Source: an uncultured SAR86 cluster bacterium (GTDB lineage Bacteria; Pseudomonadota; Gammaproteobacteria; Magnimaribacterales; D2472). Taken from it: 64,000 bases of DNA. The notes beneath the pieces were generated by a model. That model ran no database searches. It was not told the origin of the DNA and worked only from the letters and a program-made list of their open reading frames with translations. The translations under genes and the position numbers were made by a program. The DNA lies in NCBI GenBank assembly GCA_943788515.1, contig CALSQM010000001.1:128501-192500 (forward strand), read 5' to 3'. Of this stretch, positions 1 to 64,000 are shown piece by piece; position 1 is the first letter of the stretch; each line of letters starts with the position of its first letter.

Positions 1-82
1 CAAAAAAGGCGATAAATTAGAGTGTATAGTTTTTGCAGTCGACGCAGAAAGAGAAAGAATTTCATTAAAGTTGAGTGAATAG
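1..82 (+). CDS. rpsA: 30S ribosomal protein S1, C-terminal end (partial)
   Basis: Only the last 26 codons are inside the window, read in the frame starting at base 2 and ending at the TAG at 80-82. The residues ending in VDAERERISLKLSE match the final S1 (OB-fold) repeat, where an ER-RISL motif is typical. S1 is the large ribosomal protein that helps mRNA bind the 30S subunit. Identity is supported by the next gene: rpsA-ihfB is a conserved gammaproteobacterial pair. The stop codon overlaps the ihfB start by 8 bases. Nothing can be said of the rest of the gene. Confidence 0.75.
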   Translation, partial: KKGDKLECIVFAVDAERERISLKLSE

Positions 83-368
83 TAATAAGCAACAAACTTA
101 TAACCGTTCAGATATTGAATCAGCTTTAACTAAAGAATTTCCTCACCTCACTAAATCACAAATTTCATTAGCAATAGATTCTATTTTAGAGTCTATTGTT
201 GATGCTGTTGCGTTCGATGATAAAGTTGAAATTAGAGGTTTTGGTACTTTTTCAAAAAAATATATCCGACCTAGGAAGTTTATCAACCCTAAAACAAAAG
301 AAGTCTCCTATCTTGGAGAGACCGCTACAATGCATTTCAAGCCTTCTAAATCATTAGTAGATAAGTAG
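75..368 (+). CDS. ihfB: Integration host factor beta subunit
   Basis: A 97-residue HU/IHF-family DNA-bending protein. The body of the fold is visible: an N-terminal helical dimerisation part, then EIRGFGTFSKK and the DNA-embracing arm RPRKFINPKTKE, followed by HFKPSK near the end. IHF beta pairs with IHF alpha, encoded at 31013-31288, to bend DNA sharply in transcription, replication and site-specific recombination. The GTG start at 75 overlaps the rpsA stop; this rpsA-ihfB order favours IHF beta over HU. In Escherichia coli lapA and lapB lie between ihfB and pyrF; here they are absent and pyrF follows after 24 bases. Confidence 0.92.
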   Translation: MNSNKQQTYNRSDIESALTKEFPHLTKSQISLAIDSILESIVDAVAFDDKVEIRGFGTFSKKYIRPRKFINPKTKEVSYLGETATMHFKPSKSLVDK

Positions 369-392
369 CTAATAGTTTAAAATTCAACAATT

Positions 393-1064
393 ATGTCTAA
401 AAATATTATCGTAGCTGTTGATGAGTATCATCTAGATGCTTTTAAAAATATTGTAGACTCTCTTGATCCAGATCTTTGCATGATAAAAGTTGGAAGTGTG
501 AGTTTTAATGCTCTTGGGCATGAGGCTATCTTGCATGCATCTAACAAAGGCTTTGATATTTTTTTAGACTTAAAGCTGCACGACATACCCAATACAGTAA
601 AAAAATCAATTGAAGGCCTCAAAGCTCTCCCAATTAATATGCTTACAATTCATACCTCAGGTGGGTTTCAGATGATGAAAGCTGCAATGGAAGCTGTTAA
701 TGGAACTGATATAAAAGTATTTGGTGTTACCGCTCTTACAAGCCTGACTGATGATGATACAAATATAATATATCAGAGAGATGCAGCATCTCAGGTAAAT
801 GCAATGCTTGAAATTGCTATACAAGCTGGAATTGACGGGGTGGTTTGCTCTCCTCATGAGTTAAATTTAGTTAAACAAAAAGAGTCACTCCTCTCTATTA
901 CTCCAGGAATACGCTTGTCTGATTTGAATGATGATCAAAGTAGAGTAATGACACCACAAAAGGCTATTGAGCTTGGGGCTAATTATTTAGTAATAGGAAG
1001 GCCTATCACAGAAGCTACAGATCCCCAAAATGCCCTTAAAAATATATTTAACTCTATAAATTAA
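393..1064 (+). CDS. pyrF: Orotidine 5'-phosphate decarboxylase
   Basis: The 223-residue protein catalyses the last step of de novo UMP synthesis, decarboxylation of OMP, in the cytoplasm. The charged active-site network is visible: Asp10, Lys32 (in IKVG), and the signature LDLKLHDIP with Asp59, Lys61 and Asp64. The C-terminal phosphate-binding part is seen as ITPGIRL and IGRPIT. Length is normal for the bacterial TIM-barrel enzyme. It follows ihfB and is one base ahead of pgi, so these are probably co-transcribed. No clear Shine-Dalgarno sequence is seen before the ATG. Confidence 0.95.
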   Translation: MSKNIIVAVDEYHLDAFKNIVDSLDPDLCMIKVGSVSFNALGHEAILHASNKGFDIFLDLKLHDIPNTVKKSIEGLKALPINMLTIHTSGGFQMMKAAMEAVNGTDIKVFGVTALTSLTDDDTNIIYQRDAASQVNAMLEIAIQAGIDGVVCSPHELNLVKQKESLLSITPGIRLSDLNDDQSRVMTPQKAIELGANYLVIGRPITEATDPQNALKNIFNSIN

Positions 1065-1065
1065 T

Positions 1066-2472
1066 ATGAATATCGAAGAAGAGCTTCTAGAAAAATCTCA
1101 GAATAGTAATGGCGAAATATTTAACTTCTCTTTTAATAGTAAAGCATTAAATTATAAATCTCTCTTAAAGGGCTTTAACAAAGAAATATTTGATTTATTT
1201 GATTTAACCTATAAAGATTTAGATATTGATCAGGGTATTAAAGATTTATTTCATGGAGAAGAAATAAATGTAACAGAAAAACAGTCGGCTCTTCATCATG
1301 TATATCGTGATATTTTTTCAGAAAACCCTAATAATTTTCAGTCAGAAGAGCTATTACAAAACTGCAAAAATTCAATCCAGGATTGCATTGAGCTCAGGAC
1401 TAAGCTTTTAAACAAAGGTATAAAAAATATTGTAACTATTGGTATTGGTGGTTCTTTTGAAGGCCCTAAGCTTCTTATAGAAACTTTAACCAATTCAAGT
1501 AAAAGACATTTCAATCATATTTTTTTAACAGGACCAGATCATATTGAATTCAATGAAACTGTTGAGCCGCTAGTTCAAGAAGAAACTTTTTTTATTGTTT
1601 CATCTAAGTCATTTAGCACAGATGAAACCCTTCAAAGTCTTGAGCTTGCAAAAAATTGGATATTACAAAATTGTAAATTTAATGATCATTTTATTGCAAT
1701 CACCTCTCAACCAAATAAAGCAAAAGAACTTGATTTTAACAAAATGATTACTTTTCCCAACGAGATTGGCGGAAGATATTCAATGTGGTCACCAATTTCA
1801 CTTCCTGCAATTTTGGAGCTTGGTAAAGATTTTGTAGATTTTTTAAAGGGCGGAGGAGAAGCAGATAACCAATTTTTATATGATAACGAGTACAAAGATT
1901 TTATTAAAACTCTTTCATTCAGTGATCTTTGGTATAGCAATTACATGCACCGAGAAACAAGAGTGTTACTGACATATAGTTGGAAAATGAGGTACTTTAA
2001 TGATTATGCTCAGCAGCTAGAGATGGAATCGATAGGTAAGCAACCAAACAAAAATTCAATATTTCAAAAAACAGGTCAAATAGTTTTTGGTGGATTTGGC
2101 TCAACAGCGCAACACTCCTATTTTCAGCTATTACACCAAGGAACAGCTTCTGTATGCGCAGATATATTTACTATTGAAGACTACAAGGATAAAAATAAAT
2201 TACTTTTTGCCCAGTCTCAGGCTCAGGCAAATTTGTTGGCTAACGGAGATAATGCTGACCTAAAAGATCATGAAAAAGTAAATTCAAACGTACCTACAAA
2301 TTTATTTACACTAAAAACATTGAATCCATTTAATCTTGGATACTTAATCGCCTCATGGGAGCATAGAACTTTTTTAACCTCACAAATGTTAGAAATAAAT
2401 CCATTTGACCAGTATGGGGTTAGTGCAGGGAAAATTTTTACCAACAAATATCTTGATGAGCATGGCGGTTGA
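1066..2472 (+). CDS. pgi: Glucose-6-phosphate isomerase (short form)
   Basis: Interconverts glucose 6-phosphate and fructose 6-phosphate. Family motifs appear in order: TIGIGGSFEGPKLL (sugar phosphate site), SSKSFSTDETL, GGRYSMWSPISLPA with the catalytic-region Arg, LEMESIGKQPN with the base Glu, GSTAQHSYFQLLHQG with the ring-opening His, and the terminal GVSAGK with the conserved Lys. At 468 residues it is about 80 shorter than the E. coli enzyme (549), the loss being mostly N-terminal and in loops, in keeping with the compact style of this genome. The 3' end overlaps the uvrC start. Confidence 0.93.
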   Translation: MNIEEELLEKSQNSNGEIFNFSFNSKALNYKSLLKGFNKEIFDLFDLTYKDLDIDQGIKDLFHGEEINVTEKQSALHHVYRDIFSENPNNFQSEELLQNCKNSIQDCIELRTKLLNKGIKNIVTIGIGGSFEGPKLLIETLTNSSKRHFNHIFLTGPDHIEFNETVEPLVQEETFFIVSSKSFSTDETLQSLELAKNWILQNCKFNDHFIAITSQPNKAKELDFNKMITFPNEIGGRYSMWSPISLPAILELGKDFVDFLKGGGEADNQFLYDNEYKDFIKTLSFSDLWYSNYMHRETRVLLTYSWKMRYFNDYAQQLEMESIGKQPNKNSIFQKTGQIVFGGFGSTAQHSYFQLLHQGTASVCADIFTIEDYKDKNKLLFAQSQAQANLLANGDNADLKDHEKVNSNVPTNLFTLKTLNPFNLGYLIASWEHRTFLTSQMLEINPFDQYGVSAGKIFTNKYLDEHGG

Positions 2473-4246
2473 GCTTACAAAGGTTCCGAGCACACCTGGA
2501 GTTTATAAATTTTTTAGCAACCACGAAATTATCTATATTGGTAAAGCAAAAAATTTAAAAAAAAGAGTTTCAAGTTATTTTGGTAACTCATTTAAGGATA
2601 GAAAAACCAGACAGATAAAGCTACTAACGGACAATATAGAAACTTTTACAACAAAGAATGAAGTTGAGGCTCTTTTGCTAGAGCAGATGCTGATCAAAGA
2701 AAATAAACCAAAATTTAATATTCTTTTACGAGATGACAAAACATATCCTTATATTTTCTTTTCTTTAGATCATGAGTACCCGGGTATTTACTCAAAGAGA
2801 ACTAAGCAAGCTGTTGATTCAAAATTCTTTGGACCATTTGTTAGCTCAGAAGCAGTTAAGAAATCCATCAAAGAAATACAAAAAATTTTTCAAGTAAGAA
2901 ATTGTAGTGATACAACTTTTACCAATAGGACTCGTCCATGTATAGAATTTCAAATGAAAAGATGCTCAGCTCCATGTGTGAAAAAAATATCAAAAACAGA
3001 TTACTTCGAGGATATTGCTAGTGCAAAATCTTACCTTTCCTCCTCTGACAATCAAACTATCAATAAACTAACCTCAGATATTGAACAAGCATCAGAAAAA
3101 CTTGAATTTGAAAAAGCAGCAGAGATTCGAGATAGGCTCAGAAGACTTCAACTGTTAAGAGAGGAGCAGTCTGTTGTAACTCTGGCTAGGGATGTTGATA
3201 TCTTTTCTGTCCATGCAGAAGATAACTATCTAGGCATATGCATTATTGTTGTAAGAAGAGGAAAAATAAGAGGGACAAAAACTCATCTTATAAAACAGGC
3301 TCACTATGATTCATTAGAGGAAGTTTATCAAAGCGCAGTATTTAACTTTTATGATAATCAGTCAGATATCCCAAAGAAAATTATGTCTACTGATGCACTA
3401 AAATCGAAAGACCTTTTATCCAAAGTAATTCAAAAAAAATATAATGTTAAAGTAAATCTAACTCATACTCCTGATAAATCCATTAGACCGATTTTTAATC
3501 TTTGCAAGATAAACGCAAAACAAGTTATACAAAATCATATTAGTAAAGAGGATAAATATACCTTTGCATTTAATGAGCTTAAAAATGCTATGAGTTTAAA
3601 AGATAACATTAAAAAAATTGAGGCATACGATATTAGTCATATTTCTGGAGATCATGCTGTTTCATCATGCGTGGTATTTTCCAATCAAGGTCCCCAAAAA
3701 AAAGAATATAGAACTTTTAATATTCCGAAAGAGTTGTCTGGTAATGATGTGGGCTCCTTGGAACACGTGCTTGAAAGAAGAATAAAGTATTATGATGATC
3801 CTAATATTAAGCCAGATATCATTTTAATAGATGGCGGCAAAACTCAGTTGAAATATAGCAAATCAGTAATTGATAAATCGATCTATAACGATATTGAGGT
3901 TATTTCAATTGTTAAAGGATCGAACAGGGTAAGAGCTACTGAAACAATTCTTGCTGATAATGGTGTTGTAGAATTAGATAAGTACTCAAAAGCATATCTT
4001 GTTCTTCAGGAAATGAGAGATGAGTCACATAGATTTGCAATAACTGCTCAAAGAAAGAAGAAAAGGGGTTCTATAAAAAAATCACAACTAGACTTAATCC
4101 CAGGCATTGGCCCTGCATTAAAAAATAAGATACTTCTAAAATTTAAAAGCTTAAAAAATATAAAATCTGCAAATATAGAAGATTTAATGACTGTAAGAGG
4201 CATTAATGACAAAATAGCTAATCTAATAAAACAAAATATCAAATAA
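2462..4246 (+). CDS. uvrC: Excinuclease ABC subunit C
   Basis: Makes both incisions in nucleotide excision repair together with UvrA and UvrB. All domains can be seen: the N-terminal GIY-YIG nuclease (TPGVYKF... IIYIGKAKNLKKRV), the UVR motif that binds UvrB (EFEKAAEIRDRLRRLQ), the RNase H-like second nuclease domain (AYDISHISGDHAV, with the conserved Asp), and a C-terminal helix-hairpin-helix pair (IPGIGPALKNKILL and VRGINDKIANLI). I chose ATG 2462 (MAVELTKVPSTPGVY) over the upstream in-frame ATG at 2405 because the family starts a few residues before the TPGVY motif; this leaves an 11-base overlap with pgi and a 594-residue protein, close to the usual 600. Confidence 0.95.
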   Translation: MAVELTKVPSTPGVYKFFSNHEIIYIGKAKNLKKRVSSYFGNSFKDRKTRQIKLLTDNIETFTTKNEVEALLLEQMLIKENKPKFNILLRDDKTYPYIFFSLDHEYPGIYSKRTKQAVDSKFFGPFVSSEAVKKSIKEIQKIFQVRNCSDTTFTNRTRPCIEFQMKRCSAPCVKKISKTDYFEDIASAKSYLSSSDNQTINKLTSDIEQASEKLEFEKAAEIRDRLRRLQLLREEQSVVTLARDVDIFSVHAEDNYLGICIIVVRRGKIRGTKTHLIKQAHYDSLEEVYQSAVFNFYDNQSDIPKKIMSTDALKSKDLLSKVIQKKYNVKVNLTHTPDKSIRPIFNLCKINAKQVIQNHISKEDKYTFAFNELKNAMSLKDNIKKIEAYDISHISGDHAVSSCVVFSNQGPQKKEYRTFNIPKELSGNDVGSLEHVLERRIKYYDDPNIKPDIILIDGGKTQLKYSKSVIDKSIYNDIEVISIVKGSNRVRATETILADNGVVELDKYSKAYLVLQEMRDESHRFAITAQRKKKRGSIKKSQLDLIPGIGPALKNKILLKFKSLKNIKSANIEDLMTVRGINDKIANLIKQNIK

Positions 4247-4797
4247 TGGTTACTTTTATAAATCTTCTAACATTTTCAAGAATTGTATTAGCATCAATTA
4301 TTTTTCTTTTATTGATGTCTTCAGATGGCTATCTGCTAGCATTTATATTGTTCAATATTGCTGGTTTTACTGACTGGCTGGATGGTTACTTAGCAAGAAA
4401 ATATAATGCAGTATCTCAGCTTGGAGAAATACTTGATCCAATAGCTGATAAAATCTTGGTAGTATTTCTTTTCTTTGGGTTAGCGGTAAATCTTTCAAGT
4501 TATTTAATTGGGTTTTTTGCAGCCCTAATCATTACAAGAGAAATTTGGGTTGGCGCCTTAAGAGACTTAAATGCTAGAAATGGCAAAAGTGATGCAACCA
4601 AGGTTACTTTTTTAGCAAAAATTAAAACAACAGTTCAGCTTTTTACAATCAGTATTTACCTTATTGCGCTAACTATAAATAATATGCTTCTTATTGTTGT
4701 TGCAGATATTTTTCTTTTTGCCTCTCTTTTTATCACTTTGTATACAGGTATTGTATATACAATTAACTCTTTTCAAGACACTGACTCCCTAAAATAA
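4246..4797 (+). CDS. pgsA: CDP-diacylglycerol--glycerol-3-phosphate 3-phosphatidyltransferase
   Basis: Integral inner-membrane enzyme making phosphatidylglycerophosphate, the first committed step to phosphatidylglycerol. The CDP-alcohol phosphotransferase signature is complete: DWLDGYLAR followed by G-E-I-L-D-P-I-A-D, giving the D-x2-D-G-x2-A-R-x8-G-x3-D-x3-D pattern that holds the metal ions. Several hydrophobic helices span the 183 residues, a normal length. The start ATG overlaps the uvrC stop by one base (TAATG). uvrC-pgsA adjacency is widespread in Gammaproteobacteria and supports the call. Confidence 0.94.
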   Translation: MVTFINLLTFSRIVLASIIFLLLMSSDGYLLAFILFNIAGFTDWLDGYLARKYNAVSQLGEILDPIADKILVVFLFFGLAVNLSSYLIGFFAALIITREIWVGALRDLNARNGKSDATKVTFLAKIKTTVQLFTISIYLIALTINNMLLIVVADIFLFASLFITLYTGIVYTINSFQDTDSLK

Positions 4798-5564
4798 TGA
4801 AGATAGTAGTTGTTAGTGGGGGTTTTGATCCAATTCATTCAGGCCATATTGCTTATTTTAAATCTGCAAAGAGTCATGGAGATAAATTAATAGTTGCTTT
4901 AAATAGCGACGCCTGGCTTGAAAAAAAGAAAGGTAAATTTTTTATGCCATTCGATGAAAGAAAAGCTATTGTTGAATCAATAAAATTTGTAGATCAGGTT
5001 ATTGGTTTTAAGGATGACGACAAGGGTTCTTGCATAAATGCATTAGAAGAAATTAAAAAACTGTATTCTAATGACGATATTTATTTTGCTAATGGCGGCG
5101 ATAGAGATAAAAAAAATATACCAGAAATGTCTGTTTCAGATATAAATTTTATTTTTAGTGTTGGTGGTGATGATAAAAAAAACTCATCTTCATGGATTCT
5201 AAACAAATGGCAATATTATTTTGAGGAAAGGCAGTGGGGGTCTTTTTTTAATTTATTTGAAACAAAAAATATAAAAGTTAAAGAGTTGATAGTAAAGCCC
5301 GGTAAATCGATGAGTTTTCAGAGACATTTCAAGAGAAATGAGATTTGGCTTGTCAGTGAGGGCACGTGTATCGTCTCATATTCAAATGATACCAATAATA
5401 AAAATATAAAAGAGTTACAACTTAATAAATTTGATCATTATCTTGTTCCAGTTGGACATTGGCATCAAGTAAGCAATCGCTCAAATATGAAAACACATAT
5501 TATTGAAATTCAATATGGTGAAGATTGTATAGAAAGTGATATCGAGAGGCTGGATAAAGATTAA
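4797..5564 (+). CDS. Cytidylyltransferase-like domain fused to a mannose-6-phosphate-isomerase-type cupin
   Basis: Two domains in 255 residues. Residues 1-138 form a nucleotidyltransferase of the glycerol-3-phosphate/heptose cytidylyltransferase type: GGFDPIHSGHI carries the HxGH motif, and FANGGDR follows further on. Residues 139-255 resemble the C-terminal cupin of type II mannose-6-phosphate isomerase: VKPGKSMSFQRHFKRNEIW, then FDHYLVPVGHWHQVSN with possible metal-binding His residues, ending in ESDIERL. The gene overlaps pgsA by one base, so it belongs to the same transcript. The fusion suggests a sugar- or polyol-phosphate nucleotidylation step, but the substrate cannot be read from the sequence. 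Confidence 0.7.
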   Translation: MKIVVVSGGFDPIHSGHIAYFKSAKSHGDKLIVALNSDAWLEKKKGKFFMPFDERKAIVESIKFVDQVIGFKDDDKGSCINALEEIKKLYSNDDIYFANGGDRDKKNIPEMSVSDINFIFSVGGDDKKNSSSWILNKWQYYFEERQWGSFFNLFETKNIKVKELIVKPGKSMSFQRHFKRNEIWLVSEGTCIVSYSNDTNNKNIKELQLNKFDHYLVPVGHWHQVSNRSNMKTHIIEIQYGEDCIESDIERLDKD

Positions 5565-5587
5565 TTTATCTTTTTACTTTCCCTTAT

Positions 5588-5606
5588 AGATGTATACAAT
5601 ACATCT
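5588..5606. repeat. Small inverted repeat upstream of tRNA-Cys
   Basis: AGATGTAT, a 3-base spacer, and ATACATCT form a perfect 8-3-8 inverted repeat between the stop of the cupin fusion gene and tRNA-Cys. It could be a weak transcription end for the upstream operon or part of the tRNA promoter: a TATACA box lies in its centre. It lacks a good T-tract, so I do not call it a terminator. Confidence 0.35.
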
Positions 5607-5616
5607 TGCTTAACTT

Positions 5617-5690
5617 GGCTGGATGGCAGAGTGGTTATGCAGCGGCCTGCAAAGCCGTTAACGCCGGTTCGATTCCGGCTTCAGCCTCCA
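5617..5690 (+). tRNA. tRNA-Cys (GCA)
   Basis: A 74-base cloverleaf. The acceptor strand GGCTGGA pairs with TTCAGCC, the anticodon loop CTGCAAA gives GCA, the T arm carries GGTTCGATTCC, and the discriminator T typical of tRNA-Cys precedes an encoded CCA. The tRNA-Leu gene follows after 63 bases. Confidence 0.95.
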
Positions 5691-5753
5691 ATTTTTTAAA
5701 GACATTTATATATATAAAAGTATAATAGCGATTATATTGGTACCAATAAACTT

Positions 5754-5840
5754 GCCCGAGTGGTGGAATTGGTAGACACAAGGGACTTAAAATCCCTCGA
5801 TAGAAATATCGTGCCGGTTCAAGTCCGGCCTCGGGTACCA
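5754..5840 (+). tRNA. tRNA-Leu (UAA)
   Basis: An 87-base tRNA with a long variable arm, as expected for a class II tRNA. GCCCGAG pairs with CTCGGGT in the acceptor, the anticodon loop CTTAAAA gives UAA, and the T arm reads GGTTCAAGTCC. CCA is encoded. It is the last gene before the polysaccharide locus. Confidence 0.95.
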
Positions 5841-6324
5841 TATAGTAAAATGAAAAATATAGATTATTCCTTCATACAAAAAATTAACTAAGTTAAAATA
5901 ATAGAAAACAATTTACAAAATCAAAGATTTATCTTTTATTTAACAAAAATAATAATCAAAGAAGTTAATACTAAACCCAGTAATGCCTCAAATACAAATA
6001 GTGCAAGATGCTATTATTTCAAAGGGTTCTTTCAAAGTAAGTATAGTAAAAATTTGCTCAATTCCATCCAAGTATAGAGTTGATGCCCTTCTTAATTTTT
6101 TTAGATTCATAAGAAGAGTTGCAATTTAAGAATTAGAAAAGATTTTTATCCTGTAAAATATTGCTAATAAAAACACATAAGAATATAATTTAGAATTAGT
6201 TGAACGAAGATAATTACAAATAAAACTAATTATTAATCTTTGCGATAGCTATGTAATCAAAATATTTTTCTATCAAAAAGTAACAAAAATACTATAAACT
6301 AACCCCATATAGACTGGTAATTTT
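5841..6324 (+). other. 484-base gap ahead of the polysaccharide locus
   Basis: AT-rich sequence with no recognised gene. The only open frame of note is 5983-6129 (48 codons, ATG to TAA, product beginning MPQIQIVQDAIISKG); it has no clear Shine-Dalgarno sequence and matches no family I know, so I do not call it a gene. A TATAAA box at 6293-6298 lies 27 bases ahead of the wzz start and may be the -10 element of the locus promoter, but no convincing -35 box accompanies it. The length of the gap compared with neighbouring spacers suggests a long leader or control region. Confidence 0.4.
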
Positions 6325-7272
6325 ATGCAAGAAAAAAATAGTAATAAAAATGCTGATGATTTTCATAATGAAATAGATCTTCTAGAGATTTTTGGCATTC
6401 TATTTCAAGGCAAATGGATTATTGCTACTTTAACAAGTTTTATATCGATTATTGGCGTTATTTACAGTCTTTTCTTGCCTAATATTTATGAATCCAAAGC
6501 TTTACTAGTTCCTGTTAGTGCATCTAGTGGTATTTCTGGAGCTCTTGGGGGGTATAGCAGCCTTGCAGGTCTTGCAGGTATAAGCCTTCCTTCTAGTGGT
6601 GATGATGGTAATTCTGTAAAAGCAACACATAAGATTAGCTCTCTAAGTTTCTTTGAAAACAACATACTGACAAATATTAACTTGCCAGATCTTATGGCTG
6701 TTAAATCATGGAACTCTAAGACAAATACATTAATTTTTGATAAAAATATTTACGATGTGAAAGCTAATACTTGGGTTAGAGATTATTCATACCCAAAACA
6801 ACAAATACCAACTCCCCAAGAAAGCTTTAAAGTATTTAAAAAAGAACACTTAAGCTTTACTGAAGATAAAAAAACTGGCTTCAGCACTTTATCAATAAAA
6901 CACCAATCACCATATATTGCAAAGCAATGGACTGAGTTAGTTGTTAATGAGGTAAATAGTTTTTATAGACAAAAAGATAAATTAGAATCAGAAAAGGCTG
7001 CTAACTATCTAAATCAACAAATATCTATGACAGGTTTGTCTGAAATTAAACAAGTTTTAGCCCAACTACTTCAAGAAGAAACTAAAAAGTTGACCCTGAT
7101 TGAAGCTAATCAATTTTACGTTTTTGATTACATTGATCCTCCAGCTTTAATGGAACAAAAATCTGAACCAAATAGAGTTTTAATTTGTATCATGTTTGCT
7201 CTATTAGGGGGAATTATAAGTACTTTATTGGTACTTTTAAGGCATTATATTTTCAATGAAAAACTTCATTAG
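6325..7272 (+). CDS. Wzz-family polysaccharide chain-length determinant
   Basis: Inner-membrane protein that sets the chain length of a glycan made by the Wzx/Wzy route. The Wzz layout is clear: a short cytoplasmic start (NEIDLLEIFGILFQGKW), a first membrane helix at roughly residues 31-52, the periplasmic part beginning with YESKALLVPVS, and a second helix near the C-terminus (VLICIMFALLGGIISTLLVL). At 315 residues it lacks the cytoplasmic tyrosine kinase domain of Wzc-type proteins. It is the first gene of the 6.3-26.3 kb locus. Confidence 0.85.
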   Translation: MQEKNSNKNADDFHNEIDLLEIFGILFQGKWIIATLTSFISIIGVIYSLFLPNIYESKALLVPVSASSGISGALGGYSSLAGLAGISLPSSGDDGNSVKATHKISSLSFFENNILTNINLPDLMAVKSWNSKTNTLIFDKNIYDVKANTWVRDYSYPKQQIPTPQESFKVFKKEHLSFTEDKKTGFSTLSIKHQSPYIAKQWTELVVNEVNSFYRQKDKLESEKAANYLNQQISMTGLSEIKQVLAQLLQEETKKLTLIEANQFYVFDYIDPPALMEQKSEPNRVLICIMFALLGGIISTLLVLLRHYIFNEKLH

Positions 7273-7326
7273 TCTGATAGTTCTAATTCTGTTATAAATA
7301 TACTTCATCAAATTTAAGAAAAAAAT

Positions 7327-8604
7327 ATGTTTAATTTATCAAAAGCAAAGGTAGCCGTGATTGGTCTAGGTTACGTTGGGTTGCCGTTGGCTGTCGAGTT
7401 CTCTAAGAAGTTTTCAACTATAGGTTTTGACATCAATAAAGAAAGAGTTGAAGAGCTTCAAAGTGGTTTTGATGCAACAATGGAGCTTACCAGTGATGAA
7501 TTAAATGATAATAACAATATAAATTATTCTTGTGTTATTAATGACTTAGTAGACTGTAATATATATATTGTTACTGTTCCCACCCCAATTGATAACGATC
7601 AAAGACCTGATTTGACTCCTTTAGTTAAAGCTAGTGCAATGATAGGTAGTGTAATTAAAAAAGATGATATTGTTATTTACGAATCAACGGTTTACCCAGG
7701 TGCAACAGAGGAGGTCTGCTTGCCAGAAGTTGAGAGGGTATCCGGTTTAGTTTTTAATAAAGATTTTTTTGCAGGTTATTCTCCTGAAAGAATAAATCCA
7801 GGTGATAAAGAGCATCGTGTGTCTAGTATTCTTAAGGTTACTAGTGGCTCTACATTTGAAGTTGCTGAATTCGTAGATCAATTATACAAATCAATCATAC
7901 TTGCCGGCACTCATAAAGCACCAAGCATCAAAGTAGCCGAGGCTGCTAAAGTGATTGAAAATACTCAACGTGATGTGAATATTGCATTAGTTAATGAGCT
8001 TGCAATCATATTTGCTGCGCTTGAAATAGACACTCTTGAAGTCCTTGAGGCAGCAGGGACGAAATGGAACTTTTTGCCTTTTCGTCCAGGGCTTGTTGGT
8101 GGACACTGTATTGGTGTAGATCCATATTACTTAGCTCATAAAGCCCAAAGTGTTGGCTGTCATCCAGACCTTATTCTAGCTGCTAGGCAACTCAACGACG
8201 GCATGGGTGCCTTTGTAGTCTCCCAACTAGTCAAAAAATTGTTGTTAAATCGGATTCACGTCAATGGCTCTAACATTTTAGTTATGGGGTTAACCTTCAA
8301 AGAGAATTGTCCTGATCTTCGTAACAGTAAGGTCATTGATATAATTAGGGGACTTGAAGATTATGGAGTAAATGTTGATGTCTTCGACCCATTATGCTCA
8401 AGAGATGCAACTGAGAAAGAGTATGATTTTTCCATTATTGATCGTCCAAGGAAAGGGTTTTATGATGCAATCATTTTAGCTGTAGGTCATGACCAGTTCA
8501 GAGCACTTGGGTCTGATGTTATAAAATCGTTCGCAAAGAAAAAGTATGTTCTGTATGATTTAAAATATGTTTTAGATAAATCGTCAGTGGATATGCGCTT
8601 ATGA
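7327..8604 (+). CDS. Nucleotide-sugar 6-dehydrogenase (TviB/WbpO type)
   Basis: Oxidises the C6 of a UDP-N-acetylhexosamine to a uronic acid with two NAD+. The Rossmann start [17 protein letters not shown], the VPTPID motif, the [10 protein letters not shown] segment and the catalytic cysteine in [12 protein letters not shown] are all present, and the C-terminal UDP-binding domain follows ([17 protein letters not shown]). Length (425) is normal. Closest in pattern to TviB/WbpO, which make UDP-GlcNAcA or UDP-GalNAcA, but the sugar cannot be fixed by eye. It would supply an acidic sugar for the glycan. A second, divergent dehydrogenase lies at 23035. Confidence 0.88.
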
Positions 8605-8723
8605 TTCTGAGCTTTAATTATGCGTACAAGTCCTTTTTTGAAGTTCTCATATCTGGGTGCCAGCCTTGTAAGGCATTGGTTTTCCTTTTTATATTTAACT
8701 AATATTAATTTTTTGGAGGGTTT

Positions 8724-9725
8724 ATGTTAAATAAGAAATCAATCTTAATTACCGGAGGTACTGGATCGTTTGGTAAAAAATTTATAGAAACAATTTTAAA
8801 TCGCTATCCAGAAGTTAAAAAAATAGTAATATTTTCTCGTGATGAGTTAAAGCAATCTGACTTAAGAATGAAATATCCTTCCGAAGATTTCCCTCAACTT
8901 AGGTTTTTGATTGGTGATGTCAGAGACAAAGATCGAGTAAAAAGAGCCTGTGAGGGTGTCGATGTAATTATCCATGCAGCAGCTATAAAACAAGTAGATA
9001 CCGCGGAATATAACCCAACAGAATGCATTCGTACTAATATTGATGGTGCTGAAAATGTTATTCACGCAGCCTTAGAATGTGGCGTAAAAGATGTTGTTGC
9101 GCTATCTACTGACAAAGCATGTGCTCCTATAAATTTATATGGTGCAACTAAGCTTGTTTCCGATAAATTGTTTACAGCTGCAAATAATATCAAGGGATCA
9201 AAGGATGTTCGATTTAGTGTGGTTAGATACGGTAATGTTATGGGTTCAAGAGGTTCTGTAATCCCATTTTTTATGAAAAAAAAGAGTGAAGGCGAACTTC
9301 CTATTACTCATAAGGATATGACTAGATTCAATATTTCACTTCAAGATGGAGTTAATATGGTTATGTATGCAATTGAGCACCATCTTGGTGGTGAAATTTT
9401 TGTGCCTAAGATTCCTTCTTATAAAATTTTGGATATCGCTGAAGCGATAGCTCCAGATTGTAAGCTAAAAGTTGTTGGAATTAGGCCTGGTGAAAAATTA
9501 CATGAGGAAATGATTACTGATACAGATTCCATAAACACTATTGATTTTGGCAAATATTATGCAATTCTGCCATCTGTATCATTTGCATATTCTGAGGCAG
9601 ATTATTTAGATCACCACAAAGCTTCAAAGGTACCATTTGGATTTAGATATAATTCGGGAACTAATACGGATTGGGAAACAGTAGATTCATTAAGAATAAA
9701 TATAGAAACACATGTTCATCTTTAA
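8724..9725 (+). CDS. pseB: UDP-N-acetylglucosamine 4,6-dehydratase (inverting)
   Basis: First enzyme of pseudaminic acid synthesis: converts UDP-GlcNAc to the 4-keto-6-deoxy-L-arabino-hexulose form with inversion at C5. The protein has the extended-SDR start ILITGGTGSFGKKF, the PseB-type IFSRDELKQSDLRMKYP, and NLYGATKLVSDKLF with the catalytic Tyr and Lys. Length (333) is normal. A good ribosome site (GGAGG) precedes the ATG. pseC follows after 21 bases, which confirms the pathway. Confidence 0.93.
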   Translation: MLNKKSILITGGTGSFGKKFIETILNRYPEVKKIVIFSRDELKQSDLRMKYPSEDFPQLRFLIGDVRDKDRVKRACEGVDVIIHAAAIKQVDTAEYNPTECIRTNIDGAENVIHAALECGVKDVVALSTDKACAPINLYGATKLVSDKLFTAANNIKGSKDVRFSVVRYGNVMGSRGSVIPFFMKKKSEGELPITHKDMTRFNISLQDGVNMVMYAIEHHLGGEIFVPKIPSYKILDIAEAIAPDCKLKVVGIRPGEKLHEEMITDTDSINTIDFGKYYAILPSVSFAYSEADYLDHHKASKVPFGFRYNSGTNTDWETVDSLRINIETHVHL

Positions 9726-9746
9726 CTTTATTTATAGGGCTAGAAA

Positions 9747-10904
9747 ATGATTCCTTATGGTAGACAAGATATTAGTCAGGAAGACATAAACGCAGTAATA
9801 GAAGTCCTTAAGAGTGATTTTTTGACTCAAGGTCCACAAGTACCTTTATTTGAAAAATCCGTAAAAGAGGCTGTAAATGCTAAACATGCTATTGCAGTAA
9901 ATTCAGCTACATCAGCACTGCACATTGCTTGTTTATCCATAGGTGTTGGAAAAGGAGATGTTGTTTGGACAACACCCATAACATTTGTAGCCTCCGCTAA
10001 TTGTGCTTTGTATTGTGGTGCAGATGTTGACTTTGTTGATATTGATCCTAATACATATAATATGAGTTCAAAATTACTTTCGCAAAAGTTAGCACACGCA
10101 AAGCAAAATAATCTGCCATTACCAAAGGTGGTTATTCCAGTTCATTTGTGTGGACAGTCTTGCGAAATGGATAAAATCCATGCTCTAAGTATTGAATATG
10201 GTTTTGCTATTATTGAAGATGCCTCACATGCAATCGGTGGAAAATATAAAGAAAACCCAGTTGGTAATTGCCAATATAGCGACATAACTGTCTTTAGTTT
10301 CCACCCAGTCAAAATTGTTACAACTGCAGAGGGTGGGGTGGCAACAACGAATGATGCAGTTTTAGCAAAAAAAATGGATTTACTTCGAAGCCACGGTATT
10401 ACCCGCGAAGAAAGTCTTATGGAAGAGCCTAGTCATGGTGGCTGGTATTATGAGCAAGTTGATTTGGGTTTAAATTACAGAATGACCGACATGCAAGCAG
10501 CATTGGGCCTAAGTCAAATGTTACGTTTGCATGAATTTGTTGCTAAACGTAATAAGATTGCATCAGTCTATGATGACTCATTAAGCAACCTACCACTAAA
10601 AACTCCATTCCAAATTGAAGATTCGTATTCATCATTTCATTTATATGTCATTCGATTAAAACTAGCTAATATTTCTTTATCGCATAAAGAAGTGTTTGAG
10701 CGTCTACGAGCAAATGGAATTGGTGTAAATTTACACTATATACCGATATACCTCCATCCATATTATAAAAAGCTTGGTTTCAGTAAAGAACAGTTCCCAG
10801 AGTCAAATAAGTACTATCAAGAGGCTATAAGTATCCCTATATTTCATGCTATGACATTTGACCAGCAAAAGCTAGTAGTTCAAGCCTTGACAAAAATAAT
10901 ATGA
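9747..10904 (+). CDS. pseC: UDP-4-amino-4,6-dideoxy-N-acetyl-beta-L-altrosamine transaminase
   Basis: PLP-dependent aminotransferase of the DegT/DnrJ/EryC1 family, second step of the pseudaminic acid pathway. The start IPYGRQDIS, the NSATSALHIACLS segment, IIEDASHAIGG, and the PLP-binding lysine region SFHPVKIVTTAEGG are visible; the C-terminal part shows GIGVNLHYIPIYLHPYY. Length is 385 residues. Its stop overlaps the next gene's start in an ATGA junction, so translation is probably coupled. Confidence 0.93.
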   Translation: MIPYGRQDISQEDINAVIEVLKSDFLTQGPQVPLFEKSVKEAVNAKHAIAVNSATSALHIACLSIGVGKGDVVWTTPITFVASANCALYCGADVDFVDIDPNTYNMSSKLLSQKLAHAKQNNLPLPKVVIPVHLCGQSCEMDKIHALSIEYGFAIIEDASHAIGGKYKENPVGNCQYSDITVFSFHPVKIVTTAEGGVATTNDAVLAKKMDLLRSHGITREESLMEEPSHGGWYYEQVDLGLNYRMTDMQAALGLSQMLRLHEFVAKRNKIASVYDDSLSNLPLKTPFQIEDSYSSFHLYVIRLKLANISLSHKEVFERLRANGIGVNLHYIPIYLHPYYKKLGFSKEQFPESNKYYQEAISIPIFHAMTFDQQKLVVQALTKII

Positions 10905-12517
10905 CTAAAGCCGTCTATCTAATTCAAGCGCGTACGAGTTCTTCAAGACTGCCAGCAAAGGCGCTTCTACCTATTGCTGGTTTACCACTTGTAGTTTTGG
11001 CAGCCAAAAGAGCTGGAAACTTAGGAGCTGAAGTAAAAGTACTAACGTCTTTAGAAGCAAGCGATGATTATCTTTGTCACGTTTTAAGAAAAAATGGAAT
11101 CCCCTTTTTTAGAGGTAACCTAAATAATACTTTGATGCGCTTTGTTGACTCTATGGATGGCTATGATGATGAAACTACTATTGTCAGACTCACAGCAGAT
11201 AATATTTTTCCTGATGGTGAATTTATTCAGCAGTTGTTAGGAGAGTATATAGCAAGAAAGTTAAACTATATTTGCTCTACCGGGGAAGAAAGTGGTCTAC
11301 CTTATGGATTGTCGGCAGAAGCTTTTCAATTGAAAGATATTAGGGAAGCATTAACCTGTAATCTAAGTGACTATTACCTCGAGCATGTAACACCTTATTT
11401 GATTGAAAAATATGGTAGACATTATTTTAATCCTGATAAAAGTATTAAGTTAAATGAACTCTCTTGTACCGTGGATAATCTTACGGACTATTTAAGGATA
11501 GCGGAAATATTTACTCAAGTAGATGATCCAGTTAAGGACTCATATCGAGTTCTCATAAAGCATCTTCAGCAAACAGCAGCGCCCCTTCAGAGAGCGGAAC
11601 TCGTAATTGGTGGCGCACAATTTGGCGGGGTTTATGGGATAAATAATACTGCAGGGCAGCCGAGTTCAAAAGAAATTGAGACTTTGCTTAATACAGCTGA
11701 GTGTGCTGGCGTATCATTGATTGATACAGCACAAATGTATGATAAAAGTGAACTAGAGATTGGTAACTATTTACTTAATGCTAAGCATAATCACTTTAAA
11801 GTGATCACTAAATTATCATCATTGACCGAGCTAAGTATGTCTAGCTCTCCTGAGAAAATAGTTGAAGCTGTTAATAATTCAGTCTCTAACTCTTTGAAAT
11901 TATTAAAAGTCGATAAGCTATATTGCCTTCTACTCCACAGAGCTGACCATTTGACTGATTTTAAAGGATTAATTTGGCAACAGCTTATTAAGCTTAAAGA
12001 GGCAGGTTTGATAGGGGTTCTCGGCGTTTCTGTTCAAACACCTAAAGAATTAGAGCTTGCATTAAATGTTAGTGAGGTTTCTCATATTCAAATGCCTTTC
12101 AATATTTTAGATCATAGATGGGAGTCTGTCATATCGATGTCAAATATTATGCAGAGAGATATTACGATTCATGTTAGAAGCATTTTTCTTCAAGGTCTAC
12201 TGCTAACAGAAAGTGAAGAAAATTGGGCAAAAGCAAATTTTGGCCAACAAGAGTATTATAAAGTTACGCAGTGGTTAAAACGTTTAGTAACTAAATTTGG
12301 CCGAGAAAGTCTCCCTGACCTTTGTTTGGCTTACGTTAGGTCGCAAAAGTGGATAAGTGGTATTGTAATTGGTATGGAAACAGAGGAACAGCTTTTAGAA
12401 AATATAAAGCTTTTATCAACAAAAGAACTCTCTACAGAAGAGCTAATGTTTATATCTGATTCTACTCCAAAATTAGTGGATAATAATTTGAACCCTGCAC
12501 TATGGATAACATCATGA
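10901..12517 (+). CDS. SpsF-type cytidylyltransferase fused to an aldo/keto reductase
   Basis: A 538-residue two-domain protein. Residues 1 to about 225 are a nucleotidyltransferase of the SpsF/acylneuraminate cytidylyltransferase kind (LIQARTSSSRLPAKALLPIAG, then RLTADN). From about residue 233 an aldo/keto reductase begins (LVIGGAQFGGVYG) with the tetrad apparently present: Asp275 and Tyr280 in LIDTAQMYDKSE, Lys in VITKLSS, His in LLLHRAD. In the operon it takes the place expected for PseF, so the first domain probably makes the CMP-activated nonulosonic acid. The reductase half has no place in the canonical pathway and may change a stereocentre or oxidation state together with the next gene's SDR. 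The exact substrates are inferred. Confidence 0.75.
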   Translation: MTKAVYLIQARTSSSRLPAKALLPIAGLPLVVLAAKRAGNLGAEVKVLTSLEASDDYLCHVLRKNGIPFFRGNLNNTLMRFVDSMDGYDDETTIVRLTADNIFPDGEFIQQLLGEYIARKLNYICSTGEESGLPYGLSAEAFQLKDIREALTCNLSDYYLEHVTPYLIEKYGRHYFNPDKSIKLNELSCTVDNLTDYLRIAEIFTQVDDPVKDSYRVLIKHLQQTAAPLQRAELVIGGAQFGGVYGINNTAGQPSSKEIETLLNTAECAGVSLIDTAQMYDKSELEIGNYLLNAKHNHFKVITKLSSLTELSMSSSPEKIVEAVNNSVSNSLKLLKVDKLYCLLLHRADHLTDFKGLIWQQLIKLKEAGLIGVLGVSVQTPKELELALNVSEVSHIQMPFNILDHRWESVISMSNIMQRDITIHVRSIFLQGLLLTESEENWAKANFGQQEYYKVTQWLKRLVTKFGRESLPDLCLAYVRSQKWISGIVIGMETEEQLLENIKLLSTKELSTEELMFISDSTPKLVDNNLNPALWITS

Positions 12518-13308
12518 TTATGTCTGAGATTTTTTCTTTGAAAGGAAAAGTGGCCTTGGTGACCGGAGCTACTGGATATTTAGGAAAGCAAATCGCTTTA
12601 TCACTTGCTGAAGCAGGGGCTGAGGTGATTATTCAGGGCCGTAATAAAATAAAAGTAGAAAGATTTGTTACTGAGCTGAGGGCTAGGGGCTTTGATGCTT
12701 CTGCAGGTGTTTTTGATCTCTTGGATGAAGAAGCAACCAAGCATTTTTTTGAAGTTAATCCCTTAGAAAAATTAAATATATTAGTTAATAATGCTTATGC
12801 TGGGCCAGGTGGAACAATAGAATCTTCTAGTGATCATGATTATACCAATAGTTATGAAATTGGCTTAGTTTCTATTCAAAGGTTGTTTAACATCTTACTG
12901 CCATATCTGCGACAAGGCCATAAATCTGATGAATTAGCAAGTTGTATAAATATCGCATCAATGTATGGTCTGGTATCTCCAGACTTTTCGCTTTATGAAA
13001 ATGCAGCTACCACTAACCCACCATTCTATGGTTCAGTTAAAGCAGCGCTTATTCATTGGACTCGCTATGCTGCTTGTGAATTTGGACTCGAAGGCATTAG
13101 GTTTAACTCAGTTTCTCCTGGCCCATTCCCCAATAGACTCGCTCAAGAAAATAAAGAGTTTATGAGTAAGTTGGAGTGTAAAACTGCTCTTGGTCGCATA
13201 GGAAACGCAGAAGAAATAAAAGGCGTTATTAATTTTTTATCTTCAAATGCTTCTTCTTATGTAACCGGCAGTAATATTGTTATTGATGGCGGGTGGACGA
13301 GCAATTGA
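12502..13308 (+). CDS. SDR-family oxidoreductase of the nonulosonic acid cluster
   Basis: Short-chain dehydrogenase/reductase with the NAD(P) motif TGATGYLGKQIALSLAEAG, the NNAYAG motif, a YGSVKAAL segment that places the active-site Tyr and Lys, and SPGPFPN with the C-terminal YVTGSNIVIDGGW. Start choice is uncertain: ATGs at 12502, 12514 and 12520 are all in frame, and 12520 (MSEIFSLKGKV) sits closest to the usual SDR start; all overlap or abut the end of the fused cytidylyltransferase gene. Its place between pse genes suggests it acts on a nonulosonic acid or its nucleotide-sugar precursor, perhaps as partner of the aldo/keto reductase domain. Confidence 0.8.
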   Translation: MDNIMIMSEIFSLKGKVALVTGATGYLGKQIALSLAEAGAEVIIQGRNKIKVERFVTELRARGFDASAGVFDLLDEEATKHFFEVNPLEKLNILVNNAYAGPGGTIESSSDHDYTNSYEIGLVSIQRLFNILLPYLRQGHKSDELASCINIASMYGLVSPDFSLYENAATTNPPFYGSVKAALIHWTRYAACEFGLEGIRFNSVSPGPFPNRLAQENKEFMSKLECKTALGRIGNAEEIKGVINFLSSNASSYVTGSNIVIDGGWTSN

Positions 13309-13357
13309 TAAGTTGGATTCTGACTAGAATTCTATTTTTAATTTATTAGGCCATAAT

Positions 13358-14431
13358 ATGAAGATTATTATTCGGGTAGACGCTTCTGTTTTTATCGGTA
13401 GTGGCCATGTCATGAGATGCTTAGTCTTAGCAAAACAACTAAGAAGTATTGGTTATACAGTTGTATTTGCACAAAAACTACAAAAGGGTGATTTCATCAG
13501 CTATATTAGTAAGCAGGGCTTTAAGGTTCTAGAACTTAATCAACCAAAAAAATTTATTACACCTTCCTCTAGTGATGACTATTTAGCTTGGCTTCAAGGT
13601 TCTTGGGAAGATGATGCAAATGACTTTATATTAAAGGCTAAAACTGCTGACTTAATTATAGTAGATCATTATAGTTTAGATGACTTATGGGAAAGAAAAG
13701 TATCAAACAAACTAAGTTGTAAGATAGTAGTCATAGATGATTTAGCAAGAGAGCATTATGCTGATTTAATTATAGATCAAACATATGGTAGACAAGCAGA
13801 AGAATATCTTCACAAAAATCCGAAGTCCATTATTTTAGCAGGTAGTGAATTTGCTCTAATCTCTCCAGAGTTTAAACGCATTCGAGATAACTTAAATAAA
13901 AATAGAGCTAACGAAGGTTATAAAAACATTCTTGTATCAATGGGCGGCATTGATTATCCAAATGTAACTATAAAAATTTTAGAAAAGCTTGCTGAAATTA
14001 AAAACAATGATCTGCACATCACTGTTTTGCTTGGGAAGAGGTCACCACATTACAAAAAAATAAAAGATTTTTGTTTTAATAAGAGTGCCTTTACGCATAT
14101 TTTATTTTCGAATGAAATGGCTGATTTAATGAGTTCTCAACACATTGCAATTGGCGCTCCAGGAAGTACCACCTGGGAGAGAGCTTGCATTGGGCTACCT
14201 AGTATTTTAATCCCAATTGCTGAAAATCAGAAAGTTATCGCGAAAAATATCTCCAAAACAGGCGCAGTCTGCTTGCTAAATATAAGTGATATTGAAGAAA
14301 GTTTTCATAACAAGATGGCACTAATTATTCGAAATTGGGAGAGCTTTCATAAAGCCAATTTGAAATTATGTGATGGTCAAGGCTCAACAAAAGTATGTCA
14401 ACATATCATAGATATTTTGGAGAAAGATTAA
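13358..14431 (+). CDS. pseG: UDP-2,4-diacetamido-2,4,6-trideoxy-beta-L-altropyranose hydrolase
   Basis: Removes UDP from the diacetamido sugar in pseudaminic acid synthesis. The GT-B-like hydrolase start IIRVDASVFIGSGHVMRC holds the glycine-rich GSGHVMRCL motif with the catalytic-region His, and VVIDDLAREHYADLIIDQ and GAPGSTTWERACIGLPS are typical of PseG. Length 357. It ends directly at the pseH start with no spacer. Confidence 0.92.
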   Translation: MKIIIRVDASVFIGSGHVMRCLVLAKQLRSIGYTVVFAQKLQKGDFISYISKQGFKVLELNQPKKFITPSSSDDYLAWLQGSWEDDANDFILKAKTADLIIVDHYSLDDLWERKVSNKLSCKIVVIDDLAREHYADLIIDQTYGRQAEEYLHKNPKSIILAGSEFALISPEFKRIRDNLNKNRANEGYKNILVSMGGIDYPNVTIKILEKLAEIKNNDLHITVLLGKRSPHYKKIKDFCFNKSAFTHILFSNEMADLMSSQHIAIGAPGSTTWERACIGLPSILIPIAENQKVIAKNISKTGAVCLLNISDIEESFHNKMALIIRNWESFHKANLKLCDGQGSTKVCQHIIDILEKD

Positions 14432-14863
14432 ATGGTTATATTACAGAAGGCTACAAAAGAAGATATAGATATATTTTATGACTGGCAGAAAAATCCATTA
14501 ACTAGAAAATACTTTCTCAATAATTCAATACCTACTTACACTGAACATTGTAGGTGGATGGAAAATACTTTAAAGAGCAAAGATATTTTGATGTACACAA
14601 TAAATTATGGAAATAGAAAAGTAGGTAGTATAAGATTGAATATAAATGTTAATAAAGCTTTAGTTTCAGTCCTTCTTTCTCCAAATGAGTATGGTAAAGG
14701 TTTTGCGTTTGAGGGGCTAAAGGCAGTGTTAGAATTGCACAAAGAATTTGAATTTGAGGCGTTTATTCGTATCGAAAACAAGGCCTCTCAAAATCTTTTC
14801 ATGAAATGTGGTTTTATACAAATAGAAGAAACTAAGTATATAAAAAAGGCTAAAAGTGAATAA
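14432..14863 (+). CDS. pseH: UDP-4-amino-4,6-dideoxy-N-acetyl-beta-L-altrosamine N-acetyltransferase
   Basis: GNAT-family acetyltransferase of 143 residues that acylates the C4 amine made by PseC. Typical features are DWQKNPLTRKYFLNN near the start, the acyl-CoA motif PNEYGKGFAFEGLKA and the terminal RIENKASQNLFMKCGF. It starts right after the pseG stop and overlaps the following formyltransferase-like gene by 8 bases. Because a formyltransferase-like protein is also encoded, it is open which of the two sets the final acyl group on each nitrogen. Confidence 0.88.
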   Translation: MVILQKATKEDIDIFYDWQKNPLTRKYFLNNSIPTYTEHCRWMENTLKSKDILMYTINYGNRKVGSIRLNINVNKALVSVLLSPNEYGKGFAFEGLKAVLELHKEFEFEAFIRIENKASQNLFMKCGFIQIEETKYIKKAKSE

Positions 14864-15542
14864 AGATAATTACATTGTTGCAGCTACTAAGCCATGGTCA
14901 ATAAACGCATACAAACACATTTGTGAAGATCTACCGAATTGGTACCTAATTAAGCAAAAAGAAGATTTGAGTTTGGAGTTTATTGAGAAGATTGCCCCTA
15001 GATATATATTTTTTCCACACTGGAACTGGATTGTGCCTAATGAAATTTTAAGTAAATATGAATCAGTTTGTTTTCATATGACAGACGTGCCTTATGGAAG
15101 AGGAGGTAGCCCTCTTCAAAACCTAATTATTAGAGGCCACAAAGAAACTAAGTTAACAGCATTGCAAATGACAAATGATTTAGATGCTGGGCCTGTTTAT
15201 TTTAAAGATTCATTATCACTTCATGGGAGTGCTCATGATATTTTTAACCGTGCAGCATCACAAATAATGAAGCTGGCATTTAAAATAGCAGAAACCAACC
15301 CTGCACCAAAAGAGCAAACAGGCGAAGTAACAGTTTTTAATCGAAGAAGGCCGTCAGACAGTGAAATTCCTGAAGAAATGAGTACTGAGCAATTATATGA
15401 TTTCATAAGAATGCTTGATGCGGAGACTTACCCTAAAGCTTACATAAGCTCTAAAGGGTATCGCTTTAATTTCGATGAAGCAAATTTGAGTCCAGCTGGC
15501 AATCTTTCAGCTAGAGTAACTATAACGAATATCAATAAATGA
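14856..15542 (+). CDS. Formyltransferase-like protein (Fmt fold) of the pse cluster
   Basis: Resembles the hydrolase-fold domain of methionyl-tRNA formyltransferase and sugar N-formyltransferases, which transfer formyl from N10-formyl-tetrahydrofolate to an amine. The active-site stretch CFHMTDVPYGRGGSPLQ has the conserved His (74), and NDLDAGPVYF has the conserved Asp (110). The usual Asn two residues before the His is Cys72 here, so either chemistry is altered or this is a separate subfamily. At 228 residues it is shorter than Fmt, with a different C-terminal part. The GTG start overlaps pseH. With the PIG-L gene downstream it suggests N-formyl in place of N-acetyl on the nonulosonic acid; this is an inference. 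Confidence 0.7.
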   Translation: MNKDNYIVAATKPWSINAYKHICEDLPNWYLIKQKEDLSLEFIEKIAPRYIFFPHWNWIVPNEILSKYESVCFHMTDVPYGRGGSPLQNLIIRGHKETKLTALQMTNDLDAGPVYFKDSLSLHGSAHDIFNRAASQIMKLAFKIAETNPAPKEQTGEVTVFNRRRPSDSEIPEEMSTEQLYDFIRMLDAETYPKAYISSKGYRFNFDEANLSPAGNLSARVTITNINK

Positions 15543-16213
15543 ATCAGAAATCTATTTTAGTAGTGGCATCTCATCCTGATGATGAGGTTATTGGATGCGG
15601 TGGCACAATAGCAATGCACACAGCAGCGGGAGATCAGGTTGCTGTTATTTTTATGACAAATGGTGAATCTTCAAGAGGTGAAGCTGTTTCAGCTAATATT
15701 ACAAGCAGAAACAAAGATTGTGAGGAAGCTTTAAAAGTTTTAGGTATTAAGAATGTAATGAAATTTGATTATCCAGACAATATGATGGATCAAGTTCCTT
15801 TGTTAGATGTAACCAAAAGTATAGAAATTGCTATTGACAAATTTAAACCCTCAATAATCTACACTCATTTCTCAGAAGATTTAAATGTAGATCATAGAAT
15901 CACACATCAGGCAGTAATCACAGCCTGTCGGCCTCAGTCATGGTCTCCTGTGAAATCAATATTTTTATTTGAAGTACTATCTGCTACAGAATGGAACTCA
16001 AACTCAAAGAGCAAGTTTAATCCAAACAAATTTGTTGATATTTCAGATTTTTGGTCTACTAAGCTTTTAGCTCTTAACAAGTACAGCAAAGAATTACGAC
16101 CTTTTCCACATAGCAGGAATATCAAAACCATAGAGGCCCTATCTATTTACAGGGGAGCAACCGTAGGACTAAATCAAGCTGAAGCTTTTCAAGTCGAACG
16201 AATAATCGAGTAA
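15539..16213 (+). CDS. PIG-L/LmbE-family N-deacetylase
   Basis: Zinc-dependent deacetylase family acting on N-acetyl sugars. The metal and base motif HPDDE is at residues 12-16 of ILVVASHPDDEVIGCGG, and the third metal ligand region is seen as DLNVDHRITHQA. Length 224 is typical. The ATGA junction with the formyltransferase-like gene ties expression of the two together. In this cluster it could free an amine for re-acylation, or act on a precursor; the substrate is not known. Confidence 0.85.
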   Translation: MNQKSILVVASHPDDEVIGCGGTIAMHTAAGDQVAVIFMTNGESSRGEAVSANITSRNKDCEEALKVLGIKNVMKFDYPDNMMDQVPLLDVTKSIEIAIDKFKPSIIYTHFSEDLNVDHRITHQAVITACRPQSWSPVKSIFLFEVLSATEWNSNSKSKFNPNKFVDISDFWSTKLLALNKYSKELRPFPHSRNIKTIEALSIYRGATVGLNQAEAFQVERIIE

Positions 16214-16216
16214 ACA

Positions 16217-17266
16217 ATGAATAAATTTATATCAATTGATGGAAAGAAAATTGGACCTGATTTTAAGCCTTATATCATCGCTGAACTGTCAGCAAATCAC
16301 AATGGCGATATAGAAAGAGCTTATCAAATCATGGAAAGAGCTGTTGAAGCTGGTGCGGATGCAATTAAGATACAAACTTATACCCATGAGACTATGACCA
16401 TTGACTGTGATCATGAGGATTTCCAGATTAAAGGTGGTTTGTGGGATGGGCAAAGTCTTTATGAATTATATGAAAAAGCGCACCTTCCATGGGAATGGAA
16501 TAAATTACTTTTCGATAAAGCTAGAGAATTAGGAATCACAATTTTTAGTACTCCGTTTGATTCTACGGCAGTAGACCTATTAGAAGAGCTCAATACTCCT
16601 GCATATAAAATAGCATCATTTGAATTAATAGACTTACCTTTAATAGCGAGAGTTGCTAAAACAGGCAAACCAATGATTATTTCTACAGGTATGGGAAATC
16701 TTGATGAAATAGAAGAAGCTATTTTTACTGCCAAAGAAAATGGCTGTACTGAGTTAGTTGTTTTGCATTGCGTTAGTGCATATCCGGTTTCTGCCTCACA
16801 ATATAATTTGGCAACAATTGCTGATATAGCTAACCGTTTTGATGTACTTACTGGTCTGTCAGACCATACCATCGAGAATGCTACATCTGTATCAGCTGTT
16901 GCTCTAGGTGCTTGTTTAATTGAAAAACATGTAACACTTGACAGATCTGGTGGAGGAGCAGACGATAGCTTTTCTTTAGAAATGGATGAATTGGAAGCAT
17001 TATGTAAAGATACTCAAACTGCTTGGGAATCTATTGGGATGGTCAATTATGAGAGAACTGAAGCAGAAAAAGGAAATGTTGCTTTCAGACGATCTATATA
17101 TGTTGTTCAAGATATAAAGGCTGGTGAGCAATTCACTAATGATAACATCCGAATTATTAGACCTGGATTTGGTTTGCCACCCAAGTATTTTGATGAAGTA
17201 CTATGCCATAAGGCCAAAGTGAATATCTTACGAGGTACAGCTCTGACTAGGCAATTGATGAAATAA
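16217..17266 (+). CDS. pseI: Pseudaminic acid synthase
   Basis: Condenses the 6-deoxy hexose released by PseG with phosphoenolpyruvate. It belongs to the NeuB family: PYIIAELSANHNGDIERAY at the start, GADAIKIQTYTHETMTI, FSTPFD, YKIASFE, TGLSDHTI and EKHVTLDR form the TIM barrel active site, and a C-terminal SAF (antifreeze-like) domain begins near RRSIYVVQDIKAGE. The PseI-type GLWDGQSLYELYEKAHLPWEW favours pseudaminic over sialic or legionaminic acid synthase. Length 349 is normal. Confidence 0.93.
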   Translation: MNKFISIDGKKIGPDFKPYIIAELSANHNGDIERAYQIMERAVEAGADAIKIQTYTHETMTIDCDHEDFQIKGGLWDGQSLYELYEKAHLPWEWNKLLFDKARELGITIFSTPFDSTAVDLLEELNTPAYKIASFELIDLPLIARVAKTGKPMIISTGMGNLDEIEEAIFTAKENGCTELVVLHCVSAYPVSASQYNLATIADIANRFDVLTGLSDHTIENATSVSAVALGACLIEKHVTLDRSGGGADDSFSLEMDELEALCKDTQTAWESIGMVNYERTEAEKGNVAFRRSIYVVQDIKAGEQFTNDNIRIIRPGFGLPPKYFDEVLCHKAKVNILRGTALTRQLMK

Positions 17267-17269
17267 AAA

Positions 17270-18511
17270 ATGAAAATCGACCTTGTTGATTTGAATTATG
17301 ATATTTGTTCGAAAGAATGGAAGCTCCTAGAAAAAGTATATTCAAAATTTAAATACCCAGCTCTTTTTGAAGGACTGCTTCGTGCTTTTTTATTTACATT
17401 GATGTCACTAAGAAGAATAAATTTTTTCGTTAGAAAGGAGTCAATCATTTTTTTAGTTACCACTCATAATCAAAATATCACCTTATCAAAAGTTGCTGAT
17501 AAGACCGATAATAGCATCTTATTGGGTATGCATAACTTTAAAGCAAAGTCTCTTGATGGTTATGTTCCTTCTCTATTATTTTATTTGATTGGTTGGGTTT
17601 TCCTTCCTCACAGTATCTACCAGCTTTTTAATGTACAAGATAAATATCAAAGAGTTGCCTTAACAAGACGGCTAGAAAGAGTTCTTGTTTCTGGCTCTAG
17701 CATTTTTGTTTGGAAAATTCTTTTCTTGTTTTGGAAGCCTAGCATGATAGTAATCAGTAATGATCATAATCACTGGACTAGATCTGCAGTCAAAGCAGCA
17801 AAAGAAATCAATCTTAAAACATCTTATATACCACATGCATATACAAGTAGCTCTTTTCCAGAGTTGGAATGTTCTTATTCCTTTTTAGATTCTGACATCC
17901 AAAGAGATTTATATAAAAGAAAAGGGGTTCCTGAGAAGAGTACAATCCAGGTTGTAGGTTCAGTTCGTTACGAAAATAAAATCCGAATGGTTGAGAACAG
18001 TGAATTAAATGGAATTTTAATTTGTTTTAATTTATTGGATTCATCAGATTTTATTGATTCTATCTTGAAAGGTTCTGCGGATGAGATAAATAAAAAGTAT
18101 TCAATATTTGTAAAACCTCATCCAGGCGATCGAGACCGTTTTGAGTTTATTGAACAGCTTTGTCAAAAATATGATTTAAACTATTTTTTACCTACTGATG
18201 ACATACGCGATCTTGCATCTCAAGCTCAAGTGCTACTTGGTGGTATTACAGGCGCGCATATTGATGCAATAATGTATGGAATGCACCCAATATCATTTAT
18301 AGATTGGTATGAAGAGGATTATTATGGGCTTGTTGAAGAAGGGGTTGTGCAGCTTGTTGATGGCTTTTCTAATATAGCAAAGAGTTACAATGAATCATCA
18401 CAGAAGGTGCTAGCTATGAGACACCGTTTTAACCAACATTTGCTTAATGATAAAATATTACCATCTCAACTTATTGCAAATAAGCTCAATTTTCTATTAA
18501 AAAATGTTTAA
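17270..18511 (+). CDS. Putative GT-B glycosyltransferase of the polysaccharide locus
   Basis: A 413-residue protein I cannot place in a named family. It shows features seen in capsule and teichoic-type transferases: ISNDHNHWTRSAVKAAKE, YIPHAYTSSSFPELECSY, then VKPHPGDRDRFEFI and LLGGITGAHIDAIMYG, the kind of nucleotide-binding half found in GT-B folds. One hydrophobic stretch (LLFYLIGWVFL) may attach it to the membrane. Lying directly after pseI by 3 bases, it is a candidate for the transferase that adds the nonulosonic acid, but this rests on position only. Confidence 0.55.
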   Translation: MKIDLVDLNYDICSKEWKLLEKVYSKFKYPALFEGLLRAFLFTLMSLRRINFFVRKESIIFLVTTHNQNITLSKVADKTDNSILLGMHNFKAKSLDGYVPSLLFYLIGWVFLPHSIYQLFNVQDKYQRVALTRRLERVLVSGSSIFVWKILFLFWKPSMIVISNDHNHWTRSAVKAAKEINLKTSYIPHAYTSSSFPELECSYSFLDSDIQRDLYKRKGVPEKSTIQVVGSVRYENKIRMVENSELNGILICFNLLDSSDFIDSILKGSADEINKKYSIFVKPHPGDRDRFEFIEQLCQKYDLNYFLPTDDIRDLASQAQVLLGGITGAHIDAIMYGMHPISFIDWYEEDYYGLVEEGVVQLVDGFSNIAKSYNESSQKVLAMRHRFNQHLLNDKILPSQLIANKLNFLLKNV

Positions 18512-19643
18512 AAACTTCATCTCTTTTTCGTTAGTTTTACTAACAGGCGTATCTTTCTCGCTTATCATTTTAATGACTCGTCTAGTTTTTCCAGAAAAGC
18601 TTGTTGATATAGTCTATTTTCAGTCTGTTGTTGTATTTTTTACATTTATTGTGCAACTTGGACTAAGAGCTGGAGGAAGAATTCATATTCATCTAGGTAA
18701 GATGAAAACTATAGACTATGTATCCTCATATATTGCTAGAAATTGCTGGAAGTTAGGAGGGTTATCATCTTTATTAGTTATCTCTTTAAATTTATCATTC
18801 TATCCATCATTTATTATACTTCAGGCAGTACTCTCATATTTTCAGGGGTTATATATCGCAAAAAAAGAAAGAATGATGATTGTTTGCAACTCATTCTTAA
18901 TAATCTTATCAATCTATATTGCCAGTGGCCTTATTATTTTTAGTGAATCGGCAACACTATATACATTTCAGATAGAGATTTTATCTTTATTTTTATTGCT
19001 AGGATTGTCTTTTAGTAAGGTAAAAAAATATCGTTTGGAAAGGGAAAAGAAACTATTTATTTTTTTAATCAATAAATATCGAGGCATTCAATATTCATCA
19101 TATATAATTTACTCAATTGCTTTTTTATTTGCTCAAATTTTTGTTCTTCTTGGCAAAAATAATCAAGATATAATTTCTCTTTATGCTGATGTTATTTTGG
19201 TTTCTGGATTACAGTTAATGGTTGCAAGTAAATTATTAGTTTTTACTGAAGGAAATATTATTAAAAATAAAAGCTATCGAAAATATATAAAATTTTACTT
19301 GGTATGGTGCATACTATCTTCTATATTATTTAGTCTCATATATAGCTACCTTATCAATCCAAATTATATGTATATTTTTTGTTTGCTTAGTATTGCTTCA
19401 TTAAGCAAGCTAGCTTTCTCATTTTGTTCTCAGTTTGCAAACTCTGGAGCCCGAAAATACATATACAAATTAGGTATTGTTCCAATTATTATTTATTTAG
19501 CTCTGTTTATTGGTTTAAATTCTGATTATTCAATAATTAGTGTGACTCATTTGTCATTAGTCATATGCTGTTTTTCTGGGTTTAGTATGAGTTTGGCGTT
19601 ACTTTCCCTAGACAAATATCGTCAAAAAAGTATTTTTATATAG
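18504..19643 (+). CDS. Wzx-like flippase (polysaccharide biosynthesis membrane protein)
   Basis: A very hydrophobic 379-residue protein with about ten predicted membrane segments spread over the whole length. The pattern and the locus context match oligosaccharide-lipid flippases (MATE-like/Wzx), which move undecaprenyl-linked repeat units across the inner membrane. It has no sharp sequence motif, as usual for Wzx. The start overlaps the preceding gene by 8 bases. Confidence 0.6.
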   Translation: MFKNFISFSLVLLTGVSFSLIILMTRLVFPEKLVDIVYFQSVVVFFTFIVQLGLRAGGRIHIHLGKMKTIDYVSSYIARNCWKLGGLSSLLVISLNLSFYPSFIILQAVLSYFQGLYIAKKERMMIVCNSFLIILSIYIASGLIIFSESATLYTFQIEILSLFLLLGLSFSKVKKYRLEREKKLFIFLINKYRGIQYSSYIIYSIAFLFAQIFVLLGKNNQDIISLYADVILVSGLQLMVASKLLVFTEGNIIKNKSYRKYIKFYLVWCILSSILFSLIYSYLINPNYMYIFCLLSIASLSKLAFSFCSQFANSGARKYIYKLGIVPIIIYLALFIGLNSDYSIISVTHLSLVICCFSGFSMSLALLSLDKYRQKSIFI

Positions 19644-19653
19644 AGGTAATTCT

Positions 19654-20394
19654 ATGTTAGGACTAGTCAAAGAAATTTTAATTATTTTGCGTTACAGTTT
19701 GATGCGTAAACTCAAATCTAAATGGCTATTTAGTGAAGAGTTTTATCGAAACGGAGTTGAGTTGTTACCAAAAAAAATTGATAGAATTTCGACAACCAAA
19801 TTACGTACTTTCATTGATACAGCTATAGAAGATAAGGGTACAAATTTATGGACTGATGATCTTGGCTCGGATGTGCGCATTTACGGTGCAGAAGGCATAT
19901 TTCCAGAAATAGAGATGTTATTGCCTATTGATGAAATGCGTAAAAAAGGAGAAAGTTACCTCAGCCAAAAGCTTCCTTATCATTTTGTTTTAGCTGCCAA
20001 ATTACAACACAAAGTAGGAAATCTTGGATCTGGTGGCGGCTGGCACAGAGATTCGCCTTTTACTCCACAATTTAAATTCATAGCTTATTTGTCAGATGTG
20101 AGCTTCCAAAATGGTCCATTTGAGTATATTCCTAAGTCACATACATCACTAAACAAACTCAATTCTAAATTTAACCTGGACAAAATGAGGTATACCGCAG
20201 AAGAAGTTAACAAGCAATGGGGTGATAAAAGTACAGTGGTGATTGGAGGTGAGGGCAGTATATTAATTGCAGATACAAAAGGGCTTCATCGTGGAAGCCC
20301 TATTCAAAATGGAGAGCGTTATGCCTGTACAGTTTATTTTTTTAGTAAGGAAAAAAATATGCAGTCTTTTTCAAATTTCCTTCAGAGAGCCTAA
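19654..20394 (+). CDS. Phytanoyl-CoA dioxygenase (PhyH) family protein
   Basis: Non-haem Fe(II)/2-oxoglutarate-dependent oxygenase family. The iron-binding motif is seen as WHRDSPF (His-x-Asp) in GGGWHRDSPFTPQFKFIAYL, and the distal His and the 2-oxoglutarate Arg as LHRGSPIQNGERYACT. The segment NGPFEYIPKSH is typical of the family. Length 246. Its place between flippase and polymerase suggests it hydroxylates or otherwise oxidises a sugar, lipid or side group of the glycan. Substrate unknown. Its stop overlaps the next start by one base. Confidence 0.78.
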   Translation: MLGLVKEILIILRYSLMRKLKSKWLFSEEFYRNGVELLPKKIDRISTTKLRTFIDTAIEDKGTNLWTDDLGSDVRIYGAEGIFPEIEMLLPIDEMRKKGESYLSQKLPYHFVLAAKLQHKVGNLGSGGGWHRDSPFTPQFKFIAYLSDVSFQNGPFEYIPKSHTSLNKLNSKFNLDKMRYTAEEVNKQWGDKSTVVIGGEGSILIADTKGLHRGSPIQNGERYACTVYFFSKEKNMQSFSNFLQRA

Positions 20395-21650
20395 TGTTTA
20401 GAAGACTGTTCAGTAGTCTGGGAGTGCGTTTTTGTGCAGTATATTTATTGTTATATTATGTCACTCCATTAATGCTTGGGTACTTATTAGATTATTCATA
20501 TTTAGAATCATACAAAGGTACACCCGAATACATATATGTTTTGCCTGCCGTCCTTGCTTACTTCTTTGTCTTTATTATGGTTTATAATTTTGTTCCAACA
20601 ATAGTTACACCTCTAAAACGAGTTCATATCAGAACATTTTCTCGCCCGTATCTGAATATGGCAATAATGGTTCTTTTTTTGTATTTAGCTGTAAAATTCT
20701 ACTACCAATATGGTTTGAGATACAGGCATTCTGGTGATTTACTTTCGGATAGCGACAGCTATGTAATTATTTTGACCTGTTTGAAGTACTATTTCACGAT
20801 GTTTTTACTTCTTAAGATAGCTGACTTATCTTTTGATTTAAAAATTTGCAAGATAGACACGGTTTCGATAATTTTGGGGGCTATTGCTTTTTATTTTGCT
20901 ACTTCAGCTGCTTTCGATATGTTGAAAATTCTGGTTGCTATTCTCTTACTTTGGCACATTTTTACTAAAGTAAATTTTTTTCTTACAAATTTCAAAAAGT
21001 TTAAATTAATCCATACTTTTCTTGCAGTATTAGCCCTTTCTGTTGGATTTTTTTCAATTTTGTTTATTGGCTTAGCTAACAAGATGGGAGTTGAGGTAGC
21101 TTATGATTTACTAACAAGTGGAACGCTTTTTGATTTTTTGTTGATTCCTATAGCTCGCCTTTCAGTTCATTTTTACTCATTGGCTTATCATTTAACTTAC
21201 ACATTATTTGACTTTGATTTTCAAATGCAATCAATTCCAAATGTAATACAAAATCTTAACTTTAGAGTGTCACACCTATTTGGTCTAGAAGCTCAAAAAC
21301 CAGATATCGTCTCTTCAGCTCGATTAAATTCGCTATCAATATATCTTGATCCTCGTGATAGGAATGGTGCGTCTCCTGGTTTAATCGGATCAATATTTTT
21401 TATACCATTTTTTCCATTTAATATATTAATATCTGTTCTTTATGTAAGCTTTATTTATAGAAAGATTGAGTCTTTATTTAATAAAAATAAAAAATATTCC
21501 CTAATGACTATTTTATATGTTGTTGCCTTAGGTCAGGTTTATACGGACGCACAAGTAGACTTATTAAATTTTGTTGGAGTAAGTGGTATAAGTCTATTCT
21601 TTCTATATATGGTATGGTTTGATAGGCCTGAGTTCAGAAAGCATCCATAA
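20394..21650 (+). CDS. Putative O-antigen/polysaccharide polymerase (Wzy-like)
   Basis: An integral membrane protein of 418 residues with roughly ten hydrophobic segments and a longer polar loop near residues 285-335 (the region with DPRDRNGASPGLIGSIFF), which resembles the periplasmic loop of Wzy-type polymerases. Sequence conservation in this family is low, so the call rests on topology and on the neighbouring flippase and Wzz genes. Confidence 0.55.
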   Translation: MFRRLFSSLGVRFCAVYLLLYYVTPLMLGYLLDYSYLESYKGTPEYIYVLPAVLAYFFVFIMVYNFVPTIVTPLKRVHIRTFSRPYLNMAIMVLFLYLAVKFYYQYGLRYRHSGDLLSDSDSYVIILTCLKYYFTMFLLLKIADLSFDLKICKIDTVSIILGAIAFYFATSAAFDMLKILVAILLLWHIFTKVNFFLTNFKKFKLIHTFLAVLALSVGFFSILFIGLANKMGVEVAYDLLTSGTLFDFLLIPIARLSVHFYSLAYHLTYTLFDFDFQMQSIPNVIQNLNFRVSHLFGLEAQKPDIVSSARLNSLSIYLDPRDRNGASPGLIGSIFFIPFFPFNILISVLYVSFIYRKIESLFNKNKKYSLMTILYVVALGQVYTDAQVDLLNFVGVSGISLFFLYMVWFDRPEFRKHP

Positions 21651-21814
21651 AGTGACTTTAGAAGAGTATATGAGGGATTCATAAATTTTTATATTTTCTA
21701 ATATTCTATAAGCTCTAATAGCTTAAAAGAGCATATAATGCGTCTAAATGAAAACTCTGCACATACACGCGATGGACTTAACCTCAGAGTTCACAATGAG
21801 TAATTTCGGAGTAG

Positions 21815-22813
21815 ATGCTGCAGTTCAACCTTGGAGAATACTTGTCTATTAGTTTTACAGTATGCATTCCTGCTTATAATGAAGCAGTTAATTTAGAGGC
21901 ACTTTTTCGATCTTTAAAAGAATCAGATTTAGATTCTTTTGATTACGAAATTTTGTTATGTGATAGCGGATCGGATGATGGCACTCGAGACCTATTCGAG
22001 CATTGGTCAAAGGAATTAAATTTATATTTAATTATCACACCAGGTGCAAATGCTAGTCAAAATTTAAATGCAGGAATTAAGTCGTCTTCGAATTCAATTT
22101 TTTGTAGGATAGATGCACGGGCTAGAGTAGCTGCAGATTACTTTAGTGAGGGTTATAGGTGTTTAGAAAATAATAGCAGTAAATATTGTGCTATTGGTCC
22201 ATCAGTCCAAGTCATGCCGCGCTCACCGAAGTTTATGCCTAATATTTTAGCCAAATTTTTTATGAGTCCATTTTTAATGGGGCCAAGTAAGTGGAAGCGC
22301 TCTTTTTTTTATAAAGACTTTGATGGTGAGGTAGGCACTATATATCTTGGTTTTTTTTGGATAAAAGATTTAAGGGCTGTAGGTGGATTCGATACATCTC
22401 TTATGCGCAAGCAGGATATTGATCTACTTCAAAGATTACAAGTATCGACTAATAAAAAGCTTTTTAACTCATGCAGTCTGAGGGCTATTTATGTTCTTAA
22501 GCATGATACTCTGAAAGAAATTTGCAATAGGGCATATATTCAAGGTGTGTATGCTGGTTTATACTCTACCCCAATAAGACCCGCGCACCTTGTACCAGCA
22601 ATATGTTTAGGGCTCTTTATTATAATCAGTCTTTTGTACCCATTTTTTGGTCTAGTATTAATGAGTTTATACAGCGTGCTAATAATCCTTGTAGGACTAT
22701 TGGAGGCGCCTAGTTTTTTATCAATACCAATTGCTTTAGTGACTTTTCCTGCTGTACATTTATCTTTTGTAGTTGGAAATATTCGCGGTCTCATGGGCAA
22801 ATTATTATCATAA
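21815..22813 (+). CDS. Glycosyltransferase family 2
   Basis: GT-A fold transferase: FTVCIPAYNEAVNLEALFRSL opens the nucleotide-sugar domain, DSGSDDGTRDLF and the metal-binding region CRIDARARVAADYF follow, then GGFDTSLMRKQDIDLLQRL. The last 80 residues hold hydrophobic helices, so the enzyme probably sits on the inner membrane. The ATG at 21815 has GGAG close upstream, but later starts nearer FTVCIPAYNE are possible. A 164-base gap before it contains TATAAT at 21734-21739, so it may start a separate transcript. Confidence 0.85.
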   Translation: MLQFNLGEYLSISFTVCIPAYNEAVNLEALFRSLKESDLDSFDYEILLCDSGSDDGTRDLFEHWSKELNLYLIITPGANASQNLNAGIKSSSNSIFCRIDARARVAADYFSEGYRCLENNSSKYCAIGPSVQVMPRSPKFMPNILAKFFMSPFLMGPSKWKRSFFYKDFDGEVGTIYLGFFWIKDLRAVGGFDTSLMRKQDIDLLQRLQVSTNKKLFNSCSLRAIYVLKHDTLKEICNRAYIQGVYAGLYSTPIRPAHLVPAICLGLFIIISLLYPFFGLVLMSLYSVLIILVGLLEAPSFLSIPIALVTFPAVHLSFVVGNIRGLMGKLLS

Positions 22814-23034
22814 TATAAAAGTTTTTTACTTAATATTATTGAGAAATTTTTACATCTTAATCAAGAAGTACTTTGTAAATCTTATCTTTTCCTTAAGGAT
22901 TTCTGTCTTGGTTTCATCAAATAGCTGCTTGTTTTTATAAATCATAGATCGTTACATCAAGGTAGTTTATAAAACTTGATTGCATCTCAGAAGACATCAA
23001 TTATATAATAATCAAAAATGCCGAGGAGGCAATA

Positions 23035-24525
23035 ATGGCGATATCAGTTAATACTCTGACCCAAGAAATTCATGAGATTCCCAATAATTTAGATGATTCA
23101 GCAGTAATTGAAGATTTTCTTTCTAGGCACTCAGGTAAGAAAGTTGTCGCTGTCCAAGGGCTAGGTTTTGTTGGTGCTGTTATGTCTATAGTTTGTGCAA
23201 ATGCAATAGGCGAGGAATATGCAGTCATTGGCGTAGACCTAGCTAATGAAAATACTTATTGGAAAATAAAATCTATTAATGATGGCGCTTTTCCTTTAAT
23301 TGCAGATGATCCAAAAATATCTGAGTTTTTTGACAATGCTTTAGCCAAAGGAAACTTTTTAGCAACATACGATCCAGTGGCTTATCAATATGCAGATATA
23401 ATAATTGTAGATATTAATTTAGATGTTCAAAAAGAGTCTGACGATAAAGGTGATTTAAAAAGTTTTGATGTAAATTTAGATAGTTTTAAAAAAGCTATTC
23501 AATCTATTGGTGAGAATTGTCAAGACGATGTTCTGGTTTTGGTTGAAACGACAGTGCCACCAGGGGCGTGTGAGCAGATTGTTAAACCTATAATTGAATC
23601 TGAGCTTGCTAAACGTGATCTTGCATTGGATAAATATAGGCTTGGACATTCGTACGAGAGGGTAATGCCTGGACCTGATTATATTAACTCTATTCGCGAG
23701 TTTCCTCGCGTTTACGCTGGTGTTAATCAAATTAGTGCGGATGCAATTGAAAATTTTTTAAAAACTATTATAGATATATCAAAGTGTAAACTTACTAGAT
23801 TAGAACATACTAATGCTACGGAGATGGCGAAGGTTTTAGAAAACTCATATCGTGCTATGAATATTGCATTTGTAGTTGAGTGGTCAAGATTTGCTGAGGA
23901 GGCTGGGGTTGATTTATATGCTATCGTTAATGCTATTAGAGCCAGACCCACTCATGCTAATTTGATGTATCCTGGAATTGGTGTTGGTGGTTATTGCTTA
24001 ACCAAGGATCCGCTGCTTGCAAGTTGGGCACGTAAATCTTTCTTTGGGGCTGAATTTGATTTAGAAATTAGCGTAAGCGGCGTTTCTAAAAATGATCAAA
24101 TGCCTGTTTTTGCATTTAATCGTCTTGTAGAGGTTTTTGGTGATATTAGCAATAACAGAGTTGTATTTTTAGGTGTCTCTTATCGCGGAGATGTAGGTGA
24201 CACTCGTTTTACTCCAGTAGATACTTTGGTAAGAATGGTTCGTGGGACTGGAGCTGAAATAGTCTTACATGACCCATTCGTATCTTATTGGGAAGAGCAG
24301 AAATGTGCCGTGAGGTCTGATCTTGCAGAAATAATTGAATCTAACCCTGAACTAATTATTATTTCTGCTGGGCATAGTGAGTACAAAAGTCCTGAGATTA
24401 TGCAAAAGCTTTTGGAATCTGAGCCAACTAAAATATACGATACTATAGGCTTACTAAACTATGAACAAATTGCTATGTTACAAGAAAAGCATATAGTGTC
24501 AGTTCTTGGGCGTGGCGATATTTAG
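23035..24525 (+). CDS. UDP-glucose/GDP-mannose dehydrogenase family protein (divergent)
   Basis: Nucleotide-sugar dehydrogenase of 496 residues. It shows the Rossmann start VVAVQGLGFVGAVMSIV, TTVPPGACEQIV, the SYERVMPGPDYI segment, and the catalytic cysteine in GVGGYCLTKDPLL; the C-terminal substrate domain has VFLGVSYRGDVGDTRFTP. The N-terminal 35 residues and the insert near residues 75-125 are unlike common UDP-glucose dehydrogenases. A strong ribosome site (GAGGAGG) precedes the ATG. It is a second source of acidic sugar in the locus, different in type from the gene at 7327. Confidence 0.82.
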   Translation: MAISVNTLTQEIHEIPNNLDDSAVIEDFLSRHSGKKVVAVQGLGFVGAVMSIVCANAIGEEYAVIGVDLANENTYWKIKSINDGAFPLIADDPKISEFFDNALAKGNFLATYDPVAYQYADIIIVDINLDVQKESDDKGDLKSFDVNLDSFKKAIQSIGENCQDDVLVLVETTVPPGACEQIVKPIIESELAKRDLALDKYRLGHSYERVMPGPDYINSIREFPRVYAGVNQISADAIENFLKTIIDISKCKLTRLEHTNATEMAKVLENSYRAMNIAFVVEWSRFAEEAGVDLYAIVNAIRARPTHANLMYPGIGVGGYCLTKDPLLASWARKSFFGAEFDLEISVSGVSKNDQMPVFAFNRLVEVFGDISNNRVVFLGVSYRGDVGDTRFTPVDTLVRMVRGTGAEIVLHDPFVSYWEEQKCAVRSDLAEIIESNPELIIISAGHSEYKSPEIMQKLLESEPTKIYDTIGLLNYEQIAMLQEKHIVSVLGRGDI

Positions 24526-24584
24526 CAAGCTATTTGATTGTGTTAGAATTCCCACATTGTGATAAAAAAATCAGAGTGGACTAA

Positions 24585-25604
24585 ATGAAAAAAAAGATAT
24601 TATTAATTGGTGGAGCTGGTTTTGTTGGCAGTAATTTGGCCAAATTTTTGATTCAAAATCGTGATGCTGAATTGACGCTTGCCGACTATAGTTTTTCACG
24701 AGATAAATCTGAATATTTTACAGAACAAGAGATTAGTGATATAAATTTTGTGCAGGATGATTTTACTTCTTATGCAGCCTTCAATAACCTAGATAAAGAT
24801 TTTGATTTTGTCTATATGCTTGCTTCTGTAGTTGGGGTCAACAATACCCTAGATCATCCAGATGAAGTTATTAGGGTTAATACAGCGCTTATTTATAATA
24901 CTTTAGAATGGCTTAAATCAACATCAGTTAAAAGAGTGCTATTCACTTCTACAAGTGAAACCTATTCAGGAACCACTGAGGTGCTAGACTATTCTGTGCC
25001 TACTGATGAGCTCGTTCCTCTTTGTATTCAAGATGTTTCAGACCCAAGATTTACTTATGCAATTACAAAAATATTAGGCGAATCAGCATTTCTAAATTAT
25101 GCAAAGAAGTATAATTTTGAAGCAACAGTTGTTCGATACCATAATGCTTTTGGTCCAGATATGGGTTTTAAACACGTTATTCCCCATCTTGTAGAACGAT
25201 TTATGAATAATGAGTCTCCTTTTAGAATGTATGGCCATGACCAAACAAGGGCTTTCTCTTATATAAAGGATACGGTCGAAGGCACAGTTTTGGCTATGGA
25301 GTCTGAGCTGGCTTCTGATGAAATCTTTCATATAGGAAGTTCTCAGGAAATATCGATAGAGGAATTAATCAAAGCTGTTGGCGAAATGATGGGCTATTCT
25401 GGAGAATATGTAGAGGCTCCTACGTATCCTGGTTCGGTGAGTCGCAGATGCCCTGATATATCAAAAGCAAAAAGATTGCTGGGTTACAATCCACAAACAG
25501 ATTGGAAGGTTGGTTTAGCAAATACAGTTGAATGGTATAAAGATTATTTCTCAAAAAATAATTTAGCTAGGCAAGATGGATTCAAAGAGCAAGAAAAATT
25601 TTAA
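24585..25604 (+). CDS. NAD-dependent epimerase/dehydratase (extended SDR)
   Basis: 339-residue nucleotide-sugar modifying enzyme. NAD motif ILLIGGAGFVGSNLAKFL, the active-site Ser/Thr region FTSTSETYSG, and YAITKILGE with the catalytic Tyr and Lys are clear; the C-terminal part shows RRCPDISKAKRLLGYNPQ, normal for UDP-sugar epimerases and UDP-glucuronate decarboxylases. Next to the dehydrogenase at 23035, it may epimerise or decarboxylate the uronic acid made there. The exact reaction cannot be read. Its 3' end overlaps the next gene by 29 bases. Confidence 0.82.
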   Translation: MKKKILLIGGAGFVGSNLAKFLIQNRDAELTLADYSFSRDKSEYFTEQEISDINFVQDDFTSYAAFNNLDKDFDFVYMLASVVGVNNTLDHPDEVIRVNTALIYNTLEWLKSTSVKRVLFTSTSETYSGTTEVLDYSVPTDELVPLCIQDVSDPRFTYAITKILGESAFLNYAKKYNFEATVVRYHNAFGPDMGFKHVIPHLVERFMNNESPFRMYGHDQTRAFSYIKDTVEGTVLAMESELASDEIFHIGSSQEISIEELIKAVGEMMGYSGEYVEAPTYPGSVSRRCPDISKAKRLLGYNPQTDWKVGLANTVEWYKDYFSKNNLARQDGFKEQEKF

Positions 25605-26286
25605 TGATACACCTAAATTAGGCAACACAATGCAAAGGATACTAGATATTTTTTTTTCAGGAATTGCAATTATAGTGCTTAGTCCTATATTGATCCCAGT
25701 TATATGCTTACTAAGAATAACTGGCGAAGGCGAAGTACTTTATAAGCAAACTAGGGTTGGAATAAATGGCAGTTCCTTTGGCCTAATCAAATTTGCAACA
25801 ATGCTTAAAGATAGCCCTGGCATAGGAAGTGGTGAAATTACAATCAAAAATGATCCTCGTGTTTTGCCATTAGGTAAATTTTTACGTAAATCTAAAGTTA
25901 ATGAGTTACCTCAGCTATGGAATATTTTTATTGGTGATATGAGTATCGTTGGGCCAAGACCAATGGTGCCAAATACTTATGCTAGATACCCAATAGAAGC
26001 CCAAAAAACTTTAAATACAGTCAGGCCAGGATTAACTGGTATCGGGTCGATAATCTTTCGAGATGAGGAGAGGTTGCTTGATGGTCGAGATGACCCTATC
26101 AGATTTTATAATGAAAATATTACTCCTCATAAAAGTGATGTAGAGATGTGGTTTGTAAATAATAATTCACTTTTGTTATACATTAAAATTATTTTAGTTA
26201 CTGCTTGGGTAGTAGTCTTTCCGTCCAGTAACATAGTGCATAAGGCATTTGATGGTGTTCCTAGTTTACCAGACAGCCTAATTTAG
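25576..26286 (+). CDS. Undecaprenyl-phosphate sugar phosphotransferase (bacterial sugar transferase family)
   Basis: Initiating enzyme that puts the first sugar phosphate on the lipid carrier. It carries the family pattern: one N-terminal membrane hairpin (MQRILDIFFSGIAIIVL...), YKQTRVGINGSSFGLIKFATM, then KVNELPQLWNIFIGDMSIVGPRP. At 236 residues it is the short PglC-like form without the extra N-terminal helices of WcaJ. The true start may be the ATG at 25630 (MQRILDIFF), which would remove the 29-base overlap. It ends the polysaccharide locus. A second possible initiating enzyme, WecA-like, lies at 38246. Confidence 0.88.
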   Translation: MDSKSKKNFNDTPKLGNTMQRILDIFFSGIAIIVLSPILIPVICLLRITGEGEVLYKQTRVGINGSSFGLIKFATMLKDSPGIGSGEITIKNDPRVLPLGKFLRKSKVNELPQLWNIFIGDMSIVGPRPMVPNTYARYPIEAQKTLNTVRPGLTGIGSIIFRDEERLLDGRDDPIRFYNENITPHKSDVEMWFVNNNSLLLYIKIILVTAWVVVFPSSNIVHKAFDGVPSLPDSLI

Positions 26287-26474
26287 ACAGTCATATTAAA
26301 CACATAAATTTTTTAGTTACTTTACTATAATTTTATTCATATGCTGTGTCTCTTTAGTCATTATTATTTATAAGTTTATTACTTGCCCAAATGTAATCAA
26401 TTAGCAAATATACTCAAAAAGAGTAACTATTCAATAGTTTCTTCTTAGTTACATTTATAAGTAGATTGTTAAAG

Positions 26475-26503
26475 TTCTTGATTTTCAATAAGGCGTATAT
26501 AAT
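26475..26503 (+). promoter_or_regulatory. Possible promoter of pdxH
   Basis: TTCTTG at 26475-26480 and a perfect TATAAT at 26498-26503 are 17 bases apart, as in a sigma-70 promoter. Transcription would start near 26510, after the upstream in-frame ATG at 26466, which supports the pdxH start at 26526. Confidence 0.45.
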
Positions 26504-26525
26504 TTATCTTTTAAACTTTAATAAA

Positions 26526-27122
26526 ATGATCAAATTAAGTAACCTAAATCAAGGAATACCCTATCTGCTATTTAAGCAAAAATACGATGATGCAGTAAAT
26601 GCAGAACAAAAAAATATTGAGGCTATTTCAATTTCGTCATACGAAAATAAAGCAAATGAAGTTGATTCTAGATACGTAAATCTTAAATTCATCATAAATG
26701 ATGAGTTTATTTTTTTTAGTAATTATGCCTCCCCAAAGGCATCTGCTTTCAATTCTCACAACCAGATATCTGCATTATTATATTGGTCTAACATTAATAC
26801 TCAGATTAGAATAAAGGCTAAAATAAAAAAGACTTCTGATGAGTTTAATCAAAAATATTTTTCTGACAGATCAAAAGAAAAAAATGCATTGGCTATTTCA
26901 TCTAGTCAATCAAATCTAATAGACTCTTATTTCCAAGTTAAAGAAAATTATAATAAAATTTTAAAAAATGCTGATTTAAGAAAATGCCCTGATTTTTGGG
27001 GAGGTTACTCATTTACTCCCTATTATTTTGAATTTTGGGAGGGCCACGAATCACGACTAAATAAAAGGGAAGTCTATAAAAAAAGTGATGATATTTGGGA
27101 GCATTTCATTCTTCAGCCCTAG
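26526..27122 (+). CDS. pdxH: Pyridoxine/pyridoxamine 5'-phosphate oxidase (divergent)
   Basis: FMN enzyme that makes pyridoxal 5'-phosphate. Although divergent, the family landmarks appear in order: DSRYVNLKFI (FMN site), FFSNYASPKASAFNSHNQISALLYW, QIRIKAKIKKTSDEFNQKYF, SSQSNLIDSYF, and the C-terminal FWGGYSFTPYYFEFWEG followed by SRLNKREVY. I take the ATG at 26526 (MIKLSNLNQG) rather than the in-frame ATG at 26466, because the extra residues are hydrophobic and unlike the family and a TATAAT box lies between the two. 198 residues is slightly short. Several usually fixed Arg residues are changed, so activity should not be taken for granted. Confidence 0.75.
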   Translation: MIKLSNLNQGIPYLLFKQKYDDAVNAEQKNIEAISISSYENKANEVDSRYVNLKFIINDEFIFFSNYASPKASAFNSHNQISALLYWSNINTQIRIKAKIKKTSDEFNQKYFSDRSKEKNALAISSSQSNLIDSYFQVKENYNKILKNADLRKCPDFWGGYSFTPYYFEFWEGHESRLNKREVYKKSDDIWEHFILQP

Positions 27123-27259
27123 ATAAAATTTTATTGCGTAATAGGTTAATTAGTATAAAATCAGCAACACTAATGATAATTATCAATCCATCTTTAATAA
27201 ATAATATTGTATTTAATGTTTAATTATTATAATTATTTCACTTTTACAGAGGTAATCTC

Positions 27260-27790
27260 ATAGCTTCCCAGAAAAAAAATATCACACCTATCAACGAAAA
27301 AATTCGTGCAAGCGAAGTTATGCTTATTGGATCAAACGGCGAAAAACAAGGGTTGGTAGCCTTTTCTGTAGCCCTAGAATCAGCCAGGGTTGCATCTCTT
27401 GACCTAGTTCAGGTGTCTCCATCTGATGCAAGCCCTGTGGTTTGTAAGTTATTAGATTATGGAAAACATATCTTCGATAAGAAGAAAAGTTTGTCATCAT
27501 CCAAGGTTAAGGTAAAAAGAAATACCACAAAAGAAATTAAATTCAGACCATCCACAGATGTTGGTGATTATAATATTAAATTAAAAAAGGTTAAAAGCTT
27601 TATTCTTGACGGAGATAAGACTAAAATAAGCGTCCGATTTAGAGGTAGGGAAATTTTAAACAGTGACATGGGTCTTAATTTATTAAATAGATTAAGAGAT
27701 GAGTTAGAAGATATAGCTCAAGTTGACCAAGAACCTTCACTAGAAGGTAGACAGTTGCTGATGGTTCTATCTCCTCTAAAAAAGAAGTAA
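27260..27790 (+). CDS. infC: Translation initiation factor IF-3 (AUA start)
   Basis: IF-3 keeps the 30S subunit free and checks start-codon pairing. Seen in the protein: KIRASEVMLIG, the LVQVSPSDASPVVCKLLDYGK linker region, KEIKFRPSTDVGDYNIKLKKV and VRFRGREI. The first in-frame ATG (27320) falls inside the conserved N-terminal domain, so translation must begin upstream. No ATG, GTG or TTG exists there; the ATA at 27260 lies 7 bases after AGAGG (27248-27252) and gives 176 residues, the normal size. E. coli infC uses AUU for autoregulation through IF-3 proofreading; AUA would do the same job. It leads the infC-rpmI-rplT-pheS-pheT-ihfA run. Confidence 0.9.
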   Translation: MASQKKNITPINEKIRASEVMLIGSNGEKQGLVAFSVALESARVASLDLVQVSPSDASPVVCKLLDYGKHIFDKKKSLSSSKVKVKRNTTKEIKFRPSTDVGDYNIKLKKVKSFILDGDKTKISVRFRGREILNSDMGLNLLNRLRDELEDIAQVDQEPSLEGRQLLMVLSPLKKK

Positions 27791-27818
27791 ATTTAATTAA
27801 ACAATAAAGAAAAGAAAT

Positions 27819-28013
27819 ATGGGATACAAATTAAAAACACACTCTGGTGCTGCAAAGCGTTTTAAGAGAACCGGCTCTTCTCTGAAAAGTAAGAGTGCTA
27901 ACAGAAATCATATCCTTACAAAACAGTCTACAAAAAGAAAAAGACATAATAGAGGTCTAAATAAGCTATCGGGTATCGTGCTTAAAATGGCTTCTAAACT
28001 AATAAGAAGATAA
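27819..28013 (+). CDS. rpmI: 50S ribosomal protein L35
   Basis: 64 residues, basic, with the L35 pattern: [20 protein letters not shown] at the start and [18 protein letters not shown] in the middle. It lies between infC and rplT, its universal place. A purine-rich ribosome site (AAAGAAAAG) precedes the ATG. In E. coli this operon is repressed by L20 binding the leader; the spacer here (27791-27818) is too short to hold that pseudoknot, and I cannot tell whether such control remains. Confidence 0.96.
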
Positions 28014-28016
28014 ATT

Positions 28017-28364
28017 ATGCCAAGAACTACGAAATCAGTAACAGCTAAAGCAAAACATAAGAAAGTACTAAGTGCTACGAAGGGTCATTACGGCGCTAGA
28101 AGTAGATTATTTAGAACTGCTAAACAGTCTAATATTAAGTCCTTGCAATATGCATTCAGAGATAGAAAGAATAGAAAAAGAGCTTTTAGAACTCTTTGGA
28201 TAGCAAGAATAAATGCTGGAGCCAGAGAGCTTGGTATTTCCTATTCAGTTCTTATAAATTCATTAGCTAAAAAAGATATTACTTTAGATAGAAAGATTCT
28301 CTCTGATATTGCTATTTCTGATAATGCAACTTTTGAGAAGATTGTAAAAACAGCCATTAGCTAG
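28017..28364 (+). CDS. rplT: 50S ribosomal protein L20
   Basis: 115 residues, strongly basic in the first half. Typical features are ARHKK-like [20 protein letters not shown] near the start, [20 protein letters not shown] and the C-terminal globular part with [11 protein letters not shown]. It starts 4 bases after the rpmI stop and is followed by pheS after 13 bases. L20 is an early assembly protein of the 50S subunit. Confidence 0.96.
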
Positions 28365-28377
28365 TTAAACTTGTTTA

Positions 28378-29103
28378 ATGTCAGGCCATATAGACATTCA
28401 CTCTCCTGAATTAATTAAAGACAGGGGGGCACTCCATCCAATAAATCACATGAAAGATTCTATTATGAATCTTTTAATGTCTTATGGTTTTGAGATTGTT
28501 GATGGGCCAGAAATAGAAACAGAAAAATTTAATTTTGACATGCTTAATATAAAAAAATCACATCCTGCAAGACAAATGCATGATACTTTTTATGTTGAAA
28601 ACAAATCGAACCTACTACGAACTCATACATCACCAGTGCAAATAAGAGGGATGCTTGAAAAAAAGCCACCTTTGGCATTTATTTCTGGAGGCAAGGTTTA
28701 TAGAAAAGATGATGATGCCACTCATCTACCAATGTTCCATCAGGTTGAGGGTATATATGTTGATGAGAATGTAAGCTTTGCTCAACTCAAAGATCTAATT
28801 TATAAAATTATTTACTCACTTTTTGGTGAAGATATTGAATTGAGGTTTAGGCCATCATATTTTCCATTCACAGAGCCTTCAGCTGAGGTTGATATATTAT
28901 CAAAAGAAGGGAAGTGGCTCGAAATACTTGGATGCGGATTAGTAAATCCAATTGTTTTAGAAAATTGTAATATAGATTCTAATAAGTATAGCGGCCTTGC
29001 ATTTGGCCTCGGCATTGAAAGAATAGCAATGCTTAAACATGGAGTCACGGACATTAGAGAGTTCTATAAGTCTAATCTAGATTTTTTGAGTCAATTTAAA
29101 TGA
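28378..29103 (+). CDS. pheS: Phenylalanyl-tRNA synthetase alpha subunit lacking its N-terminal coiled coil
   Basis: Class II synthetase catalytic subunit. The catalytic core is intact: GPEIETEKFNFDMLNI, HPARQMHDTFYV, LLRTHTSPVQIRGM (motif 2 area), FHQVEGIYVDENVSF, FRPSYFPFTEPSAEVD and the motif 3 GLAFGLGIERIAMLKHGV. The protein is only 241 residues against about 327 in E. coli; it begins at the segment just before GALHP, so the roughly 90-residue coiled coil that reaches to the tRNA is missing. An in-frame TAA at 28366-28368 between the rplT stop and the ATG rules out a longer version. The stop overlaps the pheT start by 4 bases. Confidence 0.93.
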   Translation: MSGHIDIHSPELIKDRGALHPINHMKDSIMNLLMSYGFEIVDGPEIETEKFNFDMLNIKKSHPARQMHDTFYVENKSNLLRTHTSPVQIRGMLEKKPPLAFISGGKVYRKDDDATHLPMFHQVEGIYVDENVSFAQLKDLIYKIIYSLFGEDIELRFRPSYFPFTEPSAEVDILSKEGKWLEILGCGLVNPIVLENCNIDSNKYSGLAFGLGIERIAMLKHGVTDIREFYKSNLDFLSQFK

Positions 29104-31004
29104 AAATAGCATACAGTCATTTAGTTCAACACATCTCAGAAACCCCAAGTATTGATCAGATATCTGAAAAGTTGTTTCAGCTAGGCCATGAACACGAAAT
29201 ACATGACAATATATTTGATATTGAATTTACCCCAAATAGGGGTGACTGTCTTTCAATAAATGGCTTGCTTAGAGACTTAGGCGTTTTTTTTAATGTTGAT
29301 ATTAAGCAAGACATCTATACAAAAGAACTCAATGAACTTCTAATAGATTTTGAAAACTTATCTGAAGATATTTGTCCCCAAATAACATTTCTTAAATTAG
29401 AAATTGAGGAACTTCCAAAAAAATATAATCAAACCTTAGATGATTTTTTTTTAGACCTAAATGTTAATAAAAATAATTTTTTTACTGATGTCTCCAACTA
29501 TTTATCATATGAAACTGGTCAACCTACTCATTGCTATGATGCAAGTAAAATGGATGGAAAATTAGTATTCCATCTGACTGACTGCAATACGGATTTTGAA
29601 ACTTTACTTGACAAACAAGTAAATCTCTCAGGTAAGAATGCAGTTTTTTCATTAAATAATGACGTAATTAATCTTGCAGGAATTGTTGGAGGAAAGCATA
29701 CATCATGCTCTAACAAAACCAAGACTGTGATTGTTGAATGTGCATATTTTCAACCTGAATCAATTATAGGAAAATCTGTTCAGTACGATATTCAGTCAGA
29801 AGCATCTTATAAATTTGAAAGAGGAGTAGATCCAAGTTGCCAACAAAAAGTTCTCAGAAGATTCATTCAGATTATAAGTGAACACGCACAGATAAAAGAT
29901 TTATCAATGGTATCTTATAATGCTATAGATGTCCCCCAACATAAAATATCTATTAATGTTAAAAAAATTAACCAAATTATTGGGACAAACCTAAGCCAAG
30001 AAGATTATTTAAGCTATATTTCAAGTCTGGGATTTTTGATTGAACAAGGTTTTATTATTGTTCCGTCTCATAGAAGCGATATCAGAACGGAGAATGATTT
30101 GGCAGAGGAGGTAGCAAGAGTTATTGGTTATGACAATATCGAATTGTCAAAAATAGATATCCCAAAAAATATAAACAATAGCTGCAATAAGATAGAAAAT
30201 AAATTAAGGTTTTTTCTTTTAGATCATGGTTTTTATGAAGTAATAAATAGTCCTTTTGTTGGTCAGAGGTCTAAAGAATCTATTAAGGTCGATAATCCTC
30301 TAGATTCTAATAGAGAGTACTTAAGAACAAATATTAAAGATTCTTTACTGGATAACCTTTTATTTAATGAAAAGAGGCAGAAGGACTCAATTAAGTTGTT
30401 TGAGATTTCAGATATTTATTCCTCAAATAATGATTCATTTAAGAAAAGAAAATTATCAATTATTTCTAGTGGAAGAGTGGGTCTAAATTATGAGGATTTC
30501 TCAAAAAAGATTACTAAGAAATATTTAATAGAGTTATTTCAAAAAATTCTCCCAATGCATAATTTAGAATTTAATATAATTTCAAGAGAGTTATTAGATA
30601 CAAAAATAAAAAGTGAGATAATTAGCTTTGAAACAGATATTGATATTTTTTCTAATGAAATTCTGTGTTATGAAGAAATATCTAGACCTCCTAAACTCTT
30701 TAATCAATATAATCCAATATCAGAGCAGCCATCCTCTTTTAAAGATATATCTTACTCAGTTAAAGATCATAGTAAAGTTGACGAATTGCAAGATTTATTA
30801 CTAAACTATAAAAGCGATATTTTAAAACATGCATATATATTTGATTACTTTTTTAATGATAAAAAACAAGAAATAAAAATTGGTTTTAGATTTGTATTTC
30901 AAGGACAAGAAACAACATTGACTTCAGCTGAAATAGAAGTAATTTATAATGATTTAATTAGCAATTCTCGCAGTATTGAAGGTGTGGAAATACCAGGCAT
31001 TTAA
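29100..31004 (+). CDS. pheT: Phenylalanyl-tRNA synthetase beta subunit lacking the OB-fold tRNA-binding domain
   Basis: 634 residues against about 795 in E. coli. The start MKIAYSHLVQHISETPS and FQLGHEHEI match the extreme N-terminus of PheT, but it then jumps directly to FTPNRGDCLSINGLLRDLG; the EMAP-like OB-fold of about 115 residues that normally lies between is gone. Still present are the B3/B4 editing region (ETGQPTHCYDASKMDG, LAGIVGGKHT, VECAYFQPESI, YKFERGVDP), the B5 domain (VPSHRSDIRTENDLAEEVAR), the catalytic-like fold and the C-terminal FDX-ACB domain. Together with the short PheS this makes a reduced enzyme. It overlaps pheS by 4 bases. Confidence 0.93.
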   Translation: MKIAYSHLVQHISETPSIDQISEKLFQLGHEHEIHDNIFDIEFTPNRGDCLSINGLLRDLGVFFNVDIKQDIYTKELNELLIDFENLSEDICPQITFLKLEIEELPKKYNQTLDDFFLDLNVNKNNFFTDVSNYLSYETGQPTHCYDASKMDGKLVFHLTDCNTDFETLLDKQVNLSGKNAVFSLNNDVINLAGIVGGKHTSCSNKTKTVIVECAYFQPESIIGKSVQYDIQSEASYKFERGVDPSCQQKVLRRFIQIISEHAQIKDLSMVSYNAIDVPQHKISINVKKINQIIGTNLSQEDYLSYISSLGFLIEQGFIIVPSHRSDIRTENDLAEEVARVIGYDNIELSKIDIPKNINNSCNKIENKLRFFLLDHGFYEVINSPFVGQRSKESIKVDNPLDSNREYLRTNIKDSLLDNLLFNEKRQKDSIKLFEISDIYSSNNDSFKKRKLSIISSGRVGLNYEDFSKKITKKYLIELFQKILPMHNLEFNIISRELLDTKIKSEIISFETDIDIFSNEILCYEEISRPPKLFNQYNPISEQPSSFKDISYSVKDHSKVDELQDLLLNYKSDILKHAYIFDYFFNDKKQEIKIGFRFVFQGQETTLTSAEIEVIYNDLISNSRSIEGVEIPGI

Positions 31005-31012
31005 TAAAAATA

Positions 31013-31288
31013 ATGAGCATTAATAAAAAAAGTATCATAAAAAAAATATCTAAAGATACCAAATTATCTTATGATGATGGAACTCTCTTATTGGAATCAT
31101 TTCTGTTATTTATTAAGCAAAATTCACTATCAAATACAGTCAAATTTAGTAGTTTTGGGACATTCTGTTTTAAAAATACACCTAAACGTATGGGAAGGAA
31201 CCCTAAAACCAATGATTCATATATAATACCTGAAATAAATAAATTAAATTTTAAGCCTTCTAACAAAATAAAGGAAAAGATAAATTAA
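31013..31288 (+). CDS. ihfA: Integration host factor alpha subunit
   Basis: 91-residue HU/IHF-family protein. VKFSSFGTFCFKNTPKRMGRNPKT matches the body and DNA-binding arm, and NKLNFKPSNKIKEKI the end. Its place right after pheT is diagnostic for IHF alpha in Gammaproteobacteria. It would pair with the IHF beta subunit at 75-368. The sequence is more divergent than that of IHF beta. Its stop overlaps the next gene's start by one base (TAATG), joining it to the export gene downstream. Confidence 0.9.
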   Translation: MSINKKSIIKKISKDTKLSYDDGTLLLESFLLFIKQNSLSNTVKFSSFGTFCFKNTPKRMGRNPKTNDSYIIPEINKLNFKPSNKIKEKIN

Positions 31289-33015
31289 TGTATAAATTAC
31301 TAATTATGTTGTTGTTTGCTATTTCATCAACAATTTTCTCTCAAGAGCTTGATGATGCTTATCTAGAAAGCCTTCCAGATGACATTAGGAATGATGTTAT
31401 TGAAAAGATTGATATGCGTAATGAAATAGATAAGCCGATTTATAGAAGATCTTCTACTATGGTTGATAAGAAAACATTAACCAAGCTTAGATTTGGTGAT
31501 AATATTTTTGATATGATGCAATCTTCATTTATGCCAATAAATGAGCCTAATTTTGATAGTACCTATGTCTTAGATTTTGGTGACATTCTTGAGATTCAGT
31601 TAATTGGGCAAAAAAGCTCCATTGAACAGCTTGCTATTAAAAGAGATGGCTCTATCAATATTCAAGACATAGGAAAAATATTTGTTTCTGGTTTATCACT
31701 TGAAAGTGTGAATAAACTAATTAAATCCAAAATTAGCAGTGCATATATAGGAGTAGAAGCTTTCGTAACCTTGGTAAATGTGAGGGATATACAAGTTCTT
31801 GTTACTGGAAATGCTTTTAATCCAGGTATTTATACTTTGAATGGAAATTCAAACATGCTTCATGCTCTTGCTATGGCTGGTGGTGTTGATGAAAATGGTA
31901 GCTATAGAAAAATTGATCTAATAAGGAATAACGATGTTATCAAGTCTTTAGATTTGTATGATGTATTTATATATGGAAGATCAGGTTTTGGTGAAAGATT
32001 AAAATCTGGAGATATTATATTAATTAAACCTTCTTTAAAACTAGTCACTATTTCAGGTGCTGTTAAAAGACCAGGGCTTTATGAACTGAACTCCGATAAC
32101 AGTTTTTTGGACTTAATAGAATACGCAAATGGATTTGCTGATAATGCAGATTTGAAAACTATAAGAATAGAAAGACCATTTGAAGAAATAACTGAATTTA
32201 TAAAAATTAAAAATTTAGATGAAATTAGTTCTATTGAAGTTAAATCCAGTGATAGACTTAATGTTCGCGGCTATGAAAGAAAAACTGTTAGCATTCTAGG
32301 AGCTGTAAATAGTCCTGGAACATACACTATTTCTGAAGGAGAGACTTTGTCCTCATTGATTAAAAAAGCACAAGGCTATAAAAATAATGCTTATCCATTT
32401 TCCGGAATACTTAATAATGTGAAAGCCTTAGAGGTTAATGAGGTTGCTGCAGAAAAACTATATAATTCATTCATACAAAAATTAATTACTAAAGGGGATG
32501 CATTGTTTGCATCTGAATCTTTGCCTTTTATCTTAGATGAGCTTAAAAAAACTAATTTATCTGGAAGAGTTATAGCTGAATTTGATCTTGATGTCATTAA
32601 AGCAAACCCTAGCTTAGATACAACTCTTGATGATGGCGATCAACTTATTATTCCTATTAAATCCGAACAGATTTATATTTTTGGAGAGGTAAATCAACCT
32701 GGAGCTATAAGATACAAACCTTTAAAAAACCTAGAACAATATATTGCTGATGCAGGTGGCACACTTAGCAGTTCAGATAATAGCAATATATTTATTGTTT
32801 ATCCTAATGGAGAGATAATAAGATCACCAAATGGTAAATGGTTGTCTATCCTTAACGACGAAGGAAATAATAGTTTAATTTACCCTGGATCTATAATATA
32901 TATTCCTAGAAAAGTTGCCGCAAGAGAAGCTTCAAAAGTTGCATCAATATGGGCACCAATCATAAGCTCTACAGCTACAAGCATAACCGCATTAAGTGTC
33001 CTAAATAAAAACTAG
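31288..33015 (+). CDS. Outer-membrane polysaccharide export protein (Wza family, SLBB domains)
   Basis: 575 residues with a signal peptide (MYKLLIMLLFAISSTIFS, cleaved near residue 18). A polysaccharide export (Poly_export) domain is seen at about residues 90-165 (YVLDFGDILEIQLIG... IKRDGSINIQDIGKIFVSGLS), followed by several SLBB repeats marked by VLVTGNAFNPGIY, VTISGAVKRPGLYEL, VSILGAVNSPGTYTI and IYIFGEVNQPGAIRY. Such proteins form the outer-membrane channel for capsule or exopolysaccharide. No lipobox cysteine is visible, unlike E. coli Wza. More SLBB domains than Wza suggest the longer GfcE/Wza-like class. It is directly upstream of the YjbH-like gene. Confidence 0.88.
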   Translation: MYKLLIMLLFAISSTIFSQELDDAYLESLPDDIRNDVIEKIDMRNEIDKPIYRRSSTMVDKKTLTKLRFGDNIFDMMQSSFMPINEPNFDSTYVLDFGDILEIQLIGQKSSIEQLAIKRDGSINIQDIGKIFVSGLSLESVNKLIKSKISSAYIGVEAFVTLVNVRDIQVLVTGNAFNPGIYTLNGNSNMLHALAMAGGVDENGSYRKIDLIRNNDVIKSLDLYDVFIYGRSGFGERLKSGDIILIKPSLKLVTISGAVKRPGLYELNSDNSFLDLIEYANGFADNADLKTIRIERPFEEITEFIKIKNLDEISSIEVKSSDRLNVRGYERKTVSILGAVNSPGTYTISEGETLSSLIKKAQGYKNNAYPFSGILNNVKALEVNEVAAEKLYNSFIQKLITKGDALFASESLPFILDELKKTNLSGRVIAEFDLDVIKANPSLDTTLDDGDQLIIPIKSEQIYIFGEVNQPGAIRYKPLKNLEQYIADAGGTLSSSDNSNIFIVYPNGEIIRSPNGKWLSILNDEGNNSLIYPGSIIYIPRKVAAREASKVASIWAPIISSTATSITALSVLNKN

Positions 33016-33018
33016 AGA

Positions 33019-35123
33019 ATGAGGTTTTTTTTTCATTAATTTTTACCATTTCTGTTAATGCTAACAGTTATGCAGACTCAGAATCATCTTATAACTCATT
33101 TGGCCAAGTTGGTTTGGTACAAACCCCTTCAGCGGATTCTAAACCAGAAGGATTTGTTGCACTTACTCTTAACAAGAATGATATTTGGAAATTTGGTACT
33201 TTATCTATATCACCATTTAATTGGCTTGAAGCTAGTTATTTTTATTACAGACCCACAGATTTAGAATGGCAGAATACTGCAGGATATTATTTAGACAAAG
33301 GGTTTAATGTAAAATTTAAATATAAACCAAAGAATGGTAATAGACCAAATTTAGCCATTGGTCTTGATGATTTTGCAGGAACCGGTTTTTTTACAAAGGA
33401 ATATGTTGTCGCAACTCAAGAGCTTACAAATATGAAAGTTTCTTTTGGTATTGGATGGGGTAAGTTTGTTGGGGAAAACAGTTTTGATAATCCATTATCT
33501 TTTATTTCAAACAAGCTAAACGTAAGGCCAAAAATATCAGAAAACTTGAGCAAAGGAGGAAATCCGTCTTATGATCAATGGTTCAGAGGTAATGCAGCCG
33601 CGTTTGGCGGTTTACAATATTTTATTCCTAATAAAAATGGATTAAGTATTAAATTAGAATATGACCCATTTGATTATTTAGATTTCTCTTCTCTAAATAG
33701 GCCAGAAGCTTCATTTAATCTAAGAAAGAAAAACTCAAATATTAATATTGGCTTTAGCTATCCATTCAATAAATTTTTAACTATCGATGCAGCTTTTATC
33801 AAAGGTAATACTTTTAACTTAAGCTTTACCATTGGCACCGCCTTTAATGATCAACTAAGTAAAAAACAGAAATTTAACCCATCTCTTGATATTAAAGAAA
33901 ATAAAGAACATTCAAAAATAGAATTTTATGAAAGCATTCTTCTCAATCTAAATAATAATAATTTATTTTTACAAACAGCCTCGCTAAAAGAAGATGAATT
34001 AGACGTTTCTATTTCAACATCTCAACATAGAAATGCTATCAGATCTTCATCTTATGCGGCATCAATCGTTCAAAAGGTTTCTGAAAAGCATGAAATGGAT
34101 ATCAATCAAATTAATATTAGTCATATAAACGCTGGCATTGAGTTAAATAATATTAAATATATAGCTAATCATATTAATAATGATAATTTGCCTATTGAAT
34201 TATTAGTAAGAAATACTGCTCTTGAATCGGGAGATTCTATGGGGTTCAAGAAAGATGAATTTAAACCAAATATTGATTTTCCTGTGATTTTCTCATCCGT
34301 AAGTCCTGCTTTAGTAACTCATATTGGAAATCCTGAAAAATTCTTTTTTGGAGGCGTTAATTTACAACATATAAGCGAAATTCAATTTAGCAGAAATTTA
34401 TTATTGAGTACTGAGTTTAATGCTAGAATTTATGGTAATTTTGAAAACACTATTTCTGGACCAGGTTCTTCTATGGAGCATGTCAGAACAGACTTGGTTG
34501 AGTATCTAAAAGAAGATGACATAGTCATATCAAGAATGCAATTAGACTACGTTTGGTCACCAAGAAAAGATACCTATGCAAAGCTAAGTGGTGGAATCTA
34601 TGAAACTATGTTTGCTGGATATGGAATAGAAACGTTATATAAACCATTTCAGAAGAATTATAGTTTGGGGTTTGAAATATTTCATGTAAAGCAAAGGTCA
34701 TTTGATCAGCGCTTTTCATTCAAAGATTACAGTACGGTTACTGGACACTTTAATTTTGGTTATAGTTTACCGCTTGGTATTGAATCTAATATAAGCTATG
34801 GAAGATATTTAGCAAAAGATGATGGCTTCACTTTTGATTTAGGTAGAAGAACAAAATCAGGGTTTAAGGCTGGAATATATTTCACAAGAACAAATGTATC
34901 AGCTGAAACTTTTGGGGAAGGAAGTTTTGATAAAGGATTCTATTTTCAGATTCCTATGGATTTATTTTCAACTGGTTACAGTGGAAACTATTCAACCTTT
35001 AAGCTATCCCCATTAACTAGAGACGGAGGAGCAAAGTTAATACATGACAAGGATTTAAAGGGTCTTATATATAACTCAACTTATCGTGAGTTAAACCAAC
35101 AATGGAGAGGTCTTCTTAATTAA
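33019..35123 (+). CDS. YjbH/GfcD-like exopolysaccharide outer-membrane protein, signal peptide out of frame at a T9 tract
   Basis: The main frame (open from upstream of 33114 to 35123) encodes a protein starting GQVGLVQTPSADSKPEGFVALTLNKNDIWKFG, the pattern of YjbH/GfcD proteins, predicted beta-rich outer-membrane partners of Wza-like exporters. The first usual start in that frame is TTG 33114, inside the conserved domain and without a signal peptide. An ATG at 33019 begins MRFFF and then runs into a stop; nine T residues follow at 33025-33033. With ten T residues the ATG would read through as a signal peptide (MRFFFSLIFTISVNANSYA) into the main frame. So the gene is either slippage-dependent, phase-variable, or carries a one-base error. 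It ends 20 bases before a bidirectional terminator. Confidence 0.75.
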
Positions 35124-35143
35124 AATATTAATTTATTCTAGAT

Positions 35144-35178
35144 AAAAAAATAGCGGGTTATCCCGCTATTTTTTTTTA
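35144..35178. terminator. Bidirectional rho-independent terminator
   Basis: TAGCGGG (35151-35157), loop TTAT and CCCGCTA (35162-35168) form a strong hairpin flanked by an A-run on the left and a T-run (TATTTTTTTTT) on the right. It therefore works on both strands and separates the YjbH-like gene (+) from the tandem-repeat protein (-), which end facing each other. Confidence 0.9.
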
Positions 35179-35186
35179 TGCATTGA

Positions 35187-35672
35187 TTATGTACCAGTAC
35201 TTGTCGATGTACTAGTCGATGTACTAGTCGATGTACTCGTCGATGTACTTGTCGTTGTACTAGTGCTTGTTGAAGTAGTCGGAGTAGTCGTTGTACTAGT
35301 GCTTGTTGAAGTACTTGGTGCAGTTGTCGGTGCAGTCGTTGGTGCAGTTGTTGGTGCAGTCGTCGGTGCAGTTGTCGGTGCAGTCGTTGGTGCAGTCGTT
35401 GGTGCAGTCGTCGGTGCAGTCGTTGGTGGTGTTGTAGGAACTGGAGCGCTACTAGTTCCATCTAATAATGCTGCTGCTGCTGCCACAGCTGCTGCAATAG
35501 CTCCTGGATCTAATGTTACTTCTTCTTCAACAACAGTTTCTTCTGTATTGGCTTCTGCCTCATCATTTGAAGCTGCATCTTGTGCAGAAATATTAGTTGC
35601 GAACATTCCAGCAAAAAAGCTAAATATTGTTCCCCATAAAACTCTAAATTTTGATTTAATAAATTTTGCCAT
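35187..35672 (-). CDS. Secreted Ala/Thr-rich protein with TTAP and TS tandem repeats (YjbE/GfcA-like?)
   Basis: 161 residues. The N-terminus looks like a long signal peptide (FRVLWGTIFSFFAGMFATNISAQ). A short acidic part (EAEANTEETVVEEEV) follows, then an alanine-rich segment (PGAIAAAVAAAAALLDG), then a run of TTAP repeats and finally (TS)n. This reading frame has GGAG about 9 bases before its ATG and a sensible signal peptide; the overlapping frames do not. In E. coli the YjbH and GfcD operons also encode small Ala/Ser/Thr-rich exported proteins (YjbE, GfcA), so this neighbour of a YjbH-like gene may be the counterpart. That is an analogy from composition and position, not proven homology. 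Thr/Ser density suggests O-glycosylation or an extended fibre. Confidence 0.65.
   Translation of the reverse strand: MAKFIKSKFRVLWGTIFSFFAGMFATNISAQDAASNDEAEANTEETVVEEEVTLDPGAIAAAVAAAAALLDGTSSAPVPTTPPTTAPTTAPTTAPTTAPTTAPTTAPTTAPTTAPTTAPSTSTSTSTTTTPTTSTSTSTTTSTSTSTSTSTSTSTSTSTGT
35203..35424. repeat. 12-base tandem repeats inside the Thr-rich gene
   Basis: Two families of 12-base units share one register. Bases 35317-35424 hold nine units of GGTGCAGTYGTY, coding on the minus strand for TTAP. Bases 35203-35262 hold five units close to GTCGATGTACTA, coding for TSTS, with related degenerate units continuing to about 35316. Unit length is a multiple of three, so gain or loss of units changes protein length without breaking the frame. 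It is not a CRISPR: there are no spacers. Confidence 0.9.
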
Positions 35673-35842
35673 GTAATTACTCCGCCTTGTATTAATGGTT
35701 ACTTACAACTATGTAAATTGTGATTATATGTGAATTTCAGTAAATTGCATACAAATAAAACACTTATATCAGTATATATAATCATTTTTAGCAATTTAAT
35801 GTCTTTTTTTACTACATAAAAGCAATAAAAAAATTAAATTAA

Positions 35843-35919
35843 TGGTCGGGATGGCCGGATTTGAACCGACGACCACTACACCCCCAGTGTAGTGCGCTAC
35901 CAGGCTGCGCTACATCCCG
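35843..35919 (-). tRNA. tRNA-Pro (GGG)
   Basis: A 77-base cloverleaf on the minus strand. CGGGATG pairs with CATCCCG in the acceptor, the anticodon loop CTGGGGG gives GGG, and the T arm reads GGTTCAAATCC. The discriminator A and encoded CCA follow. It stands alone between the tandem-repeat gene and the broken esterase. Confidence 0.95.
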
Positions 35920-36024
35920 CTAAACTTTATATATATTTATTAGATATATATAATCAATTTGATTAAATATTACTTAATTCAATGAAGTAATATATATTTA
36001 TATTAATAAAAACTCTAACAAAAT

Positions 36025-37794
36025 ATGAAACTTAACTTTCTAATAACACTTTTATTATTCTCAAGCATTACATTTGCAAATGATTTGAATATTTCTACAA
36101 CTTCAGGCATTTCTTCTGGCTTTCAAATAAATGGAGTTCATAATTGGGATGATATTCCATATGCACAACCTCCAGTTGGTGATTTAAGATGGAAGGCTCC
36201 CCAAGAAATTTTTAGTAACGAATTAATTGTACCCAGGGTTGATAATTTTTGTGTGCAAAAACCAAGTGGAATGGGCGGATCAGAGTTTGATGGAGATGAA
36301 TTTTTTTCAGGCTCTGAAGATTGTTTATATCTTGATATAAAAGCACCTAAAAACAAGTCTAATGGCCTATTACCTGTTATGTTTTGGATTCATGGTGGAG
36401 GAAACACTTCTGGACTTAAGGATACTTATGATTTTTCTAAAATGGTCAGAAAACATAATGTAATAGTCGTAACAATTAATTATAGATTAGGACCTTTTGG
36501 TTGGTTTACTCATCCCTCAATACAAGGCTTACAGGATAGTGACGATAAATCTTCGAATTTTGGAACATTAGACATCATTACTGCTTTAGAGTGGGTTAAA
36601 TCAAATATATCTTTATTTGGTGGCGATCCAGACAATGTCACTATATTTGGGGAGTCTGCTGGGGGCCATAATGTGCTAAGTTTACTTGTATCTAAAAAGG
36701 CAAAAGGGCTTTTTCATAAAGCTATTAGTCAATCTGGTTACACTACATCAATATCACCAGAAAAAGCCTATAGCCAAAGCAAATCCTCTCCAACGTCCGA
36801 GCACACAAGTTGGAAAATTGTAAATAAGGTTTTAGATAAAGCTGGGCTTAAATCCCAAAATGATTTATCTAATACATAGAAATTAGAAAAATACTTAAAG
36901 AATTAGACGCTAGAGATTTCTTCATAAATTATTCAGATAGACCGTCATATCAAGAAATCCCTTTATTAACTAGTGATGGTATTGTAATTCCAATGGACGG
37001 TTTAAAAAACTCTCTTTCAAACAAAAAGCATGTCAATATTGTCCCAACAATAGCTGGCTCAAATAAAGATGAGGTCAAATTGTGGCTAGCCTCTGCTGAA
37101 TATTTTGTTGGTCTTGAATATTCTTTCTTTGGCTCCTTGTTGGGCGTTCCCCGAGTTGGATTAAAAGATGAGGCGGCATTCGAATTATTTAATAGTTACA
37201 GAAGCAGGGCCTGGAAATTAAGAGGAGTGGATAACCCTTTGAGGAGTTTAGCTTCTGCAGGAAATAATGATCTCTATGCATATAGATATGACTGGGATGA
37301 TCATAGAAAATGGCCTGTAGCAAATTTTAAAAAATTAATTGGAGCTGCTCATGCTACCGAAATTCCTTTATTAACAGGAAATAATAAGCTAGTTGGTGAT
37401 TATGGATTTTTAATATATCCCAAGGGTCCTTCAAAGTCATTCTTATCAAAAAATATGATGAATTTCTGGGCAAACTTTGCAAAAACCGCTAAGCCTGGTA
37501 TATCTTCAAATAAACAAGAATGGACTAAATACGATGGATTGGATGAGATAGAGTCCAATTTTATGGTCCTTGATAATAGAAAGAATTTAAAAATGGATAA
37601 AGATCAGAATTCCTTTAAATCTCTTGTTAATGATTTGTACTATGAAGAAGACATTACCGACCTTAGAGAAGTGTGTAGTCCTTCTACAAATGCTAACTTT
37701 TGTAGGTGATGATTTGTACGATGATTATGTTAATTTTTACCCAGGACAATGTAACAGAGGTGATGCAGAAGAATTTTTTAAGAGCAAATGCTAG
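36025..37794 (+). pseudogene. Type B carboxylesterase broken by one, probably two, frameshifts
   Basis: The first part (36025-36879) has a signal peptide (MKLNFLITLLLFSSITFA), the family pattern IPYAQPPVGDLRWKAP, SEDCLYLDIKAP, the oxyanion loop WIHGGG and the nucleophile elbow FGESAGGHNV. The frame then stops at TAG 36877, while homologous-looking sequence continues in the next frame without a stop from 36876 to 37709 (KELDARDFFINYSDRP...), where an ATEIPLL segment holds the His/Glu region. A second shift near 37700 would add a hydrophilic, Cys-containing tail (DDLYDDYVNFYPGQCNRGD...) ending at TAG 37792-37794. The breaks are not in homopolymers, so decay is more likely than sequencing error, though the latter is possible. 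Confidence 0.75.
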
Positions 37795-37818
37795 CTTTAT
37801 AGATTATTAAATATACCT

Positions 37819-38253
37819 TTAATTTCTAGCCTTATCTTTTAATTTAAGAACCTCGATATCTTTAATTCTAATTAAATCAGCTATCCTTCTTATAAGGCGC
37901 TCCTCATCAACATCCAACTGAGAGTCAGCAAAAGCGACATCCCAAAGAAAACTTATTAATGATAGTTTTTCTTCTTTACTAAAATCATTATTTATATCTG
38001 CAATAAACTCATGAAAAGATACGCTATCCTTACTGTAGGTTTCAATGATTGAAAATATTTCTTCATCAGTTTTATTTACTTTCTTTGAAATTTTTTTTAT
38101 CTCTTCAATCAAAAGATTAAGCTCTAAATCAGAAATATCACCATCAGATCGAGCAATCTCATAAGCAAGGACAGCGCCAATAAGCTCTATTTCAAATTCA
38201 GGATTTTTTTGAATATCTTGTGTTACTTTTTTCTTTTTAAATATATTAAGCAT
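37819..38253 (-). CDS. TerB-like protein
   Basis: 144 residues, mostly helical, with the TerB/DjlA-N pattern: two acidic metal-binding-like helices, seen as AYEIARSDGDISDLELNLL and LWDVAFADSQLDVDEERLIRRIADLI. A basic N-terminal tail (MLNIFKKKKVTQD) precedes them. The family is named for tellurite resistance but its basic role is unclear; many members stand alone in genomes with no tellurite genes, as here. It overlaps the end of the WecA-like gene by 8 bases and is probably co-expressed with it. Confidence 0.8.
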   Translation of the reverse strand: MLNIFKKKKVTQDIQKNPEFEIELIGAVLAYEIARSDGDISDLELNLLIEEIKKISKKVNKTDEEIFSIIETYSKDSVSFHEFIADINNDFSKEEKLSLISFLWDVAFADSQLDVDEERLIRRIADLIRIKDIEVLKLKDKARN

Positions 38254-39637
38254 TTTTATTTAGTTGGGTTCTTGTAACTACATAATAACAAAGAGAGAAG
38301 ATAACAAAAATTAAAAATGATATATATTCTTGAGTAATAAAATATTTTTGCAAAAATAATCCAAATAAACATAAAAGAGTTGAGGCAAAGATATAGCAGA
38401 CAAGCGTTTGGCTTGAGGACAAGCCTTTATCAAGTAACATATGGTGGAGATGATCTCTTCCTGGTCTAAATGGCATCACTCCTTTAATTATTCTGGACGT
38501 CATAACACTAATACAATCTAGTACTGGGATAGCAACAAACCATAAAGCTGTTACTGGGGTTATGACAACTCCAGCAGGAGCATAGCCTTGACTATAAAAT
38601 ATGCAGGCAACTGCAATACAAAAACCTATTAGATTTGATCCCGTATCACCCAAAAATACTCTTCGTTTTTTTCCAAGGTAACCCAGGTTATATAAAAGAA
38701 ATCCTATAATACTTCCAATAAGCAAAAGGGATCCTGGATGATAGGACCCTAAAAGCAGTAAAAATGTAAGAGGTACAAGACCAAGCATTGCGCACATGCC
38801 ATTAAGACCATCACTCATATTAAAAGCATTCATAAGACCAACGATACAAAAGACTGTAAAGATAGTTGAGGCAGACCCTAAAAGTATTGAACCATCACCT
38901 AGAAGGTTACCAACACTTAATAATGACTCACCGCTAAAAACAACAAATATATATGCAATAACAGCCTGAAATGCCAATCTATAGGATGCTCTAAGACCAA
39001 ATAGATCATCAAACAACATTATAGCTATTATTAAAGCTCCACATATTAATGCTGAGAGAGTAACAGTATCAATAATAATATTATTAGAACTTACAAGACT
39101 GGTTAATAGCACTTCCTCAACATTGGATTCATCCAATTCAATTTTTGAAACCTCCCCATTATCATATTTATAAATTTGAGTTTCTCCTGAAGCTAGCGTA
39201 ACCAAAAAATTACCATCACTAGTTGGCTCAACTTTTATTTGGGTCGGCACTTGATTTTTAGTTTCTATGTCAATAGATACAGATTGAGATTGAGTATCTT
39301 TCTCTATAGAAAGATCATATTCGATATCATCAACCTGATATTTCCTTGTTAAAGTTTCTCCAAGGATTTCAGAATTTTTAAATAAGCCTTTATTAGAGTA
39401 TTGGGTATCAATATTAATATCAGTAAGACTGCTCAATAATAAGGCAGATACCAATACACCAACATATATTGAAATCCCTCCAGTGAGAGGGGTAGCCCTA
39501 TCGTGAAATTTTCTACTTTTTTCAGGTATATCAATTAAGATATTATTAGTTTTTGCAATATTTCTAAAGAAACCATTGAAAGTAATCGAGGCAAAAATAC
39601 TGAAAAATAATATTGAAAGATTTGCGCTGGTTAACAT
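38246..39637 (-). CDS. WecA-like polyprenyl-phosphate N-acetylhexosamine-1-phosphate transferase with a large insertion
   Basis: Inner-membrane enzyme of the MraY/WecA family that starts glycan synthesis on undecaprenyl phosphate. Family motifs are visible: RKFHDRATPLTGGISIY after the first helix, the Asp pair in MLFDDLFGLRAS (210-211), NAFNMSDGLNGM (270-281), FLGDTGSNLIGF and the His motif PFRPGRDHLHHML. At 463 residues it is about 100 longer than WecA. The extra length is a soluble, beta-looking segment at residues about 72-188 between membrane helices 2 and 3. It faces the periplasm if the topology is as in WecA. The enzyme may serve the glycan exported by the genes at 31-35 kb. Confidence 0.85.
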   Translation of the reverse strand: MLTSANLSILFFSIFASITFNGFFRNIAKTNNILIDIPEKSRKFHDRATPLTGGISIYVGVLVSALLLSSLTDINIDTQYSNKGLFKNSEILGETLTRKYQVDDIEYDLSIEKDTQSQSVSIDIETKNQVPTQIKVEPTSDGNFLVTLASGETQIYKYDNGEVSKIELDESNVEEVLLTSLVSSNNIIIDTVTLSALICGALIIAIMLFDDLFGLRASYRLAFQAVIAYIFVVFSGESLLSVGNLLGDGSILLGSASTIFTVFCIVGLMNAFNMSDGLNGMCAMLGLVPLTFLLLLGSYHPGSLLLIGSIIGFLLYNLGYLGKKRRVFLGDTGSNLIGFCIAVACIFYSQGYAPAGVVITPVTALWFVAIPVLDCISVMTSRIIKGVMPFRPGRDHLHHMLLDKGLSSSQTLVCYIFASTLLCLFGLFLQKYFITQEYISFLIFVIFSLCYYVVTRTQLNKNA

Positions 39638-39789
39638 TTGTTTCCCTATTGAGAATATAAATATATTATAAGGTAAATAATTTAAGAAACTATGTTTACA
39701 AATAAATCATTTATAAATCTTGATAAGTCTTTGTTTATCTTTTTAGAAAAATATACTGGCTACCTAAAAATTAATTATTTAAATAACAT
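39638..39789. other. Divergent intergenic region
   Basis: 152 AT-rich bases between the divergently transcribed WecA-like (-) and inositol-phosphatase family (+) genes. It must hold promoters for both, but no box pair stands out clearly. Confidence 0.4.
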
Positions 39790-40542
39790 ATGAGTTCATT
39801 AGATCTACATCAACAAATAGAAATCGCAAAAAATGCAGCCAAAGAAGCTGGCAAAGTTCTTTTACACAAAAAAGATAGTTTAAATCAAGCAATATTTTCG
39901 TCGGATAAAGATATTAAATTGAAGGCCGATATAGAGGCCGAGAATATAATCAAATCAATCCTTGAAAAGAAATCATCTTTCCCTATTCTGGCTGAGGAGA
40001 GTGGTAAGTCTAAAGAGCATTTGGATGAGACTTTTTGGGTTGTTGACCCTCTTGATGGGACTGCAAATTATGCAAGAGATATTCCTCTTTGTTGTGTATC
40101 CATAGCTCTAATGCACAAAATGAATCCTGTCCTTGGTGTTATATATGATTTTAATAATAATGATCTCTATGAGGGTCATTTGGATGGAGAGGCTAAATTA
40201 AACGAAGTGGCTATTAAAGTATCTGGCACAACCCTCCCCAGTGAAGGTATCTTAGTTACTGGTCTCCCAAACAACACAGACTACTCTGACCAAGCGTTAC
40301 TAGGAATGGTCAAAGATTTTCAAAAATGGAGAAAAGTTAGAATGATAGGATCTGCGGCTATAGCATCATGCTATGTTGCTTCTGCAAAAGCTGATGTATA
40401 TAAAGAGTTTGGAACATATATATGGGATGTTGCTGCAGGAGCTGCGATAGTCAATGCCTCAGGTGGAAGAGCTGAGATTACAAATCAAAGAGATAACTTT
40501 CAGGTAGATGTTCATTTTTCCAATTCTTATATCCTGGATTAG
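39790..40542 (+). CDS. Inositol monophosphatase family phosphatase (SuhB/CysQ-like)
   Basis: Mg2+-dependent phosphatase of 250 residues. The metal-binding motifs are present: LAEESGKSKE, WVVDPLDGTANYARDIP (the DPLDGT signature) and IWDVAAGAAIVNASGG near the end. The family acts on inositol phosphates, 3'-phosphoadenosine phosphates (CysQ) or fructose bisphosphate; the sequence alone does not separate these. It starts four bases upstream of the photolyase spacing and is probably co-transcribed with phrB, which follows after 3 bases. Confidence 0.85.
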   Translation: MSSLDLHQQIEIAKNAAKEAGKVLLHKKDSLNQAIFSSDKDIKLKADIEAENIIKSILEKKSSFPILAEESGKSKEHLDETFWVVDPLDGTANYARDIPLCCVSIALMHKMNPVLGVIYDFNNNDLYEGHLDGEAKLNEVAIKVSGTTLPSEGILVTGLPNNTDYSDQALLGMVKDFQKWRKVRMIGSAAIASCYVASAKADVYKEFGTYIWDVAAGAAIVNASGGRAEITNQRDNFQVDVHFSNSYILD

Positions 40543-40545
40543 TAT

Positions 40546-41961
40546 ATGAAAAGTATTATTTGGTTTAGAAATGACCTTAGGTTAGATGATAATCCTTCCT
40601 TGCGTGAGGCATGTAAAAATTCATCAGAATTACATGCAATTTTTTTGTACTCCTATGATCAGTTAGAAAAACATAACGAGGCGAACGTTAAAATAGATTT
40701 CCTAATAAAAAACCTTCAATGTCTTAATGTTAGCCTGCAAAAACTTAATATCCCATTAACTATTATTAACAGCGAAGGGTTTGAACAAGATCCTGATATT
40801 ATTCTAAATCTTGCCAAAGAAAGAAATGTAGAAAAAGTTTTTATCAACAAACAGTTTGGTAGCGATGAGCAAAATAGGGATAAAAGAGCTCGAGAGTTGC
40901 TGAATGCTGCAAACATTAAAACTGAATTTTTCAATGATCAGATAGTATATGAAGCTGGTTCAATAAGAACTGGTCAAGATAATCCATATTCAGTTTTCAC
41001 TCCGTTTAAAAGAAAGTGGGTTGAAAGTTTTGATATGGAATTTTTAGATATTGACTATGATTACGCTCCACAAAAAAATATTGATTTAGAATCTAATTTT
41101 GATGGCTTTGATTTTAAGCATGAAATAATACATAAGGTTGATATGTCACTTTGGCCAGCGGGAGAAGAGCACGCAAAAAATAGACTAGTAGATTTTTTAG
41201 AAAACAGAGCTGTTAACTACTCAAAAGATAGAAATGATCCTATCAAAGATGGTACTAGTAGAATGTCTCCATACTTGGCATTGGGTGTTATTTCTTCAAA
41301 AAGATGCATTCTTGAGGGGTTAAAATTAAATAATTTTGAATTCAATTCAGGCAATAGCGGAATTACTAAATGGATTGACGAAATTGTTTGGAGAGAGTTT
41401 TATAGAAATATTATGTTTTCTTTTCCAAAAGTTGGCCGCAATCAACCATTTCAAGATTTTTCTAAATCTATACAGTGGAGGTTTGAAGAGACAGAGCTTC
41501 ATGCATGGAAAACTGGTATGACTGGTTTTCCAATTATTGATGCTGCTATGAGGCAATTACTCCATGAGGGATGGATGCATAATAGATTGCGGATGGTGGT
41601 AGCAATGTTCTTCACAAAGAATATGCTTCATGACTGGAGACTGGGTGAGGCGTACTTTATGCAAAACCTTATAGATGGTGATTTTTCATCTAATAATGGC
41701 GGTTGGCAGTGGAGTAGTTCAACTGGAACGGATGCGGCACCTTATTTTAGAATTTTTAACCCTGTAACTCAGTCAACCAACTTTGATAAAGAAGGGTTAT
41801 TTATCAAAAAATACGTTCCTGAGTTAAAAGATTTAGATAAATCAGTTATTCATGACCCTCCAAAAGAGCACAGAAAGTATTGTGGTTATCCTGATCAGAT
41901 ATTAGATCTTAAAGCATCCCGTCTAAGAGCTATAGATGCTTTTAAAGAAGCAAAAAGCTAA
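40546..41961 (+). CDS. phrB: Deoxyribodipyrimidine photolyase
   Basis: Light-driven repair of cyclobutane pyrimidine dimers. The N-terminal antenna domain starts IIWFRNDLRLDDNPSLREA; the FAD-binding helical domain shows DGTSRMSPYLALGVIS, WIDEIVWREFYRNIMF, GFPIIDAAMRQLLHEGWMHNRLRM and the signature WQWSSSTGTDAAPYFRIFNP. Length 471 is standard for class I enzymes. A photolyase fits a sunlit surface-ocean life style. Confidence 0.94.
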   Translation: MKSIIWFRNDLRLDDNPSLREACKNSSELHAIFLYSYDQLEKHNEANVKIDFLIKNLQCLNVSLQKLNIPLTIINSEGFEQDPDIILNLAKERNVEKVFINKQFGSDEQNRDKRARELLNAANIKTEFFNDQIVYEAGSIRTGQDNPYSVFTPFKRKWVESFDMEFLDIDYDYAPQKNIDLESNFDGFDFKHEIIHKVDMSLWPAGEEHAKNRLVDFLENRAVNYSKDRNDPIKDGTSRMSPYLALGVISSKRCILEGLKLNNFEFNSGNSGITKWIDEIVWREFYRNIMFSFPKVGRNQPFQDFSKSIQWRFEETELHAWKTGMTGFPIIDAAMRQLLHEGWMHNRLRMVVAMFFTKNMLHDWRLGEAYFMQNLIDGDFSSNNGGWQWSSSTGTDAAPYFRIFNPVTQSTNFDKEGLFIKKYVPELKDLDKSVIHDPPKEHRKYCGYPDQILDLKASRLRAIDAFKEAKS

Positions 41962-42036
41962 TACATTTTTTTATAGTTAACAAATTTTTTCTTCTGTATA
42001 CTCTATGCACAATATAACTATTTAGATGAGGTTCTT

Positions 42037-43716
42037 ATGAGTAGTTTTCTTTCAGATTTAGAGATAGCCAACCAGGCAAATAAAAAACATATAAATGATA
42101 TTGCAAAACAAATTGATGTTCCTCAAGAAGCACTCATTGTTTATGGAAATGATAAAGCAAAGATTAATTACGATTTTTTAGATAAGTGCAAAGATAAAAA
42201 AAATGGCAAGTTGATTTTAGTAACTGCAATTTCTCCAACTCCAGCTGGAGAGGGAAAGACTACAACAAGCGTGGGTTTGGTAGATGGGCTTTGTCATAAT
42301 GGTAAGAAGGCTATGATCTGCTTGAGAGAACCTAGTCTTGGGCCATGTTTTGGTATGAAAGGAGGAGCAGCGGGTGGTGGCTATGCTCAAGTAGTTCCAA
42401 TGACAGATATAAACCTTCATTTTACTGGAGATTTTCATGCTATTGGCGCAGCTCATAATTTGTTATCAGCCCTTATAGACAATCACATTCACTGGGAGAA
42501 TGACTTAAATATTGATCCAAGAAGAATTACTTGGAAAAGGGTTGTTGATATGAATGATAGATCACTAAGGGATATTACTTGTGGTTTAGGCGGAACAGGC
42601 AATGGTATTCCAAGGCAAAGTGGTTTTGATATCACAGTTGCATCAGAGATAATGGCTGTTTTTTGTCTTGCTACTGATTTAGAAGATTTAGAAAAAAGAA
42701 TTGGAAATATAGTATTTGCTTATACTAGAAATCTTGAGCCTGTAAGGGTTCATCAATTGAATGCACAAGGCGCTCTTACTGCATTATTAAGAGATGCATT
42801 CCAACCCAATCTAGTTCAAACCCTTGAAAATAATCCAGCTCTTATGCACGGGGGGCCATTTGCGAATATTGCTCATGGTTGTAATTCAGTTATGGCCACT
42901 AAGACTGCCTTAAAACTTGCTGATTATGTTGTTACTGAGGCTGGTTTTGGTGCAGACTTGGGAGCAGAAAAATTCTTTGATATTAAGTGCCGTAAGGCAG
43001 GCCTTTCTCCTGATGCAGTTGTTCTAGTTGCCACAACTAAAGCTCTAAAAATGCATGGAGGTGTTAAAAAAGAAGACCTTAAAGATGAAAATATCGATGC
43101 TGTTACAGAGGGATGTAAAAATTTAGCAAAACATATTAGTAATATTGAGCAATTTGGAGTTCCAGTAACTGTTGCTATTAATGAATTTTATACAGACACA
43201 AAGGATGAACATCAGGCAATAATTGATTTTTGTAAAAATCTTAATGTTGTTTGTAAGATATCCTCTCATTGGGAGAACGGGGGCGCTGGTGCATCGGATT
43301 TAGCTGCTCATATTTCAGATTTAGTTGATTCAACTGAATCATCTTTCAAAACACTCTATGAAGATGACATGTCCTTGTGGGAAAAGACGAGGCATATTGC
43401 TCGAACTATTTATGGTGCTGACGATATTATTGCTGATCAAAGAGTTAGGAATAAATTTGCTCAACTTGAAAAGGAAGGTTTTGGAAAGTATCCAATTTGT
43501 ATGGCAAAAACTCAGTATAGTTTTTCAACAGACCCACTGTTAATGGGAGCGCCAACTGGGCATGAGGTTCCGATTAGAGAGGTTCGCCTATGTTCGGGTG
43601 CAGAATTTATAGTTGTTGTATGCGGCGCAATTATGACGATGCCAGGCCTGCCCAGGAAGCCAGCATCTGAAGCTATTGGCGTAGATAAAGATAAAAATAT
43701 TGAAGGATTATTCTAG
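42037..43716 (+). CDS. fhs: Formate--tetrahydrofolate ligase
   Basis: ATP-dependent synthesis of N10-formyl-tetrahydrofolate from formate. The nucleotide-binding loop [61 protein letters not shown] and the C-terminal [15 protein letters not shown] are typical. Length 559 is normal. A ribosome site (GAGG) stands before the ATG. The product is also the formyl donor that the formyltransferase-like enzyme of the pse cluster would need. Confidence 0.96.
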
Positions 43717-43784
43717 AAATCTAAATAGTTTACATAAATCAATTTGTGTATAATTTGTTTCTTAAATTACATGGTAAAAAACAT

Positions 43785-45209
43785 ATGAAAGATAAATTAA
43801 AATTTTATATTAACGGTCAGTGGGTCGAGTCTGAATCTAATAAAAAGATTGAGGTTATTAACCCAGCCAATGAATCTATAGTAGGTCACGTAACAGCAGG
43901 AACTAAAGAAGATATTGACCATGCTGTTGAAGCAGCATTGAGCGCATTCGAAACATATCAGTTTTCTTCTAAAGAGGATCGAATAGAGATTCTTAATAAT
44001 GTTATAGCTGAGTATGAAAATAGATATCAAGATTTTGTAGATACTATTACCGAAGAGATGGGTGCACCTTTATGGTTATCTTCCAAAGCTCAGGCATCGA
44101 CAGGAATTAAAAATTTAAATGAAACTTTAGATGCTCTTAAAGAATATCAATTTGAGAAAGCAGAGGGCGATTACATTCTTATGAAAGAGCCGATCGGAGT
44201 TGTGGGTATGATTACTCCATGGAATTGGCCAATGAATCAAATTACTACTAAAGTATCAGCTGCATTAGCAGCAGGTTGTACTATGGTATTAAAACCAAGC
44301 GAAATATCTCCCTATTGTGCAATGCTTCTTGCAGAAGTTTTTGATACTGCTGGTGTTCCTGCTGGAATCTTTAATGTTGTTAACGGATATGGCCCAACTG
44401 TAGGGGCGGCATTATCTGAGCACAAGGATGTAGATATGATGTCATTCACTGGTTCAACAAGAGCAGGTATAGCAGTCGCACAAGCTTCAGCTTCTACTGT
44501 AAAACGTGTTCACCAGGAACTTGGTGGTAAGTCTTCTAATATTATTTTAGATGATGTTGCTGATCTTGAAAGATCTGTAAAAGGTGGAGCAGGGCATTGT
44601 TTTTTAAATTCAGGCCAGTCATGTAATGCACCAACAAAGATGCTAGTTTCTGCAACAAATTATGAAAAAGCTGTTGAAGTTGCTGCAGCTACAGCAGAAA
44701 GTACAACTGTGGGTGATCCTCATGGTGAGTTTAGAATGGGACCAATAGCTAACAAAGTTCAGTATGAAAAAGTGCTAAGAATGATAGAGATTGGAATCGA
44801 AGAGGGAGCAACACTAGTTGCTGGTGGAGTTGAAAGACCAGACGGTTATGACAGTGGTTATTATGTTAAACCAACAGTATTTGCCAACGTAACCCCTGAT
44901 ATGACTATTGCTCAAGAAGAGATATTCGGACCAGTTCTTTCTATCATTAAGTATGAAACAGAGGAAGAGGCTATAAAAATAGCCAATGATACCGAATATG
45001 GTTTAGCTGGTTATATCCAAGGCGAACCAGGTCATGCCCATGAGGTCGCAAAAAAAATAAGAGCTGGCCAAATTATTATTAATGGCGGAGCAAGAGGAAC
45101 AGGCGCACCATTTGGAGGCTATAAAGCTTCCGGAAATGGAAGAGAGCATGGTCTCCATGGTCTAGAAGAGTGTCTTGAAACTAAGGCTGTTATAGCTCCA
45201 GGTGCCTAA
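43785..45209 (+). CDS. NAD(P)+-dependent aldehyde dehydrogenase
   Basis: Aldehyde dehydrogenase superfamily, 474 residues from the ATG at 43785 (MKDKLKFYINGQWVES), which fits the family start better than the in-frame ATG at 43746. Active-site features: WNWPMNQITTKVSAALAAGC (Asn), HQELGGKSSNIIL (general base Glu), NSGQSCNAPTKML (nucleophile Cys) and EEIFGPVLSI. The substrate cannot be told. Its 3' end overlaps the end of the convergent class II aldolase gene by 4 bases. Confidence 0.9.
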   Translation: MKDKLKFYINGQWVESESNKKIEVINPANESIVGHVTAGTKEDIDHAVEAALSAFETYQFSSKEDRIEILNNVIAEYENRYQDFVDTITEEMGAPLWLSSKAQASTGIKNLNETLDALKEYQFEKAEGDYILMKEPIGVVGMITPWNWPMNQITTKVSAALAAGCTMVLKPSEISPYCAMLLAEVFDTAGVPAGIFNVVNGYGPTVGAALSEHKDVDMMSFTGSTRAGIAVAQASASTVKRVHQELGGKSSNIILDDVADLERSVKGGAGHCFLNSGQSCNAPTKMLVSATNYEKAVEVAAATAESTTVGDPHGEFRMGPIANKVQYEKVLRMIEIGIEEGATLVAGGVERPDGYDSGYYVKPTVFANVTPDMTIAQEEIFGPVLSIIKYETEEEAIKIANDTEYGLAGYIQGEPGHAHEVAKKIRAGQIIINGGARGTGAPFGGYKASGNGREHGLHGLEECLETKAVIAPGA

Positions 45210-46015
45210 TCTAATAGATCAGGTTCTTTTTTCATTATCATATCAAATGCTGGTTGGTAGCTTGCCCAAGCTGCCACATCATTTGCTATAAAGTTTCTTG
45301 TTTTCACTGCAGTATCATGCGGAATTATTACAGGATTACCTGCGGCCTCTGCCATGAGCTGTGCCTGACAGCACCTTTCCATAGACATATAAAACCATAA
45401 AGCGATATCCACAGATGGCCCTGTTGTTAAAATGCCGTGATTTTGAAGAATAATTACTTTTTTGTCCCCAAGGGCTTTGGCTATTTCATCACCTTCATCA
45501 ACTTCTTCTACAACACCTGAAAAATCTTTATACATTGCTTGGGTTTCATAAAATGCACAGGCATCTTGAGATATTGGATCTAATGGCTTACCTAAAGTTG
45601 AGAATGTTCTTCCATATATAGAATGAGAATGAGCAGCAGCATTAACATCTGGTCTTGCTGCATGAAGTCTTGAATGTATAGCAAAGGCAGCAACATTTAC
45701 ATCTTTATCACCTTGCACAACCTTTCCATCATGATTAACAAGTATTAAGTCTGAAACAGATATTTGAGAGAAGTGAACCCCAAGAGGATTTACCCAAAAA
45801 TGATCAGAAAATTCAGGATCTCTTAGCGTGATATGCCCAGCAACTCCTTCGTTGAAACCAAAATAAGCAAACATTCTAAATCCGGCAGCTAGTTTTTCTA
45901 ACTGATTTCTTCTTAGTTCTGCTACGTTGGCAAATTCAGTCATTTCCAGGCCTTTACCCTTAAGTGGAAGCCTGCCGTCAGTAATATCTATTTTAATTGG
46001 TGAAACATTTGTCAT
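45206..46015 (-). CDS. Class II aldolase/adducin family protein
   Basis: 269 residues. The zinc-binding His motifs are visible: AAHSHSIYGRTFSTLG, and ILQNHGILTTGPSV, with GHITLRDPEFSDHFWVNPLG ahead of them. Members include fuculose- and ribulose-phosphate aldolases and epimerases, but many with this sequence type are of unknown substrate. AAGGA directly precedes the start. It is convergent with the aldehyde dehydrogenase gene and divergent from fumC; its role may be in sugar or short-chain aldehyde use together with that dehydrogenase. Confidence 0.85.
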   Translation of the reverse strand: MTNVSPIKIDITDGRLPLKGKGLEMTEFANVAELRRNQLEKLAAGFRMFAYFGFNEGVAGHITLRDPEFSDHFWVNPLGVHFSQISVSDLILVNHDGKVVQGDKDVNVAAFAIHSRLHAARPDVNAAAHSHSIYGRTFSTLGKPLDPISQDACAFYETQAMYKDFSGVVEEVDEGDEIAKALGDKKVIILQNHGILTTGPSVDIALWFYMSMERCCQAQLMAEAAGNPVIIPHDTAVKTRNFIANDVAAWASYQPAFDMIMKKEPDLLD

Positions 46016-46074
46016 TCCTTATACCTCAATGCATGTTTGAATGTTAAAATAGCTTACCAAAAAAAAGGATTATT

Positions 46075-47466
46075 ATGAAATTTAGAATTGAAAAAGATAG
46101 TCTCGGCGAAGTTAAAGTTCCACAAAAGGCATTGTGGGGTGCGCAAACCCAAAGAGCACTCGATAACTTTACTATAAGTGGAATAAAGTTTGCTTTTCCT
46201 TTTGGACGGTCTTTTATTGAAGCTCTTGGGATAATTAAATATTCAGCAGCCTCTGCCAACAATAAACTAAAATTACTACCTGCAAATAAAACAAAAGCTA
46301 TCAAAGAAGCATCTAAAGAGGTACTTGATGGTTTGTATGATGATTCATTCCCCTTAGATGTATTTCAGACAGGCTCTGGAACAAGTACAAATATGAATGC
46401 TAATGAGGTCATTGCAAATGTTGCTTCAAAAAAATCTAAGTTAAAAATTGATGCGAATGATGACGTTAATATGAGCCAAAGCTCTAATGATGTTATTCCT
46501 ACTGCTATATGTGTAAGTGCGCTCATAGATATGCATAGACTTCTACTACCAAACTTAGATCTTTTAATTAAAGTCATAGACTCGAAAATGAAAGAAGTTA
46601 AGGGAAATGTTAAAACCGGTAGAACGCATTTAATGGATGCTATGCCAATAGATTTCTCTCAAGAGCTCTCTGGATGGAAGGCTCAGCTAGAATCAAATAA
46701 AAAATCTCTTATTCTAGCAACGCAAAGAATGAATGACCTGCCACAAGGTGGTACTGCTATAGGAACCGGAATCAATACCCATAAAAATTTTTCTAAAACC
46801 TTTTGTGTTGAGCTTAATAAGCTAGCCAAATTTAAAACAAAGCCAACTAAAAACTTTTTTCAAGGCCTTAGTTCTGTAGATAATGCTGTTGAGCTATCTT
46901 CATCTTTAAAGAATTTAAGTGTTATTTTAATGAAAATTTCTAATGATCTAAGATGGATGAATAGCGGACCTTTGACAGGTTTAGGTGAAATAGAGCTTGA
47001 GGCTCTTCAGCCTGGTAGCAGCATAATGCCTGGAAAAGTAAATCCAGTTATTCCTGAGGCTGTTGCTATGGCCTGCGCTGATGTCATTGGTAATGATGTG
47101 ACTATTACTTTAGCTGGACAGAGCGGTAATTTTCAACTTAATGTAATGCTACCTGTTGTAGCATATAACTTATTAAAAAGTATCAATCTGTTAGGAAATG
47201 CAATGCCGCTTCTGGCAAATAAGTCTATAAAGACGTTCAAGATTAATTCTAAAAATATTAATGAATCATTATCTAAGAATCCTATCTTAGTTACAGCACT
47301 CAATAGAATAATTGGTTATAGCAAAGCTGCAGCAGTTGCAAAAAAAGCTTACAAAGAAGGCAAATCAATTGTAGATGTTGCTCATGAGGAAACAGGTATT
47401 AGCAAAGCAGAGTTAGAAAAACTATTAGATCCAGCAAAACTAACAAAGGGCGGGATTAGTGGCTAG
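46075..47466 (+). CDS. fumC: Fumarate hydratase, class II
   Basis: Iron-independent fumarase of the TCA cycle. The protein starts FRIEKDSLGEVKVPQKALWGAQTQRA, has TGSGTSTNMNANEVIAN, SQSSNDVIPTA, GRTHLMDAMPI with the catalytic His, and the superfamily signature GSSIMPGKVNPVIPEA. Length 463 is normal. AAGGA precedes the ATG. fumC overlaps the following phhB gene by 8 bases. Confidence 0.95.
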   Translation: MKFRIEKDSLGEVKVPQKALWGAQTQRALDNFTISGIKFAFPFGRSFIEALGIIKYSAASANNKLKLLPANKTKAIKEASKEVLDGLYDDSFPLDVFQTGSGTSTNMNANEVIANVASKKSKLKIDANDDVNMSQSSNDVIPTAICVSALIDMHRLLLPNLDLLIKVIDSKMKEVKGNVKTGRTHLMDAMPIDFSQELSGWKAQLESNKKSLILATQRMNDLPQGGTAIGTGINTHKNFSKTFCVELNKLAKFKTKPTKNFFQGLSSVDNAVELSSSLKNLSVILMKISNDLRWMNSGPLTGLGEIELEALQPGSSIMPGKVNPVIPEAVAMACADVIGNDVTITLAGQSGNFQLNVMLPVVAYNLLKSINLLGNAMPLLANKSIKTFKINSKNINESLSKNPILVTALNRIIGYSKAAAVAKKAYKEGKSIVDVAHEETGISKAELEKLLDPAKLTKGGISG

Positions 47467-47794
47467 CTTAAAATCTCAGTCGTGCGAAGCTTGTCAAATT
47501 GGAGCACCAAAAGTATCTGAAAATGAGCTCGATGAGCTTCTATTAGAGATTGAAGAATGGAATTTGATAGAGGACCCAATTAAGAAACTACAAAAAGTTT
47601 TTAGTTTTAAGAGTTATGAAGACTCTCTAAATTTTTCTATCAAAATAGCCAAATTAGCTGATGAAGAAGATCATCACCCTCAAATTATTTTAGAATGGGG
47701 AAAAGTTACAGTGACCTGGTGGTCGCATAAAATTGAAGGACTACATCACAACGATTTTATTTGTGCAGCAAAAACAGACCAATTATTTAAATAA
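47459..47794 (+). CDS. phhB: Pterin-4a-carbinolamine dehydratase
   Basis: 111 residues. The family pattern is clear: W-NLIEDPIKKLQKVFSFKSYEDSLNF, then ADEEDHHPQIILEWGKVTVTWWSHKIEGLHHNDF with the catalytic His pair and the WWSH motif. It recycles 4a-hydroxy-tetrahydrobiopterin formed by aromatic amino-acid hydroxylases, although none is seen in this window; some members act elsewhere. The GTG start lies inside the end of fumC. Confidence 0.9.
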   Translation: MASLKSQSCEACQIGAPKVSENELDELLLEIEEWNLIEDPIKKLQKVFSFKSYEDSLNFSIKIAKLADEEDHHPQIILEWGKVTVTWWSHKIEGLHHNDFICAAKTDQLFK

Positions 47795-47803
47795 GATTAA
47801 ATT

Positions 47804-48031
47804 ATGAAACAAAATGAAAAACCACACCAATCTTTAGCCTGGGCAGCCACAGCAATACTAATTGTTGCAGCCTCTCTAGCAAGTTTTGTACCTGAACTTG
47901 AATACCATCATTGGGCATTTATTTCAGCCAATACATTATGGGTAATTGTGGGTATATTATGGAAAGAACAGACAGTAATAGTTCTTAACGCTGGCCTGAC
48001 TGCAATCTACATTTTAGGCTTAATTTTTTAA
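47804..48031 (+). CDS. Small membrane protein of unknown function
   Basis: 75 residues, with a polar start (MKQNEKPHQSLAW) and about three hydrophobic stretches (ATAILIVAASLASFV, HWAFISANTLWVIVGIL, TVIVLNAGLTAIYILGLIF). It follows phhB after 9 bases and probably shares its transcript. I do not recognise the family and no function is proposed. Confidence 0.6.
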   Translation: MKQNEKPHQSLAWAATAILIVAASLASFVPELEYHHWAFISANTLWVIVGILWKEQTVIVLNAGLTAIYILGLIF

Positions 48032-48077
48032 AGCATTATTGTTTAAATAATTCTAGATTTTTTTTTCCTTCAAGTTT

Positions 48078-48086
48078 TGCTATAAT
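48078..48086 (+). promoter_or_regulatory. Extended -10 promoter right before guaB
   Basis: TGCTATAAT matches an extended -10 element perfectly (TGn plus TATAAT at 48081-48086). Transcription starting 6-7 bases after it would fall on the A or T of the guaB start codon at 48092, with no room for a leader or Shine-Dalgarno sequence. No good -35 box is seen, which is normal with an extended -10. Confidence 0.55.
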
Positions 48087-48091
48087 CTCGC

Positions 48092-49555
48092 ATGGACAAG
48101 GTAAAATCAAAAGCATTAACGTTTGACGATGTTCTCTTATCGCCTAGGTATAGCGACTTTATTCCTAGTGAGGCGTCAACAGAAACAAAACTAACAAGAA
48201 ACATATCTATCAAGATGCCGCTTATTTCTGCGGCTATGGATACTGTAACGGAATCTCGCATGGCAATAGCCCTTGCAGAGGCTGGCGGTATTGGAATTAT
48301 TCATAAAAATAACTCTATAGAAGAGCAAATTGCTCATGTAAGAGGTGTTAAAAAATATGAAAGTGGAGTTGTAAGAGATCCCATTACAATCGAATCTAAT
48401 AAAACAATTGCAGAATTAAAACAGCTAACAGACGAGCTTAATATTTCTGGAATGCCTGTAGTGGATGGAAAAGACCTTAGAGGGATTGTTACAAGCAGAG
48501 ACTTTAGATATGCAGATGATATGCAAGCATCTGTTTCGTCCATCATGACCCCATTTGAGAAACTCATCACAGTCTCAGAAGGAACATCTCAGGATATAGT
48601 TAAAAAACTGATGTATGAAAATAGAATTGAAAAAATTCTAGTTATTGATGATACCAAGTCTTTAAGTGGGCTTGTTACGATGAAAGATATTGAAAAATCT
48701 GCTGAACATCCGAACGCTACTAAAGATGAGTCTGGAAGACTAAAAGTTGGAGCTGCTCTAGGAACTGGTTCTGATACTCTTGAAAGGGCAAAGGGCCTAA
48801 GTGATGTTGGAGTCGATCTTTTTGTTATTGATAGTGCTCATGGTCACTCAAAAAATGTAATTGAAACCATCAAAATGATTAAAAGTGAGTTTCCAGATAT
48901 TGATGTTATAGGTGGAAATATAGCAACAGCAGAAGCAGCTACTGAACTTGCAAGAGCAGGAGTCGATGGCGTAAAGGTAGGAATGGGTCCAGGATCTATT
49001 TGTACAACACGAATTATTGCTGGAATAGGTATCCCACAAATAACAGCAATTTTAAGTATCAAAGAAGCTTTAAAAGGAAGAGATATAGGAATTATTGCCG
49101 ATGGTGGAATAAGATTCTCAGGGGATATTGCCAAAGCAATTGCTGCTGGCGCTGACTCAGTTATGCTTGGAAGTTTATTTGCTGGCACAGAGGAAGCACC
49201 AGGTAAGGTCGAATTATTTCAAGGCAGAAGTTTTAAAACATACAGAGGTATGGGCTCTATAGGGGCTATGGCTGAAAGAGAAGATGCTAATAGGTATTTT
49301 CAAGAGGATGTTGCGTCAGACAAGTTTGTACCAGAAGGCATTGAGGGCAGAGTTCCTTATAAAGGTCTTGTTATAAATGTAATCAATCAACTTATAGGCG
49401 GCGTAAGACAAAGTATGGGGTATATTGGCTGCAGAACGATTGAAGAAATGCAAAGAGATAGCCAGTTTGTTGAAATTACCAATGCAGGCATGACAGAAAG
49501 TCATGTGCATGATGTAATGATTACAAAAGAAGCTCCAAATTATCAAAGAAGTTAA
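48092..49555 (+). CDS. guaB: Inosine-5'-monophosphate dehydrogenase
   Basis: First committed step of GMP synthesis. KALTFDDVLLSPRYSDF starts the barrel; two CBS domains lie at about residues 95-205; GMGPGSICTTRI holds the catalytic Cys; ADGGIRFSGDIAKAIAAGADSVMLGSL and the mobile YRGMGSIGAM loop follow. Length 487 is the usual bacterial size. It is followed by guaA after 16 bases. The promoter position suggests a leaderless mRNA. Confidence 0.96.
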   Translation: MDKVKSKALTFDDVLLSPRYSDFIPSEASTETKLTRNISIKMPLISAAMDTVTESRMAIALAEAGGIGIIHKNNSIEEQIAHVRGVKKYESGVVRDPITIESNKTIAELKQLTDELNISGMPVVDGKDLRGIVTSRDFRYADDMQASVSSIMTPFEKLITVSEGTSQDIVKKLMYENRIEKILVIDDTKSLSGLVTMKDIEKSAEHPNATKDESGRLKVGAALGTGSDTLERAKGLSDVGVDLFVIDSAHGHSKNVIETIKMIKSEFPDIDVIGGNIATAEAATELARAGVDGVKVGMGPGSICTTRIIAGIGIPQITAILSIKEALKGRDIGIIADGGIRFSGDIAKAIAAGADSVMLGSLFAGTEEAPGKVELFQGRSFKTYRGMGSIGAMAEREDANRYFQEDVASDKFVPEGIEGRVPYKGLVINVINQLIGGVRQSMGYIGCRTIEEMQRDSQFVEITNAGMTESHVHDVMITKEAPNYQRS

Positions 49556-49571
49556 ATTTTAAAAAATTAAA

Positions 49572-51137
49572 GTGACATATTTAGGCACCGCAAAAAAAGA
49601 AATTGATACTATATTGGTATTAGATTTTGGCTCTCAATACACCCAGCTTATTGCAAGAAGGATTAGAGAAAGTAATGTCTATTCTGAGATATTACCTTGG
49701 GATATCGAAGAAGAAAAAATTCGTTCTATAAATCCAAAAGGAATTATTTTATCAGGCGGACCTGATTCAGTTACTAATAGTTACACTCCAAGAATTCCAC
49801 AAATCGTATTTGATTTAGAGATTCCTATCTTAGGTATTTGTTATGGAATGCAAACCTTGGCTGAGCAAATGGGAGGTCAGGTAATATCTGCTGACCATAA
49901 AGAATTCGGTCATTCAGAGCTTCAAATAACTAAAGACTGTGTTTTATTCGATGGGCTTCAAAAAAACCTTAATGTATGGATGAGTCATGGCGATCAAGTC
50001 CAAGACTTACCTGATAATTTTGAGCTAGTTGCATCTACAGCTACCGCACCAGTTGCAGTTATGCAGCATGAGTCCAAGCCTATTTACGCATTACAGTTTC
50101 ACCCTGAAGTAACCCATACAGATGATGGGCAAAGCGTTTTAGATAATTACTTATTTAAAGTCTGTAATGCTCAAAAAGACTGGAAAATGGATAATTTAAT
50201 TGCTCAAAGAATTGAAGAAATCAAGAATCAAGTTCAAGACAATAAGGTTCTATTGGGACTTTCAGGAGGTGTAGATTCTTCAGTAACGGCAGCATTATTA
50301 CATCAAGCAATTGGAAATAAACTGGTTTGTGTTTTTGTAGATAATGGCCTTTTAAGAAAAGGTGAAGCCGATGAGGTGATGAATACCTTTAAAGAAAATA
50401 TGAGTCTCAATGTAATCAAGTCTGACAGTGAAGAAGTTTTCTTAAGACATTTAAAGGGAGTCACAGATCCTGAGCAAAAGAGAAAAATAATTGGAAGGAC
50501 TTTTATAGATGTATTTGATTCTGAAGCTACTAAAATAAAAAATATTCATTTTTTAGCTCAAGGTACTATTTACCCTGATGTCATTGAATCCTCAGGCTCT
50601 GAATCTAAAGAGGCAAGGGTCATTAAGTCTCATCATAATGTTGGTGGCTTGCCAGATGAAATGGAAATGGATTTAGTTGAGCCCTTAAGAGATCTATTTA
50701 AAGATGAGGTAAGAAGAATGGGAGTTGAGTTGGGGCTTTCTGCCGAAATGCTCAACAGGCATCCTTTCCCTGGCCCTGGTCTTGGAGTCAGAATACTTGG
50801 TGAGGTAACTAAAGAAAAAACCAGCATCTTAAAAGAAGCAGATCACATCTTTATTCAAGAATTAATCAAAGCAGATTTATACGATAAAGTGAGTCAGGCA
50901 TTTGCGGTGCATTTACCAATCAAGTCTGTTGGGGTTGTAGGTGATGAGCGAAGATATGCAGAAGTGATTGGCTTGAGAGCAGTTGAAACAGTGGACTTCA
51001 TGACTGCACGCTGGGCACATCTGCCATATGAATTCCTGGAACATGTCTCTAACAGAATCGTGAATGAAATAGAGGAAGTTAGTAGGGTGGTTTATGATAT
51101 TTCAAGCAAACCCCCAGCTACTATTGAGTGGGAATAG
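49572..51137 (+). CDS. guaA: GMP synthase (glutamine-hydrolysing)
   Basis: Converts XMP to GMP. The N-terminal class I amidotransferase has [23 protein letters not shown] with the nucleophile Cys, and FHPEVTHT with the His; the ATP pyrophosphatase domain has the P-loop [12 protein letters not shown]; the C-terminal dimerisation domain ends in [11 protein letters not shown]. 521 residues from the GTG start. The last 12 bases (51126-51137) recur at 52366-52377; the 3' end of guaA is a known insertion site for integrative elements. Confidence 0.96.
51126..51137 (+). repeat. Left copy of the 12-base guaA-end repeat (attL-like)
   Basis: GAGTGGGAATAG, coding for the final Glu-Trp-Glu-stop of GuaA. 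The right copy is at 52366-52377. Insertion here leaves guaA intact. Confidence 0.7.
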
Positions 51138-51188
51138 TCGTGTTCCTAGCAAACCCCCATTCTTAAGGGGTTTAGCATTCTAAAAACA

Positions 51189-51259
51189 GTTACAAACTTG
51201 TTACAAACTCCTCTGTAGACTCCATTCCTTCGTAGCAGTTACAAACTCTGTTACAAACT
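51189..51259. repeat. Left array of GTTACAAACT repeats
   Basis: Four exact copies at 51189-51198, 51200-51209, 51238-51247 and 51250-51259: two pairs with 11- and 12-base periods, about 50 bases apart. The rest of the spacer between guaA and 51338 holds a GC-rich hairpin (AAACCCC at 51151-51157 with GGGGTTT at 51167-51173) lacking a T-tract. Confidence 0.85.
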
Positions 51260-51337
51260 TACTCGACTATTGCGATTCATTAGTTGAATATTTGATTTAT
51301 TTTAGTAAGCTTGAGTTTACATTTGGGTACTTAATTT

Positions 51338-51592
51338 ATGAAAAGAAATCGAATTGATGAAATAACATATATTGGTGGCTTTATTGGCTGGCTGATTATC
51401 AATCCCAAACAGACAATAAATAATCGTGTCGAGGAAGCAAATAAGGCTGGTTGGACCGTCGTTAATATAATACCTGGCGGAGATCAAAATGCATTATTTA
51501 GATTATTAAGAACAATAATTCTTATACTTACGCTTGGTTTATTTACCTTTGGTGATGGAGTTTTTGTAATTTTTGAAAAGGATGGGGAGTGA
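51338..51592 (+). CDS. Small membrane protein in the guaA element
   Basis: 84 residues: a charged first half (MKRNRIDEITYIGGFIGWLI, NNRVEEANKAGWTVVNIIPG) and one or two membrane segments in the second half (LLRTIILILTLGLFTFGDGVFVIF). I do not recognise the family. Its stop codon overlaps the next gene's ATG by one base (TGATG), so the two are probably made together. Function unknown. Confidence 0.6.
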   Translation: MKRNRIDEITYIGGFIGWLIINPKQTINNRVEEANKAGWTVVNIIPGGDQNALFRLLRTIILILTLGLFTFGDGVFVIFEKDGE

Positions 51593-52149
51593 TGCCAGAA
51601 TCTTCTCAAATATATGAGCTATTCTGGCAAATAATTCCAACTTTAATATCTTTAGGTTTTATAGCCGGGATGTTCAAAGCATATAGCCTAAGAAATGAAA
51701 AGATGGGAGATATTCTTATAGCCTCCAATGTGTGGTTTTTTATTTTATTAAGGCTAGCGGGTATATTAACTTCAGATTTTGATGAATATGATGCTGATAT
51801 AGATACTGCTATAAAAATATCTTTAATTTTTTCTAATCCTTTTCTTTATATTAATTTATTTCTTTTTGGTGGTATTTTAGCTAAAACATATTTTTCAAAA
51901 TATTATGGAAATATAATTTTAAAAATTGGGATCGTAATTCTTTTTTTGGTTGCCTATGTTCTTTACCCTGTAAAGTCTTTTTATATGGCTAATCAGTTTG
52001 ATGATATGTCTCTTTTTGTATTTTATCGTATAACTTTTTATATAGGCGCTATTATAAATATATTGTTTTTTGTGCCGTACTTTAAATTAATATCAAATAC
52101 AAACATCAATGTTTCCATTACATCAAAAAATGACCCCAAAGATTGGTAG
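51592..52149 (+). CDS. Membrane protein in the guaA element
   Basis: 185 residues from the ATG at 51592; a GTG one codon earlier is also in frame, but GGGGAG is better placed for the ATG. Five hydrophobic segments alternate with short polar loops; an acidic loop (TSDFDEYDADIDTAI) lies after the second. The C-terminus (SITSKNDPKDW) is polar. No family recognised. Paired with the preceding small membrane protein, it is the only cargo of the putative element. Confidence 0.6.
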   Translation: MPESSQIYELFWQIIPTLISLGFIAGMFKAYSLRNEKMGDILIASNVWFFILLRLAGILTSDFDEYDADIDTAIKISLIFSNPFLYINLFLFGGILAKTYFSKYYGNIILKIGIVILFLVAYVLYPVKSFYMANQFDDMSLFVFYRITFYIGAIINILFFVPYFKLISNTNINVSITSKNDPKDW

Positions 52150-52209
52150 CATGTATCAAAGAAATTATGGCTTTAGATTTAAAAAACTTTGAGTAAATTT
52201 TTTTACAAC

Positions 52210-52309
52210 GTTTGTAACTCAGCATCTGCTAAAATGTTTATATTACAAGGGTTTTGAGAAGTTATGACAGTAAGAAAAATAGGCAAGAGTTACAAAGTAG
52301 TTACAAACT
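52210..52309. repeat. Right group of GTTACAAACT-type repeats
   Basis: An inverted copy GTTTGTAACT at 52210-52219, and direct copies GTTACAAAGT at 52289-52298 and GTTACAAACT at 52300-52309, 11 bases apart as in the left array. They lie just inside the right copy of the guaA-end repeat. Confidence 0.75.
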
Positions 52310-52377
52310 ACAGAATGCCCTTTGTAAACCATTGTTCTTACAAGGTTTTTTACAACCCTATCAGCGAGTGGGAATAG
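52264..52377 (+). other. 37-codon open frame ending in the duplicated guaA terminus
   Basis: ATG to TAG, product beginning MTVRKIGKSYKVV and ending ISEWE. The start resembles in a loose way the N-termini of phage-type integrases, and the last codons are the attachment core. It could be the truncated 5' end of an integrase gene cut at the attachment site, or chance. Not called as a gene. The rest of the 52150-52552 gap shows no coding sequence. Confidence 0.3.
52366..52377 (+). repeat. Right copy of the 12-base guaA-end repeat (attR-like)
   Basis: GAGTGGGAATAG, identical to the guaA terminus at 51126-51137; flanking bases differ on both sides, so the identity stops at 12 bases. Confidence 0.7.
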
Positions 52378-52552
52378 AGTAAAAACTATCTGCCTTGGTA
52401 TGGTTTCATATACTAGTATGATTAGCTTGCCTACTTGCTATTATCCACTCTATGTCTATATTGTGTAAGCATATACAAAATTAATACAAAACTTTTTTAA
52501 GCGCTTAATTATGATGCTTGAAAGATTATTAATCATCAAGAGAGGGGGCAAA

Positions 52553-53832
52553 ATGATCAGAAATCTAATGATAAATTTTTTAAAAACTGCCTCTAAGGTT
52601 AAAGAGAAAGAAGTTAAAGCTGTAATTTTTTCATTTTTATTTGTGGTCGTCTTGATGTCAGCCTATTACATTTTGCGACCAGTTCGCGATGCTATGGCTA
52701 GTGATTGGACAGATGCAGAGGTAAGTTGGCTGTGGACCCTAAATTTTTTTATTAGCACTGCAATCGTAGCGCTATTTGGGGTTATGGTTTCGAAGTTTCG
52801 TTTTCGATTATTGGTGCCAACTATGTACGGCATTTTTGCGATATCATTTATTATTTTTTATGCCCTAGGATCTGTTTTTGAGGATCGAACTGTAATTGAT
52901 AAATCATTTTATGTTTGGGTAAGCGTATTTAGCCTTTTTCATATTTCTGTTTTTTGGACCTTTATGTCAGAGCTATTCAGTAAAGAGCAATCAGGTAGGC
53001 TTATTCGGTATTATTGCTGTTGGTGCCAGTGTAGGCGGTCTGATTGGACCATCGATTACTGCATTTTTTTCAGTTTCCTTAGGTACTGATAACTTGATGC
53101 TTATCGCTAGCATGATGCTATTTATTCCAATTCCAATTATTTTTTATCTCCAATCATTGAAGGCAAAAGAATTAAATAATGAGGCGTTAGATATACCTAT
53201 TTCCAATCAATCAATTGGTGGAAATCCATCTTGCAGGCTTTAAAATGTTTTTCTCTAATCCATATCTATTATCGATTGGCTTATTTATTTTTTTATATAC
53301 TGGCATAAGCTCATTTGTTTATTTCGAATTAAAAAACTTATTGAGCGATTTTAGTCGCCCTGAACGTTCTGTTATTTGGGCTCAAATGGATCTTGCAGTA
53401 AATATTTTAGCAATCTCTACTGGGCTATTTGCAACAAGCCGCATTGTTACCAAATTTGGTATGCCTGTAACTATTGCCATGGTTCCAATAATGATTTGTA
53501 TCGGTCTGCTAGTATTGGCAATTTCGCCTTTATTGGGAGTAGTTGTGGTATTGCAGGTCATCCGCCGCGCTGGTAACTATGCTGTGACTCGTCCTGCTCG
53601 TGAAATGTTATTTACGCTTGTTAATCAAGAAACTCGTTTCAAAGCAAAACCTGTTATTGATATTGTTGCCTATCGAGGCGGCGATATGCTCACTGCTTGG
53701 TTGTTTACTGGACTTACGCAGGGCTTAGGATTAGGTTTGGCTGCAGTTGCTGCAGTTGGCGCAGGAATTGCTAGCTTATGGGCACTAGTTGGTATTTATC
53801 TTGGAAAATGGTTTGAGCGCAATGAACCTTAA
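52553..53832 (+). pseudogene. NTP/NDP-exchange-type (MFS-like) transporter with two frameshifts
   Basis: The start at 52553 follows a strong AGAGGGGG site. The first frame gives a multi-helix membrane protein with MSAYYILRPVRDAMASDW, a hallmark of ATP/ADP-translocase-like transporters of proteobacteria. Near 53005 the reading moves to another frame (GIIAVGASVGGLIGPSITAFF...) and near 53230 to a third (LAGFKMFFSNPYLLSIGLF ... to 53832). Each change equals one extra base: dropping one A near 53003 restores RLFGII, and dropping one T near 53230 restores NPLAGFKM. Neither lies in a long homopolymer. Arginine codons are mostly CGN, unlike the surrounding genes. Confidence 0.75.
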
Positions 53833-53962
53833 TCTAAAAATTTATAGAATAGAAAGATCGGCTTGCAATCATAAGGTTGCTTGCAGGATTTATTTAAGGC
53901 ATCGTAATACTAATCAATTTAATCTATCTACAAACTTCACAAACAACTAACGGAGCAACATC

Positions 53963-55063
53963 ATGAAATATTCATCTATTATTAAAACCTTTGCATTTAT
54001 TTTGGTTTTTAGTCCTTTTGCAATGGCTGGTCATCATTCTAGTAATGAGCATAAATCTCAAACAAAATATGTTACCTATAGCCAGATAGGTAATCCTGCT
54101 GATGTACTTCAAGTGAAAACAGAAGCATCTCGTGCACTAAATAAAGGAGAGGTTCGAGTTCAGGTTTTAGCCGCACCTATTAATCCTTCTGATGTATTAC
54201 AGATTGCTGGAAATTATGGTGTTGATGCTGTGTTGCCAGCAAGACCTGGTAGTGAGGGCGTTGGCCGTGTTAAGGAAATATCATCAGGAGTAAAGAGTTT
54301 AAAAGTTGGCCAGTTAGTACTTCTTGCTAGCGGAAGTACCTGGGCTGAAGAATTAGTGGGTCCAGCTGAAGGTTTTTTGCCATTACCTGACCTAGGACCT
54401 ATTAGTGCTGAGGTGATTGAGCAGCTCGCAATGTCAGCTGTGAATCCATTAACTGCATTATTAATGCTTACCTCCTTCGAAGATATTGAAGAAGGTCAAT
54501 GGATTGCACAAAGTGCTGCTAATTCTGCAGTTGGCGGTTATGTTATTCAGTTGGCAAAACAGCGTGGTATTAAAACCGTAAACATTGTTCGCCGAGAAGG
54601 TTTGGCTGAAGATCTTAAAGCCAAAGGTGCAGATGTTGTTTTAATTGATGGACCAGATCTTGCTAAACAAATAGCTATAGCAACAGATAATGCACCAATT
54701 GTGTTAGCACTAGATCCTGTTGGTGGCGATACTTATGGTCGTCTAGCAGATAGCTTAGGTTATGGTGGCACATTAGTAACTTATGGAGTTTTATCAGGCA
54801 AGCCTGCTACTCTTAACACAGGGCAAGTTATTTTTAATGACACTCGCCTGCGTGGCTTCTGGCTTTATAAGTGGTATCAGACAGCAACTATGCAGGATAA
54901 ACAAGAAGCTTTTGGGCAGGTAATTCCTTTGATCGTAAATGGCACCTTAAAAGCTAACATTGATTCTCGCTTTACAGTTGATCAAATTGAGCAAGCTGTC
55001 ACCCGTGCATGGGAAGGCGGTAGAAATGGTAAGGTGCTTATAGTTCCAAGCCCACTTGAGTAA
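53963..55063 (+). CDS. Medium-chain dehydrogenase/reductase with an N-terminal signal peptide
   Basis: 366 residues. The fold is that of zinc-free quinone oxidoreductases and trans-2-enoyl-CoA reductases: GEVRVQVLAAPINPSDVLQIAGNYG, ARPGSEGVGRVKEI, NPLTALLML, then the NADPH-binding SAANSAVGGYVIQLAKQRGIK and VALDPVGGDTYGR-like segment. Before it stands a clear export signal (MKYSSIIKTFAFILVFSPFAMAGHH) with a His-rich start of the mature part. A nicotinamide-dependent enzyme outside the cytoplasm would be odd. 11 of 13 arginine codons are CGN, against 3 of 22 in guaA, so recent transfer is likely. Confidence 0.82.
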   Translation: MKYSSIIKTFAFILVFSPFAMAGHHSSNEHKSQTKYVTYSQIGNPADVLQVKTEASRALNKGEVRVQVLAAPINPSDVLQIAGNYGVDAVLPARPGSEGVGRVKEISSGVKSLKVGQLVLLASGSTWAEELVGPAEGFLPLPDLGPISAEVIEQLAMSAVNPLTALLMLTSFEDIEEGQWIAQSAANSAVGGYVIQLAKQRGIKTVNIVRREGLAEDLKAKGADVVLIDGPDLAKQIAIATDNAPIVLALDPVGGDTYGRLADSLGYGGTLVTYGVLSGKPATLNTGQVIFNDTRLRGFWLYKWYQTATMQDKQEAFGQVIPLIVNGTLKANIDSRFTVDQIEQAVTRAWEGGRNGKVLIVPSPLE

Positions 55064-55080
55064 TAGGATAAACTATTAAT

Positions 55081-55518
55081 ATGGAACCAAATTTTGCAGC
55101 ATTTCAACTAATAGGACAAATCGCTCTAGGAATAATTGGTTTTTCTGCAATATTAATTGGCTTAAGCAGAACCTCTGAAGGGTTCTCAGGCCCAGATAAT
55201 TTTAGAGTACAACTATTATCGTACTCTGCTTTTGGTGCTATGTTTGGTTCTATCATTCCATTTGCTATATTTAGTGGTGAAAATTTTGAAACTGCTTGGC
55301 TAATGTGTTTTTGGATTATGAGTATTTACTCAGTAATAGGATTAATAATATTCCCCAGAAAAATGCTTCATCTTAGATCTTTAGGGCATAAAGATATTTT
55401 TCCAATTAAATTATATTTATTTCAAACAGGGATTCTCTCAACTATATTTGTACTGTCGTTATTAATGATAGTTAATAACTTTTATGAGTCATCACAAATA
55501 TATATATTATTTGCTTGA
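55081..55518 (+). CDS. Four-helix membrane protein of unknown function
   Basis: 145 residues with four hydrophobic segments (LIGQIALGIIGFSAILIGL; AFGAMFGSIIPFAIF; AWLMCFWIMSIYSVIGLIIF; LFQTGILSTIFVLSLLMIV). No family recognised. Arginines are coded by AGA again, so the foreign-looking codon use of the two preceding genes stops before this one. It converges on the minus-strand gene at 55604; no hairpin terminator is evident in the 85 bases between. Confidence 0.6.
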   Translation: MEPNFAAFQLIGQIALGIIGFSAILIGLSRTSEGFSGPDNFRVQLLSYSAFGAMFGSIIPFAIFSGENFETAWLMCFWIMSIYSVIGLIIFPRKMLHLRSLGHKDIFPIKLYLFQTGILSTIFVLSLLMIVNNFYESSQIYILFA

Positions 55519-55603
55519 TACTTTTTCTTGTTCAGAGTTCTGTAGCTTTTATTAGGACTATGTTTTTTAGGGTGAGTTAATTAAATACAGGATTTACAAG
55601 AAT

Positions 55604-56440
55604 TTATTTTTTAGTTTTGTCTTTTTTTAAGATAATAATTAAGCTTAAAATAGCTGGCCATCCACCTAATATAAATTCAGTAATAAATATCTGGTTATAT
55701 TCTGTTCCATGAATATAGATAGCAACTAAGTTAAATATTGCTGCTCCAATAAGTATAATTGAAGCTGAAAAAAACCATGCTGGGTTTAGGGTGACCACCC
55801 CCATAATAGCAAACAAGAAAATAGCTAGAAAAAATGATGTGAAATCCCTTAGAAGAGCATTTTGAGCAGCACTAGATAGATCATTTAATACAAAACCAAA
55901 ATTAGCAGCTGCATTCACTGGTGTAAAAATCCATTCAAGTAGCGATCCTAGAATTAAATAGGCATATAAAATACCTAAAAACCTAATAATAAATGTATAA
56001 CTTCTTTCTACAGAAACAAGAGAATAAAAGAAATAACCTCCCAAAAACCCAGCCACACAATGAAGTATCTTACCTATGATGCTTCTATTACCGCCTAATA
56101 GTTGTGTTTGAAATAAGAGTTCAACCATCAAAAATAATGCCATTCCAATGGCAGCTGCTCCCGCAATGGCAAATAGATACTTCCCATTATAAGAACTATA
56201 TTTAGAAATTAACCCAGCAACTGAAAAGGCTACACCAAAACCAATAATAACTACAGCATATAACGCAATTCCCAGTCTTTGAAAATCAAATAGAATGACT
56301 TCAATCCAAGTAATTAACCCTACAGGCATATCAGCAGATGCTAGCCAAATTAGATTTGATATCGATGAAATAGGGGTAATCAACATTACTGTAAATAATG
56401 CTGCAGATAAAATGGCAAATGGGTACTTTGCTATATTCAT
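55604..56440 (-). CDS. Multi-pass membrane protein of unknown function
   Basis: 278 residues with about eight hydrophobic segments and a short basic end (KKDKTKK). The layout suggests two similar-sized halves (about 1-155 and 155-278), each with four helices, but I cannot align them by eye. It starts one base from the stop of the PQQ-type sugar dehydrogenase gene (overlapping TAATG on the minus strand), so it could be a membrane partner, for example for electron transfer; this is position-based only. Confidence 0.6.
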   Translation of the reverse strand: MNIAKYPFAILSAALFTVMLITPISSISNLIWLASADMPVGLITWIEVILFDFQRLGIALYAVVIIGFGVAFSVAGLISKYSSYNGKYLFAIAGAAAIGMALFLMVELLFQTQLLGGNRSIIGKILHCVAGFLGGYFFYSLVSVERSYTFIIRFLGILYAYLILGSLLEWIFTPVNAAANFGFVLNDLSSAAQNALLRDFTSFFLAIFLFAIMGVVTLNPAWFFSASIILIGAAIFNLVAIYIHGTEYNQIFITEFILGGWPAILSLIIILKKDKTKK

Positions 56441-57522
56441 TATTCTTTAGGCAAAACTTTAATTAATTTACCTTTAGGCCCATCAGTCAGTAAATAAATT
56501 ACCCCACTTGGAGAAGATTGTATATTCCTTAATCTTGAATTTAATTCAGAAAATAGATTTTCCTGAATATTATTTTTCTCTATAAAAGTAACTTTTTTTA
56601 CATCTTTAGAAACCAATGCTGTTACTAAAAAGCTATTCTTCAGTTCAGGATATATATCACCCTCATAAAAGATCATATCTGAAGGAGCAATGGATGGCGT
56701 CCAATGAAGTAGAGGCTGTTCCATGCCATTTTTTTCTGTAAAAGGGCTTATGATTGCACCAGAATAGTCTATCCCATATGTAATAGCTGGCCAGCCATAA
56801 TTTAATGCTGGCTCTACAAGATTCATTTCATCACCACCTCTTGGGCCATGCTCATGCTCATAAACATCTCCAGATGAGGTTACAACCAAGCCTTGCATAT
56901 TTCTGTGACCATAAGAATAGATTTCAGGAAGAGCATTCTTTGTATCTAAAAAAGGGTTGTCTAATGGTATGGAGCCATCTTTGTTAATTCTTATAATTTT
57001 CCCAAAATGGTTATCTAAGGTTTGAGCTTGTTCACGATGGTCAAACCCATCACCGCTAGCTAATAAAATAGTGCCGTCATCTAAAAAAGCAATTTTTGCA
57101 GCCAAATGAACTGGTGATCTTCTTGGTGCCTTGGCTTCAAATATAATCTTTGAATTAATTAATGAATTTTCTCTAAGTTCAGCTGATGACAAAAACAATG
57201 TTGATTTTCCATTTGCATCTTTAGCTGAATAGCTGAAATAAATCATATTATTTGATTTAAATTCAGGGTCAAGAATTACCTCTGATAATCCTCCTTGACC
57301 GCCATATTGAACACTAGGAACATTATTAATATTAGTTATAGACTTATCTGATAAAGAAGCAATTTTTAATTTTCCAGGCATTTCAGTATATAGAACTTTA
57401 TCTTCGCTTAAAAACACTATGCTCCAGGCATCATCTAAGTTGTCTAGGATAGTTTCATATTTATAGCCTGAAAGCACCGTACTAGAAAAAAATAATATAC
57501 TTAAAATAACTTTTGTTTTCAT
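56440..57522 (-). CDS. PQQ-dependent soluble aldose dehydrogenase-like protein (YliI/GdhB family)
   Basis: 360 residues with a signal peptide (MKTKVILSILFFSSTVLSG), so periplasmic. The six-bladed propeller family is recognised from GGQGGLSEVILDPEF, LLASGDGFDHREQAQTLDNHFGKIIRI, IYSYGHRNMQGLVV, EHEHGPRGGDEMNLVEPALNYGWP and SIAPSDMIFYEGDIYPE. These include the PQQ- and Ca-binding residues of aldose sugar dehydrogenases. No PQQ synthesis genes lie in the window. The downstream membrane-protein gene is translationally coupled. Confidence 0.88.
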   Translation of the reverse strand: MKTKVILSILFFSSTVLSGYKYETILDNLDDAWSIVFLSEDKVLYTEMPGKLKIASLSDKSITNINNVPSVQYGGQGGLSEVILDPEFKSNNMIYFSYSAKDANGKSTLFLSSAELRENSLINSKIIFEAKAPRRSPVHLAAKIAFLDDGTILLASGDGFDHREQAQTLDNHFGKIIRINKDGSIPLDNPFLDTKNALPEIYSYGHRNMQGLVVTSSGDVYEHEHGPRGGDEMNLVEPALNYGWPAITYGIDYSGAIISPFTEKNGMEQPLLHWTPSIAPSDMIFYEGDIYPELKNSFLVTALVSKDVKKVTFIEKNNIQENLFSELNSRLRNIQSSPSGVIYLLTDGPKGKLIKVLPKE

Positions 57523-57639
57523 ATTGCCCTGTTGTTATTAGCTTTCTTAATTATATACATAGTCTTTATTTTAACTACAATGTTAGTACTAAAAAATCAT
57601 TACTTGAATAAAAAAGTAGTCCTAAAAGGGAGAAATAAA

Positions 57640-57891
57640 ATGCTTGATAACTTTTTACAATACGGTCAGTGGGCTGTCTTAGTCCTTAGTATTATGAGTC
57701 TTTATTTAGTTAGCTCCACAAAGCATGAAAAAAGATTGCAAGGCTATGCTCTTACTGGAGTTAGTAGATTTTCAGGAGCGGCTATTTTTATTTTTTTTGA
57801 TTTGTATGCTTTTGTAATAGCAAATCTGATTCAAACTTACATAGCTTTTGATGGATATAGAAATAACAAAAAATTAGGAGAAACTCCATGA
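57640..57891 (+). CDS. Small membrane protein of unknown function
   Basis: 83 residues. I take the ATG at 57640 (MLDNFLQYGQWAVLVLS) because AAAGGGAGAAA stands right before it; an in-frame ATG at 57532 has no such site, although the extra segment would be another membrane helix. Two hydrophobic segments remain (WAVLVLSIMSLYLVS; AAIFIFFDLYAFVIANLI). No family recognised. It leads a five-gene run to 61387. Confidence 0.6.
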   Translation: MLDNFLQYGQWAVLVLSIMSLYLVSSTKHEKRLQGYALTGVSRFSGAAIFIFFDLYAFVIANLIQTYIAFDGYRNNKKLGETP

Positions 57892-57911
57892 TAATAAAGG
57901 GAGATATTTAA

Positions 57912-58787
57912 ATGTTTAAGTTTGAAGGAAGAACTGCAGTAATTAGTGGAGGAGCTGAGGGTATTGGTCTATCTATTGCCAAAGCATTAGGTGAGCAAAA
58001 GATGAATATAGTTCTTGCTGATATTGATGAAAAGAATCTACTCAAATCTACTACTGAACTGGAATCATTAGGAATTCCTGTCTTGGGTGCTTTATTAGAT
58101 GTAGCTGATGAGATGCAATGGAAGTCAGTTGCTGATAAAGCAATAGAGAAATTTGGGAAGGTTCATATAGTTGTTAATAATGCAGGTGTCGGTGGCGACT
58201 CAGGACCTATAGAAAATCAAGAAACTGAAGGCTGGCAATGGGCACTTGGAGTGAATCTAATGGGAGTTGTTTATGGCGCAAAGGTAATGACTCCTCTTAT
58301 TAAGGATCATGGCGAAGGTGGTTGGATCTTAAATGTATCTTCAATGGCAGGCATGGGCGGGGTTCCATATAGTGGAGCCTATACAGCAAGTAAGGCTGCT
58401 GTAGTTGCTTTGTCTGAAAGTTGGGCTGCAGAGCTACAAGATAAACGTATTGGTGTATCTGTTCTATGTCCTGCTTTTGTTCAAACTCGCATATATGATT
58501 CTGAAAGAAATCGACCGGATAAATACAAATCAGAAAACTATCAAATTGAAAATGAAAGCAGCTTTTCAAAACAAACAAAACAGATGGTGAAAGATGGTAT
58601 TGATGTTTCTATTGTTGGTAAAAGAGTTGTTGAGGCTATTAATCATGGAGAGTTATATATCTTTACCCACCCTAATTACCGCCAAGTGAATCAGGAAAGA
58701 TTTAATGGTATTGATGAGGCCTTTGCAAGGTCTGCAGAAAGTCCATTATTGAAAGATATAGTTAATCAAAAAATTGATATGCTTTAA
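57912..58787 (+). CDS. SDR-family NAD(P)-dependent oxidoreductase
   Basis: 291-residue classical short-chain dehydrogenase. Motifs: ISGGAEGIGLSIAKALGE for cofactor binding, VVNNAGVGGDSG, and YSGAYTASKAAVVALSESW with the active-site Tyr and Lys; LCPAFVQTRI follows. The C-terminal region is longer than in minimal SDRs. Substrate unknown. Followed by the alcohol dehydrogenase-like gene after 18 bases with an AAGGAGAAAA ribosome site for that gene. Confidence 0.87.
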   Translation: MFKFEGRTAVISGGAEGIGLSIAKALGEQKMNIVLADIDEKNLLKSTTELESLGIPVLGALLDVADEMQWKSVADKAIEKFGKVHIVVNNAGVGGDSGPIENQETEGWQWALGVNLMGVVYGAKVMTPLIKDHGEGGWILNVSSMAGMGGVPYSGAYTASKAAVVALSESWAAELQDKRIGVSVLCPAFVQTRIYDSERNRPDKYKSENYQIENESSFSKQTKQMVKDGIDVSIVGKRVVEAINHGELYIFTHPNYRQVNQERFNGIDEAFARSAESPLLKDIVNQKIDML

Positions 58788-58805
58788 TAAAAGGAGAAAA
58801 TATAA

Positions 58806-59813
58806 ATGAAACAAATACAACTAATTAAACCAGGTGGTTTAGAAAATATATCAGTCTGTGATGCTGATGTGCCTATGCCAAAATCTGATGAAGTTCTTAT
58901 TAAAGTAGCAGCAAGTAGCTTAAATTATCATGATTTATTAGTCGCTCTTGGAGCTATTCCAACTGAGGATAAGAGGGTCCCTTTATCGGATGCAGCAGGA
59001 GAAATAATAGAAGTTGGCTCTGATGTTACTGAGTGGAAAGTTGGCGATCACGTAATGAGTGTATGTTTTCCAAATTGGCAAAGCGGTCCACCTAAGTATG
59101 AGCTATTAAGTTTTATTGGAGATCATGAGGACGGATATGCAACAGAATGTATTGCCATTAAGGCATCTGCTATTACAAGAACTCCCAGTAACTTTGATTT
59201 AAAAGAATCAGCTACTTTGCCATGTGCTGGCCTTACTGCTTGGAGGGCATTGGTTGATGACGGCAAACTTAAGGCTGGAGAAACAGTTTTGGTTCAAGGT
59301 ACTGGAGGGGTTTCTATTTTTGCATTGCAACTAGCTAAATCTATGGGTGCAAAAGTTATTGCAACCTCATCTTCTGCAGAAAAATTAGAAAAACTTAAAG
59401 CTTTAGGCGCTGATGAGCTTATAAACTACAAAGAAACACCTGAGTGGGGCAAAGAGGTTTTAGCTAAGACCAATAATGAAGGGGTTGACCATGTCATTGA
59501 AGTCGGTGGCGGTGGTACTTTTGCAGAATCTGTAAGAGCCGCAAAGCTAGGAGGTCATATCGCTCTTATTGGTGTTTTGAGTGGACCGTCTGCTAGTGAG
59601 ATTGTATTACCAAGGATATTTTTAAAACAAATCAGGCTAAGTGGCATTTCAATGGCAAATAAAGATTCTCAATTAGCTATGATTGATTACTTAGAAAAAA
59701 CTGACATTAAGCCAGTGATAAGTGATACTTTTGACTTATCTGAATTAGCAGCAGCTTTCCAACATCAAATAGATAATAAACATTTTGGAAAAATATCTAT
59801 AACGATGGGTTAA
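58806..59813 (+). CDS. NAD(P)-dependent alcohol dehydrogenase-like (medium-chain) oxidoreductase
   Basis: 335 residues. It has the MDR pattern: SSLNYHDLLVALGAIP, VPLSDAAGEIIEVGSDVTEWKVGD, LPCAGLTAWRALVD, and the cofactor motif VQGTGGVSIFALQLAKSMGAKV followed by LGADELINYKE. The usual structural-zinc cysteine cluster is not seen, which points to a zinc-independent quinone-reductase-like subgroup. Host-like codon use distinguishes it from the other MDR gene at 53963. Substrate unknown; probably acts with its SDR neighbour. Confidence 0.87.
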   Translation: MKQIQLIKPGGLENISVCDADVPMPKSDEVLIKVAASSLNYHDLLVALGAIPTEDKRVPLSDAAGEIIEVGSDVTEWKVGDHVMSVCFPNWQSGPPKYELLSFIGDHEDGYATECIAIKASAITRTPSNFDLKESATLPCAGLTAWRALVDDGKLKAGETVLVQGTGGVSIFALQLAKSMGAKVIATSSSAEKLEKLKALGADELINYKETPEWGKEVLAKTNNEGVDHVIEVGGGGTFAESVRAAKLGGHIALIGVLSGPSASEIVLPRIFLKQIRLSGISMANKDSQLAMIDYLEKTDIKPVISDTFDLSELAAAFQHQIDNKHFGKISITMG

Positions 59814-59828
59814 CCAGAATATTTTAAT

Positions 59829-60446
59829 ATGAGAAGTGCTACTGAGGTATTTGGACAATGGTTAGAAGAGGGTAAGGATATTGGTATGCAAAATGGGCAT
59901 ACTATCTCTGTTCAAAATATGACCGACTTTGCATTACAAGAAAGAGTCGATATTGGAGACAATTTCAGTTTTTTAGACCTAGGTTGCGGAAATGGCTGGG
60001 TTGTAAGGCAAATAGCTAAACATAATTTATGCAATAAGTCGGTTGGGATCGATGGAGCCGAACAGATGATCAAAGCGGCAATTTCAAGAGGGGGCGATGA
60101 GGAATATTTTACTGCTGATATTAATACTTTTCATTCATTAAAAAAATATGATCTTGTTCACTCTATGGAAGTTTTATATTATTTAGAAAATCCTACTGAT
60201 GTTATAAATAATATTGCAAAATCATGGTTGAATGATGGCGGAAGATTTATAGCTGGCATAGATCTTTATTATGAGAATATAGACTCACATTCTTGGCAAG
60301 AAAAAGTTGGTACGCCAATGCTCATGCTAAAAGAATCTGAATGGATAGATATTTTTAAAATGTCTGGATTGCAAAATATAACTTCATGGAGAGCAAATCA
60401 AAATAAAGATTGGCCAGGTACACTTGTATTAACCGGAACAAAATAA
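59829..60446 (+). CDS. Class I SAM-dependent methyltransferase
   Basis: 205 residues with the SAM-binding motif FLDLGCGNGWVVRQIAKHNL, the acidic end of strand 2 (GIDGAEQMIKAA), YDLVHSMEVLYYLENP for motif II and an SWLNDGGRFIAGIDLYYEN segment. Substrate not evident. It lies 15 bases behind the dehydrogenase gene and 2 bases ahead of the membrane reductase gene, so it is part of the same operon. Confidence 0.85.
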   Translation: MRSATEVFGQWLEEGKDIGMQNGHTISVQNMTDFALQERVDIGDNFSFLDLGCGNGWVVRQIAKHNLCNKSVGIDGAEQMIKAAISRGGDEEYFTADINTFHSLKKYDLVHSMEVLYYLENPTDVINNIAKSWLNDGGRFIAGIDLYYENIDSHSWQEKVGTPMLMLKESEWIDIFKMSGLQNITSWRANQNKDWPGTLVLTGTK

Positions 60447-60448
60447 CT

Positions 60449-61387
60449 ATGCATTACTTTAGGCCTTTATACCCATATATTTTTGTATTACTAATACTTT
60501 TATCTACTTCTGCATTCCATACCATTGGTCTTATAAATGCATTGGGACAAGCTATTCTTTTTACCTTTGTAGTTTGTATACCTATCTGGAAAACAGGACG
60601 AATGAGCTATGTTGATATTGGTTGGCCCTGGGGGCTGGTATTACTTGGATTAATAAGCTTTGTTTTTAGCGATGGATACTGGTTAAGATCTTTAGTTGTT
60701 AGCGGGGTGGTTATAGTGATTGGCCTGCGTATGGGTCTTGGTGCCCTAAAAATGTGGCAACTAGGCCTGCTAGATAGAGAATTTCCAAGATACCAATATC
60801 AACGTGTTCTATGGAAGGAAGAGGGCAAACAAAATACTGCATTGGCTTTACAGATTGATGCTATATCCCAAGGTTTGGCAAATGCATCTTTTCTAGCACT
60901 CCCAGTTTTTTTAATAGCCTCAAACGGTTCTCAAAACTTTTCCTTAATCGAATTAGTTGGCTTAGTGATTTTTATTCTAGCCTTCACTATGGAGTCTGTT
61001 GCTGATTATCAAAAACTAGCTTTTCTAACAAAGATGAAAAAAGAAGGTAAGCAAAAACAAGTTTGCAATGTTGGCTTGTGGAAGTTTTGCAGGCATCCTA
61101 ATTATTTTGCAGAGTGGATGGTATGGAATGGTGTCTTAATTGCAGCAATTCCTTCATTGCTTGCTATTGATCCTTTAAGTATAAATCTATTGGGCAATAA
61201 TTTTAACGACGGCCTCTGGCTAACACTTGCATGCTTAGTTTATGCATCATGGGCTATGTATAAAACTTTGGTTTATACAACTGGCGCAGTTCCATCTGAA
61301 TACTACTCTGCTCAAAAAAGACCAGGTTACAAAGAATACCAACAACAAACAAATAGATTTTTTCCTGGACCTAGAAAATTAAATTAG
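60449..61387 (+). CDS. DUF1295 / steroid 5-alpha-reductase-like membrane protein
   Basis: 312 residues with about eight membrane segments. Family marks are MSYVDIGWPWGLVLLGLISF near the start, YQRVLWKEEGK, and the C-terminal signature NVGLWKFCRHPNYFAEWMVWNGV, followed by EYYSAQKRPGYKEYQQQTNRFFPG. Relatives reduce double bonds of steroids or other lipids, or methylate isoprenyl groups. I start at ATG 60449 (MHYFRPLYPYIF), since the in-frame ATG at 60410 lies within the methyltransferase gene. Its operon partners (SDR, MDR, methyltransferase) suggest a lipid-modifying pathway. Confidence 0.85.
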   Translation: MHYFRPLYPYIFVLLILLSTSAFHTIGLINALGQAILFTFVVCIPIWKTGRMSYVDIGWPWGLVLLGLISFVFSDGYWLRSLVVSGVVIVIGLRMGLGALKMWQLGLLDREFPRYQYQRVLWKEEGKQNTALALQIDAISQGLANASFLALPVFLIASNGSQNFSLIELVGLVIFILAFTMESVADYQKLAFLTKMKKEGKQKQVCNVGLWKFCRHPNYFAEWMVWNGVLIAAIPSLLAIDPLSINLLGNNFNDGLWLTLACLVYASWAMYKTLVYTTGAVPSEYYSAQKRPGYKEYQQQTNRFFPGPRKLN

Positions 61388-61407
61388 CCTAATTAAATAC
61401 TTATTTA

Positions 61408-62709
61408 TTATGGCAAAAATATAAACTTAGCCAAAAAAATAACAGCCAAGAACCATGCGCCTGATGAAATATTTCTTATTTCACCCGAAGATATTTTCAT
61501 CACAACATACGCAATAAAACCAAGAGCTATACCGTTGGCAATAGAGAATGTTAAAGGAATCATAATTATCATAATAAGAGCAGGTAAAAGCTCACTTAAA
61601 TCTGACCAATCTAGCTTTTCCATTCCACTAAGCATCAATATGGCAACATAAATTAAAGCTCCAGACGTTGCGTATGCTGGAACAATTGCTGCAAGCGGAG
61701 AAAAGAAAATAGCAATTAAAAATAAAAATCCAACTACAACAGCAGTTAATCCAGTTCTTCCACCAGCCTCAACTCCTGCAGAACTTTCAACATAACTCGT
61801 AACTGGCGCACACCCAAAAAATGAACCAAAGACACTTGAGCTACTATCAGCTTTTAAGGCTTTATCTAGGTTTAATATCTCTCCAGATTCGTCAATTAAT
61901 TTAGCTCTTGATGCCACTCCCAAAAGAGTCCCTGCAGTATCAAATAAGTTTACAAAAAGAAAAGAGATTATGACGCTGATCATTGCAAGGTCTAAAGCCC
62001 CCAAAATATCTAACTTAATAAAAATCGGTGCGATACTTGGAGGATAGGCAATAACGCCCTGAAATTGAACTAAATCAAAAAAAACGCCCAATAATGTGAC
62101 GCTAAGCACACCAATTATAATAGCTCCTGAAACTTGTCTATTGGCTAAAACCGAAATAAGTAAAAAACCTACTGCTGAAAGCAAGGTTTCTATATTCATA
62201 AAATTACCTAAACTTACAAAAGTAGCATCATTGGCAACTATTATTCCACCGCTCTTTAGACCAATAAAGCCTATAAAAAGACCAACACCAGAACCCATAG
62301 CTATCCTTAAGTTCATGGGAATACTATCCAACATCCATCTTCTTAATGGGGTAACACTCATTATTACAAACAAGATACCTGCTAAAAATACAGCACCCAA
62401 TGCAACTTCCCATGTGTAGCCCATCTCGCCAACAACTGTATAAGTAAAAAAAGCATTTAAGCCCATGCCTGGAGCAAGGCCAACAGGCCAATTAGAGTAA
62501 ATTCCCATTGCAAAACACGCTAAAGCTGCTGCAAGACAAGTTCCAACAAAGCTAGCTCCATAATCCATACCACTCGAAGCCATCATCTGAGGATTAACAA
62601 AAATAATATATGCCATTGTGATAAAAGTGGTAAAACCAGCCAACAATTCTCTTTGAAAAGTAGTATTATTAGACTTTAATTTGAATGTATTTTCTAATAT
62701 TGAATTCAT
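61408..62709 (-). CDS. NCS2-family purine permease (AzgA-like)
   Basis: 433 residues from the ATG at 62709 (MNSILENTFKLKSNNTTFQRE), which matches the usual start of AzgA-type transporters better than the in-frame ATG at 62739. Signature segments: LLAGFTTFITMAYIIFVNPQMM, GLAPGMGLNAFFTYTVVG, FDTAGTLLGVASRAKLID and PVTSYVESSAGVEAGGRTGL. About 12 membrane spans. Such proteins take up adenine, guanine or hypoxanthine by proton symport. It is divergent from the TonB-dependent receptor. Confidence 0.93.
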   Translation of the reverse strand: MNSILENTFKLKSNNTTFQRELLAGFTTFITMAYIIFVNPQMMASSGMDYGASFVGTCLAAALACFAMGIYSNWPVGLAPGMGLNAFFTYTVVGEMGYTWEVALGAVFLAGILFVIMSVTPLRRWMLDSIPMNLRIAMGSGVGLFIGFIGLKSGGIIVANDATFVSLGNFMNIETLLSAVGFLLISVLANRQVSGAIIIGVLSVTLLGVFFDLVQFQGVIAYPPSIAPIFIKLDILGALDLAMISVIISFLFVNLFDTAGTLLGVASRAKLIDESGEILNLDKALKADSSSSVFGSFFGCAPVTSYVESSAGVEAGGRTGLTAVVVGFLFLIAIFFSPLAAIVPAYATSGALIYVAILMLSGMEKLDWSDLSELLPALIMIIMIPLTFSIANGIALGFIAYVVMKISSGEIRNISSGAWFLAVIFLAKFIFLP

Positions 62710-62826
62710 AGGTGTTTTAAGTATTGATAATGCACACAAACTATAAACTTATTAACAATAAAAAAACAATTTAATTTTTTATTTGGCATAGCGATTGCAT
62801 GTCAATTATTAATATTAACTTACAAT

Positions 62827-62846
62827 TGCATAATAGCTATTATGCA
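62827..62846. promoter_or_regulatory. 20-base perfect palindrome before the TonB receptor gene
   Basis: TGCATAATAG followed by CTATTATGCA is a perfect inverted repeat without spacer, ending directly ahead of the GGGG of the ribosome site (62847-62850) of the gene at 62858. It could be a dimeric repressor operator, or an mRNA hairpin affecting ribosome access. It lies in the 148-base divergent region shared with the purine permease gene. Confidence 0.5.
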
Positions 62847-62857
62847 GGGGAAACATA

Positions 62858-64000
62858 ATGAAACCGTCTCGTTTTATAAACAGGTATTTTTTAATTACAT
62901 TTGCTATTTTTTCAGGCCAGCAAGTTCTTGCTCAACAGAATTATATCGAAGATGTTATCGTCACTGCTGAAAAGAGAAGTGAAAGCATTCAAGATATATC
63001 ACAATCTGTTTCGGCATTAACAGATTCTGATCTAGATTCAAAAAATATTACTTCATTTGTTGATTTAAGTGGCATCGTGCCTGGTGTTACTGTCGCTAAA
63101 AATGAGGGATATAAAACTGTTATCTCTATTAGAGGCGTTGGTAACGAAACCAACCAGAATGCAATAGCAGCCCCTTCTGTGGCATTTCATATGGACGGGA
63201 TTTTTATAGCATCTCCGTTTTCTTTGCAGACTGATTTTGTTGATATTGATCGTATTGAAGTTTTAAGAGGCCCACAAGGAACACTATTTGGACAAAATTC
63301 AACTGGTGGAGCTATAAACGTAATTAGTAAGAAACCTACAACTGATGAATATGGTGGAAAAGCTGACTTTACTCTTGGAACATATGGCCTAACCAAGTTT
63401 AGAACATCAAATAATATCCCTATAAATGAAAAGCTTGCTACAAGATTTTCAGCAACAATCACTGAAAGAGATGGCTTTACTAAGAATTTAGTTACAGGAC
63501 AGGATCTGGATGATGCTAGCAATCTAAGTTTAAGAAGTGATTGGTTGCTAGAAATTGATGACCTTTCATCTTTGAGAGTTTTTGGTCAATATTTTAAAGT
63601 TGATAGAAACGGTTCTGCAATGAAGGGTGTGGATGATATTTCTTCTGATCCAAGAGAGTTATATCAAGATTCATTATCAAAGCATGATTTAACATCTTTA
63701 GTGATTGGAGCTATCTATGAAAGAGATCTTGGATTTGCAAATCTAAAAGCAATGGCAAGTACACAAGAGGATGACATATCAGTAGATAGAGATAATGACA
63801 GACATAACTTTGGTGATGCGGTCAAAGTAATACCTGGCTTAGGATCAAATGCTACTTATCAAAGAGCTGAATACAATTCAGAATCATCTATAGTCGAAAC
63901 TAAAACCTTTGAAATCAACCTAGTTTCTAACGAACCTTTATTTGGTGGACTTGATTGGACTGTTGGTGCTTTTTATATGGAGCATGATATAGAGAATCAT
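62858..64000 (+). CDS. TonB-dependent outer-membrane receptor (partial, runs off the window)
   Basis: 381 codons without a stop to the end of the window. A signal peptide (FLITFAIFSGQQVLAQ) is followed by a TonB-box-like IEDVIVTAEKRSESIQDI, and the plug domain with IRGVGNETNQ, VAFHMDGIFI and IEVLRGPQGTLFGQNSTGGAINVISKKP split over its usual places. The beta-barrel begins about residue 170. This type (often annotated for siderophores, sterols or other hydrophobic or sugar substrates) is common in marine Gammaproteobacteria. GCAGGGGAAA supplies the ribosome site. Substrate cannot be told; the divergent purine permease may or may not be related. Confidence 0.92.
   Translation, partial: MKPSRFINRYFLITFAIFSGQQVLAQQNYIEDVIVTAEKRSESIQDISQSVSALTDSDLDSKNITSFVDLSGIVPGVTVAKNEGYKTVISIRGVGNETNQNAIAAPSVAFHMDGIFIASPFSLQTDFVDIDRIEVLRGPQGTLFGQNSTGGAINVISKKPTTDEYGGKADFTLGTYGLTKFRTSNNIPINEKLATRFSATITERDGFTKNLVTGQDLDDASNLSLRSDWLLEIDDLSSLRVFGQYFKVDRNGSAMKGVDDISSDPRELYQDSLSKHDLTSLVIGAIYERDLGFANLKAMASTQEDDISVDRDNDRHNFGDAVKVIPGLGSNATYQRAEYNSESSIVETKTFEINLVSNEPLFGGLDWTVGAFYMEHDIENH

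Follow-up and report, generated by a model that had tools for sequence, protein, structure and literature searches.

The 3′ end of guaA is listed among the target sites of integrative elements (PMC5704250) and is the integration target of Tn5801 (PMC4844618), in each case according to the part of the source that was available. The accessible part of the work on GIsul2 gives the core of that element at guaA as GAGTGGGA and reports that recombination there needs the GIsul2 integrase, which also moves the CR2-sul2 unit, a unit without an integrase of its own (PMC9376610); the word “arm” is absent from the main text of that paper, insofar as it was available. The core of the locus described here contains GAGTGGGA, the site of the GIsul2 integrase at guaA (PMC9376610).

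The locus lies in a 64,000-nucleotide stretch of a SAR86 genome, which was analyzed as a whole and is referred to as the window; positions without a contig or locus label are those of this stretch. The guaA ends of the SAR86 contigs L160 and L106 match those of genomes G089 (94.3%) and G071 (97.1%) over 210 bp; both genomes are of the same order as the window, in another family (f3, against f1 for the window), which places the window in the SAR86 order. SAR86 bacteria are abundant in the ocean and have small genomes, and no description of the guaA arrays of this lineage was found in the literature on SAR86 and guaA, on SAR86 genomic islands, or on integrase-less and helper-dependent elements (subscription journals were mostly uncovered). 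We regard the feature as a genuine cassette that probably carries recombinase arm sites and as a variant of helper-dependent, att-bounded elements, and consider that an outside enzyme probably moves such cassettes. A preliminary description had noticed the repeats; what it missed is that the unit is one cassette of many, that no integrase is found beside these cassettes in SAR86, and that their ends are conserved while their cargo is swapped.

Anatomy of the cassette behind guaA

The cassette (51126-52377) consists of a 1,240-bp unit between two copies of GAGTGGGAATAG, one in the 3′ end of guaA (51126) and one at 52366, with the following features:

49572..51137, plus strand: guaA (GMP synthase), the host target gene; an ORF whose last codons form the left core
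51126..51137, plus strand: left core GAGTGGGAATAG, overlapping the guaA stop codon; a direct repeat that also bounds the units of relatives
51151..51173, plus strand: left imperfect hairpin AAACCCC-N9-GGGGTTT; no function known
51189..51209, plus strand: putative left arm pair 1, two exact GTTACAAACT repeats 11 bp apart
51238..51259, plus strand: putative left arm pair 2, two exact GTTACAAACT repeats 12 bp apart
51338..51592, plus strand: cargo ORF 1, 84 aa, no Pfam family
51589..52149, plus strand: cargo ORF 2, 186 aa, ATG at 51592; hydrophobic (by eye), with only a sub-threshold Pfam match
52200..52219, no strand assigned: inverted-repeat site (GTTACAATGTTTGTAAC in genomes G005 and G011), containing the inverted arm copy at 52209-52218
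52264..52377, plus strand: possible 37-aa leader ORF across the right arms, ending in the core in the guaA frame (..EWE stop)
52289..52309, plus strand: putative right arm pair, GTTACAAAGT and GTTACAAACT, 11 bp apart
52326..52347, plus strand: right imperfect hairpin AAACCATTG-TTCTTA-CAAGGTTT; no function known
52366..52377, plus strand: right core GAGTGGGAATAG
52473..52493, plus strand: orphan pair ATACAAAATTAATACAAAACT, resembling the right arms of class C9

The five exact copies of GTTACAAACT reported earlier (51189, 51200, 51238, 51250, and 52300) and the one-mismatch copy at 52289 were all recovered, and the proposed pair spacing of 11 to 12 bases matches the measured values of 11 and 12 bp. 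An inverted copy is also present, but it occupies 52209-52218 of the minus strand (not 52210) and carries one mismatch (GTTACAAACG), so it is not exact. In the genome scanned (1,120,901 bases, or 1.12 Mb, in 18 contigs, 79% complete), GTTACAAACT occurs exactly five times, always on the same strand, and 5/5 copies lie at 51189-52309, which bears out the claim that the decamer is limited to the interval between the guaA-end repeats; scattered exact copies elsewhere, the outcome set beforehand as refuting an arm-site role, were not found in this genome. The total is unremarkable in itself, since the decamer with its letters reversed occurs four times genome-wide; that all five exact copies fall within 1.1 kb cannot be put down to chance. 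When one mismatch is tolerated, 11 sites of the window match (7 of them inside 51189-52309) against 5.7 expected from shuffles, and because 3 of 100 shuffles reached 11, it is the clustering of the decamer and not its count that constitutes the signal. The doublet with up to three mismatches matches three times in the genome (the two in the cassette and one 3-mismatch match on contig 18), and its reversed control matches once. The earlier reading of the repeats as recombinase arm sites gains support from their pairing at both ends of a core-bounded unit, with protein binding an inference, and from the recurrence of the same plan, with other repeat sequences, in many related cassettes and in a Prochlorococcus element that carries its own tyrosine integrase.

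On its plus strand, the window cassette contains two ORFs of ≥60 aa, neither of which matches an integrase, transfer, or replication family; an ORF resembling cargo ORF 1 forms the cargo of a unit from a different genus (G125_1). The left hairpin has a fold z of -2.15 (5/200 shuffles equally good) and the right one a fold z of -1.35 (18/200); both are conserved in class C1, and hairpins like the left one can be seen by eye at other unit ends. A role as terminators was rejected, as the terminator scan called none, and an Rfam search returned two sub-threshold matches only. For the right-end leader ORF, ten class representatives, which are partly dependent on one another, yield a combined p of about 3e-4; the frame is closed in C8, C1v, OM182_2, Porti_1, G125_1, and others, was dropped as a general feature, and remains a speculative lead only. 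Relative to a 17-base consensus, the right core of the window carries four mismatches, all upstream of the 12-base core, on account of which this copy may be immobile.

Downstream, the orphan pair at 52473..52493 is probably, by inference, what remains of a decayed neighboring cassette. Positions 52511-53832 hold one transporter-like gene in two ORFs with weak MFS and TLC matches, which appears to be a pseudogene or an assembly frameshift. The permease gene at 61408-62739, which we take to encode a purine permease, is the same as the one that follows the array of G005, and its position sets the variable stretch behind the window guaA at about 10 kb.

Arrays and paired repeats in relatives

A match to guaA was obtained in all 101 genomes searched (in some, only a paralogue of about 30% identity). 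Behind the guaA of SAR86 lie tandem units, mostly of 0.1-4 kb, each bounded by the core. The core (GAGTGGGAATAG, ≤1 mismatch) is present in 78/107 family genomes, against at most one match per genome and strand for its reversed control, and 30/107 have two or more matches on the same strand (counted from our table), including three, G044, G049, and G115, whose copies are on separate contigs or distant from one another. At the level of the order, a second core was detected in 10 of the 20 genomes sampled (of 40, picked mainly for long contigs). In G005, cores at 219, 713, 1697, 3108, and 4000 of L042 delimit four consecutive units ahead of the permease gene; G001 has three consecutive units behind guaA. 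Core-bounded units also occur beside guaA in OM182 MED-G28 (L133) and Prochlorococcus (L095/L337, L164). Further such units, from Porticoccaceae (L119) and one more Prochlorococcus (L162), lie in stretches that do not include guaA; L126 and L146 likewise have the core and no guaA in the stretch examined. The core is thus distributed across at least these taxa, the spread being a lower bound. Most of the genomes are incomplete, and some sets of loci were picked for near kinship, decamer matches, or two or more cores, so rates derived from them are biased. In all, we cut out 71 units from 46 loci, 62 of them from SAR86; one, G023_1 (12.7 kb), is doubtful.

G053 (contig C1, L339:10423, minus strand) has a second cassette array on a contig other than that of guaA, preceded by a stub that, once translated, closes with a sequence resembling the guaA tail (..YDASSKLMVTIEWE, by eye). 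In G006 (C2:288652-290603), a second copy of the last 136 guaA codons comes directly after guaA.

Right ends were searched for a 9-mer direct repeat (≤1 mismatch, spacing of 10-13) in the 64 units that were long enough (seven of the 71 were too short), with mononucleotide shuffles as the null. Such a pair is present in 48/64 units, versus a shuffle mean of 5.4 and maximum of 10; its spacing is 11 bp in 41/48 cases, and 34/48 pairs start 60-80 bp upstream of the core. Because members of the same class are related, these 48 are not independent, and a few are probably due to chance. In 25/48 units, the right-end repeat is found again at the left end of the same unit (versus 11.9 expected from the left ends of other units), whereas in the remaining 23/48 it was not found there; arm-type repeats on both sides of the core are thus a property of the window unit and also of these 25. 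Around other integrase hits, 14 loci were checked for paired repeats: two have two sets each, spaced 11-12 bp (L335:507-566 of SAR86 G133 and L334:2572-2707 of a Prochlorococcus genome), and two more have single pairs.

In units judged to be armed at both ends, the first ATG ORF (≥60 aa) begins at least 109 nt past the position of the guaA stop, at 144-146 nt in 9/21; among the other units, it begins at -1 to 12 nt in 12/39, of which four represent one shared cassette and three overlap the stop codon as ATGA. Translational coupling of cassette genes to guaA is inferred from this arrangement.

Exchanged cargo, movement, and competing readings

About nine sequence classes can be recognized by eye. 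Within a class, ends of about 90-180 bp are shared and the middles differ (blastn, 71 units), with some pairs sharing cargo too. The window unit and unit G005_2 are 90.7% identical over the left 161 bp and 92.5% over the right 174 bp, and the encoded proteins differ; likewise, the ends of the window unit are 90.9% and 90.6% identical to those in a SAR86 MAG (L186), with different cargo and a guaA of 71.5% identity. Ends themselves also vary: the left decamer copies of class C1 differ by whole 11- or 12-bp units (one is lacking in G011 and one in G005), classes C1 and C4 have a largely common right end with repeat copies differing in their last bases, and G040 has the same cargo as G030 with the right end of another class.

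The best evidence of movement is a 585-bp cassette that is 99.5-99.8% identical in G030, G032, and G091, representing three genera and two families, whereas the adjoining guaA ends are 71.2-73.5% identical; therefore, cassettes have moved. By eye, the identity starts and stops at the core on both sides. This cassette is without left arms and, being the best-evidenced moving unit, indicates that left arms are not strictly required or that movement may follow another route.

Three other readings, not mutually exclusive, need to be weighed against mobilization through arm sites. The first holds that the units are dead relics, decayed cis-mobilizable remnants of larger guaA islands with leftover arms and no present mobility. 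No integrase was found nearby, the window has an orphan arm pair at 52473, some cores are degenerate, and 44/71 units (8 of the 44 not from SAR86) have no single class motif at both ends, all of which this reading would accommodate, with the proviso that the motifs were drawn by eye from SAR86. Against it stand the near-identity of the 585-bp cassette across three genera and two families next to so divergent a guaA, and ends that are still 91% alike where guaA has diverged to 71.5%; we consider it unlikely, though not negligible. Alternatively, the decamers could be repressor operators or replication iterons of the cassette: direct repeats resemble iterons, and at the right end an inverted copy is followed by a start codon. 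Nevertheless, in several classes with differing cargo the pairs keep a fixed distance to the recombination core, the two window ORFs match no replication family, and a promoter scan listed nothing on the plus strand from the inverted copy to the right core; we hold this reading to be improbable. Weakest of the three, and given still less credence, is passive exchange by homologous recombination at guaA and the shared ends, with the repeats as relics or regulatory sites: ends can evidently be swapped, as in G040, yet in G030, G032, and G091 the identity, judged by eye, does not extend past the core in either direction, and the guaA sequences next to it, at about 72% identity, are too diverged for efficient homologous exchange.

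Helper search, proposed mechanism, and known systems

Behind guaA, 73 SAR86 loci were examined over stretches of at most about 15 kb, some under 3 kb, and none showed an integrase. The search used a home-made profile on 79 loci in total, and it matched only in Prochlorococcus L337, the protein of which had been used to train it; the profile also detects an untrained integrase-like frame beside guaA in viral contig L213. In L337, an element of 7.6 kb with TTTGTTGCG-type pairs at both ends encodes an integrase (L337:4135-5508, Prochlorococcus AG-402-M15; PF00589, E 7.6e-10) that starts 205 nt after the guaA stop, and it is followed by units of 1.7 and 0.9 kb without an integrase, the smaller with a matching pair at both ends and the larger with a pair at the left only (by eye). 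A tandem with an integrase element was seen only here. No helper with the SAR86 ends was found in phage and plasmid collections or in viral contigs, and a search of 50,697 phage records gave no match to the arrays of G005 and G054. With no integrase behind guaA and no helper in these collections, the SAR86 helper is hypothetical.

Several candidates were rejected. PF00589 matches occur in 103/107 family genomes, mostly one or two per genome; among the matches listed, they are mainly of about 300 aa and presumably represent XerC and XerD. Xer-driven movement was set aside on the assumption that the guaA core is not dif-like. A dedicated SAR86 integrase was not upheld, as the extra PF00589 loci read with their neighbors (nine: L312-L319 and L274; those of G010 and G112 and one of G048 are not included) show no guaA core, apart from 11 bases in L312 that match it loosely and lie about 5 kb away from the integrase. 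For the L095 integrase, the 107 family genomes yielded a single weak relative, and viral contigs none that was confirmed. A 670-aa DUF6538 protein, considered as a trans-acting recombinase, reads as an oxidoreductase fusion and not as an integrase.

DUF6538 was recorded in 124/203 order genomes. In unit G037_3, a DUF6538 protein without a catalytic domain begins 145 nt into the unit, which could hint at an origin of the units by decay of an ICE or IME, but the domain is also present elsewhere in SAR86 genomes. It fronts an integrase in L371, and in SAR86 (L390:1964-3967, L391:1876-3897, L392:1882-3888, L400, L401, L402:880-2307) it fronts what are, by eye, housekeeping enzymes: an oxidoreductase of ~670 aa in several genera and an IscS-like desulfurase in G086. 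A small protein of 146-154 aa that starts with DUF6538 is widespread (L289, L307, L394-L396, L398, L399, L403); it has a hydrophobic C terminus in the guaA cassette of G037 (L289:1748-2206) and lies next to guaA in G047 (L307:13693-14151).

The core pattern occurs in seven viral contigs, of which L213, L215, and L216 hold guaA and L218 holds only its tail. Integrase-like frames adjoin guaA in L213 and L215, without the window decamer, and both contigs are apparently prophages inserted at guaA. In L213 (1256-3930), the frame ends within about 70 bp of the guaA stop, on which basis guaA-targeting integrases probably travel on prophages. The exact window doublet was found in four viral contigs: L276-L278, which have no guaA core, and L279 (10099-10119), where it stands 37 bp before a 395-aa tyrosine-integrase-like gene, also without a guaA core. 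Patterns of other classes gave nothing in viral contigs, or phages without the core. In one viral contig (L404:1522-1545), 24 bases match the right-end hairpin of class C2, with TGTCAACAAA pairs 11 bp apart nearby (by eye) and no guaA core.

We have good, if incomplete, confidence that the repeats are recombinase arm sites of integrase-less guaA cassettes mobilized in trans. The mechanism rests on inference from the anatomy of the units, from their comparison, and from a single published precedent. The repeats, the cores, the tandem arrays, ends held in common by units whose cargo differs, cassettes that are nearly identical in distant genomes, and the Prochlorococcus integrase element are observed; protein binding, excision, and the identity of the SAR86 helper are inferred. 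Under this model, 51126-52377 would be a gene cassette that has integrated at the 3′ end of guaA and lacks an integrase of its own. Acting in trans, a phage-type tyrosine integrase would bind the paired decamers at both ends (as arm-type P and P′ sites) and exchange strands in the GAGTGGGA core; the cassette could then circularize and reinsert either at guaA or at the terminal core of another cassette, building tandem arrays. The mobile part would be the ends, and the cargo would be exchangeable. The class-specific repeat sequences suggest that every class is served by a cognate integrase of its own, while the core is common to all.

A wider reading, which we advance only tentatively and hold to be somewhat short of an even chance, joins three propositions: that a guaA-anchored, non-integron cassette system is common to marine bacteria; that interchangeable end modules and class-specific phage or satellite helper integrases operate on one universal core, with cassettes of one or a few genes thereby stacking behind guaA and crossing genera, orders, and possibly phyla; and that arm-less cassettes put their start codon on the guaA stop, such that the target gene drives expression. 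If true, a shared, helper-dependent cassette route would explain gene trade in the small genomes of SAR86, and the classes would form a natural series of integrase arm-site specificities on one fixed core. Defined ends and a defined core make these proposals directly testable.

The guaA cassettes are best read as being like cis-mobilizable elements and as integron-like in effect. The attC site of integrons is the folded RYYYAAC / GTTRRRY. The comparisons below rest on those parts of the cited descriptions that were available. Integron cassettes and CALINs (PMC11389934) resemble the guaA units as repeat-bounded cassette arrays mobilized in trans without an integrase, whereas the boundaries of SAR86 units fall in the guaA core. 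Tycheposons (PMC10872708) likewise carry cargo in marine bacteria with small genomes and are associated with tyrosine recombinases, but they are bordered by tRNA genes and measure 4-200 kb, unlike the SAR86 units, which are at guaA and mostly of 0.1-4 kb; the nearest tRNA in the window is at 35843, and the target is guaA, so a tRNA border is lacking. Phage satellites such as PICMIs (PMC10803314) are small, helper-dependent marine elements as well; for guaA cassettes, there is no packaging evidence. GIsul2 and CR2-sul2 share the GAGTGGGA core at the guaA 3′ end and offer an integrase-less subunit moved by the integrase of a larger element, although the GIsul2 helper is on the same 12-kb island (PMC9376610). 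CIMEs (PMC5704250) are att bounded, have no recombinase, and form tandem stacks where a target gene ends (3′); an adjacent helper is one point of difference, none having been found in SAR86. Flanking att sites are present as the cores at 51126 and 52366 and in the arrays (att function inferred), and the lack of integrase and transfer genes holds for the window ORFs and the 73 SAR86 loci. What further sets the SAR86 units apart from CIMEs is that they are gene-sized, have class-specific repeat pairs, combine shared ends with swapped cargo, and reside in small marine genomes.
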